33,109 nt of DNA from positions 1 to 33,109 of the IMG/VR virus record IMGVR_UViG_3300021404_000032; one strand, 5' to 3'. Positions 1-33,109 of this stretch are shown here, piece after piece (the first letter of the stretch is position 1; the number at the start of each line of letters is the position of its first letter). The notes under the pieces were generated by a model, which saw only the letters and a program-made list of their open reading frames with translations, was not told the DNA's origin and made no database searches. The translations under genes were made by a program, and so were the position numbers. The DNA is from a virus.

Positions 1-28
1 TTTCGCGGAGCTAGTCCTATTCGAGTAG
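1..28 (+). CDS. 3' end of an upstream gene (partial)
   Basis: An open frame runs in from the left edge and ends at the TAG at 26-28, ten bases before the next start codon. Only eight codons are visible, ending in FAELVLFE, so no function can be given. The position fits the tight gene packing seen in the rest of the window. Confidence 0.35.
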
Positions 29-38
29 GGAGGAAGCG

Positions 39-422
39 ATGAGCGAAGAGGACCGGCGACGGTTCGCGGCGATCGGTGGATGGCGGATGTTTGATAAGAA
101 TGAGCCGTTCGTGATACCCAACGGGACTTACGTCCGTGCAATATACAAAGGCGAGACGGTTATTGAGGGATACGTGGTCGATGAGATCAACGTCAAGCTA
201 GACGGCCCGCATATCGGCCGGTACCTTATCTACACCGCCACGACCGGCCTGTGGGAGTCAAACGCCGACATCGTTTTCAGCGCAGGCGAGCCTCCCTTGA
301 GTCTTGATGTCGTGATACCGAAAAGCGAGCGCTGCGCGGCCTGTCTCATGCCATGGTGGAAGGATCATCACGAGAACTGCCCATGGTGGAGCATGATGCG
401 CGTCCTCGGCTACATCCCGTGA
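39..422 (+). CDS. Small zinc-binding-type protein, function unknown
   Basis: This 127-residue protein starts at an ATG preceded by a strong ribosome binding site (GGGAGGAAG, about 4-5 bases upstream). Its C-terminal third carries CAACLMPWW followed by HHENC, a Cys-x2-Cys / His-Cys arrangement that could bind one zinc ion. The rest looks like a small beta-rich domain with no signal peptide or membrane segment. I do not recognise the family. It is followed by the promoter of the next gene rather than by an overlapping gene, so it probably ends a transcription unit that starts to the left of the window. Confidence 0.8.
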   Translation: MSEEDRRRFAAIGGWRMFDKNEPFVIPNGTYVRAIYKGETVIEGYVVDEINVKLDGPHIGRYLIYTATTGLWESNADIVFSAGEPPLSLDVVIPKSERCAACLMPWWKDHHENCPWWSMMRVLGYIP

Positions 423-450
423 AAAAGTTCAGGAAAAGTTCACGGATTGG

Positions 451-525
451 TAGACTCCGCTCAAATCATAGGGTAGAGTTGTTCTTGTAAGGCCGGAGCG
501 ACCGGCCTAGGCGAAAGGCGAGAAA
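451..525 (+). promoter_or_regulatory. Promoter and structured leader of the histone-like gene
   Basis: A TAGAGT -10 box lies at 474-479, with TAGACT at 451-456 as a possible -35 box and a 17-bp spacer. The leader contains a perfect hairpin (GGCCGG 491-496, CCGGCC 502-507, five-base loop) and ends in TAGGCGAAAGGCGAGAAA directly before the ATG. This is the same leader that precedes about a dozen genes here; GAAAGG is the likely Shine-Dalgarno sequence. Confidence 0.6.
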
Positions 526-1032
526 ATGACCGACACGACCACCACCCACGAGGCCGCCAAGGATGCCGAAGTTCTGGCCGGCGTGCTTCAGGAGCCCAAG
601 ACCGACACGACCGCGAAGGCCACCCCTCCGCGCCGTGCCCGCCGCGCGACTGCGACTCCGGCCGCTCCGAAGCCGAACGCGACCAAGGCTGCTGCGGCTG
701 CGAACAAGGTCCAGAAGGCTCCTGCGAAGGGTGCCCGGAAGCCTGCGGCCGCGAAGCCTGCGACCGGTGCCGCGAAGGCTCCGGCGAAGGCCGCGACCGA
801 CAAGGCTGCGAGCAACGGCTCCGCTCCCTCCGCTCGCGACACGAACCAGGTCCTCGCGAAGGAACTGGTTGACCTCGTCGCGACCCACTTCAAGGGCCAC
901 TCGAAGGCCGACCAGACCAAGATCGCGAACTGGCTGAAGGTCCTCCCGACCGGTGGCCGTGCCCACGAGCGCTACTGGCCGAAGGGGTTCGCCCGGCCGA
1001 CCACGAGCGACTGGCGCGCGCCGGAAGCCTGA
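526..1032 (+). CDS. Ala/Lys/Pro-rich histone H1-like DNA-binding protein
   Basis: This is a 168-residue protein. Residues 25-100 are almost entirely Ala, Lys, Pro, Thr and Arg, with H1-like repeats such as KAPAKGARKPAAAKP. A short folded segment follows (about 105-145) with a predicted helix around LAKELVDLVATHFKGHSKAD and a conserved-looking WLKVLPTGG. Proteins of this composition bind DNA non-specifically, as in actinobacterial HupB/H1-like tails. A role in organising phage or host DNA is an inference. It has its own promoter upstream and a strong terminator 15 bases after the stop, so it is probably monocistronic. Antisense and shifted frames are open only because of the biased codons. Confidence 0.85.
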   Translation: MTDTTTTHEAAKDAEVLAGVLQEPKTDTTAKATPPRRARRATATPAAPKPNATKAAAAANKVQKAPAKGARKPAAAKPATGAAKAPAKAATDKAASNGSAPSARDTNQVLAKELVDLVATHFKGHSKADQTKIANWLKVLPTGGRAHERYWPKGFARPTTSDWRAPEA

Positions 1033-1046
1033 CCGATCGGAAAGAT

Positions 1047-1075
1047 GCCCGGCTCTACGGAGCCGGGCTCTTCCA
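1047..1075 (+). terminator. Rho-independent-type terminator
   Basis: GCCCGGCTC (1047-1055) and GAGCCGGGC (1060-1068) form a perfect 9-bp stem with a TACG tetraloop, followed by the pyrimidine-rich TCTTCC. It sits between two same-strand genes and closes the histone-like unit. Confidence 0.75.
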
Positions 1076-1092
1076 CGTTAGAGAGGCAAGTC

Positions 1093-1395
1093 ATGTCTAA
1101 GCAACAGCCAGAACCGCTCCGCTTCCTTCCCTCAGTAGCCGACTGGGCTGAGGCCGATGCGCCTGCGGCCGAGCTTACCGAGCGGATCATGCGCGGCATG
1201 GACTGCGTCAATCCGGCCAAATTCGAGCGGCACGTCAAGGCTACCATAGCGGCCTACCTCGCGCAGGAAGCCGCAGAGCGGCGCGGCTACGCGGAGCGCG
1301 CGTTCACGTCACCTAGGCGAGCAGATGTACACCACACCCAGGCCGACGAGGACGAAACGCCGGAGCATTTCTTCAGGACTCGCCCGACGAACTGA
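1093..1395 (+). CDS. Small protein, function unknown
   Basis: This is a 100-residue protein starting at the ATG at 1093, preceded by GAGAGGCAAG. An earlier in-frame ATG at 1045 lies inside the terminator hairpin and is not a likely start. The sequence is Ala/Glu/Arg-rich and mostly helical, with an amphipathic stretch around PAKFERHVKATIAAYLAQEAAERRG and an acidic C-terminus containing HHTQADEDETPEHFF. There is no membrane segment and no motif I recognise. Confidence 0.65.
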   Translation: MSKQQPEPLRFLPSVADWAEADAPAAELTERIMRGMDCVNPAKFERHVKATIAAYLAQEAAERRGYAERAFTSPRRADVHHTQADEDETPEHFFRTRPTN

Positions 1396-1424
1396 AAATA
1401 TCAGAAGAAAGTTTCTCGTCTGGG

Positions 1425-1555
1425 TAGACTTAGGTCCGCTCCGCGAGGTACTATTGTAGTGTTGGAGCTAGGCTGGAAGCGGGCGAAGTTGGCCGGTCAT
1501 GCTAGAGGCAAGGGCAGCAGCGGCTCCAACATCAAAGGCGAGGAAAGGCGAGGCA
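1425..1555 (+). promoter_or_regulatory. Promoter and long structured leader
   Basis: A TAGACT -10-like box at 1425-1430 precedes a leader of about 120 bases. GTTGGAGC (1461-1468) can pair perfectly with GCTCCAAC (1523-1530), enclosing a 54-base region. The leader ends in the recurring AAAGGCGAGG element before the ATG at 1556. No clear -35 box was seen. Confidence 0.45.
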
Positions 1556-1705
1556 ATGGCCGGAATGGCAGTCGTGGGAATTATCCTCGGCGTATTCCTG
1601 ACGCTAGGCGTTCAGAACGCTACCCGGAAGATCCGGGCGCGAGTCCGGAAGTTCCTCAAGCCGGTAGTCAAGGGCCAGATCAGGAACGGGAGGAAGGTCC
1701 GATGA
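1556..1705 (+). CDS. Small single-pass membrane protein
   Basis: This is a 49-residue protein. Residues 3-20 (GMAVVGIILGVFLTLGVQ) form a probable membrane helix near the N-terminus, and the rest is strongly basic (KIRARVRKFLKPVVKGQIRNGRKVR). The likely topology is N-out with the positive tail in the cytoplasm. The ATG at 1556 follows the conserved AAAGGCGAGG leader; longer in-frame versions would read through that leader. The stop overlaps the next start (ATGA). Confidence 0.6.
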   Translation: MAGMAVVGIILGVFLTLGVQNATRKIRARVRKFLKPVVKGQIRNGRKVR

Positions 1706-1833
1706 TCGAGTATGTGTGGTGGACCGTGATGTACTTCCGGTCTCTTCTGCAGCACTGCGGATGGAACGGTGAGCATCTGATGATTGACCTGATCGTCCTG
1801 TTTACGGCGATGCGAGAGGCAGCACTGATATGA
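1702..1833 (+). CDS. Small hydrophobic protein, function unknown
   Basis: A 43-residue frame starts at an ATG that overlaps the previous stop in ATGA and is preceded by GGGAGGAAGG, a strong ribosome binding site. It has two short hydrophobic stretches (YVWWTVMYF and LMIDLIVLFTAM) that may lie in or on the membrane. It overlaps the next start in the same ATGA fashion, so three genes are translationally coupled here. Confidence 0.5.
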   Translation: MIEYVWWTVMYFRSLLQHCGWNGEHLMIDLIVLFTAMREAALI

Positions 1834-2174
1834 GTACCCTACTCGGAGCGGAGCTAATCATAGCGAGAGCCGCTCTGGCCTACTTCGCGGAGCTTCCCGG
1901 CCAGGACGACAGCATGACCATCGAGATGGCCGAGGCCATGATGGATGACCTCGTCGTCAACGGCGAGCTAGGCGAGATGCTCGCTTACGTCCGGCGCTAC
2001 TGCACCGTGATCGACGGCGTAGACGAGGCGAAGCTAGTCGTCCTCGGCATCACCGAGACGCTAGAGCTAGCCGAGACGCCGACCGAGGACCTGAAGGAAA
2101 TGCTAGACCGCAAGCCGGTCATTCTAGAGATCGATCCGGAGACCGCGAAGCGGCTAGCCGACGATGGGGTGTGA
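1830..2174 (+). CDS. Acidic helical protein, function unknown
   Basis: This is a 114-residue protein, very rich in Glu, Asp, Leu and Ala, with predicted helices throughout and no membrane segment. I do not recognise the family. It is a clear example of the codon bias in this element: I count 9 of 16 leucines as CTA and none as TTA. It starts in an ATGA overlap with the preceding gene and ends three bases before the next start. Confidence 0.7.
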   Translation: MSTLLGAELIIARAALAYFAELPGQDDSMTIEMAEAMMDDLVVNGELGEMLAYVRRYCTVIDGVDEAKLVVLGITETLELAETPTEDLKEMLDRKPVILEIDPETAKRLADDGV

Positions 2175-2177
2175 CCG

Positions 2178-2324
2178 ATGTTCTGGTGGAGGCGTAGGAA
2201 GACCACGGCCGATCTTGACGACGTCTACGGAAGCCTGCTAGACCTCGTGGCCGTCATGGAGGATATCCGCGCTGACCTCCGGGCGATCCGCAACGTACTG
2301 GAATCCAAATCTAGCGAAGGGTAA
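2178..2324 (+). CDS. Small coiled-coil-like protein
   Basis: A 48-residue frame has a basic N-terminus (MFWWRRRKT) followed by an amphipathic helix with heptad-like leucines, from DLDDVYGSLLDLV through DIRADLRAIRNVLE. This resembles small phage proteins that dimerise through a short coiled coil. The WW-basic start could sit at a membrane surface. It lies in the same cluster as its neighbours, with a three-base gap upstream and five bases downstream. Confidence 0.5.
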   Translation: MFWWRRRKTTADLDDVYGSLLDLVAVMEDIRADLRAIRNVLESKSSEG

Positions 2325-2329
2325 TTATC

Positions 2330-2446
2330 ATGATCACAAAGTTCATCGCGACAGTGCGTGGCTGGGTATGCAGCGGCTGCCGCAGCGGCACCAATCACTG
2401 CTACGGTAACGCGCTCTGTTTCTGCCGGATGTGCGGCGGACAGTAA
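2330..2446 (+). CDS. Cys-rich zinc-ribbon microprotein
   Basis: This is a 38-residue frame with six cysteines and one histidine: CSGC, then NHC, then CFCRMC. Two CxxC knuckles about 18 residues apart are typical of a zinc ribbon. It is followed at once by a terminator, so it ends the cluster that began at 1556. Its size makes the call tentative, but the cysteine spacing is unlikely by chance. Confidence 0.5.
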   Translation: MITKFIATVRGWVCSGCRSGTNHCYGNALCFCRMCGGQ

Positions 2447-2500
2447 CCAACTCAAGACTCCCAGCGAGGCAACGCGGCCCTGCCGGCGCTGGGGCAGGAG

Positions 2501-2533
2501 AGCCCGGAGGGTATAGACTACCTCCGGGCTTTC
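2501..2533 (+). terminator. Terminator with a promoter-like loop
   Basis: AGCCCGGAGG (2501-2510) pairs perfectly with CCTCCGGGCT (2521-2530), followed by TTTC. The ten-base loop GTATAGACTA contains TAGACT at 2514-2519, the -10 variant seen at other genes here, 37 bases before the next start codon. The site may therefore both end one unit and start the next. Confidence 0.6.
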
Positions 2534-2550
2534 AGGCATTAGGAGGTATC

Positions 2551-3300
2551 ATGCACAACCCTATCCTGCGCACAGCCGTGTGCTTCCTCGTCCTGGCTAC
2601 CGCTATCGTCGGGACCTTTGTCCTGTCTAGCTACGTCTCCGCGACCACGAGCCGGCCAGCCGCTCGCCAGTACTGGGGCACTGCGCCGCAGAGCGCGACC
2701 CTGCCGCGTCCGGATGCCTACTGCGCCGCGCGGGTCCAGCTCGCCCCGGAGCGCGTCGCAGGGAACGCCGTAGCCAACCACACAGTACCTCCGCGAGGCA
2801 CGAAGCTCCGTCTCGGCCCCTGGCGGCTTCAGGACCCAGTCATGGCCCGGAACTTCGCGAAGGTAACCGGCAACTTCAAGGGCACAACCGACGAGATCCT
2901 TGAATGGGCAGCCTGTAAGTGGGGCTGGGATCAGAACGCTCTCAAGGCTCAGGCCGTCGCGGAGTCTACCTGGAACCAGAGGGAGGCGGGCGACCGCGAT
3001 GCGCACGGATTCGAGTCCTGGTGTATCCTGCAGGTGAAGGTCGCGCGACCGGCTCCACCCACCAACGACAATGCGTGGGGAGGCTATCCATGGGTGTCAC
3101 GGTCAACGGCCTTCTGCGCCGATCTGATGGCGGCCTGGCTCCGCTCCGTCTATACCGGCCACAGCTACATGGGCCGTTCGGTATACAACAACTTCTGGGG
3201 AACGGTTTCCGCGTGGCAGTCGGGCTATAACTCCGGCGTTGACGGCTACGTCCGCGAGGTCCAGTATTACCTACGCCACCAGACCTGGAGGACTCTGTGA
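2551..3300 (+). CDS. Membrane-anchored or secreted lytic-transglycosylase-like protein
   Basis: This is a 249-residue protein with a perfect AGGAGG ribosome binding site five bases before the ATG. Residues 1-30 form a signal-anchor (basic start, then AVCFLVLATAIVGTFVLSSYV). After a linker, residues 112-249 resemble the lysozyme-like GH23 fold. AQAVAESTWN supplies the candidate catalytic Glu138, ESWCILQVK matches the conserved glycine/glutamine loop of soluble lytic transglycosylases, and WQSGYNSGVDGYVREV matches their C-terminal helix. It would cleave peptidoglycan outside the membrane. It could serve lysis, entry, or wall opening for DNA transfer (compare VirB1-like enzymes); the FtsK-like gene 3 kb to the right makes the last option worth noting. 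No holin was recognised beside it. Confidence 0.7.
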   Translation: MHNPILRTAVCFLVLATAIVGTFVLSSYVSATTSRPAARQYWGTAPQSATLPRPDAYCAARVQLAPERVAGNAVANHTVPPRGTKLRLGPWRLQDPVMARNFAKVTGNFKGTTDEILEWAACKWGWDQNALKAQAVAESTWNQREAGDRDAHGFESWCILQVKVARPAPPTNDNAWGGYPWVSRSTAFCADLMAAWLRSVYTGHSYMGRSVYNNFWGTVSAWQSGYNSGVDGYVREVQYYLRHQTWRTL

Positions 3301-3330
3301 TAGAAGGTCTCGCCTGAAAAAGTCTAATTG

Positions 3331-3402
3331 ATAGCCCGTAGGGTCTAGACCAGACTGGACCTTACGGGCTATTATTGTACTTAGGCGAACAAAGGCGAGA
3401 CG
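3331..3402 (+). promoter_or_regulatory. Terminator overlapping the next promoter and leader
   Basis: ATAGCCCGTA (3331-3340) pairs with TACGGGCTAT (3363-3372), and the stem extends inward through GGGTC/GACCT with one G-U pair. The 3' arm runs into a TATTAT -10 box (3370-3375) and the conserved leader TAGGCGAACAAAGGCGAGACG before the ATG at 3403. Termination of the upstream unit and initiation of the downstream one therefore share bases. Confidence 0.6.
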
Positions 3403-3579
3403 ATGGAACCTTGTAACATGATCTGGGTAATCCGTATCGAGCACAACGGTGTTCCGGTCGGGCCGTCTATCCTGTCTCTCGGCTGGAATGTCTGGTCGCG
3501 TCTTGCGGCCGTCAGCCGTTACCTACCAGCGGGATGGGCCGTGGAAGCCTACCCGGTTATTGAGGTGCGAAATGCTTAA
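3403..3579 (+). CDS. Small protein, function unknown
   Basis: This is a 58-residue frame directly behind the conserved AAAGGCGAGACG leader. The sequence contains MIWVIRIEHNGVPVGPSI and a segment rich in Trp, Val and Ala, and looks like a small beta/alpha domain. I do not recognise it. The leader and the overlap with the next gene support that it is translated. Confidence 0.6.
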   Translation: MEPCNMIWVIRIEHNGVPVGPSILSLGWNVWSRLAAVSRYLPAGWAVEAYPVIEVRNA

Positions 3580-3760
3580 GCTGATCCTCGCGTCCGTGTT
3601 CCTTGTTATCCTGGGAAAATTCCGGGTAACCGGTACGCTCTACGGCCAGCCGTTCTCATGCTCGATTCTCGTCATGGTGTTTGCGGCCGTCCTCGCGGTT
3701 ACCCTACTAGCGACCGCTCTAGTCGTTAGGGCTATCGTCCGCGAGGCGCGGCCTGCCTAG
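3572..3760 (+). CDS. Two-helix membrane protein
   Basis: This 62-residue protein starts at the ATG at 3572, overlapping the previous gene by eight bases with GAGGTGCGA upstream. It has two hydrophobic segments: residues 1-15 (MLKLILASVFLVILG) and residues 31-55 (SILVMVFAAVLAVTLLATALVVRAI). The C-terminus is basic. Its stop codon overlaps the stop of the convergent minus-strand gene within CTAG at 3757-3760. Confidence 0.6.
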   Translation: MLKLILASVFLVILGKFRVTGTLYGQPFSCSILVMVFAAVLAVTLLATALVVRAIVREARPA

Positions 3761-3885
3761 TGCTGCGGAGGTCCGAACCACAAGATGCCGGTAACGAACA
3801 GCACAAGCACGACGAGTAGGATCACGCGCTTACGCGTGATCGCGGAGCCGATGCGCGCCGAGAGCGACCGCATCAATATACTCAT
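3757..3885 (-). CDS. Single-pass membrane microprotein
   Basis: This 42-residue minus-strand frame has a basic N-terminus (RSLSARIGSAITRKR) followed by one clear membrane helix (VILLVVLVLFVTGILWF) and a short tail GPPQH. It overlaps the 3' end of the zinc-finger gene by 56 bases in another frame. It is third in the minus-strand operon and ends convergently on the plus-strand gene. The hydrophobic segment supports it, but no strong ribosome binding site was seen. Confidence 0.4.
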   Translation of the reverse strand: MSILMRSLSARIGSAITRKRVILLVVLVLFVTGILWFGPPQH

Positions 3886-4000
3886 CCTCGCAGTCCGGGC
3901 AGGCGTAGAGCTTCCGGATGCTTGATGCTGGATGGAAGACTAGACCGCGCTCGATTAGCTCCGGCTGACCTTCCTCGGCTGGCTCATCGACAGGAGTCAT
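3830..4000 (-). CDS. C2H2-type zinc-finger microprotein
   Basis: This 56-residue protein ends in a classical finger: YACPDCEDEYIDAVALGAH followed by RLRDH, that is Cys-x2-Cys-x12-His-x4-His. The first half is acidic and probably unstructured. Its ATG overlaps the stop of the upstream nuclease gene (ATGA at 3997-4000), so the two are translationally coupled. A C2H2 finger beside a nuclease may help DNA or protein binding; this is inference. Confidence 0.6.
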   Translation of the reverse strand: MTPVDEPAEEGQPELIERGLVFHPASSIRKLYACPDCEDEYIDAVALGAHRLRDHA

Positions 4001-4536
4001 CCCGACTCACCCCACTCAAACCGGGCGCAGCGAGCCCGCTCTAGACCGTCCAGCGCCCAGTCTGGCGCGCCGAACGGGAAGCCGTCCGTTAGCCGCTGCG
4101 CCGTCCTCGCGCTGTCCTCTACTGCGACGTGTGGCCGGCGCATGGGGCAGCCGTCCTCCGGTACCCACGCAACGCCCCATAGCTTACGATGCCAGTGAAG
4201 CTGTACAGGCCATGACATCGACCGGAGCCTAGGCACGTCACCGAACACGACGAGATCCCGCCCACGGCCGCATTGTGCCATTCCACAGGCGAGCGCGAAT
4301 AGGCGGTGCATACCATCGGTATCGAGATATCCTTTGACCTCGGCCCATTGCCCGGTCTGTGGGAGCCAGAAATCCGGAAGGTAATTGATCTTGCCTCGCG
4401 GCGTATCGACTGTGAAGCCCTGCGGCTCGTATTCCCAGGCAATGCCGCAGACGTCAAAGAATACGGCCCACCGCGCTTCCAGGCGCGACCGGAACTTACA
4501 TCCGCCATATTTCGTTTCGATAGCCTTAATAGTCAT
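3997..4536 (-). CDS. PD-(D/E)XK-like endonuclease
   Basis: This is a 179-residue protein. The N-terminal half has the signature of small phage nucleases: GGCKFRSRLEARWAVFFD, then YEPQGF, then NYLPDFWLPQTGQWAEVKGY. The Asp of LPDFWLP and the Glu and Lys of AEVKGY form a PD-(D/E)XK active site, and the Arg/Glu helix (RSRLEARW) is conserved in the family. It probably cuts DNA, as a homing-type, Vsr-like or recombination nuclease. The C-terminal 80 residues look like a second small domain. It is one of only a few leftward genes and diverges from a putative regulator. No Shine-Dalgarno sequence precedes its ATG, and a TATCAT box lies just upstream, which suggests a leaderless message. Confidence 0.75.
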   Translation of the reverse strand: MTIKAIETKYGGCKFRSRLEARWAVFFDVCGIAWEYEPQGFTVDTPRGKINYLPDFWLPQTGQWAEVKGYLDTDGMHRLFALACGMAQCGRGRDLVVFGDVPRLRSMSWPVQLHWHRKLWGVAWVPEDGCPMRRPHVAVEDSARTAQRLTDGFPFGAPDWALDGLERARCARFEWGESG

Positions 4537-4589
4537 ACGTCCGATGATACGCTATGATTAGGTTATCCCCTAGGATAACGGGAGCAACA
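4537..4589. promoter_or_regulatory. Divergent promoter region with palindromic operator
   Basis: A perfect inverted repeat, GTTATCC (4562-4568) and GGATAAC (4573-4579) with a CCTA centre, lies between the divergent nuclease and regulator genes. A rightward -10 box TATGAT is at 4553-4558. On the minus strand TATCAT lies 7 bases before the nuclease ATG. The palindrome overlaps the expected rightward start site, which suits a repressor operator. Confidence 0.55.
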
Positions 4590-5099
4590 ATGGTCGACAG
4601 AATTTCAGAGATAGTCAGGCTCCAGAAGGCATTCGACGCACCCGCAGCGGAAGCGTCCGTCATAAAGTGGCGCGAGGCCTGGCTGATCTGGGAGGAAAAG
4701 AACCTGAATGGCGGCAAGACGTTCCAGGCAATAAGCGACGCAATTCAGGAACATGGCGGCAAGGGCAGCTCCCTCGGCTACCTCTCCCGGATGGAGCGCT
4801 GCTGGCGCTCGATGATCGAGCACGGCATGGACGGCTGGAAGCCTGAGCAGCTGCCCGACTTCAACGAGACCTACCGGTCAGAAGAGATCCAGGAGGGCTC
4901 GCCCGATCGCAAGCGCAGGCAGAGCCGGGCCGGAGCCGACACGCCTGATGATCACACGGCCCACGGCATCATCATGGGGATGGCCACTATGGTCGGTAAT
5001 CCGGCGACCTATGCCCCGCTCATCTCCGACGAGGACTGGGCCATCCTGGCGGAGCTACCGGACCAGATACGGCTGTTCTTTCGTCATTCCGGGCAGTGA
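4590..5099 (+). CDS. Putative DNA-binding regulator
   Basis: This is a 169-residue protein. The ATG at 4590 follows GGGAGCAACA; the earlier in-frame ATG at 4554 lies upstream of the operator and is less likely. Residues 45-75 (GKTFQAISDAIQEHGGKGSS then LGYLSRMERCWR) look like a helix-turn-helix with a recognition helix. A basic hinge follows (RKRRQSRAGAD), and the C-terminal domain is helical. The palindrome directly upstream and the 7-bp repeat array directly downstream make it the best local candidate for the protein that binds them. It could instead be a ParB- or Kor-like factor. No family was recognised with certainty. Confidence 0.6.
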   Translation: MVDRISEIVRLQKAFDAPAAEASVIKWREAWLIWEEKNLNGGKTFQAISDAIQEHGGKGSSLGYLSRMERCWRSMIEHGMDGWKPEQLPDFNETYRSEEIQEGSPDRKRRQSRAGADTPDDHTAHGIIMGMATMVGNPATYAPLISDEDWAILAELPDQIRLFFRHSGQ

Positions 5100-5142
5100 T
5101 CCGCGAACCGTCGCTAACTCGCTCTCGCTTTCTAAAAGCGCC

Positions 5143-5202
5143 TACAGATTACCGCTTACCCCTTACTAAACCGCCTACCGCGTACCACTTACACCTACCG
5201 GA
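5143..5202. repeat. Tandem array of degenerate 7-bp repeats (TACCNCT)
   Basis: Eight TACNNNN units follow one another: TACAGAT, TACCGCT, TACCCCT, TACTAAA, then five bases, TACCGCG, TACCACT, a six-base TACACC and TACCGGA. Starts are at 5143, 5150, 5157, 5164, 5176, 5183, 5190 and 5196, so most steps are exactly 7 bp. The array is bracketed by the inverted repeat CTTTCTA (5128-5134) and TAGAAAG (5213-5219). It lies in the 236-bp gap before the DUF2637/FtsK-like genes. Confidence 0.65.
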
Positions 5203-5248
5203 AAGCGACCGCTAGAAAGAGACTCGACTAACTATGTGAGTAAGAGGG

Positions 5249-5335
5249 TACACTTGCCGTAAGGCATAAGCGCCCCACCCGAAGCACGGCCGCGCTCCGG
5301 GCAGGGCTAGCCCCAACCTCTAAGCGGAGAAAAGG
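5249..5335 (+). promoter_or_regulatory. Promoter of the translocase operon
   Basis: GGGTACACTTG matches the TATACTTG core seen at other genes, giving a -10 box TACACT at 5249-5254. No good -35 box was found 16-17 bp upstream, so activation by a protein bound at the neighbouring repeat array is possible. The leader is about 75 bases and ends in GGAGAAAAGG before the ATG. Confidence 0.5.
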
Positions 5336-6247
5336 ATGGGACCTATGACCGATAGTACGCCTACGGGCTCTTTCCGGAGTAGGCTGGGCGCTGCTCTACG
5401 CATCGCCTACACACGCTTTATCTGGCTGCTCGTACTCGTGCCGATCCTCGGCGTGAGCGCTTACTCCCTCTTCTGGGTCGCGCGCCATTTCGGCGTGCCG
5501 CCTTTCATCGCCATCTTCATGAGTACGTGCTTCGACGGAGCCGCGCTCGTGGGAGCCGACTACTCCCTGAAGTATGCGCAAAAGGGTATGTCTGGCAGCA
5601 AGCCACGCGCATTCGTCAACTGCCTCGCCCTCGTCTCAGCCTTCCTTCAGACATTCCATGCCCGGCTGGCCGGCGAGCCGTACGGCGCATGGGTTATGTG
5701 GGCAAGCCTACCGATCATTGCGGTCGTGCTCTATGACATCCATATCCATTACGAGCGGCGCAAGGCGCAGGCTCGCTCCGGCTCCATCTACCCGTCGCCA
5801 CTGCCCAAGTATGGCATCGTGCGCTGGTTCCTCTTTCCCCTCGCCACGCTCAGCGATCTCCGTGACATCATCGTCGCGCGGTCGCGCGCTCTCCAGACGG
5901 TAGCGCTGACGCTGGCCGACGAATTCCAGCGTGAGGCACGTTCCGTCCGGAACGTCCGCGAGCGCATCGAGCCCGCACCCGCAGAACCGGCGCTAGAGCC
6001 CGCAGAGCCACAGCAGGAGCGCACGCCGGACGTTGTACCTCCGGACGTCCTCCGGCAGCACCGCGCAGCTAGGCAGACGGCTCCGCGCGACGGAAGCTGG
6101 ACTCAGCGGCACAAGCCGGACATCCATATCCGCGAGTGGGCGCTGAACCGCGACGAGTACCGTGGTCGCGTTGGCCGGCGCGGACCTCTCCCGCCAGACA
6201 TCAAGGAAGACTACTACAGGGAACACCCTGACGAACGGAGTGGGTGA
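5336..6247 (+). CDS. DUF2637-like four-helix membrane protein
   Basis: This is a 303-residue protein. Residues 24-160 hold four probable membrane helices: FIWLLVLVPILGVSAYSLFWV, PFIAIFMSTCFDGAALVGA, AFVNCLALVSAFLQTF and WVMWASLPIIAVVLYDIHI. The polar FDGAALVGAD in helix 2 matches the position of the PLSVDGL motif of the DUF2637 (SpdB-like) family from actinobacterial plasmids and prophages. The C-terminal 130 residues are cytoplasmic, Glu/Pro/Arg-rich and end in a small basic domain. The start may be 5336 or 5345; GGAG is six bases before 5336. It overlaps the FtsK-like gene (TGATG), so the two probably work together at the membrane. The exact role of DUF2637 proteins is not established. Confidence 0.7.
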   Translation: MGPMTDSTPTGSFRSRLGAALRIAYTRFIWLLVLVPILGVSAYSLFWVARHFGVPPFIAIFMSTCFDGAALVGADYSLKYAQKGMSGSKPRAFVNCLALVSAFLQTFHARLAGEPYGAWVMWASLPIIAVVLYDIHIHYERRKAQARSGSIYPSPLPKYGIVRWFLFPLATLSDLRDIIVARSRALQTVALTLADEFQREARSVRNVRERIEPAPAEPALEPAEPQQERTPDVVPPDVLRQHRAARQTAPRDGSWTQRHKPDIHIREWALNRDEYRGRVGRRGPLPPDIKEDYYREHPDERSG

Positions 6248-7914
6248 TGTCTGACTTTGTTATGCACCAGCTCCACCTCCCCTGGTGGGTGCCGTTCGTG
6301 TTCTGGTTCGGGCTGTACATCCTTACGGCCTCCGGCTGGATCCTGAACGGCTACGGCATGGAGTACCTCGGCTGGCGCCATCCAGGACGGCCCGGCAAGA
6401 TTCATCGCGTCCTCGTCCGGTTCCACACGGGCGCACACATCCATCCGGACAAGAGCTATGGCGATGAGCGCAGGCTCCGTAGCATAGCCGGAAGCTCTAA
6501 CCGCGCAACGCCAGAAGGCGCAATCGTCTACTTCGCCCAGCGGTCGCGCGGTTACCGGGCAATCCGTAACAACGTCATTGTGATCCTAGTCCTGGTGATC
6601 CTGAGCTGTATGGCGGATAGCCCGGCCGACACGGTACGCGCCATCACCATCGCTATCGTCCTAGCTATACTCTGGAAGCTGACTGTGGTCGTGCTACGGG
6701 CTCGTGTCGCCTACCGGCGAACCCATCCCGTCAGCCAGCCCGCGCTCGCCACAACCAAGATCGCCCGGCAGGTATTCGGAGCCGATGAGATGACGGAGGG
6801 TAACCGGCCGATCCTGGAAGTGGAAGAGAAGCCACAGCTGGAGGGTGTACCCAAGAACGTCCTCGCATCCCTGCTCGCGAGCAAGATGGGCTGCTCGGCT
6901 GCCGAGGTAACGGCCCGGCTCAAGATGAGCCCGGAACAGGGCAGCATCCAGCTGCCCGATACGTTCGGCGCGCTACTCCGCGAGCGAGAGCCGGTACAGG
7001 AGGTCATCGAGGCGCACACGGTCGGCAAGGTCCGGTTCGTCTGGAAGACTACCGAGACGCCTCGCATGCTCGTGTGGATTCCGGTCATCGTTCCCAAGCT
7101 CCCGGACATGGTCCGCTTCCGCGACTACCTAGACAAGCTGGAAGCACTGGGCCCACGGGAGACCGGGCTAGGCGTCCGGGCTGACAAGACGATGTACGTA
7201 CAGAGCCACAATGGAGACCTTCCGTGGTGGTGCCGCTTCATGGGCTCCGGTACTGGGAAGTCCATGAGCTTCCTCGTTAAGGCCGCGCAGATCGCCCACA
7301 AGGACCCACTAGCCGACATCTACTGCATCGACACCAAGCAGGTCTCATTCGAGGCTCTTCACGGGATTCCCGGCATCCACATCTTCGACAATCCGGTCAC
7401 GGAGATGGATAAGATCTGGAAGACTTTCTATGACCTGAACGGCATTCTCGAATCCCGGTACACGGCCGTCCGCGAGAAGCGCAAGCGGCTCTCCGACTTT
7501 GGTGACATCTGGGTATTCTGCGACGAGGGTAACCACCTGGGCGGCAAGCTCAAGACCTACTGGACCAAGACCCTAGGCGAGTCGTCCGCGAGCCCGGTTA
7601 TCTGGGCCGAGGCAATCGCGCCTCTTCTCCAGCAGGGCCGGCAGGCGAACATGTTCGGTGAGTTCATGTTCCAGGACCTTACCGACCGCGCGATGGGTGG
7701 GCAGTCCCTCAAGTTCGCGTTCTCTGCATTCTGCGCGGCAGGATTCCAGCCTAACCAGTTCACAAGGACGATTGGCCCTCCGGCTATGGACTGTCTGGAA
7801 GGACCGGGTAAGATACTAGTGTGCCAGGGGAACAAGCGAACCTGGACGCAGGGCTTCATGGATGACGAGCAATGGCTTCACGACTACGCGCTAGAGAACA
7901 GGAAGGGCCGATGA
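6247..7914 (+). CDS. FtsK/TraB-type membrane-bound DNA translocase
   Basis: This is a 555-residue protein. The N-terminal 160 residues contain about three membrane helices (VPFVFWFGLYILTASGWIL; VIVILVLVILSCMA; AITIAIVLAILWKLTVVVL). A linker domain follows, then a P-loop motor domain with Walker A GSGTGKS near residues 333-339 and Walker B IWVFCDE near 420-426. LLQQGRQANMFGEFMFQD corresponds to the conserved FtsK segment with the arginine finger. FtsK/SpoIIIE/TraB proteins pump double-stranded DNA through a membrane pore; Streptomyces TraB does this with 8-bp repeats as targets. The DUF2637 partner and the repeat array upstream fit that model. A phage role in genome transfer or segregation is inference. 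It starts at the ATG at 6247 and overlaps the next gene. Confidence 0.8.
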   Translation: MSDFVMHQLHLPWWVPFVFWFGLYILTASGWILNGYGMEYLGWRHPGRPGKIHRVLVRFHTGAHIHPDKSYGDERRLRSIAGSSNRATPEGAIVYFAQRSRGYRAIRNNVIVILVLVILSCMADSPADTVRAITIAIVLAILWKLTVVVLRARVAYRRTHPVSQPALATTKIARQVFGADEMTEGNRPILEVEEKPQLEGVPKNVLASLLASKMGCSAAEVTARLKMSPEQGSIQLPDTFGALLREREPVQEVIEAHTVGKVRFVWKTTETPRMLVWIPVIVPKLPDMVRFRDYLDKLEALGPRETGLGVRADKTMYVQSHNGDLPWWCRFMGSGTGKSMSFLVKAAQIAHKDPLADIYCIDTKQVSFEALHGIPGIHIFDNPVTEMDKIWKTFYDLNGILESRYTAVREKRKRLSDFGDIWVFCDEGNHLGGKLKTYWTKTLGESSASPVIWAEAIAPLLQQGRQANMFGEFMFQDLTDRAMGGQSLKFAFSAFCAAGFQPNQFTRTIGPPAMDCLEGPGKILVCQGNKRTWTQGFMDDEQWLHDYALENRKGR

Positions 7915-8330
7915 TTAAGCGATGGATGTACCGGAGCGCTAGCAACGCGCAGATGTCTCCGGCCGTGGGCGCTTTCTTCCTTGTAGTCGGGCTCGCCATA
8001 ACGATCTACATCTACCACCACATCATCATCCAGACGCTGGAGTACATGCTGATTGCCTGCGGCCTGCTTGCGGCCGTCGCGGCGGCTATCGCGCTAGTCG
8101 TCTCCGGCTACCGCTACAACCGCAAGCGGACGCGAGCCCGGATCGCCGGAGCCCTACAGGCTGTAGGCGAGGACCCGACTGGCTACCAGTTCGGCGTGCT
8201 TGATGGAGCCCCACCGATACCGCCGCAGGACCGGGCGCAGATGGAGCAGACGGCCGACCTCCTAAGCGACGAAGGCGTGGAGCTGTCCTGGACTCAGGAC
8301 GGCAAGACCCTGCGCGCCAAGAAAGACTAA
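7911..8330 (+). CDS. Two-helix membrane protein of the translocase operon
   Basis: This 139-residue protein starts in an ATGA overlap with the translocase stop. Two membrane helices lie at about 16-36 (AVGAFFLVVGLAITIYIYH) and 42-64 (YMLIACGLLAAVAAAIALVV), and a basic cytoplasmic segment YRYNRKRTRARIAG comes next. The C-terminal half is a small soluble domain (about 85-139). It is the third and last gene of the operon, so it is probably an accessory of the translocase, as small Spd proteins are in Streptomyces plasmids. Its TAA stop overlaps the stop of the convergent minus-strand gene. Confidence 0.7.
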   Translation: MIKRWMYRSASNAQMSPAVGAFFLVVGLAITIYIYHHIIIQTLEYMLIACGLLAAVAAAIALVVSGYRYNRKRTRARIAGALQAVGEDPTGYQFGVLDGAPPIPPQDRAQMEQTADLLSDEGVELSWTQDGKTLRAKKD

Positions 8331-8461
8331 AGGCTCGCATACGGGTCAGCGCCGGAGCCCTCGCACCGCTGGCACTGCTTCAGCGGGCAGAGGCGCGACT
8401 TCCCACTACCGCCGCACATCCCGCAGGGGATCTCAGTCGTCTCGTTCTCGTTCTCGCCCAT
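8327..8461 (-). CDS. Orphan CxxCxGxG (DnaJ-type) zinc-finger microprotein
   Basis: This 44-residue minus-strand protein has the sequence CGMCGGSGKSRLC then QCQRCEGSG: two CxxCxGxG motifs as in the central zinc domain of DnaJ, but with no J domain. It is preceded by TAGACTTTGGGT directly before the ATG; with a -35-like TAGACG 17 bp upstream this predicts a leaderless message. It is alone on its strand and ends convergently on the membrane-protein gene, with four bases shared. Small free-standing CxxCxGxG proteins occur in actinobacteria and their phages; the function is not known. Confidence 0.6.
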   Translation of the reverse strand: MGENENETTEIPCGMCGGSGKSRLCPLKQCQRCEGSGADPYASL

Positions 8462-8535
8462 ACCCAAAGTCTAGCCGAGGCTGCCCAGAACGTCTAGAGG
8501 TTTTGCGGAAAAGTTCGACAGCCGGCCACGCTTGT

Positions 8536-8567
8536 TCGAAATTGGTTTCCGATCGAAATTGGTTTCC
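8536..8567. repeat. Pair of 15-bp direct repeats, likely operator
   Basis: TCGAAATTGGTTTCC occurs twice, at 8536-8550 and 8553-8567, 17 bp centre to centre. Each copy contains GAAA-N4-TTTC, an inverted pair of half-sites. The palindrome TTTCTAGAAA 26 bp to the right carries the same half-sites in the reverse order. This looks like a multi-site binding region for a dimeric regulator. Confidence 0.55.
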
Positions 8568-8638
8568 TAACTTGCAGCCGTTCGATTGCGGTTTTCTAGA
8601 AATACCAATGACCAGCCAAAACTCATGAAACCGGCTCG

Positions 8639-8782
8639 ATGGGTAACTACTGCCTGCCCATGGTCGCTGCGCTCTGCATCGCTCTCTGGGCCGTGCAGGG
8701 CTATTTGCTGCAGAGTAGCCGGAAGTCGCCTAAAGTAGTCAAAGAAAGTTTGCCAGATCGTTCGCCATCCTGCCATGCATGA
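8639..8782 (+). CDS. Possible small membrane peptide
   Basis: This 47-codon frame has one hydrophobic segment (MVAALCIALWAVQGYLL) followed by a basic tail. There is no ribosome binding site and no conserved leader, and it ends just before the next promoter. It may be chance coding in a control region. Confidence 0.25.
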   Translation: MGNYCLPMVAALCIALWAVQGYLLQSSRKSPKVVKESLPDRSPSCHA

Positions 8783-8819
8783 GGTAGACTTATGGCATAG
8801 GACGAGGAAAGGCGAGAAG

Positions 8820-9317
8820 ATGAAACTGATAGCGTTCAACGTGAGCGACGGGACTGTGGAGATCCACGAGGCGACTTGCGCGGATATTAAGCGCGGCGAC
8901 CGGAAGCGCGGAAGCCACCAGAGGTCGGCTCACTGGCGGTCGGACCAGGTTGAGTTCGGCAAGATTGACTGGCCGACCAAGTACGACTTCTGCTTCGACT
9001 ACTGGAACAACGGAATCCTCGAAGAGCACGAAGCGGAGAACGGCCCCGGCTCGTTTGATGTCTGGCAGGGGATGGACTTCAAGCCCTGCTGTAACGCGCT
9101 CCCCCACGATGCCCTCGTCGGTAGCGGCGAGCCGATCCCGGAGCCCGCGAAGCGCGGATCGAATGCCCTCCGGAAGGAAGCCCGCGAGGCTCTCTGGAGC
9201 GGTATCGAGAACATGCTCAACGACACGGTCTACAAGAGCCAGCCGGAGCTTTACGCGATGATGGTGGCTCAGTCGGAGCGAGTCGCGTATATGTTCGGGA
9301 TGCGCGACGAGAAGTAA
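8820..9317 (+). CDS. Protein of unknown function
   Basis: This is a 165-residue soluble protein behind the conserved GAGGAAAGGCGAGAAG leader and a TAGACT box. It contains CADIKRGDRKRG and a strongly basic patch (RGSHQRSAHWRS), an aromatic central region (YDFCFDYWNNG), a paired cysteine KPCCNALP, and a helical C-terminus ending YMFGMRDEK. The basic patch suggests nucleic-acid contact, but no family was recognised. A terminator follows 12 bases after the stop, so it is a single-gene unit. Confidence 0.75.
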   Translation: MKLIAFNVSDGTVEIHEATCADIKRGDRKRGSHQRSAHWRSDQVEFGKIDWPTKYDFCFDYWNNGILEEHEAENGPGSFDVWQGMDFKPCCNALPHDALVGSGEPIPEPAKRGSNALRKEAREALWSGIENMLNDTVYKSQPELYAMMVAQSERVAYMFGMRDEK

Positions 9318-9329
9318 GCGAGGCGAACG

Positions 9330-9410
9330 GCCCGGAGGAAGTTCCTCCGGGCTCTTTGCTTTCTGGCAGACATAGGGTATACTTGCCCTAGGCGAACGAA
9401 AGAGGCGAAG
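9330..9410 (+). promoter_or_regulatory. Terminator-promoter-leader cassette A
   Basis: GCCCGGAGG (9330-9338) and CCTCCGGGC (9344-9352) form the terminator stem. Its tail CTCTTTGCTT contains the -35 box TTGCTT (9356-9361). After exactly 16 bp comes TATACT (9378-9383), then the leader TTGCCCTAGGCGAACGAAAG and the ATG at 9411. Confidence 0.75.
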
Positions 9411-9701
9411 ATGAGCTTGTTGAAGGTTACCCCCACCGAGAAGATGATGCAGATCACAAAGGTTCCGGCCGGCATCAAGATACGCCAGCTGGCAGGGATC
9501 AGCTATGTGGCCTATAGCATCGAGGTCAACGCGACCGGCTACTACCCGGTCATCGTCCGCGACACGGACGGCCACGCGCACTACTTCCGCACGGACGCGC
9601 GGGTAATCGTTCCGGTCGGTACGGTGTCGCTGGACGACTGCCAGGACCACGACGATGAGCATGGATGCTGCGACTCGTGCGGTAAGTGGGCCGACCGATG
9701 A
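9411..9701 (+). CDS. Small protein with C-terminal zinc-knuckle-like cysteines
   Basis: This 96-residue protein starts directly behind cassette A. The body is beta-rich (IKIRQLAGISYVAYSIEV; YYPVIVRD; RVIVPVGTVSL). The C-terminus HDDEHGCCDSCGKWADR carries two His and three Cys that could bind zinc. Function unknown. It overlaps the next start codon, so these two genes share this promoter. Confidence 0.7.
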   Translation: MSLLKVTPTEKMMQITKVPAGIKIRQLAGISYVAYSIEVNATGYYPVIVRDTDGHAHYFRTDARVIVPVGTVSLDDCQDHDDEHGCCDSCGKWADR

Positions 9702-9877
9702 TGACGTTTGGGACTACCAAGCTAGCCGGGCGAGACGTACCGTGCCCGACCGGCAAGCAGATTCGGCAGGACCTCGCAGACTTGTGGTACGGCTGCCACG
9801 CGGTTAGCCGCGTTGATCCGGAGATCGCCCGGCTGTGGTGGGATCGGTACCGCGCCTGGGGCGGCACAGGAAACTAG
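9698..9877 (+). CDS. Small protein, function unknown
   Basis: This 59-residue frame begins at ATGATG overlapping the previous stop. The sequence has a helical, Trp-rich second half (DLADLWYGCH; ARLWWDRYRAWGG). It may be a small DNA-binding or interaction helix pair, but nothing specific is recognised. A terminator follows five bases after the stop. Confidence 0.6.
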   Translation: MMTFGTTKLAGRDVPCPTGKQIRQDLADLWYGCHAVSRVDPEIARLWWDRYRAWGGTGN

Positions 9878-9882
9878 GCGCG

Positions 9883-9968
9883 AGCCCGGAGGAAAGTTCT
9901 CCGGGCTTTCGCTTTGCTTTATAGCAGACGTCGGGTATACTTGTGGTAGGCGAACGAAAGGCGAGAAA
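9883..9968 (+). promoter_or_regulatory. Terminator-promoter-leader cassette B
   Basis: AGCCCGGAG (9883-9891) and CTCCGGGCT (9899-9907) form the stem. The T-rich tail holds TTGCTT (9914-9919). A 16-bp spacer precedes TATACT (9936-9941). The leader TAGGCGAACGAAAGGCGAGA runs to the ATG at 9969. Confidence 0.75.
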
Positions 9969-10238
9969 ATGACTGAATTTAGCTGGGCTCTTACCGAAGA
10001 GGTCGATGTGACCCTGCTCGCGACCAACGCGGATACCCTTAACAATTCCTTCCTGATCGAGCGGATTGAAGAGCCTGGAGCGTTTGTGCTCGCGTTCGCG
10101 GATGCGGATGTCCTCGTGAACGGCGTGTACCGAGACCTCGGTGAAGACCTGATGTACTTCTGCTCCCTCTCTGATGAGCTAACGATGTTCCGTGCCGATG
10201 TCGGCGCGACCGTCCGGGTAAACCCTCCGGCGCTCTAG
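9969..10238 (+). CDS. Small acidic protein, function unknown
   Basis: This 89-residue protein is acidic and beta-rich, with two cysteines at most and no membrane segment. It starts with MTEFSWALTEEVDVTLLAT and contains FVLAFADADVLVNGVYRD. It is a single-gene unit with its own cassette promoter on the left and a terminator 13 bases after the stop. Its size, acidity and separate strong promoter are typical of early phage proteins that act on host factors; this is inference only. Confidence 0.75.
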   Translation: MTEFSWALTEEVDVTLLATNADTLNNSFLIERIEEPGAFVLAFADADVLVNGVYRDLGEDLMYFCSLSDELTMFRADVGATVRVNPPAL

Positions 10239-10251
10239 GGAAGGCGCGACG

Positions 10252-10328
10252 TGCCCGGCTCCGGCCGGGCATTTTGCGTTTTAGCAGAAGTAGGGTATAC
10301 TTGACCTAGGCGAACGAGAGGCGAGGAA
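10252..10328 (+). promoter_or_regulatory. Terminator-promoter-leader cassette C
   Basis: TGCCCGGC (10252-10259) and GCCGGGCA (10264-10271) form the stem with a TCCG loop and a TTTT tail. The tail overlaps TTGCGT (10274-10279), and a 16-bp spacer leads to TATACT (10296-10301). The leader TAGGCGAACGAGAGGCGAGG precedes the ATG at 10329. Confidence 0.75.
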
Positions 10329-10778
10329 ATGACGACGGTGCGCGAAGAGTACCCGGCCGAGTACGAGGCCGGTTTCAATTTCGAGCGATACGGGACCAAA
10401 CCGGAGATCCGCTGCGGAGGCGCGTATATCGAGGGCGAGCCCGGAGCCGCCGAGAAAGCTGACCGTTACTCCGCTTTCTGCGAAGGGATGTGCGACGGTA
10501 CCCGCGCCCGGTGGGCGGCCGGAGGCGCGACCGATCGCGAGCGCGAGCTACTAGAGCAGGGTCACGCAGCGCAGCGGGCTCGCGGTATCGAGCCGCTGCC
10601 TATGCCGCCGACCTTCCGGCCGGTACCGGGCTCCGAGTATTTCGGAGAGATCAGCCGGTGTTGGTTCGCGACCGACAGCGGAGACGGCGAAGTCATCCGT
10701 GCGGAGCCGACGCGAGAGCAGGCCGACAGCCCGGATGTCTGGCTCCTGACCGAGGACACCGTATGGGGTCCGGAGTAA
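10329..10778 (+). CDS. Protein of unknown function
   Basis: This 149-residue soluble protein has the own promoter of cassette C. It contains AEYEAGFNFERYG, a Cys-containing segment SAFCEGMCDGTRARW, a helical middle rich in Arg and Glu (DRERELLEQGHAAQRARG), and an acidic C-terminus ending LTEDTVWGPE. I do not recognise a family. It is followed by the structured non-coding interval rather than by another gene. Confidence 0.75.
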   Translation: MTTVREEYPAEYEAGFNFERYGTKPEIRCGGAYIEGEPGAAEKADRYSAFCEGMCDGTRARWAAGGATDRERELLEQGHAAQRARGIEPLPMPPTFRPVPGSEYFGEISRCWFATDSGDGEVIRAEPTREQADSPDVWLLTEDTVWGPE

Positions 10779-10802
10779 ACCGGTAGCGCGCTCCGGATCT
10801 AT

Positions 10803-10985
10803 GGAGTAGAATTGCGATAGTTAGCTGCGCCCCTTTGAGTGGTTCCTTCCGGACGCGGCTAGCAGCGCCACCCGCGCAACACAATCTAACCAGCGGCTTG
10901 CTCAGACTGATTCCGTGATGTATGGCGGTAGGCCTGTTCCGCTGGCGACTATGATTGGACTTCGACGCGGGTGGCGCCATTTTGA
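10803..10985 (+). ncRNA. Candidate structured noncoding RNA
   Basis: The 267-bp gap between two cassette genes has no supported coding frame. TAGAATTG at 10807 resembles the local -10 core. Downstream are three nested, correctly ordered stems: GCGCCACCCGCG (10865-10876) with CGCGGGTGGCGC (10966-10977), CAATC (10882-10886) with GATTG (10953-10957), and CCAGCGG (10890-10896) with CCGCTGG (10939-10945). A CATTTT tail follows. The result is a rod-like RNA of about 110-175 bases ending in a terminator. It has no tRNA or tmRNA features. It could instead be a large terminator or an operator, but 24 nested pairs are hard to explain that way. Confidence 0.55.
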
Positions 10986-11045
10986 GTTCTGGAGAAAATG
11001 GCCTATACTTGCCGTAGGCGAACTAACGTAGCAAAGGCGAGAACG
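10982..11045 (+). promoter_or_regulatory. Promoter and leader D
   Basis: TTGAGT (10982-10987), a 16-bp spacer and TATACT (11004-11009) are followed by the leader TAGGCGAACTAACGTAGCAA and AGGCGAGAACG before the ATG at 11046. The -35 box again overlaps the T-tail of the hairpin upstream, here the basal stem of the candidate RNA. Confidence 0.7.
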
Positions 11046-11504
11046 ATGACTGAGACCGACCGGAAGACCTGGGAGACGGAGCCCTGCGAGAAGCACGATC
11101 TGACGTGCTGCGGCGACTGTCTTGAGCAGGCCAAGCTGAAGCGCGACGAGCACGGTGACTTCCAGTACCGGAGCGACTGCGCCGTACAGACGTACTCGGA
11201 GATCACCGGTATTAGCTACAGCATCGCGGCCTCGATCATGCTTGCGAACGGATTCCGTCCGGGAGTCGGCACGCGCGGCAGCGACCTCCGCGCCGCTTTC
11301 GAGCAGACCGGGCTAACGGTTACCAACGTCACCTACATGGGCCCTGAAGGCGCAGTCGTGGCGTCTATGGAGGAAGGCCGGAGGTTCTACGTCCACGGTA
11401 CCAAGGGCAAGCGAGCCCACGCGTGGTCCATCACGGACGGCAACGAGAACCGGCCGTACTTCCCTCCGTACAACTACCGTGTGTTTGAGGTCACCGGATT
11501 TTGA
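11046..11504 (+). CDS. Papain-like/C39-like cysteine protease fold protein (putative)
   Basis: This is a 152-residue protein. A Cys cluster near the N-terminus (CEKHDLTCCGDC) could bind zinc. RSDCAVQTYSEITG places a candidate nucleophile Cys45 at the start of a helix, and KRAHAWSITDG places a candidate His125 with a nearby Asp. The glycine-rich strands between them suit a papain-like fold of the kind seen in small phage and plasmid proteins. If active, it would cleave or transfer acyl groups on a host or phage protein. Family assignment is by pattern only. The -35 box of the next promoter overlaps its stop codon. Confidence 0.55.
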   Translation: MTETDRKTWETEPCEKHDLTCCGDCLEQAKLKRDEHGDFQYRSDCAVQTYSEITGISYSIAASIMLANGFRPGVGTRGSDLRAAFEQTGLTVTNVTYMGPEGAVVASMEEGRRFYVHGTKGKRAHAWSITDGNENRPYFPPYNYRVFEVTGF

Positions 11505-11557
11505 CTTTTAGCAAACATGAGGTATACTTGCCCTAGGCAAGAACGAAAGGCGAGAAG
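11501..11557 (+). promoter_or_regulatory. Promoter and leader E
   Basis: TTGACT (11501-11506, over the previous stop codon), a 16-bp spacer, and TATACT (11523-11528) form the best consensus promoter in the window. The leader TAGGCAAGAACGAAAGGCGA precedes the ATG at 11558. There is no terminator upstream, unlike cassettes A-C. Confidence 0.75.
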
Positions 11558-11848
11558 ATGGACGAGATGCGGCGATGGAGCGCGGAGATCACATTCTACG
11601 GCTCCGACTTGGACCTTGCGTTCCGTAGGAACGGCGAAACGATCGCGGCGAACGCGAGCGCGAACGACCTTCAGAAGGAACAAGCAAGGTCGGCCGTTAG
11701 CGAGGCGAGCGAGTACCTAAGAGCCGGGCTAGGCGAGATAGCCCATATTACCCTATTCAAGACTACCAAGGCTAACGGTACCGTTCCGGACCAAACTTGG
11801 TACGTGGAGCTTGACGAGCGCTCCGGCCGTTACGTCGGCCGTAGGTAA
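11558..11848 (+). CDS. Small protein, function unknown
   Basis: This 96-residue protein stands behind promoter E. It is predicted as alternating strands and one helix: ITFYGSDLDLAFRRNG, a helix through DLQKEQARSAVSEASEYL, then HITLFKTTKANG and TWYVELDE. No motif or membrane segment is seen. It begins a short unit with the next small frame. Confidence 0.75.
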   Translation: MDEMRRWSAEITFYGSDLDLAFRRNGETIAANASANDLQKEQARSAVSEASEYLRAGLGEIAHITLFKTTKANGTVPDQTWYVELDERSGRYVGRR

Positions 11849-11889
11849 GAGCCCGCGAGTAGGCGAGTAGACAGGAACGATCGGTAAGG

Positions 11890-12066
11890 TTGATAGCGGA
11901 GCCCTGGCGTGTGGAGGTTCACTCCTACGCCGATAGGCCGCGTAAGGTTATGGTGTGGAAGCGAGGCCACGGCAATCAGTGGTACTTTCAGAACTCACTG
12001 ACCATCGACGAGGACGTTGACGCGGAAATTCTCAAGAACGAGGTAATTAGCAGGCTCCCTGTGTAG
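11890..12066 (+). CDS. Small protein, function unknown (non-ATG start)
   Basis: An open frame from 11863 ends at the TAG at 12064-12066 and codes for about 58 residues, including WRVEVHSYADRPRKVMVW and KRGHGNQWYFQNSLTIDEDVD. This has protein-like composition and codon use. It has no ATG near the start; TTG 11890 or GTG 11911 (with GGAG nine bases upstream) would serve. It lies 41 bases after the preceding gene. Confidence 0.45.
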   Translation: MIAEPWRVEVHSYADRPRKVMVWKRGHGNQWYFQNSLTIDEDVDAEILKNEVISRLPV

Positions 12067-12086
12067 CGCTCTGTGCGTCTGTGCGC

Positions 12087-12123
12087 TATACTTGGGGTAG
12101 GCGAAAACGAGAAAGGCGAGAAA
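12087..12123 (+). promoter_or_regulatory. Promoter -10 and leader F
   Basis: TATACT at 12087-12092 is followed by TTGGGGTAGGCGAAAACGAG and AAAGGCGAGAAA directly before a GTG start. The -35 region is poor. Although the start codon is GTG, the leader is as well conserved as at the ATG genes. Confidence 0.6.
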
Positions 12124-13083
12124 GTGGAACTTAGCAAGACGATGACGAGGGTGCGAGCCCTCATCGCGAAGGCCGAGAACCTTGAGTCTCTGGGCGACCC
12201 TGAGAGCATGAACGAGGCCAGCAGCTGCCGCGCGAAGGCGAACGAGATGATGGACCGGTACGGCCTTGAGGAGTGGGAGCTTCTGAAGGATGCCCCGACC
12301 GGATTCAAGCCAACCCGGATCAAGGTAGACATCGGAGAGGCCGGCAACCCGTTCCTGTCCGAGACGTCTACACTCGTGAATGTGGTCGCGACCTTCTGTA
12401 AGTGCTCGTCCGTGTGGATGAAGGGCTCCGGCTACAAAAACGTCCGCGAAGAGTACTGCTACGTGTACGGGTACGAGAGCGACCTGCGGTACTTCGAGCT
12501 GCTGTTCACCACGATCTACCTCCACATGGCAGAAACGATCTTCCCCAAGCCAGACCCCAATCAGTCGCTAGGCGAGAACGCTTACGAGCTTCACAACGCC
12601 GGACTCAACTGGTTCGACATCGCGCAGGCGTACGGCTGGGAGCAGACCGATAGCTGGATGGGCGAGCCCAAGCTCATGTACCGTAACCGGGCGACCGGCG
12701 AGCGCGCCTCATGGGGCAAGAGCATCGGCCGGATCAAGTCAGCTTACACCGCCGAGATCAAGGCTCGCGGCGAGGACGCGCTGCGCATTCCTCCGTCCGG
12801 CTCCGAGAACTTCCGCCGCAACGCGGTTCAGGGTTACCTCCACCGGATCGCTCAGCGGCTCCGGGAGATCACCGGCAAGCGCGGCACGGGTATGGAGCTA
12901 GTCCTCGCGGACAAGTCCCAGAATATCCGCGCGATGATCGATAGCGACTTCGACAAGGTCCGGATGGAGCGGAACAAGGATGTCAAGTACAACGCTGCGG
13001 CTTACCGGCGAGGCGTCAACCACGCCAACACGGCGAGCCTTCAGCCGGAGGCATCCGCCGCTCCGCGCGGCCAGCTAAACTAG
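12124..13083 (+). CDS. DUF2786-domain protein
   Basis: This 319-residue protein starts at the GTG at 12124, chosen because it follows the conserved leader. Residues 8-45 match the DUF2786 signature: RALIAKAENLESLGDPESM, then NEASSCRAKANEMMDRYGLE. This helical domain is common in actinobacterial, phage and plasmid proteins. The rest is a larger helical domain with FCKCSSVWMKG and a paired-helix C-terminus (RKVRMERNKDVKYNAAAYRRG type). The biochemical role of the family is not established. It is a single-gene unit closed by a 13-bp terminator stem. Confidence 0.75.
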   Translation: MELSKTMTRVRALIAKAENLESLGDPESMNEASSCRAKANEMMDRYGLEEWELLKDAPTGFKPTRIKVDIGEAGNPFLSETSTLVNVVATFCKCSSVWMKGSGYKNVREEYCYVYGYESDLRYFELLFTTIYLHMAETIFPKPDPNQSLGENAYELHNAGLNWFDIAQAYGWEQTDSWMGEPKLMYRNRATGERASWGKSIGRIKSAYTAEIKARGEDALRIPPSGSENFRRNAVQGYLHRIAQRLREITGKRGTGMELVLADKSQNIRAMIDSDFDKVRMERNKDVKYNAAAYRRGVNHANTASLQPEASAAPRGQLN

Positions 13084-13089
13084 TAGACC

Positions 13090-13130
13090 GGAGCCCGGCT
13101 GGTCCACACCGTCGCCAGCCGGGCTCCCCT
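13090..13130 (+). terminator. Strong terminator
   Basis: GGAGCCCGGCTGG (13090-13102) and CCAGCCGGGCTCC (13115-13127) form a perfect 13-bp stem with a 12-base loop, followed by CCTAACG rather than a T run. It separates the cassette units from the next operon. Confidence 0.7.
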
Positions 13131-13146
13131 AACGTAAGGACCAGTC

Positions 13147-13380
13147 ATGAGGTATAAGATCCGAGAGCCGGCTGACGATTTTGCCGTGGTAGAGATCGCA
13201 GGCGTTGACGTTCGTGTGGGTATCGAATTCGGCACAATCGTCATCGATATCGGCCAGACGGAACGCAAGAAACTAGACCGCGATGTGCTACTGCTAGACG
13301 CGGACGGCGACTGCCGTGTCCGCGTCACCAAGCGCGGATTCGACGTCATCGGATTCGACCTCAGGGCGAGGACGCCATGA
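13147..13380 (+). CDS. Small beta-rich protein, function unknown
   Basis: This 77-residue protein is built of alternating hydrophobic strands (FAVVEIAGVDVRVGIEFGTI; VIDIG; RVRVTKRGFDVIGFDL) and looks like a small beta barrel. AAGGA upstream serves as ribosome binding site. It overlaps the next gene in ATGA, beginning an overlapping series that continues to about 14080. Confidence 0.7.
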   Translation: MRYKIREPADDFAVVEIAGVDVRVGIEFGTIVIDIGQTERKKLDRDVLLLDADGDCRVRVTKRGFDVIGFDLRARTP

Positions 13381-13571
13381 CCGGGTACGCTCCGGGCGAT
13401 CCGGAGCGGAAGGCGAAAGAGCTTCGCGCCGCCATCAACGACAAGACGATGACCGAGGCCGATGCAATCGATGCGCTTGCTACATGGGCGGAAGAGGTCG
13501 GACTCAACATCACAAGACAAGGCGCAGCATCGATCATCCATCCCCACTCACTGCCCAAGGACCCGAGGTGA
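13377..13571 (+). CDS. Small helical protein, function unknown
   Basis: This 64-residue protein consists of helices (ERKAKELRAAIND; TEADAIDALATWAEEVGLN) with the ending HPHSLPKDPR. The ATGA overlap with the gene before it and a GTGA overlap with the gene after it support translation. Confidence 0.65.
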   Translation: MTGYAPGDPERKAKELRAAINDKTMTEADAIDALATWAEEVGLNITRQGAASIIHPHSLPKDPR

Positions 13572-13909
13572 AGCGGCGGCTCGCGTGGGCGTGGACAGTC
13601 CTGATCGGGCTAGCCATCCTTGCGGTCATCGTGCTAACGCCGTTTCAGCCCTGGACCTGGCATACGCTTGAAAGCTCCGGTCGTGCTATCGCTGCCGGCA
13701 TTGCCGTGATGACCCCATCCGTCCAGTACCTCCGGAGGACCCCAGCCGACCGGCGCAAGATCCGCGAGCTTCGCGATACCGACCGGAAGCTAGACGCAAT
13801 CGAGAGAGAGAGCAGTCATGAACGACGCCCACGACAACGGAGCCGACGACAAGGCCAGGCTCCGGAAGTTCAACACCGACAACGCCATCCAGGCCTTCCA
13901 GACTCTTGA
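13568..13909 (+). CDS. Single-pass membrane protein with long 3' overlap
   Basis: This 113-residue frame starts at a GTG in a GTGA overlap. Residues 5-25 (LAWAWTVLIGLAILAVIVL) form a membrane helix, and a second weaker hydrophobic segment (SGRAIAAGIAVMTPSVQYL) follows, then a charged helix (RRKIRELRDTDRKLDAIE). After the next start at 13818 the frame stays open for 92 more bases and codes for an Arg/Gln/His-rich tail that looks like a shadow of the other gene. Either the overlap is real or a stop codon has been lost here. Confidence 0.6.
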   Translation: MKRRLAWAWTVLIGLAILAVIVLTPFQPWTWHTLESSGRAIAAGIAVMTPSVQYLRRTPADRRKIRELRDTDRKLDAIERESSHERRPRQRSRRQGQAPEVQHRQRHPGLPDS

Positions 13910-14081
13910 GAAAGCTCGCCTCCGGCTTGACGAGGCCGAGTACCAGCTTGAGAAGACTATCGGTATGGGCATCGACAAGGAACGGTATGACGAGCAGGCG
14001 GAAGACATCCTCAAAGAGTACAAGCGCAAGCGCTGGGGAGCGGTGAAGGCCGGGAAACTTCCGCGCGGTAAGGTAGCGTAA
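13818..14081 (+). CDS. Coiled-coil protein, function unknown
   Basis: This 87-residue, highly charged and almost fully helical protein has heptad patterning through AIQAFQTLEKARLRLDEAEY and KERYDEQAEDILKEYKRKRW. AGAGAGAGCAGTC before the ATG provides GAGAG as ribosome binding site. It ends the overlapping series; the next gene has its own promoter. Confidence 0.65.
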   Translation: MNDAHDNGADDKARLRKFNTDNAIQAFQTLEKARLRLDEAEYQLEKTIGMGIDKERYDEQAEDILKEYKRKRWGAVKAGKLPRGKVA

Positions 14082-14096
14082 TTGCTGCAGGTGGAG

Positions 14097-14151
14097 TAGA
14101 CTTAGTTCTGTGAGGCCGCGAACGAACCGGCCCGGAACGAAAGGCGAGAAG
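14097..14151 (+). promoter_or_regulatory. Promoter -10 and leader G
   Basis: TAGACT at 14097-14102 is followed by a leader that ends in GGAACGAAAGGCGAGAAG before the ATG at 14152. GCGAACGAACCGGCCCGGAA in between differs from the compact leaders. No clear -35 box. Confidence 0.5.
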
Positions 14152-14706
14152 ATGAAGTGTGGTAAAGGCCACGACCACGAGACCGTAGACGATGTCAAGG
14201 CTTGCTACGGCGTGTGTGCGTCGGATGCTGAATCGGCAGTCCGTCCGAACAAGTACGCCGGACCTTGCTACCGCTGTGGTAGCCGGGTAGAGGCGATGGC
14301 CGGCGCTATCGAGCGCGGCGAGCGCGGATGGACCGCGAGGCACCTTGACGGTAAGTGCCCGGCTCCGCAGAAGACTTCCCCCAAGCGGCACGACTACTCC
14401 GTGATAGCTCCCGGCTACTACGCGACCGTATCCGCGACCGGTGGGAATGATTATGACTTCTGGTTCATCAAGGCCGGACGGAAGCCCGGATACCGGTTCG
14501 TCAAGCGCTATCTCGGTGGGCAGGGCCCAATCATGATTACGGCAGCGGAAGCGCTCCGGGCTCTTGACGAGATCATCGCGGAAGGCGTCGACAAGTGCGG
14601 AGACCGGTTCGCGGATGAACTGGAGAAGTGCCGTGACTGCGGCCTTCCGCTGACCGACGAGACCAGCCGTCGCGAGCGGCGCGGCCCGGTCTGCCGGAGC
14701 AAGTGA
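14152..14706 (+). CDS. DUF6011-like zinc-binding protein
   Basis: This 184-residue protein starts at the ATG behind leader G. The N-terminus CGKGHDHETVDDVKACY is a Cys/His finger often seen at the start of actinophage proteins. A second pair CYRCG follows near residue 40. The middle is a beta-rich domain (DYSVIAPGYYATVSATG; DFWFIKAG). The C-terminus CRDCGLPLTDETSRRERRG then PVC matches the DUF6011 signature CxxCgRpLtdp.S...GPvC. This is probably a nucleic-acid-binding protein with two or three zinc sites; its role is unknown. It is followed one base after the stop by the GIY-YIG-like gene. Confidence 0.7.
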   Translation: MKCGKGHDHETVDDVKACYGVCASDAESAVRPNKYAGPCYRCGSRVEAMAGAIERGERGWTARHLDGKCPAPQKTSPKRHDYSVIAPGYYATVSATGGNDYDFWFIKAGRKPGYRFVKRYLGGQGPIMITAAEALRALDEIIAEGVDKCGDRFADELEKCRDCGLPLTDETSRRERRGPVCRSK

Positions 14707-14707
14707 C

Positions 14708-15013
14708 ATGAGCCGGACTGAGGTCGTCTACCTACTCCATTTTGCGGAGCCGATAGGCGACCTCAGCCGTCCTCGTATGTGGGCCCAGCACTACGTGGGT
14801 AGCTACCTAACCGAAGCGCGGCTCATCCACCACCGTGACGGTACGAGCGGCGTGCCGATCGTTGACGAATTCTACCGGCGCGGGATTCCCTTTGTCGTCG
14901 CCCGGACGACTCCTGGCAGTAAGAGGCTAGAGCGACGGATCAAGCGCAACGGGCACTTCCGCGACTACTGCCCCCATTGCGTAGCGAATCCGAGGAAAGG
15001 CATGTGGAGCTGA
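14708..15013 (+). CDS. GIY-YIG-like endonuclease
   Basis: This 101-residue protein has the order of GIY-YIG nucleases. VVYLLHF stands for the first strand, AQHYVGSY for the second with its Tyr and Gly, RLIHHRDG for the catalytic Arg helix, and SKRLERRIK supplies the Glu. It ends with CPHC, a zinc pair. Short proteins of this pattern are widespread in actinophages and plasmids and are thought to nick DNA, but activity has not been shown from sequence. The stop overlaps the next start (TGATG). Confidence 0.65.
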   Translation: MSRTEVVYLLHFAEPIGDLSRPRMWAQHYVGSYLTEARLIHHRDGTSGVPIVDEFYRRGIPFVVARTTPGSKRLERRIKRNGHFRDYCPHCVANPRKGMWS

Positions 15014-15204
15014 TGACCGCTACCGTCCATTTTCTAGAGCACATGCCGAATGCCGTCCGTCTAGTAGTCACAATATACCTGACCGGCTACGCGGTGCGGT
15101 CGATATTCGTGGCCGCGCACGACCACGGGGTAGACTACCCTAATGGGCGAGTCGGCCGGATCTTTATCAAAATATTCCACGGAAGGAACAACCCTCATGC
15201 CTAG
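15013..15204 (+). CDS. Small membrane protein
   Basis: This 63-residue frame overlaps the previous stop by one base. A hydrophobic segment at about 15-32 (VRLVVTIYLTGYAVRSIFVA) may span the membrane, followed by a His/Asp-containing tail. It overlaps the next gene by eight bases. Function unknown. Confidence 0.55.
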   Translation: MTATVHFLEHMPNAVRLVVTIYLTGYAVRSIFVAAHDHGVDYPNGRVGRIFIKIFHGRNNPHA

Positions 15205-15886
15205 CAGCGACGAGGTTCCAACCATTCTCGGCAAGGCTCTCCGGGGCGAGCTGACCGACCGGGAGATTGCCCTCATCGGTCTATCCGACGAGACCAAGCG
15301 CGCGATCACACGACTCATCGAGACGTCGCCCGCGCTAGAGGAAGCTGTCCTGGGCGTTGCGGATCTCTGCTACCGCGACGGCCTGGACGCGGCTAGCCTA
15401 GGCTACGGCGAGCCCCTGCCGGATCTTCCGCTGAAGCTCCCGGAGCCGGAGCCTCCGCTAGCTCCGGCTGGTCCTGCCGCGTACTGCGTCCGGTGCGCCC
15501 GGAGCGGTGTCGGTGTCTGCGACGATTACCCGGACTGCCCTGCCGGAGCCGCTACTTGCCCGGTATGCCACAATCGGCATAATTCGGCCCAGGTAGTCAA
15601 GGTCGGGAAGACCTCCCTCATACCGGGGCACGAGTACATCATCGTCACCAAGACCTCGCTCCAGAAGTACCCGCGCGAATGGCGCATGGGGTATCTCGGC
15701 TACACAGCCGGGCTCCAGTTCTCGGCGCGAGGTCCCGACCGGACCCACAGCGCCCAGTACGGAGGCACGCAGACCATCGACATGGATCAGGTGATCTCCG
15801 TCACCGAAGTCGAGCGCGACGATGTCAAGCGGCACGTCGGCTCCGCAGTCAAGCATGCCCTAGGAAGCGAGGCCGGTCATGAGTAA
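15197..15886 (+). CDS. Protein with central zinc-ribbon cysteines
   Basis: This is a 229-residue protein. The N-terminal 90 residues are helical (ELTDREIALIGLSDETKRAI and ALEEAVLGVADLCYRDGLD). A Pro/Glu/Leu linker follows, then a cysteine cluster CVRCARSGVGVCDDYPDC continuing to CPVC, probably two zinc sites. The C-terminal 90 residues look like a beta barrel (HEYIIVTKTSLQKYP; GYLGYTAGLQF). The ATG at 15197 was preferred over an earlier one at 15143 because it gives the usual short overlap and is preceded by GGAAGGAACA. Function unknown. Confidence 0.7.
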   Translation: MPSSDEVPTILGKALRGELTDREIALIGLSDETKRAITRLIETSPALEEAVLGVADLCYRDGLDAASLGYGEPLPDLPLKLPEPEPPLAPAGPAAYCVRCARSGVGVCDDYPDCPAGAATCPVCHNRHNSAQVVKVGKTSLIPGHEYIIVTKTSLQKYPREWRMGYLGYTAGLQFSARGPDRTHSAQYGGTQTIDMDQVISVTEVERDDVKRHVGSAVKHALGSEAGHE

Positions 15887-16196
15887 GTCCTACCGCGTCG
15901 TGATCGTGCCCGACGAGGAAGCCATTGGCGAATGGGTGGACCGCGAGGATGCCGTCATCATGGACCGGATGGAGCTGATCTTCACGATCGGAAACAAGGC
16001 CGGTGGCAACACAGTGTACCCGCCATTCGACCCACCCAAGTTCACGCCGGAAGCTCTCGCTCAGGACGCGCTTTCGCAGCTCCATCTGCGCCGCTTGATG
16101 AAAGTCTTGTCCGTGGAGCAGCTAGACCAGGCCGCGCTTATCGGGCTCCGTACCGGGCTAGAGATCGAACCACTACCAGAAGGGACAGGCGAATGA
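15879..16196 (+). CDS. Protein of unknown function
   Basis: This 105-residue soluble protein overlaps the gene before by eight bases and the gene after by four (ATGA). The N-terminal half is beta-rich (YRVVIVPDEEAIGEW; MELIFTIGNK), and the C-terminal half is helical (QDALSQLHLRRLMKVLSVEQ). No motif is recognised. Confidence 0.7.
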   Translation: MSKSYRVVIVPDEEAIGEWVDREDAVIMDRMELIFTIGNKAGGNTVYPPFDPPKFTPEALAQDALSQLHLRRLMKVLSVEQLDQAALIGLRTGLEIEPLPEGTGE

Positions 16197-16480
16197 CGGG
16201 ACACAGAACGGAACCCCTCCAGACGGTCACGACCGTCCGCAAGGCAGCCGAGACTCTGGGCTTCAACGTCACAGAGAACCCAGGCCGGAGTAACGGCCAT
16301 CTCACGCTGGACATCACGCGCTCCAGCCGGTACGAATTCGTCGCCAGCTTCCGCCGCAAGGCTACCGGCTACTGGGCCTGGGAATTCGGCTACGATTACC
16401 GGGAGGACCCAACGTTGCGCGTGCACACGATGACGCGCTTCATCGAGCGGCTCCGGTCAGAGGGAAACAGCCATGAGTAA
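16193..16480 (+). CDS. Small protein, function unknown
   Basis: This 95-residue protein has a helix (TVRKAAETLGFNV) followed by strands (HLTLDITRSSRYEFVASFRR; WAWEFGYDYRED) and a final helix. The helix-strand-strand order and basic surface resemble a small nucleic-acid-binding domain, without clear family evidence. ATGA start overlap; eight-base overlap with the next gene. Confidence 0.65.
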   Translation: MTGHRTEPLQTVTTVRKAAETLGFNVTENPGRSNGHLTLDITRSSRYEFVASFRRKATGYWAWEFGYDYREDPTLRVHTMTRFIERLRSEGNSHE

Positions 16481-16637
16481 CCGGACGGCTCCGGCCGAAG
16501 CGCTAACCCTCGCGGTAATCGCCGCACGTGGCGACAAGGACCGCATCATCCTCGTCAGCCCAACGATCATCCTCGTCGTTAACCGACCGGGATTCGATCC
16601 GTACTCCTGGCCCAAGAAAACGTGGAGGAAGCGGTGA
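16473..16637 (+). CDS. Small protein, function unknown
   Basis: This 54-residue frame contains EALTLAVIAARGDKDRIILV and PTIILVVNRPGFDPYSW, with a basic end PKKTWRKR. It looks like a helix plus two strands. It has AGAGGGAAACAG upstream and overlaps the glycosyltransferase start in GTGA. Overlaps on both sides support that it is translated. Confidence 0.55.
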   Translation: MSNRTAPAEALTLAVIAARGDKDRIILVSPTIILVVNRPGFDPYSWPKKTWRKR

Positions 16638-17464
16638 CCCACGGCAGGCCGCGAGGCTCGCACGATCCGGCCGTCTACATACCGACGATGAACCGGTACG
16701 GCAACCTGGAGCGGATCGTTCCGCTCTGGATGGAGCAGGACTTCCGGGTACGCCTCGTTGTCGAGCCGAGCGAGTACGGCGAGCACGCCCGGCTGATTAC
16801 CCGGATGGGATGGACCGGTCTAGGCGTCACGGTCATTCCGGTCCAGTCGCCTCGTCGCGGTATCGGCTACGCCAGGAGGGCTGCAGTTCTACACGCGGAT
16901 CGTACCGGCCGGAAGTCGATCATTATGAGCGACGATGACATGAAGCCTGCGGGCGATATGCTCCCGCTACTCAAGGCCGCAGAAGACTCCGGAGCCCTGG
17001 GCGTGGGAGCCGTACGCGGTATCCACGACTACTTCACCGGAGGCGCGATCTCCCGGACTAGCGGCGTGATCCTGTGTCCTGGCGGATGGGGCTTCCAGCT
17101 ATTCGGCCTCAACATCGCGAACACCGTCCTGCTAGGAAACTTTGACGAGCGGCTCCACTCCTACGGCGAGGACGGCGAGCTAGCCCGACAGGGTATCAAG
17201 GCCGGTATCTTCTGGCGCTCCCACTGCGACGTCAAGTGCGCGCCGATCGGTAAGCGCTACGCCGCAGGAGGTATCAGCACGCGGTTCGCGCGGCCGGAGT
17301 ACCGGACGGACGCCGAGCGCGAATGCCTCAAGATCATCCACGACCGCTGGCCCTACTACACGAACGAGCCGGACAAGCCGCTCCGGGTAGCCTGGCAGCG
17401 TATGCTGGATCACTATATCCCGGACTGGCGCGACCGTTCCGCGCTCCACGGAGGCTCCCTGTGA
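16634..17464 (+). CDS. GT-A-type glycosyltransferase
   Basis: This 276-residue protein starts at the GTG at 16634 with GGAGG five bases upstream. The N-terminus DPAVYIPTMNRYGN and a nucleotide-sugar fold lead to IIMSDDDMKP, where Asp100-102 form the DxD metal/sugar-nucleotide motif. Later motifs GIHDYFTGG and LHSYGEDGELARQGIKAG suit the acceptor side. The pattern resembles the TET-associated glycosyltransferase (TAGT) group of phages, which is thought to glycosylate modified DNA bases. I cannot separate this from other GT-A enzymes without a search. The acceptor may be DNA, a protein or a wall polymer. No hydroxylase or hydroxymethylase for bases was recognised nearby, which weakens the DNA option. 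Confidence 0.7.
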   Translation: MTHGRPRGSHDPAVYIPTMNRYGNLERIVPLWMEQDFRVRLVVEPSEYGEHARLITRMGWTGLGVTVIPVQSPRRGIGYARRAAVLHADRTGRKSIIMSDDDMKPAGDMLPLLKAAEDSGALGVGAVRGIHDYFTGGAISRTSGVILCPGGWGFQLFGLNIANTVLLGNFDERLHSYGEDGELARQGIKAGIFWRSHCDVKCAPIGKRYAAGGISTRFARPEYRTDAERECLKIIHDRWPYYTNEPDKPLRVAWQRMLDHYIPDWRDRSALHGGSL

Positions 17465-17844
17465 ACCGGGCCGAATTCATCCAGCATCTAGAGGACGGAC
17501 TACCGGCGACCGTAGCCGTCCGCGAGATCACCGGACATGTCCCAGTCATCGTCACGATAGCGGAAGGCGATGACGGGATCTTCTACACACGGTATGGCCT
17601 CATGATGGCCGGCCCAGTTATGGCCGCTCTCGTCGTACTCAAGCTCAAGCTCAGCAACGTACCCGTCCGGTACATCGACAGGATCAAGGCTGGAGAGCCA
17701 TGCGGGAAGGTCCTGGAGGGAATGGAGCGAGCCGGGTACGTCATCGACTTTGGCCGCTCTATCAAGTCCAGCGCGCGCCTCCAGTGGGAAGGCGCTATCG
17801 TTGGCGAGGCCGACGAGATATTCACAGAAGGGCTCTTCAAGTGA
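17461..17844 (+). CDS. Protein of unknown function downstream of the glycosyltransferase
   Basis: This 127-residue protein starts at a GTG in a GTGA overlap. It has a short hydrophobic stretch (YGLMMAGPVMAALVVLKLKL) that may be a buried helix rather than a membrane span, and a charged C-terminus. The N-terminal part (FIQHLEDGLPATVAVREITG; VPVIVTIAEGDDGIFY) is an alpha/beta mix. Its overlap with the glycosyltransferase suggests co-expression. Confidence 0.65.
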   Translation: MNRAEFIQHLEDGLPATVAVREITGHVPVIVTIAEGDDGIFYTRYGLMMAGPVMAALVVLKLKLSNVPVRYIDRIKAGEPCGKVLEGMERAGYVIDFGRSIKSSARLQWEGAIVGEADEIFTEGLFK

Positions 17845-18020
17845 ACGAGACTACCGATAGCCCGGAAGAGGCCGAGAGCGGCCCAGAGCCAGCCCAGGAG
17901 CCCACAGCGACGGCCGGAGCGCTTAGAGCCTGGGACGGCGACTGGCCCGCTCCTGAGCCATGCTACCGCTCCGGTCTCGGCTTCATGGTTCACGGCCCCG
18001 GCTGCGAGCATCCGGCGTAG
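17841..18020 (+). CDS. Small acidic protein, function unknown
   Basis: This 59-residue frame has a GTG start in a GTGA overlap. It is acidic and disordered in the first half (SPEEAESGPEPAQEPTATAG), with Cys and His in the end (PCYRSGLGFMVHGPGCEHPA) that may bind a metal. It ends four bases before the endonuclease VII-like gene. Confidence 0.5.
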   Translation: MNETTDSPEEAESGPEPAQEPTATAGALRAWDGDWPAPEPCYRSGLGFMVHGPGCEHPA

Positions 18021-18024
18021 CGCC

Positions 18025-18852
18025 ATGCGCAACCCCAACTGCGACCGATGCGACAACAAGCTATCGAAGCCGAGGCTTGAGGCCGGTAAGCGGAAGTGCT
18101 ACCTGTGCGAGGTCGCGGTGCGCAGGGAACGGAAGCAGAGGGCTCATGACCGGAATATCGAGAGCGGAGATTTCACGGCCGCCGATTACTGGGAGCTTTA
18201 CGAGAAGCAGGGTGGGCGCTGCGCAATATTCTCGTGCCGGGCGAAAGGCAAGTCAAAGTTCCTGGCCGTCGAACACGACCACAAATGCTCCATGGGGCAC
18301 GATCCTAAAGACTGGTGCCGTGTCTGTGTCCGAGGTCTTACCTGTAGCATGCACAATGAATGGATCGGCCGGGCTGGAGATGACCCTGACGTATTCGAGT
18401 CGCTAGCCGTATACCTACTACATCCGCCAGCGAGGGAAATACTAATGGGAAAGATGATCGTCGGTACCGACGTTGAGACAGTCGAGACCCTAAACAAGCA
18501 GTATCAGATACCGGCGAAGCGCGCTCTCAGGATACTCGATATAGCCCGGATGGTTGGGCCGACTCCGACAGCCGTTCCTGACGGCTCAATCATAGTCCGG
18601 TATATCAGGGTACCTCGCTCAGACCGGGTACTGTACGAGATAATCGAGTCAGCTCCCAAGATCAACAGTAGGCTAGCTCTCACCCTGCTGATGGAAGACT
18701 ACGGCCTTAGCGAACGCCGGGCCAAGACGGCCCTCAATGGCGCGTGGAGTAATGGCGAGCGTAGGGTATCGACGCCGGAAGGAATCATCCGCATCGAGTA
18801 CCACGGCCGCAGCGAAGAGGAATATATGTTTTCAATTGAGGAGGCGTCATGA
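18025..18852 (+). CDS. Recombination endonuclease VII-like HNH protein
   Basis: This is a 275-residue protein. The N-terminal 50 residues hold CDRCDNKL and CYLCE zinc pairs. Residues 50-140 match endonuclease VII (T4 gp49 type): YWELYEKQGGRCAIFSC, the FLAVEHDHKCS histidine motif, CVRGLTCSMHNEWIG and ESLAVYLLHPPA. T4 gp49 resolves branched DNA before packaging. Two conserved positions differ from the usual form: CAIFSC in place of CAIC, and SMHNEW in place of xxCN, so zinc binding may be altered. A C-terminal domain of about 130 residues with helix-turn-helix-like segments (YGLSERRAKTALNGAWS) is additional to the usual short form. The start codon lacks a clear ribosome binding site. Confidence 0.75.
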   Translation: MRNPNCDRCDNKLSKPRLEAGKRKCYLCEVAVRRERKQRAHDRNIESGDFTAADYWELYEKQGGRCAIFSCRAKGKSKFLAVEHDHKCSMGHDPKDWCRVCVRGLTCSMHNEWIGRAGDDPDVFESLAVYLLHPPAREILMGKMIVGTDVETVETLNKQYQIPAKRALRILDIARMVGPTPTAVPDGSIIVRYIRVPRSDRVLYEIIESAPKINSRLALTLLMEDYGLSERRAKTALNGAWSNGERRVSTPEGIIRIEYHGRSEEEYMFSIEEAS

Positions 18853-18938
18853 AATTCCCGTGGTACCTGCTATTCCTAGCGATCGCATTCGCGGTCGTCA
18901 TTATCGGGCCGATGGTCGTATTGTCGGTGCATCACTAA
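18849..18938 (+). CDS. Single-helix membrane microprotein
   Basis: This 29-residue frame is almost entirely one membrane helix (WYLLFLAIAFAVVIIGPMVV) between KFP and LSVHH. It starts in an ATGA overlap and ends in a TAATG overlap, with GGAGG seven bases before the ATG. The ribosome binding site and the overlaps on both sides make it likely to be translated. Confidence 0.55.
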   Translation: MKFPWYLLFLAIAFAVVIIGPMVVLSVHH

Positions 18939-19111
18939 TGACAGATGAAGAGATCACGGAGCTAATTGATAAGCTCGCCCGGCCAGTCTTCCTCTTCCGT
19001 ATGGCCCGGCCTCTCGTCGGCGTCAAGCCCGGAGCAGACAAGAGGATGAAGAAAGCGATGGATGAGATGAGGGAGGTACTGGCCGAGTACGAAAGGAAGC
19101 CGAAATGCTGA
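18938..19111 (+). CDS. Small helical protein, function unknown
   Basis: This 57-residue protein has two helices (EEITELIDKLARPVFLFR; KRMKKAMDEMREVLAEYERK) and a basic end. It starts in a TAATG overlap and overlaps the next membrane peptide by seven bases. Confidence 0.55.
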   Translation: MTDEEITELIDKLARPVFLFRMARPLVGVKPGADKRMKKAMDEMREVLAEYERKPKC

Positions 19112-19245
19112 ATAGCTTCCGCGAGTCCTTTTATGACTGGATGGCGCGTAACCGGTTCACTCCGGTCGCGGTGTGGACGATAGCGCTCAGCGCCATTCTC
19201 GTTGCCGTCATCCTCAGCTTCATTCCCTGGAGCAGTCATGGGTAA
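19105..19245 (+). CDS. Single-pass membrane microprotein
   Basis: This 46-residue frame has a charged N-terminal helix (SFRESFYDWMARNRF) followed by a membrane helix (VWTIALSAILVAVILSFI). GAAAGGAAG before the ATG serves as ribosome binding site. It overlaps the next gene by eight bases. Confidence 0.55.
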   Translation: MLNSFRESFYDWMARNRFTPVAVWTIALSAILVAVILSFIPWSSHG

Positions 19246-19960
19246 GCTACTTATCGGCGTTCCGGACATCGCGAACGTTGTCGAGATCCGCGAATGCCTC
19301 ATGGGCCAGTACGGCGTAACCTCCCAGCAGGCCGACGAGATCATCCGTTTCACGGTCCAGGATACCGTGAATAAGTCAAAAGAATGGAAGGTGGAGAACG
19401 GCTTCATTACGCTCCGCTATCACGGGCTGAGCCGGTTCAGCCTGGAGGATAATACCGATGTGAAAAAGGTAGTAAACCGGCGCTCACTGGGGTATAGTTC
19501 TACTAGAACCCACAAGACATCATCCGCAAGAAAGGGAATGGACATGCCACCTCGCAGGGGAAAGCCCGCAGCGGCTCCGGCCGAGCCCGAGGCCAACGGC
19601 GACATCGACCTCACCACGTACCTCACCAAGGACCTGTCCGCGACGATGGGCGACTACGCCACCTGGTTCCGCGACAACGTGGGAGATCCTGACGAGATCG
19701 AATCCGACCGGCTCCTGGCGCTGGGCAGCTCGCTGTACCCGCACTTCCAGAAGTCCGACTTCAACATCGCCCAGCGTGCCGCGAGGCGCGCGGCCCGCAC
19801 CGCCGAGGCAGCCCCGGAGCCGGAGCCTGCGGCCACCGGCCGAGGCCGTGGGCGCGGAGCCCGGACGGCTCCCGCTGCGCCTCCTGCGGCCGCTCCGGCG
19901 CGCGGAGGCCGTGGCCGGCGCGGCGCGGCAGCCGGGCGGGCTCCCGAAGCCGCCTACTAG
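19238..19960 (+). CDS. Two-part protein: N-terminal domain plus basic-tailed DNA-binding domain
   Basis: This 240-residue frame has three parts. Residues 1-80 form an alpha/beta domain (LIGVPDIANVVEIRECLMGQ; ADEIIRFTVQDTVNKSKEW). A loose basic linker follows. Residues 101-240 comprise a helical domain (DLTTYLTKDLSATMGDYATW) and a Gly/Arg/Ala/Pro tail with several GRGRG/RGGRGRR runs like AT-hooks. A promoter-like box and a good ribosome binding site inside the frame suggest that the last 140 residues are also made alone (next entry). It is not certain whether the long form is real or two genes happen to be in frame without a stop. It probably binds DNA through the basic tail. Confidence 0.55.
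   Translation: MGKLLIGVPDIANVVEIRECLMGQYGVTSQQADEIIRFTVQDTVNKSKEWKVENGFITLRYHGLSRFSLEDNTDVKKVVNRRSLGYSSTRTHKTSSARKGMDMPPRRGKPAAAPAEPEANGDIDLTTYLTKDLSATMGDYATWFRDNVGDPDEIESDRLLALGSSLYPHFQKSDFNIAQRAARRAARTAEAAPEPEPAATGRGRGRGARTAPAAPPAAAPARGGRGRRGAAAGRAPEAAY
19493..19537 (+). promoter_or_regulatory. Internal promoter and ribosome binding site
   Basis: GGGTATAGTTC gives a -10 box TATAGT at 19493-19498 inside the longer frame. A 40-base leader ends in AAGAAAGGGA directly before ATG 19538. The leader lacks the GGCGAG part of the usual motif but keeps GAAAGG. Confidence 0.45.
19538..19960 (+). CDS. Short form: AT-hook-like basic protein
   Basis: This is the 140-residue product from the internal ATG at 19538, in the same frame as the longer gene. 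It starts MDMPPRRGKPAAAPAEPEA, has a folded helical centre of about 70 residues (YATWFRDNVGDPDEIESD; LALGSSLYPHFQ), and ends in a 60-residue tail of Gly/Arg/Ala/Pro. It lies just upstream of the recombination genes, whose SSB-like member has a similar tail, so an auxiliary role on DNA during recombination is likely. No exact family was recognised. Confidence 0.55.
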   Translation: MDMPPRRGKPAAAPAEPEANGDIDLTTYLTKDLSATMGDYATWFRDNVGDPDEIESDRLLALGSSLYPHFQKSDFNIAQRAARRAARTAEAAPEPEPAATGRGRGRGARTAPAAPPAAAPARGGRGRRGAAAGRAPEAAY

Positions 19961-19972
19961 CAAGACCCTGGG

Positions 19973-20001
19973 CCCTGCCGGCTCCCCGATTACCGGCAGG
20001 G
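19973..20001 (+). terminator. Terminator-like hairpin
   Basis: CCCTGCCGG (19973-19981) and CCGGCAGGG (19993-20001) form a 9-bp stem with an 11-base loop, 13 bases after the preceding stop codon. No T-run follows. Confidence 0.6.
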
Positions 20002-20039
20002 TCCAGTTCCATCGTTGGGGGAATTCCGAAAGGATTCTG

Positions 20040-20150
20040 ATGGACCCGAGAAAGAGCTTCGCAAACGGAAACAGGCCGGACCCGAGAGACATCCCGCCCG
20101 GCTACTCAGCGGTGTGGGATTGTATCCTACCCGATCCGCTTTACCGCTGA
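20040..20150 (+). CDS. Possible 36-residue peptide
   Basis: An ATG at 20040 preceded by GAAAGGATTCTG opens a 36-codon frame (NGNRPDPRDIPPGYSAVWDC). It is isolated between two hairpins. The ribosome binding site is good and the composition is protein-like, but there is no overlap or motif to confirm it. Confidence 0.4.
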   Translation: MDPRKSFANGNRPDPRDIPPGYSAVWDCILPDPLYR

Positions 20151-20160
20151 TCCCTGAGCG

Positions 20161-20228
20161 GACTGCCCAGACCGCGATGCTGTGAGCCTGGGCAGTCCCC
20201 TGAAAGACCAGCAACGAAAGGCGAGGCG
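20161..20228 (+). promoter_or_regulatory. Hairpin and conserved leader before the Cas4-like gene
   Basis: GACTGCCCAG (20161-20170) and CTGGGCAGTC (20188-20197) form a 10-bp stem, probably a terminator. The sequence AACGAAAGGCGAGGCG then stands directly before the ATG at 20229, as in the cassette genes, although no TATACT box is visible between the hairpin and the leader. Confidence 0.5.
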
Positions 20229-21359
20229 ATGACAGCAACAGCGTCCATTCCTATTCTCCGGACGAGTGAACGGTCAGCGTTCAAACGTTGCATGTGGCGC
20301 TGGTGGATGGAGTACCGGGAGGGCTGGCGGACGCGCTACGTCCAGGCGGATGCACTCTGGTTCGGTATCGGAATCCACGAGGCTCTCGCTCCCTGGTACA
20401 TGAAGGGGAAGCGGCGCGGCCCGCATCCGGCCGACACTTTCGAGACCTGGGTGGGCGAAGAGATCGGCTACGCCAAGACATACCTAGACGATTCGTTTGA
20501 CGAGCCGGTCTGGATGGAAGCCAAAGAGCTGGGCATAGCGATGCTGGAAGGCTACGTCAATACGTACGGGAAAGACTCCCAGTGGCATATCATCTCGATA
20601 GAGCAGCCGTTCAGCGTAAAGATTACCCGACACGGAAAGCCAATAGCCGTATTCGCCTCGCGCTGGGACGGTGTATTCCGAGACCTCGCGGACGGAAAGA
20701 TAAAGCTGCTTGAAAACAAAACGGCCTCTCAGATCTCTACGGCCTATCTAGAGCTAGACGATCAGGGTGGATCTTACTGGGCCGTCGCGAGCCAGGTACT
20801 GCGGGCAAAGGGAGTCCTGAAGCCAGGCGAGGATATCGACGGCATCATCTACAACTTCCTCCGGAAGGCTATGCCCGATACCCGGCCGAGGAATGCGGCT
20901 GGCGATTACCTCAACAAGCCGGTCAAAGAGCATTACCTCATAGCCCTCCGTTCGGCAGGAATAGAGACCGTAGAGCAGGGAAGCCCCAAGGCCGGTCCAG
21001 TACCAATCGACAAAGCTACGGTTAAGGACCTGGAAGTGGCAGCCTCGTTTGCCGGCCTGGAAGTTCATGGAGAGATAAGCAAGAGTCAGCCTCCACCGCT
21101 ATTCGTCCGCGAGCCTATGCACCGGGTACCATCCGAACAGCGGACTCAGCTAGAGAAGATTGCCGATGAAGTCGAAGTGATGAATGCCGTCCGCAACGGC
21201 AGCATTCCGGTACTCAAGACGTCCACTAAAGACTGCCCGAAATGTCCGCTGTGGGGTCCCTGTACGCTTCACGAGCGCGGAGCCGATTCCTACCGTTCAC
21301 TACTCAAGTCAAACTTCCTACAAATAGACCCGTACGAGGACATGAGAAAGAGTGCGTGA
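20229..21359 (+). CDS. Cas4/RecB-type PD-(D/E)XK exonuclease with Fe-S cysteines
   Basis: This is a 376-residue protein. Active-site motifs are SRWDGVF (Asp147) and LLENKTA (Glu162, Lys164). Four cysteines in the Cas4/AddB pattern flank the domain: Cys21 in the N-terminal FKRCMWRWW, and Cys336, Cys339 and Cys345 in CPKCPLWGPC near the C-terminus. These would hold a 4Fe-4S cluster. RecB-family enzymes of this type resect DNA ends for recombination. Neighbours fit: a RecA-like ATPase follows five bases after the stop, then an SSB-like gene. This is longer than typical Cas4 (about 200 residues) because of inserts between the catalytic core and the last cysteines. Confidence 0.85.
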   Translation: MTATASIPILRTSERSAFKRCMWRWWMEYREGWRTRYVQADALWFGIGIHEALAPWYMKGKRRGPHPADTFETWVGEEIGYAKTYLDDSFDEPVWMEAKELGIAMLEGYVNTYGKDSQWHIISIEQPFSVKITRHGKPIAVFASRWDGVFRDLADGKIKLLENKTASQISTAYLELDDQGGSYWAVASQVLRAKGVLKPGEDIDGIIYNFLRKAMPDTRPRNAAGDYLNKPVKEHYLIALRSAGIETVEQGSPKAGPVPIDKATVKDLEVAASFAGLEVHGEISKSQPPPLFVREPMHRVPSEQRTQLEKIADEVEVMNAVRNGSIPVLKTSTKDCPKCPLWGPCTLHERGADSYRSLLKSNFLQIDPYEDMRKSA

Positions 21360-21364
21360 TTACA

Positions 21365-22369
21365 ATGGCTGATGGACCTGCCCCAGCGCTACGCGGAACA
21401 CAGCGTCACCGAGGCCGAGGCACACAGACCGCGAAGCAGACTCGCGAGAACCCACTGGCGATGGTGGAAACCGACGTCACGATTGAGATTGAGGATCTCT
21501 CCGCTCCCACGCGTAGGCCGCCAGTCAACATTCTGCTCCACGGGCCGTCCGGACACGGCAAGACCCTACTAGCCGGAGGCGCAGCAGACGGCAGTCGCAA
21601 CGTCTGGTTCCTGTCGACTGAGACGGAAGGCGTAGCGAGCGCGCGAGCCGTGGGATCTCAGGCTCAGCTCATCCGGGCTCCGGACTGGGAGCATGCCGTT
21701 GCCGGCGTCAAGTGGGCCGAGGCGAACCTGACCGAGGACGACTGGCTGGTGATCGATTCCGGAACGCAGATGCAGGAATCCTACATGCAGTGGATTCTGG
21801 AGCGCGAGAACGCGATCAACCCGCAGCGCGACCTCGATATACCGGCTATCCAGAACCACCAGAAGTATCAGAACGGATTCAAGCGGTGGTGCGGCCGGAT
21901 TATTGCCGCTCCGTTCAATGTGATCTTTATCACAACATCAATGTCGGTCGATGACGCCGAGGGCGAGCCGCGCGTGATTCCACTGCTGCTGGGGAAGAAA
22001 GGCGAAATATCCGATTACGTTTCCTCTCAGTTCTCCGTCGCGCTATACTACTCCGTAGCGAGGGAATCGCGGGACATGAAAGGACCGATCGTTAGGCGAG
22101 CGCTAGCCCAGCCTTTCCCTCCGTGGTTTGCTAAGGACCGCTATATGGCCCTAGGCAGAACATGGGATGTCGGTGAAGGCGAATTCTTCGCGATGTCCGA
22201 AATGATAACGGCAATCGAGAAGTCGAGAGGCGTCAGTGGCAGCGAAGGTAGCGCTAGCCGACCCAGAAGGCCAGCTAGCCGAGTGGCTCCGCAAGCACGT
22301 GGAAAAGCGACACGGACTGCTCCGGTACGTCACGAAAGGGGAACACGCAGCAGACCACAGGCTTCATAA
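21365..22369 (+). CDS. RecA-like AAA ATPase (Sak4-type single-strand annealing/recombination)
   Basis: This is a 334-residue protein. Walker A HGPSGHGKT lies at residues 59-67 and Walker B DWLVID at 126-131, with the core fold continuing to about residue 275. Size, position between a RecB-type nuclease and an SSB-like gene, and motif pattern fit the Sak4 branch of phage RecA-like recombinases. The first 32 residues are low-complexity; an alternative start is the ATG at 21461 (MVETDVTIEIEDL). The last 45 codons overlap another gene and code for a basic Ser/Arg/Pro/Ala tail (see findings). Function as an ATP-dependent helper of strand annealing is family knowledge; the tail's role is open. Confidence 0.8.
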   Translation: MADGPAPALRGTQRHRGRGTQTAKQTRENPLAMVETDVTIEIEDLSAPTRRPPVNILLHGPSGHGKTLLAGGAADGSRNVWFLSTETEGVASARAVGSQAQLIRAPDWEHAVAGVKWAEANLTEDDWLVIDSGTQMQESYMQWILERENAINPQRDLDIPAIQNHQKYQNGFKRWCGRIIAAPFNVIFITTSMSVDDAEGEPRVIPLLLGKKGEISDYVSSQFSVALYYSVARESRDMKGPIVRRALAQPFPPWFAKDRYMALGRTWDVGEGEFFAMSEMITAIEKSRGVSGSEGSASRPRRPASRVAPQARGKATRTAPVRHERGTRSRPQAS

Positions 22370-22409
22370 GGATTACCTCGATCACATCCACGAAGGGAAC
22401 AACCTGTAA
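22236..22409 (+). CDS. Small protein overlapping the ATPase gene
   Basis: This 57-residue frame starts at the GTG at 22236 with GAGAGG five bases upstream. It overlaps the last 134 bases of the ATPase gene in a different frame and joins the next gene in TAATG. The sequence (ALADPEGQLAEWLRKHVEKR; YVTKGEHAADHRLHKDYLDH) is well balanced, helical and His/Lys-rich, and looks more like natural protein than the other frame does here. Function unknown. Confidence 0.6.
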   Translation: MAAKVALADPEGQLAEWLRKHVEKRHGLLRYVTKGEHAADHRLHKDYLDHIHEGNNL

Positions 22410-23284
22410 TGGCTAAGCTCCGGCCAGAGGACGTCGCAGATATCGACGTCAAGGCACTGGAAGCGGCGGAATACTCCACCGAGGAATTCGACCGGTATTA
22501 TGGCGAGACGCCACCGGTCGGCACCGAACTCAACGCCTACGTCAAGCGGATGTGGTGGACGCGCTCCGCTCCCAAGGCCGGTGGCGGCGGCAACGACCCC
22601 ATGCTGAAGATTCTCACCGTCGCGGCCGAAAACGAGGGCGACCTGGCAGAGTTCAACGACTGCCCATTCTGGCTCAACGTCACCCTGACGGAAAACGCGA
22701 AGTTCCGCTGGGGTCCTTTCTTCGACAACTTCGGCCTCTCGATTCGCGCGGTCAAAGCGCGGAAGGTCGATGTGGAGGAAGTCGAGGACCAGAACGGATC
22801 TCCGATCACCTCTATCGACGGCTTCAAGCCGGGCGAGGACGAGGATGACGCGTGGTGCCGGATCATCACCGATCAGGAGCCGTACAACGGCGTCATGCAG
22901 CCGCGCGTCAAGGAATGGCTCCCGTGGGACGTGGACGCCGAGTACAGCGACAACGGCGACGGTGAGGCCGAGGACGGCGACGAGGACGCCGACGAGGACT
23001 ATGAGGATGAGCTAGAGCCCGAGCCCGAGCCCGAGCCTCCGGCGCACGGTCGCGGAGCGGCCCGGAGCGCGTCCAGGAGCCCAGCTCCGGCTCGCGGTAC
23101 CCGTCCGGCCCGCCCGGCTCCGGAGGCGGCTCCTGCGCGGCGCGGTGGGCGTCCTGCGGCCGCTGCGGCTCCCGCTCCGGCGAGCCCGCGCCGTGCCCGT
23201 GGACAGGCTGCGGCGGCTCCCGCTCCGGCGCGTCGTGGCCGTGGCGGTCGCGGTGGCGGTTCGTCGGACGAACCTCCGTTTTAG
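22409..23284 (+). CDS. SSB-like ssDNA-binding protein with host-type C-terminal tip
   Basis: This is a 291-residue protein. Residues 30-175 form a beta-rich domain (AYVKRMWWTRSAPKAGGG; LKILTVAAENEGD; CPFWLNVTLTENAKFRWG; WCRIITDQEPYNG), consistent with a phage OB-type ssDNA-binding domain. An acidic stretch follows (DGEAEDGDEDADEDYEDE), then EPEPEPEP and about 75 residues of Ala/Pro/Arg/Gly. The last residues are SDEPPF, the kind of acidic tip with final Pro-Phe by which bacterial SSBs recruit partner proteins; actinobacterial SSBs end the same way. It follows the nuclease and the RecA-like gene, which supports the call. The OB fold itself was not confirmed. Confidence 0.65.
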   Translation: MAKLRPEDVADIDVKALEAAEYSTEEFDRYYGETPPVGTELNAYVKRMWWTRSAPKAGGGGNDPMLKILTVAAENEGDLAEFNDCPFWLNVTLTENAKFRWGPFFDNFGLSIRAVKARKVDVEEVEDQNGSPITSIDGFKPGEDEDDAWCRIITDQEPYNGVMQPRVKEWLPWDVDAEYSDNGDGEAEDGDEDADEDYEDELEPEPEPEPPAHGRGAARSASRSPAPARGTRPARPAPEAAPARRGGRPAAAAAPAPASPRRARGQAAAAPAPARRGRGGRGGGSSDEPPF

Positions 23285-23369
23285 CGAGATCGTCACGAGG
23301 CTCCGTGAGGAACTGCACCGGGATCTGATGGACATGTCCTGGAGAGGATTCCGGCGCGAGCCGTTCTAA
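23253..23369 (+). CDS. Possible small basic peptide
   Basis: An open frame beyond the SSB-like stop codes for RFSEIVTRLREELHRDLMDM followed by SWRGFRREPF and ends at 23369. The only near start is GTG 23253 inside the SSB-like tail, without a convincing ribosome binding site. The helix looks natural, but the call is weak. Confidence 0.3.
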   Translation: MAVRRTNLRFSEIVTRLREELHRDLMDMSWRGFRREPF

Positions 23370-23370
23370 T

Positions 23371-23431
23371 TCCTGCCTCCGATGGGCAGGATACGGCCCG
23401 GTAGGGTACCAGGCATCTGCCCTACCGGGCC
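23371..23431 (+). terminator. Double hairpin terminator region
   Basis: TCCTGCC (23371-23377) and GGCAGGA (23385-23391) form a first 7-bp stem. GGCCCGGTAGGG (23395-23406) and CCCTACCGGGCC (23420-23431) form a second, perfect 12-bp stem. Together they separate the recombination module from the nucleotide/replication operon. The second lies 26 bases before the next start codon and may shape its leader. Confidence 0.65.
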
Positions 23432-23456
23432 GGCCATCAGTAAGGAAGGACCGACA

Positions 23457-24227
23457 ATGAGTCGCGTCACGATTCTGGGATGCGGCCCGGCTGGACTGGC
23501 GGCGGCTGCGGCCGTCGTCAGTTCCGGCCAAGAGGCCGTCATCGTAAGCAATACCCGCGAGCCTAGCCGTCTCTACGGCTGTCAGTATCTTCACGCGCCA
23601 ATTCCCGGATACGAGAGCGCGCCCCACGCCAAGGTCGGTTACTGGCTAATCGGCACGCCGGAAGAATACCGGACTAAGGTCTACGGCGATAAGTGGGAGG
23701 GCCGTGTCTCGCCGGAGGACTTTATAGGCGAACACGACGCCTGGGATATCCGGTGGACCTACCGGGAGATGTGGAGCCGGATCATCGACGGAGGCCTGGC
23801 CTGGATCCACGTTGACGAGCCGATCGCTGACGGCCGGATACCGTCCTGCGTCTATGACCTCCGGTCGGAGCGGATCATCTCAACAATCCCGGCTACGGCG
23901 CTCTGCTGGAAGAAAGAGCACGAATTCCGGTATCACAAGATATTCGCGAACGGAAGCACGACGGAGAGCCCGCGTACCGACAACATGATTATCTGCGACG
24001 GTACAAATCAGAACAACTGGTACCGGATCTCTAACGTATTCGGCTACAAGACTACTGAATGGAGCCGTGCCAAGATGGCACCGCCATCGGCCGTTGCGGT
24101 GCCCAAGCCGCTCGTTACCGACTGTGACTGTCATCCGGAGATTCACCGCGTCGGCCGGTACGGGAAATGGCAGAAGTCATATCTCGTCCACGAGGTCTAC
24201 CCGGAGGTAATGGAGCTGGTACGATGA
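23457..24227 (+). CDS. FAD/NAD(P)-binding oxidoreductase
   Basis: This 256-residue protein starts at the ATG at 23457, preceded by AAGGAAGGA. The N-terminus VTILGCGPAGLAAAAAVV is a dinucleotide-binding Rossmann motif (GxGxxG) of FAD-dependent oxidoreductases. LYGCQYLHAPIPG follows where these enzymes often have a second flavin contact. The C-terminus has CDCHPEIHRVGRYG with Cys and His. Similar short oxidoreductases occur in large actinophages, but their substrate is not known. Being first in the operon with ThyX (which uses FAD), a deoxynucleotidase and an SDR, it may act in thymidylate or base-modification chemistry; this is inference. Confidence 0.7.
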   Translation: MSRVTILGCGPAGLAAAAAVVSSGQEAVIVSNTREPSRLYGCQYLHAPIPGYESAPHAKVGYWLIGTPEEYRTKVYGDKWEGRVSPEDFIGEHDAWDIRWTYREMWSRIIDGGLAWIHVDEPIADGRIPSCVYDLRSERIISTIPATALCWKKEHEFRYHKIFANGSTTESPRTDNMIICDGTNQNNWYRISNVFGYKTTEWSRAKMAPPSAVAVPKPLVTDCDCHPEIHRVGRYGKWQKSYLVHEVYPEVMELVR

Positions 24228-24466
24228 TGAACGTGCTATGTATCGACGGCCCGGCTCGCGGCGAGATCCGCGAAGTAGAGCCCTCCCATAACATCCAGAT
24301 CCGGACGGAAGGTAAAGGCCTGTCGTTCTACACGGTTCACCATTTCGTTATCCTGAACCGTGTTATCCGGGTAGCCTCCGTATATGAGAAGGTCGATGAT
24401 ATCTTCCTGGATACCGCATTCGACCTCATCACCTCAGACCTAGCAAGGAAAGTAGTTATCAATTAG
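24224..24466 (+). CDS. Small protein, paralogue of the gene at 30240
   Basis: This 80-residue protein starts at ATGATG overlapping the previous stop. It begins MMNVLCIDGPARGEIREV and contains YTVHHFVI, followed by an ASVYEK segment and an ITSDLA ending. The gene at 30240 has the same pattern (MMNVLLVDGPRVGEV; YYVHRFYL; LASIH; ILSDKA), so the two are paralogues. The likely fold is a small beta-rich domain. Function unknown; both copies lie in the nucleotide/replication operon. The next gene begins directly after its stop. Confidence 0.7.
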   Translation: MMNVLCIDGPARGEIREVEPSHNIQIRTEGKGLSFYTVHHFVILNRVIRVASVYEKVDDIFLDTAFDLITSDLARKVVIN

Positions 24467-25156
24467 ATGGTAGCAACATACCCGGAGGCTCGCTTGAATA
24501 CATCATTCCGTACCGGCGAAGGCAAGCCGGTAATCGCGGTCGATATCGACGGCACGCTAGGCGACTACCACGCTCACTTCCTCTGGTTCGCGGAACAATG
24601 GCTAGGAATGCCTATGCCGTCCGCGACCGATATCAACCCCGGTCTCCCGCTGAGCGAATTTATGGGCGTCCAGCACAGTGTCTACCGGCAGTGTAAGCTC
24701 GCCTACCGGCAGGGTGGCCTCAAGCGGTTCATGCCAGCCTATCCCTGCGCGCGAGAGCTTACCCACCACATCCGCGAGGCCGGAGCGCAGGTATGGATCT
24801 GTACTTCCCGGCCGTATCTCCGGCTAGACAATATCGATCCGGACACTCGCGAATGGCTCAGCCGTAACGGTATCGAGTATGACGCCGTGATCTTTGAGGG
24901 AGTCCTCGATGGGGGTGACTCGATGACGAAATACGGCGAGCTAGTACGCCAGGTCGGTACCGACCGGATCGTGGCGGCCGTTGATGACCTCCCGGAGCAG
25001 ACGCAGGACGCAGTAAAGCACCGTATCTCGCGAGTCTATCTCCGCGACCAGCCGTACAACCGATCCTGGGACGTTCTGGGAGAGCGCATCACTTCCCTGT
25101 CGGAGCTATGGGACCGGCTAGACATAGACCTCCAGGTTTGGAAAGGATCGGCGTGA
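24467..25156 (+). CDS. HAD-family 5'(3')-deoxyribonucleotidase-like phosphatase
   Basis: This 229-residue protein has the HAD motifs. Motif I is AVDIDGTLGD (Asp26 as nucleophile, Asp28 as acid/base), motif II WICTSRPY, a Lys in motif III (MTKYGELVRQVG), and motif IV VAAVDDLPEQ. The long insert after motif I (about 35-85) fits the alpha-helical cap of deoxynucleotidases that dephosphorylate dNMPs. It would trim the dNMP pool, either degrading an unwanted nucleotide or salvaging. It abuts the preceding gene and overlaps the SDR gene in GTGA. Confidence 0.75.
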   Translation: MVATYPEARLNTSFRTGEGKPVIAVDIDGTLGDYHAHFLWFAEQWLGMPMPSATDINPGLPLSEFMGVQHSVYRQCKLAYRQGGLKRFMPAYPCARELTHHIREAGAQVWICTSRPYLRLDNIDPDTREWLSRNGIEYDAVIFEGVLDGGDSMTKYGELVRQVGTDRIVAAVDDLPEQTQDAVKHRISRVYLRDQPYNRSWDVLGERITSLSELWDRLDIDLQVWKGSA

Positions 25157-25848
25157 ACGACCGGCAGAAGGTTCTTGTGGTCGGCGGTATGTCGGGTATT
25201 GGGGATACCGTCGCGCGAGAGCTTAAACGGCAGTACCCGAAGCTGGAGCAGTACGTTCCGCCGCGACTTATCATGGATGTGACCGATCGCTGTAGCGTGG
25301 CGAATGCTATGCGCGACGAAGGCCCATTCACGCACATCGTCTACTCGGCGGGCATGAACGATCTCGCCTGGGTGCCTGAGCGGCGAACGGCCCGGCTGAT
25401 GGACGAGACCTTCCGCGTCAACTGCTCCGGATTCGTCTCCGTCGTCAGCGAGCACATCCACGCGTTCCCGGACGATGCGCTGTCGGTCGTTGCGATAAGC
25501 TCCGATGCGGCCGAGATCCCTATGCGCGGCTCCGTCGCGTACTGCGCCTCTAAGGCCGCTCTAAACATGGCCGTGAAGGTCCTCGCTCGCGAGCTAGCGC
25601 CGCTCCACAGGATCAACGCGGTCTCGCCCGGTATGGTCGATGGGACGCCTATGACGGCCTACATCGATTCAACCATTCCGATCTTCCGTGGATGGACTCC
25701 GGATCAGGCTCGCAATTACGAAAAGCAGAATGTCCCGACCAGAAAGCGCGCTACCCGCGACGAGGTAGCCGAGACCGTTATCTGGGTCCTGATGGGACCG
25801 GATCAGATGACGGGCTCTATCATCGACATCAATGGAGGAAGGTCGTAA
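25153..25848 (+). CDS. Short-chain dehydrogenase/reductase (SDR)
   Basis: This 231-residue protein starts at a GTG in a GTGA overlap. The cofactor motif GGMSGIG is at 11-17, YSAGMN replaces the usual NNAG strand motif, the catalytic Ser lies in AISSDAAE, and YCASK (Tyr130, Lys134) completes the active site. The ending GSIIDINGG is typical of classical SDRs. It probably uses NAD(P)H to reduce or oxidise a small molecule. Phage SDRs are uncommon; here it lies between a deoxynucleotidase and MazG-like/ThyX genes, so a nucleotide-linked or sugar-nucleotide substrate is plausible but unknown. Confidence 0.85.
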   Translation: MNDRQKVLVVGGMSGIGDTVARELKRQYPKLEQYVPPRLIMDVTDRCSVANAMRDEGPFTHIVYSAGMNDLAWVPERRTARLMDETFRVNCSGFVSVVSEHIHAFPDDALSVVAISSDAAEIPMRGSVAYCASKAALNMAVKVLARELAPLHRINAVSPGMVDGTPMTAYIDSTIPIFRGWTPDQARNYEKQNVPTRKRATRDEVAETVIWVLMGPDQMTGSIIDINGGRS

Positions 25849-26111
25849 TGCGCATCAACGTCTATTCGCAGGAGCTTACCCGCGAAGTCGAGCTAGTCAG
25901 TAAGACTGCAGACACCGGCATTACCTACTACGGCGTGCGCATGTACCTCGCGAGCCCGGACATTCTTCACCACACGCCGGAGGACGATGACCGCAGCGCC
26001 ATCACCTTCTGGCTTCCCAACAACAAGACGTTCAGCAAACGCGACCTGGCGCACGTATTCCGTGAAATGGCGGATGTCACATTTGAAGCTCCGGATCCAC
26101 AGGAGAACTGA
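25848..26111 (+). CDS. Small protein, function unknown
   Basis: This 87-residue protein starts in TAATG with GGAGGAAGG upstream. It is beta-rich at first (RINVYSQELTREVELVSK; YYGVRMYLASP), then has a basic/aromatic segment and a final helix (KRDLAHVFREMADVTFEA). It shares one base with the MazG-like start. No family recognised. Confidence 0.7.
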   Translation: MRINVYSQELTREVELVSKTADTGITYYGVRMYLASPDILHHTPEDDDRSAITFWLPNNKTFSKRDLAHVFREMADVTFEAPDPQEN

Positions 26112-26566
26112 TGAGCTACGCCGACGATACGATTGACTGGCAGTCGATTCGCGATATCGACGCCTGGCTAGACCGCGCGGTATCCGGCATGTACACGGAT
26201 CAGCCGCTAGCACAGGACTGGGCGCGCTTGTCGAAGGTCGCTGAGGAACTTTCCGAGGCTCTGGAAGAGCTACCGGAGGACGCCACGGCACAGGACCTCC
26301 GGCGAATCAGCGAGATAACAAAGGCTCTCGGAAAAGCCATTCAGGACCACATCGGCGCGACCGGTCAGAACCCCAGGAAAGGTACCGACCTTCAGGGGTA
26401 TAATAAGATGCTGGATGAGCTAGCGGATACCGCGCTAACGGCTATCCTAGCAATTCAGCATTTCACCAAAGACATTCATCAGAGCAGCGGCATTATCCAG
26501 GGCAGGCTTACCCGGACGTATATGCGAATGCTTGAGGCGAACCGGAAAGAGGACGACTCGATATGA
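26111..26566 (+). CDS. MazG-like nucleotide pyrophosphohydrolase
   Basis: This 151-residue all-helical protein. The helix WARLSKVAEELSEALEEL carries the ExxE-type metal ligands of the MazG/dUTPase-like superfamily, and YNKMLDELADTALTAILAIQ carries the second ExxD pair. The conserved ATGQNPRKG lies between. These enzymes hydrolyse (d)NTPs to monophosphates and pyrophosphate, clearing damaged or unwanted nucleotides. The gene overlaps ThyX by four bases, which fits a role in shaping the thymidine nucleotide pool. Substrate preference cannot be read from the sequence. Confidence 0.8.
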   Translation: MSYADDTIDWQSIRDIDAWLDRAVSGMYTDQPLAQDWARLSKVAEELSEALEELPEDATAQDLRRISEITKALGKAIQDHIGATGQNPRKGTDLQGYNKMLDELADTALTAILAIQHFTKDIHQSSGIIQGRLTRTYMRMLEANRKEDDSI

Positions 26567-27573
26567 ATAAGGCAATAGGAGGATGGATCCATGAAGATGG
26601 GTCCGTCTGTAACGAGTATCTCGCGCCTCCGGAAAGTATGCCGCCGACCGGCTACTGGTGCACCCTGCATGAGCAGTACGTCCGGCACCCAGAGGCGACG
26701 GGAAGCGCGCTGCCCGTCCGATGGGCCGACCGCGCGATGTACTCCGCGAAGCCAATCGACGGTACCGGGCCGACCGTAGTCCTCAGCGACATGACGGCGA
26801 ATCCGCTCCGGCTCGTTGCGGCGGTCAGCGAACAGTACCGAGGCGGAATCTTCCCGGACCCCACCGAGGTCACCAGGGAACAGGCGATGGAGTGGTACCA
26901 CGGAGCGCTCAAGGCGCGCGGGCTCCCGGCTCCGCTCGAATGGGTCAACTTCTCGTTCTATATCGAAGGAGTCACCCGCGCGTTCACGCACCAGCTTGTC
27001 CGGCAGCGCACGGCGACGTTCGTTCAGGAGTCGATGCGGTTCGCGGTCAAAGAGAACGCCGAGATGGAAATCGTGATGCCGGAGTACATCGCCCGGCTCG
27101 CGGAGTACCATCCTCTGCGAGTCGAATGGCGGACTACCGCCCGGTACATAGCCGCGAGCTATAACCGGATGGTGAATGGGGGCGTACCCGCCGAGGACGC
27201 TCGCGGAATCCTCCCGACGAACATCGCCACCCGCGTCCACTACCGGACGAACCTCCGGAACCTCATCGAGCATGCCGGGCTCCGGCTCTGCTCCCAGGCC
27301 CAGTACGAATGGAAGCAAGTCTGGGCCGAGATGATTAAGGCCATCCTCGCGTACGGCCCAGAAGAGGACCGCTGGCAGCAGGAAGCAATCGTGCGGATGT
27401 TCCGCCCGGTCTGCTACCAGACGGGCCGATGCGAATTCATGGGACCGGCCGACCGGTTCTGTTCGATTCGCGACCGCGTGGAAGCCCACCACAAGAAAGG
27501 CGACCGGCCGGAGACCTGGGATGACATTCACCCACACGAGGCACTATCGTACGGAGCCGCAAGGAAGGCGTAA
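26563..27573 (+). CDS. thyX: Flavin-dependent thymidylate synthase ThyX
   Basis: This 336-residue protein is identified by HQLVRQRTATFVQESMRF (about residues 143-160), the actinophage form of the ThyX motif RHRxxSxxxxSxR, and by TNIATRVHYRTNLRNLIEH and LRLCSQAQYEW, where FAD and dUMP contacts lie. ThyX methylates dUMP to dTMP using methylene-tetrahydrofolate and FAD. It has about 70 extra N-terminal residues (with GYWCTLHEQYV) compared with the usual 220-250-residue enzyme and an extended C-terminus. It follows the MazG-like gene with a four-base overlap. A long antisense open frame here is a shadow of the codon bias. Confidence 0.9.
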   Translation: MNKAIGGWIHEDGSVCNEYLAPPESMPPTGYWCTLHEQYVRHPEATGSALPVRWADRAMYSAKPIDGTGPTVVLSDMTANPLRLVAAVSEQYRGGIFPDPTEVTREQAMEWYHGALKARGLPAPLEWVNFSFYIEGVTRAFTHQLVRQRTATFVQESMRFAVKENAEMEIVMPEYIARLAEYHPLRVEWRTTARYIAASYNRMVNGGVPAEDARGILPTNIATRVHYRTNLRNLIEHAGLRLCSQAQYEWKQVWAEMIKAILAYGPEEDRWQQEAIVRMFRPVCYQTGRCEFMGPADRFCSIRDRVEAHHKKGDRPETWDDIHPHEALSYGAARKA

Positions 27574-27574
27574 C

Positions 27575-27844
27575 ATGGCCGAGGAAGGATCGCAGCCACG
27601 CTTTCCGATCGTAGACCAGACGGTTATCGCGAACGCGCTAGCGAGGCTCTCCGAGCCGCCGCACGTACATCACTGGGAGATCCTAGGCATCCAGAGGCCG
27701 GCACGCCGCGCTCCGCATCCGCGTATACCAGATAGCAATACCACAATCGTCCTACTCCGCTGCCGGACGTGTAACTGGCCGGAGACGTCGGAGCTAGACG
27801 GTATGTGGACCGAGGAACAAGTCAGGGAAGGATACAGGCTATGA
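27575..27844 (+). CDS. Small zinc-binding-type protein
   Basis: This 89-residue protein. HVHHWEILG supplies histidines and LLRCRTCNWPET a CxxC knuckle, together a plausible zinc ribbon. It ends ELDGMWTEEQVREGY, a pattern often seen in small actinophage proteins. It starts one base after the ThyX stop and overlaps the next gene in ATGA-like fashion. Confidence 0.65.
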   Translation: MAEEGSQPRFPIVDQTVIANALARLSEPPHVHHWEILGIQRPARRAPHPRIPDSNTTIVLLRCRTCNWPETSELDGMWTEEQVREGYRL

Positions 27845-28203
27845 GCCTAATAGAGTCAGAAGCGCAGGAGACGGCCGACCGAGACGCGGCGCACGACTTC
27901 CTCAAGGCGATCGGTCTCACGCCGACGCCGGACGCCATAGGGCAGCTAGCCGGGCCGTTCGCGCTCGCGCTCTCGGTTATGTGCGAGCGTGGGTACGATC
28001 CGGAAGGCGCGACCTGGCAGAGCAAGGGCTGGAAAGGTCTCGTCCACGACATCCTCAACAAGGCCGGGCGAATCAAGTTCCATTCCTGGCGTCACAACGA
28101 CTTCGATGGTGACTCCGCGATCGACATTATCAACTTCGCTGGGTTCTACTGGCGCAAGCGATGCGAGGGCTCTAAGTGGGGAGAGCTAGGCGAGCCGTCA
28201 TGA
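27841..28203 (+). CDS. DUF1599-like (nucleotide-modification-associated) protein
   Basis: This 120-residue protein. The second half, GWKGLVHDILNKAGRIKFH then DSAIDIINFAGFYWRKR, resembles DUF1599, a MazG-like all-helical domain also called nucleotide modification associated domain 1. The first half is helical (AHDFLKAIGLTPTPDAIGQL). If correct, it adds to the nucleotide-handling genes around ThyX. The match is by pattern only. Confidence 0.5.
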   Translation: MSLIESEAQETADRDAAHDFLKAIGLTPTPDAIGQLAGPFALALSVMCERGYDPEGATWQSKGWKGLVHDILNKAGRIKFHSWRHNDFDGDSAIDIINFAGFYWRKRCEGSKWGELGEPS

Positions 28204-28580
28204 AGGCGAAAAAGCGCCGGAGCGATATCGGCCAGGAGCCCCACAAAGATCCCCGCTTCCTGGCGGCTGTCGATATGGTCGGCCGGAGCGGAGCCGACCA
28301 GTTCATGATGTGGTACTGCGACGAGCAGAAGCCGATCGTGTGGATAGCCGCTGCGCTCTTTGAGGAGAACTGGGAATGCGCAGCCGGGATGAATCCGCTC
28401 CGCGCTGTCTTCCGGCTCTGCGAGACGCTCGTGGACGGAGGTACATGCGTTCACTGCGGTAAGCCGACCGGATTTGTCCCGGACCTGGACCCGACCGTAC
28501 TAGGCGAGCTTATCTGCTGGTACCAGTGGGACCCTGAGCTGAAGACCTTTAGGCGAGGATGCGAAGGCGACGGGAAATGA
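28200..28580 (+). CDS. Protein with a CxxC knuckle, function unknown
   Basis: This 126-residue protein starts in an ATGA overlap. A basic start (KAKKRRSD) precedes a helical domain with DQFMMWYCDEQKPIVWIAAAL, a TCVHCGKPTGF zinc pair, and a C-terminal WDPELKTFRRGCEG. The order resembles actinophage proteins of unknown function. It overlaps the next gene by four bases. Confidence 0.7.
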   Translation: MKAKKRRSDIGQEPHKDPRFLAAVDMVGRSGADQFMMWYCDEQKPIVWIAAALFEENWECAAGMNPLRAVFRLCETLVDGGTCVHCGKPTGFVPDLDPTVLGELICWYQWDPELKTFRRGCEGDGK

Positions 28581-28798
28581 CGACCGGATGGGGCAGCGAC
28601 GAAAGCGGACGGACTCAGGTCTATGGGTTCTGGACTCCGAATGGATTCTGGCAGCTACTCCCTCCGGAGCCCATTCATTACGAGATCCCGGACATGACTG
28701 CTGAAGAGCGGATAGAGGCCGCGCAGCGCTATATCAAGTCGCTCCTGGCGAAGAATGGATATACTCCATGGGGAGTCCAGAGCAGTTCGTGGCGCTGA
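28577..28798 (+). CDS. Small protein, function unknown
   Basis: This 73-residue protein has an aromatic N-terminal half (YGFWTPNGFWQLLPPEPIHY) followed by a helix (TAEERIEAAQRYIKSLLAKN). The ATGA overlap supports the start. It shares 31 bases with the next gene, a longer overlap than usual here. Confidence 0.6.
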   Translation: MTTGWGSDESGRTQVYGFWTPNGFWQLLPPEPIHYEIPDMTAEERIEAAQRYIKSLLAKNGYTPWGVQSSSWR

Positions 28799-28986
28799 TC
28801 CGCGACTTTCCGGTAAGCGTCGATGACGAGGACGCGCGAATGCTCGCATACCTTATCTGGTCTGCTGAGCTAGCTAGATTCGGCGGCACGCCGGTATCGG
28901 GCGAGGACGATGTGGAAATCAAAGAGATGATAGCGGAAGGCGATATCCTGATGGTGCGTGTCCTAGGGCTAGCCGAGCGTGGCTGA
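28768..28986 (+). CDS. Small acidic protein, function unknown
   Basis: This 72-residue acidic, helical protein (DEDARMLAYLIWSAELARFG; DDVEIKEMIAEGDILMVRVL). It overlaps the PHP-domain gene by eight bases. Because it is directly upstream and overlapping, it is probably co-translated with the polymerase pieces. Confidence 0.6.
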   Translation: MGSPEQFVALIRDFPVSVDDEDARMLAYLIWSAELARFGGTPVSGEDDVEIKEMIAEGDILMVRVLGLAERG

Positions 28987-29923
28987 CGCCGATATCACCT
29001 ATGTTAATCTCCATGGACATTCGACCTTTAGCCACGGAGACGGGCACAAGCTGCCCCGGTACCATGTGGAGCGCGCGGCCGAGCTAGGCTATAAGGCTAT
29101 GGCGCTTACCGAGCATGGTGGCGTTAGCTCTCATTTCCAGCTTGAGAAATACGGCATACAGCTAGGCGTCAAGCCGATATTCGGGCTAGAGGGATATACC
29201 GGAGCCGTCGATGACGAACACAAGGGACAGTTCAAGTTCCACCTCACAATTCTCGCGAGAGATTCCGGAGGGTACAGAAATCTCAATAAAGTCGTCACCC
29301 AGTCGTGGCGTGATTATCATTATCATCCGACCATCTCAGGAAGCTCGCTCGCAGCGAACCGAGATGGACTGGCAGTATTGTCTGGATGCAGCGGTAGTCT
29401 TCTTGCTTGCTCTCTTCTCGGCGGTAAAGGGATACCAGAGCCCGTCAGTAAGCGGGCCGGGTATAATCGAGCCCTAGAGGTAATCGAGCGGTTCTATGAT
29501 ACATTCGGCAATTACTACTTCCTAGAGGTTCAGCCTTTCTGGGAGCTGCCCAGGACGTCTGAGATCAATACCACGTACGAAAAGCTATCGAGGGAGACGG
29601 GCGTGCCTCTTGTTGTCACGTGCGACGTCCATTACCCACGGCCGGATGATGGCGAGATGCAGGCTATTCTACACGCGGTCCATCGCGGGAAGCACTCGAT
29701 TGACGATGCGCTCCGTGAGTGGAATTACGAGGTCCCAATGACGCTTCCGCTTTCCGACCGCGAGCTAGCCGAGCGGCTAATGAAAACTGGCCTTTCCCGG
29801 AAAGCTTCGATGGAGGCTATTCAGTCCTCCGCGAACATTGCTGGTTTCTGTAACGTAACCCTACCGAAAGCCGACCGGCTCCGGTACCCGATTAGCGAGG
29901 ATGACGATGTGCCATGGATCTAG
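28979..29923 (+). CDS. dnaE: DNA polymerase III alpha, separate PHP (proofreading-type) domain
   Basis: This 314-residue protein matches the N-terminal PHP domain of DnaE and ends where the polymerase core would begin. All nine metal ligands of active PHP domains can be placed: His12, His14, Asp21, His46, Glu71, His88, Cys137, Asp216 and His218. In mycobacterial DnaE1 the corresponding residues carry out 3'-5' proofreading, so this piece is likely an active exonuclease acting on the polymerase from a separate chain. It starts at a GTG. The end (YPISEDDDVPWI) shows no intein sequence. It overlaps the next gene by ten bases. The polymerase core is 736 bases downstream. Confidence 0.85.
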   Translation: MADADITYVNLHGHSTFSHGDGHKLPRYHVERAAELGYKAMALTEHGGVSSHFQLEKYGIQLGVKPIFGLEGYTGAVDDEHKGQFKFHLTILARDSGGYRNLNKVVTQSWRDYHYHPTISGSSLAANRDGLAVLSGCSGSLLACSLLGGKGIPEPVSKRAGYNRALEVIERFYDTFGNYYFLEVQPFWELPRTSEINTTYEKLSRETGVPLVVTCDVHYPRPDDGEMQAILHAVHRGKHSIDDALREWNYEVPMTLPLSDRELAERLMKTGLSRKASMEAIQSSANIAGFCNVTLPKADRLRYPISEDDDVPWI

Positions 29924-30240
29924 AATGGGAGCGCGTAAAGAGGATGCCGAAACAGGGTGACTACATTTACGTGGAGCAGATCTGCCCGGTTCGCGCCTTT
30001 ATCGGCCAGGTAGTCCTGATATGGACGAACGATAACGACCGTCAGGTGATAGCCGTTGTCGATGGCGCTGGCGACGTTATCAACCTGGCCGAGGATGACC
30101 GCTGGGTCTCTTATCACGGCACCCACCGCGAGGTCGCTACCGTAGAGATCCTGAAGAGGTCCGGCCTGTGTATCTGCTGCGACGCTCCGCTACTAGTGGG
30201 CCGCTCCGGGAACATCGACCACGCCTGGCTCTGGAGCTAA
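29914..30240 (+). CDS. Small protein between the DnaE pieces
   Basis: This 108-residue protein overlaps the PHP gene by ten bases. A basic start (ERVKRMPKQGDYIYVE) leads into a beta-rich domain (AFIGQVVLIWTNDNDRQVIA; RWVSYHGTHREVATVEIL) and a CICCDAP cysteine cluster before the end DHAWLWS. It could be a small barrel with a zinc site. Whether it helps join the two polymerase pieces is unknown, but its place is suggestive. Confidence 0.7.
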   Translation: MDLEWERVKRMPKQGDYIYVEQICPVRAFIGQVVLIWTNDNDRQVIAVVDGAGDVINLAEDDRWVSYHGTHREVATVEILKRSGLCICCDAPLLVGRSGNIDHAWLWS

Positions 30241-30491
30241 TGATGAACGTGCTACTTGTCGACGGTCCTCGCGTTGGCGAAGTCATGGATGCAGCAAAGC
30301 ATACTTTCCCTGTCCCCGCTTTCAGCGACGGTCAGACGATAGTAAGCACTACATACTACGTCCACAGATTCTACCTATTCGGACAGCCGCTTTGGCTCGC
30401 GTCTATACATTTGATGGCAGAGGACGTCCGGCCGACCGATGTTGTCTCCGTTATCCTGTCGGATAAGGCTATTCAGGCTCTGGGGCAATAA
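30240..30491 (+). CDS. Small protein, paralogue of the gene at 24224
   Basis: This 83-residue protein starts in TAATGATG. It begins MMNVLLVDGPRVGEVMDA and contains YYVHRFYL, LASIH and ILSDKA at positions equivalent to its paralogue. The pair probably arose by duplication within this element. It shares single bases with both neighbours. Function unknown. Confidence 0.7.
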   Translation: MMNVLLVDGPRVGEVMDAAKHTFPVPAFSDGQTIVSTTYYVHRFYLFGQPLWLASIHLMAEDVRPTDVVSVILSDKAIQALGQ

Positions 30492-30667
30492 TGGAAGGTA
30501 TCGACGGCTGGACTCGCGAGCTATGGCGAATCTCCCAGGATGATGATATGCGTATCGACCTCGCCGGCAAGATCCAGGATATTGTCGATGAGATGCGCAC
30601 AACAGCCCATCTCCCGGTATTCGGCATCAACGATGTCGTGATTGATACGGAGCCAGTCGATGGGTAA
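30491..30667 (+). CDS. Small acidic protein before the polymerase core
   Basis: This 58-residue acidic protein (ELWRISQDDDMRIDLAGKIQ; HLPVFGINDVVIDTEPVDG) begins in TAATG and overlaps the polymerase start by eight bases. The first half is a helix with repeated Asp/Ile. Its overlaps on both sides indicate a real, co-translated gene. Confidence 0.6.
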   Translation: MEGIDGWTRELWRISQDDDMRIDLAGKIQDIVDEMRTTAHLPVFGINDVVIDTEPVDG

Positions 30668-32963
30668 TACGGAAGTTAAGTCGGAGCGCTCCCGGCCAGA
30701 GGCCGAGGCAATGCTGTGGAAGTGGCTCCGGTTTGGATGGGAATACCGGCGCGTAGGTGAACGGTCCCAGGAGCAGCGCGAGTGGTACGGCGACCGCGTA
30801 AAGTATGAGATGGACCTGATCCTTGAGCGCGGGCTCGCGGATTTCTTCCTGTTTACCTCCGACACGATCCGGTGGGGTAAGGATCACGGCGTGGCGTTCG
30901 GCCCCGGACGCGGCTCAACGGCCGCATCGGTTGTCGCCTGGCTACTCCGGATTACTGAGATCGATCCATTCCGCTATCAGGGTATGGTTTTTGAGCGCTT
31001 CCTCGATATCTCCCGTCCGGACCCACCAGACATCGACGTTGACTGCTCCGACGAGGACCGCTGGAAGGTCTGGAAATACCTGGAGCGGAAGTACGGCCGT
31101 GACTGTTTCGGGCACATCGGCAATTTCGTCCGGTACCGTGGGAAGAATTCCCTTGACGATGTGGCCCGCGTATACAACATCCCTATCTGGGTCGTTGAGA
31201 TAATCAAGAACCTCCTAGTTGAAAGGTCGGGAGGCGACTCGCGGTTTGACGCTACCCTTGCCGATACCTTTGATATGTTCCCAGCGGCGCAGGACGTCCT
31301 AGACGAGTATCCCGATCTAATCAAGGCGACGAGGCTAGAGGGCGACATACGCGGAATGAGCGTTCACGCCGCTGGCCTGGTAATCGCGAATAGCCCGCTA
31401 ACGGATATCTGCGCCGTGTACGAGAAAGATGGCGTGCAGGTAATGTCCGTCGATAAGTATGACGCGGAGTACATGGGAGCCCTCAAGCTAGACTTCCTAG
31501 GGCTTACCACTATGGGAATGATCGCCCGCTGTCTAAAGATGGCCGGCCTGACTCTGGAGGACCTTTATGCGATACCCGATACTGACCCTGGAGCTATCGA
31601 GATTTTCCGTACCGGAGACGTCATCGGCGTGTTTCAGTTTGAGGGTAGAGCTACTAGGCTCGTCAACCGAGACGTCCGGCCAGATCACTTCATGCATATC
31701 ACAGACGTCAATGCGCTATCGCGTCCTGGCCCGCTGTTTTCCGGACAGACCGCAGACTACGTGGACGTCCGGCATGGGCGTAAGAAAGCAGAAAGCCTTC
31801 ATCCGCTCGTAGACGAGATCACGCACGATACCTACGGGCAGATAATCTATCAGGAGCAGATCCTCCGCATCCTCAAAGAGATGGGCGGATTCGACTGGTT
31901 CTCCGTCTCACAGATCCGGCGCATCATATCCAAGAAAATGGGCGAAGCCGCATTCCAGATGTCATACGAGCAGTTCGCTCAGGGCGCACTCGATGGCTAC
32001 GGAGTAGACCGCGAGCTAGCCGATAAGATCTGGAAGCGGCTTGTTACGTCTGGTACCTATTCCTTCAACATCGCCCATGCCATAAGCTACTCGATGCTAG
32101 CATTCTGGACGGCGTGGCTCAAGGCGAATTACCCGCTTGAGTTCTATGCGGCCTCGCTCGCGAAGGCGACGAAAGCAGAGACCCAGTTCCGGCTAATGCG
32201 AGATGCCCTCGCCCACTCGATAGACGTCCGGCCTCCGGACCCGAGGTATGCGCGACGGACCTGGACGCCGCATGTGGTAGCGAACGAACGGCCGGAGCTA
32301 CGGAGGCAGGAGCTACTCGCCGGATGGGAGCAGGTTCCAAAGATCGGCAAGAAAATGGCCGAGCGGATAGACGCCGAGAAGCCAGATGGTGGCTGGAAGA
32401 GTTTCTATGACCTAACCCGTATCGATGGGATCGGCCCGAAGACAGCCGAGCGCATGGCTGAGTTTGCGGCGGCCAATGACCCGTTCGGGCTCTACCGTAC
32501 CGAGAAGAAACTTGCGGCCGTGGACCGCTGGCTCAGACAGCAGAAAGCGGTCCCACAGCCGACCCATAACGGTGAGCATCTGGCGGCTATGGAAGTAGTA
32601 AAGAATCCTGCTCCGGGCAGGCGCTTCGCGCCTGGACCTGCGGTGGTTTATGCCGGGGTAGTTAGGAGAGTTGAATATAAGGATATCGTTGAGGACGAAC
32701 GGAGCCGCTCCGGCCGCGAGGTCGAAGAGATCCTCGCAGAGCTAAAGCGGCCCGATCTAATCAAGCGAGCTACCCTCCATATGTACGACGAGAGCGACGA
32801 GGAAGTTTATGGCCGCGTCAATAGATGGAAGTTCCCCGGACTGCTAAAGAAACTACAGACGATTCACGTCAACCACGACGTCGTGGTTATCGCCGGATTC
32901 CGGATAGCCGGATTCGGTACGCCGGTAATGATAAACAATATGTGGGTTATCGATCCCGATTAG
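30660..32963 (+). CDS. dnaE: DNA polymerase III alpha, polymerase core without PHP domain
   Basis: This 767-residue protein carries the catalytic core of DnaE. FGPGRGSTAASVVAWLL is at about 80-96, PDIDVD gives catalytic Asp126 and Asp128, and KLDFLGL gives the third Asp278. RPGPLFSGQTADYV, YQEQILRI and YSFNIAHAISYSMLAFWTAW follow in normal order. Beyond the fingers are helix-hairpin-helix segments (EQVPKIGKKMAERID; RIDGIGPKTAERMAEF) and an OB-like end. The first 60 residues replace the PHP domain with a charged helix pair. It polymerises the phage DNA and must work with the PHP piece encoded upstream or without proofreading. The ATG at 30660 was chosen over 30642 because it gives the usual short overlap. 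Confidence 0.9.
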   Translation: MGNTEVKSERSRPEAEAMLWKWLRFGWEYRRVGERSQEQREWYGDRVKYEMDLILERGLADFFLFTSDTIRWGKDHGVAFGPGRGSTAASVVAWLLRITEIDPFRYQGMVFERFLDISRPDPPDIDVDCSDEDRWKVWKYLERKYGRDCFGHIGNFVRYRGKNSLDDVARVYNIPIWVVEIIKNLLVERSGGDSRFDATLADTFDMFPAAQDVLDEYPDLIKATRLEGDIRGMSVHAAGLVIANSPLTDICAVYEKDGVQVMSVDKYDAEYMGALKLDFLGLTTMGMIARCLKMAGLTLEDLYAIPDTDPGAIEIFRTGDVIGVFQFEGRATRLVNRDVRPDHFMHITDVNALSRPGPLFSGQTADYVDVRHGRKKAESLHPLVDEITHDTYGQIIYQEQILRILKEMGGFDWFSVSQIRRIISKKMGEAAFQMSYEQFAQGALDGYGVDRELADKIWKRLVTSGTYSFNIAHAISYSMLAFWTAWLKANYPLEFYAASLAKATKAETQFRLMRDALAHSIDVRPPDPRYARRTWTPHVVANERPELRRQELLAGWEQVPKIGKKMAERIDAEKPDGGWKSFYDLTRIDGIGPKTAERMAEFAAANDPFGLYRTEKKLAAVDRWLRQQKAVPQPTHNGEHLAAMEVVKNPAPGRRFAPGPAVVYAGVVRRVEYKDIVEDERSRSGREVEEILAELKRPDLIKRATLHMYDESDEEVYGRVNRWKFPGLLKKLQTIHVNHDVVVIAGFRIAGFGTPVMINNMWVIDPD

Positions 32964-32972
32964 GAGACCGTA

Positions 32973-33109
32973 ATGACGACTACTAGCGAGCACCGCGAGG
33001 AACACGTGGAAAACGATGACCTCGTCGTGGTCCAGGCCGCAGAGAATATGGACCGCGCGACCTTCTGCCGTCACATGTCCCTGCGGCACGGCGAGAACCT
33101 AGGCGGGCT
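32973..33109 (+). CDS. Protein cut by the window end (partial)
   Basis: The 45 visible codons start at an ATG with TAGGAG upstream, nine bases after the polymerase stop. The sequence (SEHREEHVENDDLVVVQAAE; FCRHMSLRHGENLGG) is charged and helical. FCRHMSLRHG is a pattern seen at the start or end of small actinophage proteins. The gene continues beyond the window. Confidence 0.6.
   Translation, partial: MTTTSEHREEHVENDDLVVVQAAENMDRATFCRHMSLRHGENLGG

Follow-up and report, generated by a model that had tools for sequence, protein, structure and literature searches.

In a 33-kb record of an actinophage-like virus, genes for proteins of 149 and 152 aa are separated by 267 nt (10779-11045), which we tentatively read as a cassette for a small RNA with a last helix that also serves as its terminator. 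Among the explanations weighed, a small RNA was ranked first, with an enlarged terminator close behind. Transcription would start near 10819 from a TAGAAT element, one base before a hairpin that we call H1, would cross H1 and a rod-like second hairpin, H2, and would end at the U run at 10980-10983. The predicted product is an RNA of ~165 nt, almost entirely made up of the two hairpins. Judging by its position, the outer 12-bp helix of H2 would act as an intrinsic terminator shielding the next promoter, and the RNA would most likely act in trans during infection, conceivably through the C/U-rich loop of H1 or as a protein-binding rod. The candidate plausibly belongs to an already known kind, the phage small RNAs.

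Positions refer to the window, the whole 33,109-nt stretch of DNA that was analyzed. An earlier note on this DNA had described three nested stems of a given geometry, a TAGAAT and a TTTT, all of which are present where it placed them (Table 1). Two further hairpins were absent from its description: H1, which lies immediately 5' of the rod and has a C/U-rich loop of ~24 nt (10830-10853), and a hairpin at 10766-10800, which carries no U tail. In H2, 89 nt lie between the arms of the outer helix, and the 5x8 internal loop becomes 4x6 if one more pair forms.

Table 1. Coordinates of the candidate RNA, its helices and its flanking signals and genes.
Feature	Position	Strand	Description
Upstream small gene	10329-10778	+	149 aa; from the ORF list; 97% identical homologue in G002
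Hairpin over stop codon of upstream gene	10766-10800	+	-18.5 kcal/mol; 11 outer pairs
-10-like TAGAAT (8-mer TAGAATTG)	10807-10812	+	Resembles the phage's own promoters
Hairpin H1	10820-10863	+	10 bp; each pair probability at least 0.99
Rod H2	10865-10977	+	12 + 5 + 7 bp; internal loops 5x8 and 3x7
H2 outer helix	10865-10876/10966-10977	+	12 bp
H2 middle helix	10882-10886/10953-10957	+	5 bp
H2 inner helix	10890-10896/10939-10945	+	7 bp
TTTT	10980-10983	+	Two bases (CA) after H2; overlaps -35 hexamer of next promoter
Promoter of 11046 gene	10982-11009	+	TTGAGT, 16 nt, TATACT; cassette repeat
Downstream gene	11046-11504	+	152 aa; marker for finding the slot in relatives

The arrangement of these features favors a small RNA: the two hairpins occupy a stretch that begins 7 nt past a phage-like -10, ends at the U run and holds no credible ORF. 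When the 66,202 8-mers in the window were scored with a matrix built on 16 cassette promoters (from this phage and its relatives), 21 exceeded TAGAATTG at 10807. Five of those 21 had themselves gone into the matrix, whose rows also include a doubtful promoter, window 469, that was retained. Counting against a small-RNA cassette, TAGAAT has no TTGNNN -35 box and does not appear in the sigma-70 scan listing.

From ~9300 to 12126, the spacers between most genes are cassettes that fuse a T run to the -35 of the promoter that follows, and six TATACTTG-TAGGCGAA sites with at most 3 mismatches occur where 0.10 are expected. The cassettes at 9355-12105 follow the order TTTTGC, about 16 nt, TATACTTG, TAGGCGAAC and AAAGGCGAG. 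H2 ends 26 nt before the next -10, compared with 23, 24 and 25 nt for the three other cassette terminators listed. The earlier claim that all other gaps are short cassettes holds approximately for ~9300-12126 but does not extend to the window, where the gaps at 8331-8774 and 5100-5335 are longer.

The same placement also suits the second-ranked reading, that H2 is an enlarged intrinsic terminator with an 89-nt folded loop that ends the 10329 transcript, the rest being 3' UTR with no function in trans. We consider this possible, if somewhat less probable than a small RNA. H2 sits nearly at the position of a cassette terminator, the stem abuts the TTTT directly in the one homologue found, and a terminator is still needed here because the hairpin over the stop codon has no U tail. 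Like known intrinsic terminators, H2 is a GC-rich stem followed by a U run (12-bp stem, CA, TTTT); unlike them, it encloses 89 folded nucleotides rather than a loop of 3-8 nt, and the terminator scan did not list it. That scan found a compact hairpin in three of the five other cassettes (none is listed at 11523 and 12087), and neither H1 nor the -10 would be required for termination.

Folding gives the structure a marginal advantage over chance. For the interval 10803-10985, as first delimited, the expectation of a fold better than shuffled sequence was not clearly borne out (z about -1.64; 16/200 and 20/300 shuffles at least as stable). Narrower boundaries gave z -2.46 for 10814-10985 (6/300 shuffles as stable) and z -3.27 for 10818-10984 (1/300), and H2 alone reached z -3.45 (0/300), with H1 alone at z -1.12 (37/300). 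These trimmed boundaries were picked after the fold had been seen; when the same choice was allowed to the shuffles, 28/300 matched with 122-nt windows, 18/300 with 168-nt windows and 58/300 with the whole gap, values that weaken the case for a small RNA. The z score of H2 ranks 14th among 826 windows of 122 nt in the record. The strongest local fold among the 826, at 3281-3402 (z -7.9), is a long terminator-like hairpin ahead of an ORF at 3403.

A third reading, which we judge unlikely, is a structure that arose by chance in a spacer left behind as genes turned over within a variable region. The boundary-corrected p of about 0.06-0.09 is in its favor, as is the finding that a 12-bp inverted repeat with a spacing of 30-150, which occurs once in the record, has a mean of 0.55 in shuffles and appears at least once in 36/100 of them; the slot also differs among relatives. 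Chance would not, however, readily account for a -10, H1, H2 and a U run in that order, or for a homologous copy that is almost unchanged. The minus strand folds equally well (z -3.86, 0/300 shuffles), which is a further point against a plus-strand RNA. An RNA from that strand was set aside: its best -10 in 10700-11000 scores 2.4, compared with 8.9 for TAGAATTG, and no minus-strand site near this locus is among the window's 40 best sites.

The single homologue that was found lies in a close relative, IMGVR_UViG_3300020582_000027 (here G002; loci L002, L021 and L037), and differs by four substitutions and a 3-nt gap over 168 nt. All 33 counted pairs in the four main helices are unchanged between the two sequences, and no compensatory change is seen. 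The outermost H2 pair (10865-10977), which the 3-nt gap alters, was excluded from the 33 and argues against the small RNA. An A-to-G change at 10853, on one side only, extends the unbroken helix of H1 from 10 pairs to 13, and the copy folds with z -3.50 (1/300 shuffles as stable). The preserved pairs, the longer H1 helix and this fold favor a small RNA. The earlier suggestion of a structured noncoding RNA in the slot is consistent with the sequence, although two of the checks that the earlier note had named, compensatory changes and folding against shuffled sequence, come out weak. Divergence from the homologue also points to a small RNA: the RNA differs at 4/168 sites, the pair of flanking genes at 25/155 fourfold sites (Fisher p 1.8e-5). 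In the nearest flanking coding sequence, however, 3/51 fourfold sites differ and the RNA is not significantly lower (p 0.36), so that constraint is indistinguishable from a recently exchanged block, which explains the low divergence equally well.

The content of the slot is variable among relatives. Of 11 loci found via a DUF2786 gene, six (L037, L038, L039, L040, L042 and L046) contain the downstream gene, and the RNA is present in one of these, L037 from G002, its absence from the other five counting against a small-RNA cassette. As judged by reading, L039, L040 and L046 have a plain terminator-promoter cassette at the slot. In L042 (G004), the slot holds a different noncoding stretch of ~140 nt that ends in a 13-bp terminator, a parallel that favors the small-RNA reading; this stretch folds with z -2.31 (7/300) when the terminator is included and no better than shuffled sequence (z 0.04) without it. 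At the slot, L038 carries a noncoding element (z 0.32 and -0.24) whose match in the window is 8593-8722.

Other noncoding gaps of the window have features of their own. The gap at 8331-8774 contains a conserved noncoding element of ~130 nt (window 8593-8722; L037 2476-2605; L038 8306-8435) that is 78% identical in L038, where it follows the 8775 gene instead of preceding it. On inspection, neither of its small frames looks conserved, and one has a stop in G002; in a three-sequence fold, 2 of 34 pairs changed on both sides and the covariation term was unfavorable. Its TCGCTCTCYGGGCC core (window 8679-8692) recurs exactly in three more phage contigs (L042 11459, L045 11030 and L047 995), in other places of the gene order and, by reading, roughly 45-100 bp before a promoter-like -10. 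This core contains CGCTCT, which we take to be reminiscent of boxA. Two direct, iteron-like copies of CGAAATTGGTTTCC lie in the same gap at 8537-8567. A long noncoding gap at 5112-5332, with CCGCTTACC-like repeats, precedes a DUF2637 gene and is 77% identical over 225 columns in L038.

Homology searches extended the family no further. Across the window Rfam had no match at gathering score, and relaxing the cut-off to E 5 for 10760-11050 gave none either; nor was there one in the relatives L038, L040, L042 and L046. Among named phages, the RNA itself had just five matches, each 22-24 nt long, at E 8, and plasmids returned no match. The two 12-bp arms were not found together in viral contigs, a negative of little weight, as this exact pattern would miss even the shortened arm of G002. 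By blastn, the slot matched three of eight whole records at E up to 10, at length in G002 only, and five of 14 whole records at E up to 1, all over 14-20 nt; those of 20 nt in G015 and G013 were attributed to chance and probably fall within a reverse-strand coding region. Across 28 sources totaling 424,784 bases, a model of the rod (R1), built from two near-identical rows and so reaching close relatives only, recovered both known copies and one further match, at window 9221-9309 on the minus strand (E 3.8); over 14 whole records it gave no match at E up to 1. Over nine more loci it matched L049 (E 0.038), a hit that overlies the blastn match of G013 and was taken as chance. The promoter pattern occurred in 12 contigs, one of them G002; the other 11 were searched with R1 as loci, five of them also whole. 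Searches of bacterial and archaeal genomes with the family of the 11046 gene and with an FtsK-like gene of the window gave no relative, and hence no prophage copy was found.

We infer from gene content that the virus is actinophage-like and has an actinobacterial host. The record encodes DnaE-type polymerase genes, an exonuclease, a Sak4-like protein, ThyX and endonuclease VII, and the best 25 of 1344 named-phage matches to the polymerase are all from Mycobacterium phages (46.6-47.4% identity). The two DnaE-type genes (28979-29923 and 30642-32963) match successive parts of one PHROG polymerase family and have small ORFs between them, as in a split polymerase. At the DNA level, window 9900-12600 matches no named phage record, and a tRNA/tmRNA search returned none. 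The product of the 10329 gene has no family match in PHROG or Pfam; that of the 11046 gene has none in either database and none among named phages. Seven sequences of the 11046 family share an invariant Cys and His (DC.V.T and H.W), and this family possibly adopts a cysteine-peptidase-like fold. At 5336-7914, the DUF2637 gene is followed by the FtsK-like gene, a weak Pfam match below the curated cut-off whose protein is matched by none of 50,697 named phage records.

How a small RNA from this cassette might act was approached through its loops. Against 64 candidate translation starts in the window (an SD-like site with an ORF of at least 55 aa; many are surely not genes), the H1 loop and the apical loop of the rod showed no better complementarity than shuffled loops; 72/100 and 50/100 shuffled loops did as well as the best antisense duplexes, in a comparison that covered phage targets. 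This result tells against the small-RNA reading. A bolder version, which as a whole we regard as improbable, holds that the phages of this group carry exchangeable noncoding RNA cassettes in a slot of the small-gene region and that this one encodes a new structured-RNA class, which would bind a host factor (RNA polymerase or a defense system) directly and thereby disable or redirect it. In the matches listed from literature on phage small RNAs, 6S/Ms1 and mycobacteriophage noncoding RNA, and in the excerpts of them available, the element is undescribed. Should it be transcribed, the element would count as a small RNA of a phage group that, for the DNA here, has no match among named phage records, and, with plain cassettes or other noncoding inserts filling the slot in relatives, noncoding cassettes would join the exchangeable gene repertoire. 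If it is a terminator only, it is ordinary.

A DNA-level or replication element, such as the RNA-based prophage origin of non-RepA mycobacteriophages, is in our view very improbable. What the two share is a noncoding RNA in an actinophage-like genome, and in favor of the idea Alma and LadyBird have regions of 400-500 bp, directly upstream of parA, that express a noncoding RNA and are needed for stable lysogeny (PMC7157519). These known origins adjoin parA, whereas no ParA/ParB family was matched (PHROGs) among the 40 window ORFs searched.

A small protein gene is more improbable still. As the earlier note had it, the 267-nt gap contains no credible gene: the longest ORF wholly internal to 10779-11060 reaches 38 aa and lacks a AAAGGCGAG-type ribosome site, and longer ORFs overlap the gap without lying inside it (95 aa at 10693-10980 and 83 aa at 10902-11153, both on the minus strand; on the plus strand, one from 10998 in frame with the next gene). 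The 95-aa ORF was rejected because its ATG is lost in the 3-nt gap of G002, whose copy likewise has no credible ORF. The plus-strand frame of 37-38 aa, from 10915 or 10918 to 11031, is not interrupted by the 3-nt deletion in G002; it was nevertheless rejected, as both internal substitutions are nonsynonymous (Pro to Leu, Glu to Ala), the phage-type ribosome site is missing and the frame extends across the next promoter.

Least probable of all is binding of host RNA polymerase in the manner of 6S or Ms1, an action that the earlier note had floated and that is unsupported given the lack of an Rfam match (E up to 5), the lack of a large central bubble and the description of 6S as widespread except in Actinobacteria, where Ms1 occurs (PMC9130861, which also mentions an earlier 6S claim in Streptomyces coelicolor). 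The candidate does resemble 6S in its rod-like hairpin and in a length near the roughly 180 nt of that RNA. According to PMC4191392, however, 6S has a large single-stranded central bubble between its stem arms, and the stable internal loops of H2 are just 5x8 (4x6) and 3x7. Ms1 is about 300 nt long, with a central bubble and two short hairpins near its ends, and Rfam detects it only near mycobacteria (PMC4191392, PMC9130861); the RNA here is ~165 nt, has no such bubble and matches no Rfam family. For the preferred small-RNA reading, phage-encoded small RNAs in general offer a comparison, among them IpeX of prophage DLP12, a 167-nt RNA made from the transcript of a phage gene (PMC12197685). The putative RNA is similar to IpeX in size and, if derived from a 3' UTR, might be made in a comparable way.

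Follow-up and report, generated by a model that had tools for sequence, protein, structure and literature searches.

We describe a phage replicative polymerase gene that is divided at a domain boundary. The window (the whole 33,109-base virus record analysed here, from a soil phage with a probable actinobacterial host) very probably carries a true fission of the phage DnaE (Pol III alpha) gene at the linker between its PHP and palm domains, with two chains that rebuild an ordinary PHP-proofreading Pol III alpha without splicing. In the mechanism that we propose, two co-translated chains would dock non-covalently to restore the ordinary DnaE architecture, the core chain would synthesise DNA, and the PHP chain would stabilise the core and supply a zinc-dependent 3′-5′ proofreading exonuclease in trans. 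A tail with a tryptophan (Trp) on the PHP chain may serve as a docking or capping element, and homing endonucleases may be the usual cause of the fission. This reading is supported by invariant residues, low dN/dS, the use of a single joint, co-inheritance of the pieces, the lack of a DnaQ-type exonuclease, and precedents from T4-like phages, Aeh1, Mycobacterium tuberculosis (Mtb) and E. coli. Three considerations weigh against it: conservation of the PHP piece could serve another use of that chain, correlated distances of the two pieces would also be expected from common descent, and the predicted fold of the PHP piece alone is compatible with either binding or no binding to the core. By all sequence criteria, the split is real, conserved and functional-looking, and it is of a kind that is known but almost unstudied.

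The locus is a five-gene block near the right end of the window, on the + strand, with the following features:

28979..29923, + strand: PHP piece of DnaE, 314 residues, GTG start; a predicted 3′-5′ proofreading-exonuclease domain, stand-alone
29894..29920, + strand: C-terminal tail of the PHP piece, SEDDDVPWI, the window's version of the Trp tail
29914..30240, + strand: small gene s1, 108 residues, overlapping the PHP stop by 10 nt
30240..30491, + strand: small gene s2, 83 residues, starting at ATG 30240 with a TAATG overlap
30491..30667, + strand: small gene s3, 58 residues, overlapping the polymerase start by 8 nt
30660..32963, + strand: polymerase-core piece of DnaE, 767 residues from ATG 30660, with palm, thumb, fingers, HhH and a C-terminal beta-rich domain
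30900..30917, + strand: GPGRGS motif of the core
31029..31037, + strand: catalytic Asp pair, in PDIDVD, invariant in 58 split and 57 fused sequences
31491..31493, + strand: third catalytic Asp, in KLDFLG

The distance of 736 bp from the PHP piece to the core, with three overlapping small genes inside, agrees with a preliminary description of this DNA. Translation of the five genes is probably coupled, because neighbours overlap by 10, 1, 1 and 8 nt along the series. ATG 30660 is the likely start of the core and TTG 30642, where the frame opens, a less likely one. Upstream of the PHP gene the window has a gene for ThyX (26563-27573), which most of the cultured relatives examined carry downstream of the core.

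From the letters of the sequence, the two pieces were first proposed to be complementary parts of one bacterial-type DnaE, divided at the natural linker between PHP and palm; Pfam and structure matches agree. The first piece matches the Pfam PHP family (E=1e-25) as well as PHROG 7513 and PHROG 405, and all nine of the metal ligands claimed for it are present (H12, H14, D21, H46, E71, H88, C137, D216 and H218). The second matches DNA_pol3_alpha (PF07733, E=1.5e-60) and the finger domain (PF17657, E=3.5e-36), is covered over its whole length by PHROG 11165 (a family of ~780 positions), and has the three expected catalytic residues, Asp130, Asp132 and Asp284 (numbered in the frame opening at 30642). 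The window accordingly has the marks of a DnaE-type C-family polymerase, namely palm, thumb and fingers with the GPGRGS motif and the three catalytic Asp and, on a separate chain, a metal site of nine residues; PHP and polymerase, which a DnaE-type enzyme has on one polypeptide, are here encoded by two genes. Each half is predicted on its own as a complete and confident fold. AlphaFold2 (AF2) gives a mean pLDDT of 94.2 and a pTM of 0.90 for the PHP piece, and 89.1 and 0.86 for the core, in which disorder is confined to residues 1-14 of the TTG-started frame. In Foldseek searches, the best matches of the PHP piece are Taq and E. coli Pol III alpha (TM 0.76-0.79), and Pol III alpha of Thermus, E. 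coli and Mtb (TM 0.66-0.79) outrank other PHP phosphoesterases; the top match of the core is Mtb DnaE1 (7pu7). Solved Pol III alpha structures align to the pieces consecutively, the PHP piece up to residue 295 of the Thermus chain and the core from 371 to 962, and the window's cut corresponds to the PHP/palm boundary of Mtb DnaE1, where PHP spans residues 1-300 and the palm begins at 301 (PMC5636811).

Near-identical contigs from other samples (L021, L022 and L101) repeat the window's arrangement, which excludes an assembly error. The gap genes are intact, with starts and stops of their own, neither window protein matches an intein family in a Pfam-level profile search, no Rfam family matches the window, and complete genomes of cultured phages show the split. 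The idea that a sequencing or assembly error, a splicing intron or an intein has broken a single gene is refuted by the independent contigs, the cultured genomes and the lack of Rfam or intein matches, and we give it practically no credence. The preliminary description was therefore right to deny a recent frameshift and to report no intein. The search of related phages that it recommended found both the split and the gene order in several genera: an identical split occurs in cultured actinophages of at least five, Krampusvirus (Microbacterium cluster EF), Onyinyevirus, Terapinvirus, Wollypogvirus and Papyrusvirus. It had also held that relatives with a single uninterrupted dnaE, and a sequencing error here at the junction, would overturn the claim; fused relatives do exist, but the junction bears no sign of such an error.

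We surveyed 113 distinct loci (viral contigs and annotated phages) with a complete PHP-core pair. The gene is split exactly at the PHP/palm linker in 58 of these and fused in 55, a ratio that represents no population frequency since the sample was drawn mostly from the relatives that scored best against split queries. Without exception, the 58 split and 57 fused sequences compared (the fused set here including two outgroups) keep the nine PHP ligands and the three catalytic Asp. For both pieces dN/dS lies at 0.03-0.17 (several pairs), and both are evidently under strong purifying selection. The frames of the 58 split loci range from overlapping to 3.1 kb apart, always at one linker. PHP and polymerase distances are correlated among split pairs (r=0.91) and among fused ones (0.74), as would also be expected from common descent alone. 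No split DnaE was found among 80 loci from cellular genomes, 79 of which are fused, the other having a reverse-transcriptase ORF inserted in its polymerase part. In Clostridioides difficile (L184:6209-8915), the chromosomal dnaE is interrupted inside the catalytic motif by what is probably a group II intron, with an ORF of the reverse transcriptase-HNH type.

The PHP gene always adjoins the core and is co-inherited with it, split cores with an upstream flank but no PHP piece number zero among the distinct loci of the survey (the exceptions run off contig ends), and the predicted fold of the PHP piece is nearest to Pol III alpha PHP domains, above other PHP phosphoesterases. These observations make it unlikely that the PHP chain acts away from the fork as a stand-alone exonuclease or phosphatase (in repair or pyrophosphate removal) while the core manages replication without it or relies on the host for proofreading, even though separate chains need not meet and PolX-like proteins that have lost their polymerase domain yet keep PHP are stand-alone exonucleases (PMC12926913). 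Proofreading by a PHP chain docked on the core, as we prefer, can also be set against the other exonucleases encoded by these phages. Searches for a DnaQ-type exonuclease (RNase_T, PF00929) in the window, nine complete genomes of cultured phages and ten other contigs of the group gave no match. In Escherichia phage Bas100, where the DnaE has a degenerate PHP, a gene for a DnaQ-type exonuclease adjoins the polymerase, just upstream. This absence from the split/fused group, together with the presence in Bas100, fits PHP as the phage's own proofreader, host exonucleases being also possible. The DnaE PHP of both Pbunavirus SAM2 (L009) and Bas100 (L010) is shortened and without metal ligands. In Mtb DnaE1 the PHP domain is the essential proofreader, and in E. 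coli it stabilises the core (PMC5636811).

Across split loci the gap holds 0 to 6 genes, zero being frames that overlap by 4-19 nt, and its genes are seldom common to more than close relatives. Homologues of s1, s2 and s3 lie in the gap only in near-identical contigs, with s1 also in L023; s1 homologues are limited to L021, L022, L023 and their copies, and s1 has no Pfam or PHROG match and no match in sequenced phages. A paralogue of s2 lies elsewhere in the window, at 24167-24466 (both start MMNVL and they are 29% identical), and three members of the window's own clade (L029, L050 and L114) have no gap genes at all. To judge from sequence comparison, the intervening genes are passengers. The earlier suggestion that they are linkers or regulators consequently fails: such proteins might be expected to bridge or regulate the halves, given that their genes sit between the two and overlap both translationally, but the variable and in places empty gap and the s2 paralogue leave this a very improbable reading. 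The fullest gap, in L045 (6924-10038), has six genes over 3.1 kb, among them homologues of DpdA and QueC, which belong to deazaguanine DNA modification, and of a methyltransferase.

The split has changed state repeatedly. On a quick tree of 116 sequences, made without bootstraps and unable to distinguish fission from fusion, the split/fused label requires 11 changes, with at least 8 of them forced by well-supported branches. Independent spread of the split PHP gene is unsupported, as PHP-only and POL-only trees each need the same number of changes, 11. The window lies within a clade of 34 metagenome phage contigs, all of them split and with no fused reversion. At the junction, L003 and L005 have no local similarity to other splits; L066 and L097 are equally similar near the junction, so local recombination is possible there. 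A fused ancestor with repeated fission is favoured by the canonical FPxPxG linkers of many fused lineages, and there is a hint of re-fusion in the Met residues of some fused linkers (Yara clade, Butterscotch, Foxboro), which resemble former start codons.

HNH-type genes occur in the gap of Wollypog (annotated, PF13392), L024, L034 and L130. Their density is 0.19 per kb in gaps vs 0.016 elsewhere in the loci, a 12-fold difference (Poisson p ~4e-4) that is biased upward because the HNH profiles were seeded partly from those places. Profile searches found in the window's own gap no homing endonuclease gene of the sort that separates the halves of Aeh1 nrdA and phage 25 gene 43. That HNH genes concentrate in the gaps of relatives points to fragmentation of the gene by homing, of the type seen in T4-like gene 43. 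In five distinct lineages, moreover, a short insertion lies at one identical PHP nucleotide, after the CATGG of ligand codons His46-Gly47 (L056:1341, +7 nt; L116:831, +7 nt; L136:5126, +6 nt; L154:4895, +4 nt; L030:6112, +9 nt); that of L136 is also present in L263, L265, L276 and L281. Four of the five break the frame or bring in a stop, and insertions of +4 or +7 put the ATG within CATGG in the reading frame of the remaining PHP sequence. An HNH-type gene is nearby in 5/5 loci with an insertion vs 9/114 without (Fisher p 1e-5). These insertions resemble that of T4 gene 60, a short, homing-endonuclease-linked insert after a Gly codon that ribosomes bypass (PMC5009743).

All 58 split PHP pieces have a Trp near the C-terminus, at a nearly fixed spacing of 12-15 residues past the last conserved P-K of the domain. 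In 45 of them it is part of a P-W, mostly as (D/E)-(L/W)-x-P-W, and 37 of these 45 end no more than 2 residues from it, whereas P-W is found in 0/55 fused linkers and a similar ending in only 2 of ~6,700 other frames of the surveyed loci. DDDVPWI in the window is a Trp tail of the actinophage kind. The tail may resemble the C-terminal tip of SSB, and it may dock to the core or cap the domain. AF2 models it confidently on the PHP piece alone, which, along with the 12-fold HNH density in gaps (subject to ascertainment bias) and the differing gap content of close relatives, would suit a fission that is neutral debris of homing-endonuclease insertion, the chains still assembling and the tail merely capping a hydrophobic cut end. 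Since the 34-member split clade has no fused reversion and the tail is specific and nearly fixed in spacing, we regard this as possible but somewhat doubtful; it is compatible with our main reading of a reassembled Pol III alpha and differs only on the usefulness of the split and the tail. More tentative than that main reading, but to be taken seriously, is a scheme in which PHP would be a dedicated in-trans proofreading subunit docked by an acidic, Trp-tipped tail peculiar to splits, with at least eight fission/fusion switches, repeatedly driven by HNH endonucleases that would also attack the PHP active-site codons.

The PHP domain of Pol III alpha, to which a mismatched primer arrives from the polymerase site ~40 Å away, is usually studied in one chain. 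With natural two-chain versions and close fused controls, proofreading could be added, removed or titrated in vitro, and such versions would reveal directly whether polymerisation, proofreading or both depend on the PHP domain. Recurrent fission is likewise a natural experiment on replicase fragmentation and fusion.

Sequenced split actinophages share with the window the pieces, the linker cut, the gene order (a PHP gene then a core gene on one strand) and the D-(L/W)-x-P-W tail, at 43-49% protein identity; they differ in their passenger genes (0 to 2 vs 3), and the window's clade, in which every contig is split, is separate from theirs. In cultured phages the pieces are mostly annotated as two 'DnaE-like DNA polymerase III' genes. 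GenBank labels the PHP piece of Nilo (gp74, L012:5004-5939) 'DNA polymerase III sliding clamp (Beta)', apparently a misannotation. The published comments on the split that we found concern cluster EF, in one sentence of a paper (PLoS One 2020, PMC7302621) and also in PMC13080520, and we found no study in the open-access literature of split DnaE assembly, activity, recurrence or tail. The exonuclease domain is indeed on a separate chain, as the preliminary description had it, but 'distinct replisome design' overstates the case for a split already annotated in a number of sequenced phages and mentioned in the literature for cluster EF; the two chains more likely rebuild the standard DnaE1 architecture than form such a design. 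Fused relatives (Butterscotch, Hawkeye, Yara, P3.1, Lambovirus and others) have the same polymerase family, active sites and neighbourhood, but in one chain, with no PW tail and with several kinds of linker. Mycobacterium phage Cuke (gp110/gp109, L008:3077-6312), counted outside the 113 loci, has its DnaE divided at another place, within the polymerase domain, where the two frames overlap by 4 bp; its PHP is still joined to the first part.

Cyanobacterial split DnaE is also encoded by two genes, the products of which are rejoined by a split intein; the window has no intein halves and is cut at the PHP joint. Mtb DnaE1, the best structural match of the core, likewise has a complete nine-residue zinc site as replicative proofreader (PMC5636811), but in a single chain of 1184 residues. 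In Aeromonas phages 25 and 44RR, gp43A and gp43B are likewise two genes whose products reassemble an exonuclease-bearing replicative polymerase, with a homing endonuclease in phage 25 (PMC2988022). In this T4-like phage 25, gp43A and gp43B purify together and with polymerase activity, and the split NrdA of Aeh1 has full activity (PMC2988022). These gp43 pieces are of the B family, unrelated to the polymerase family of the window. We know of no fixed tail in gp43A/gp43B. The phenomenon itself was thus already known, and what is added here is repeated switching at one joint, a tail peculiar to the split form, and indications that homing endonucleases act on the gene.
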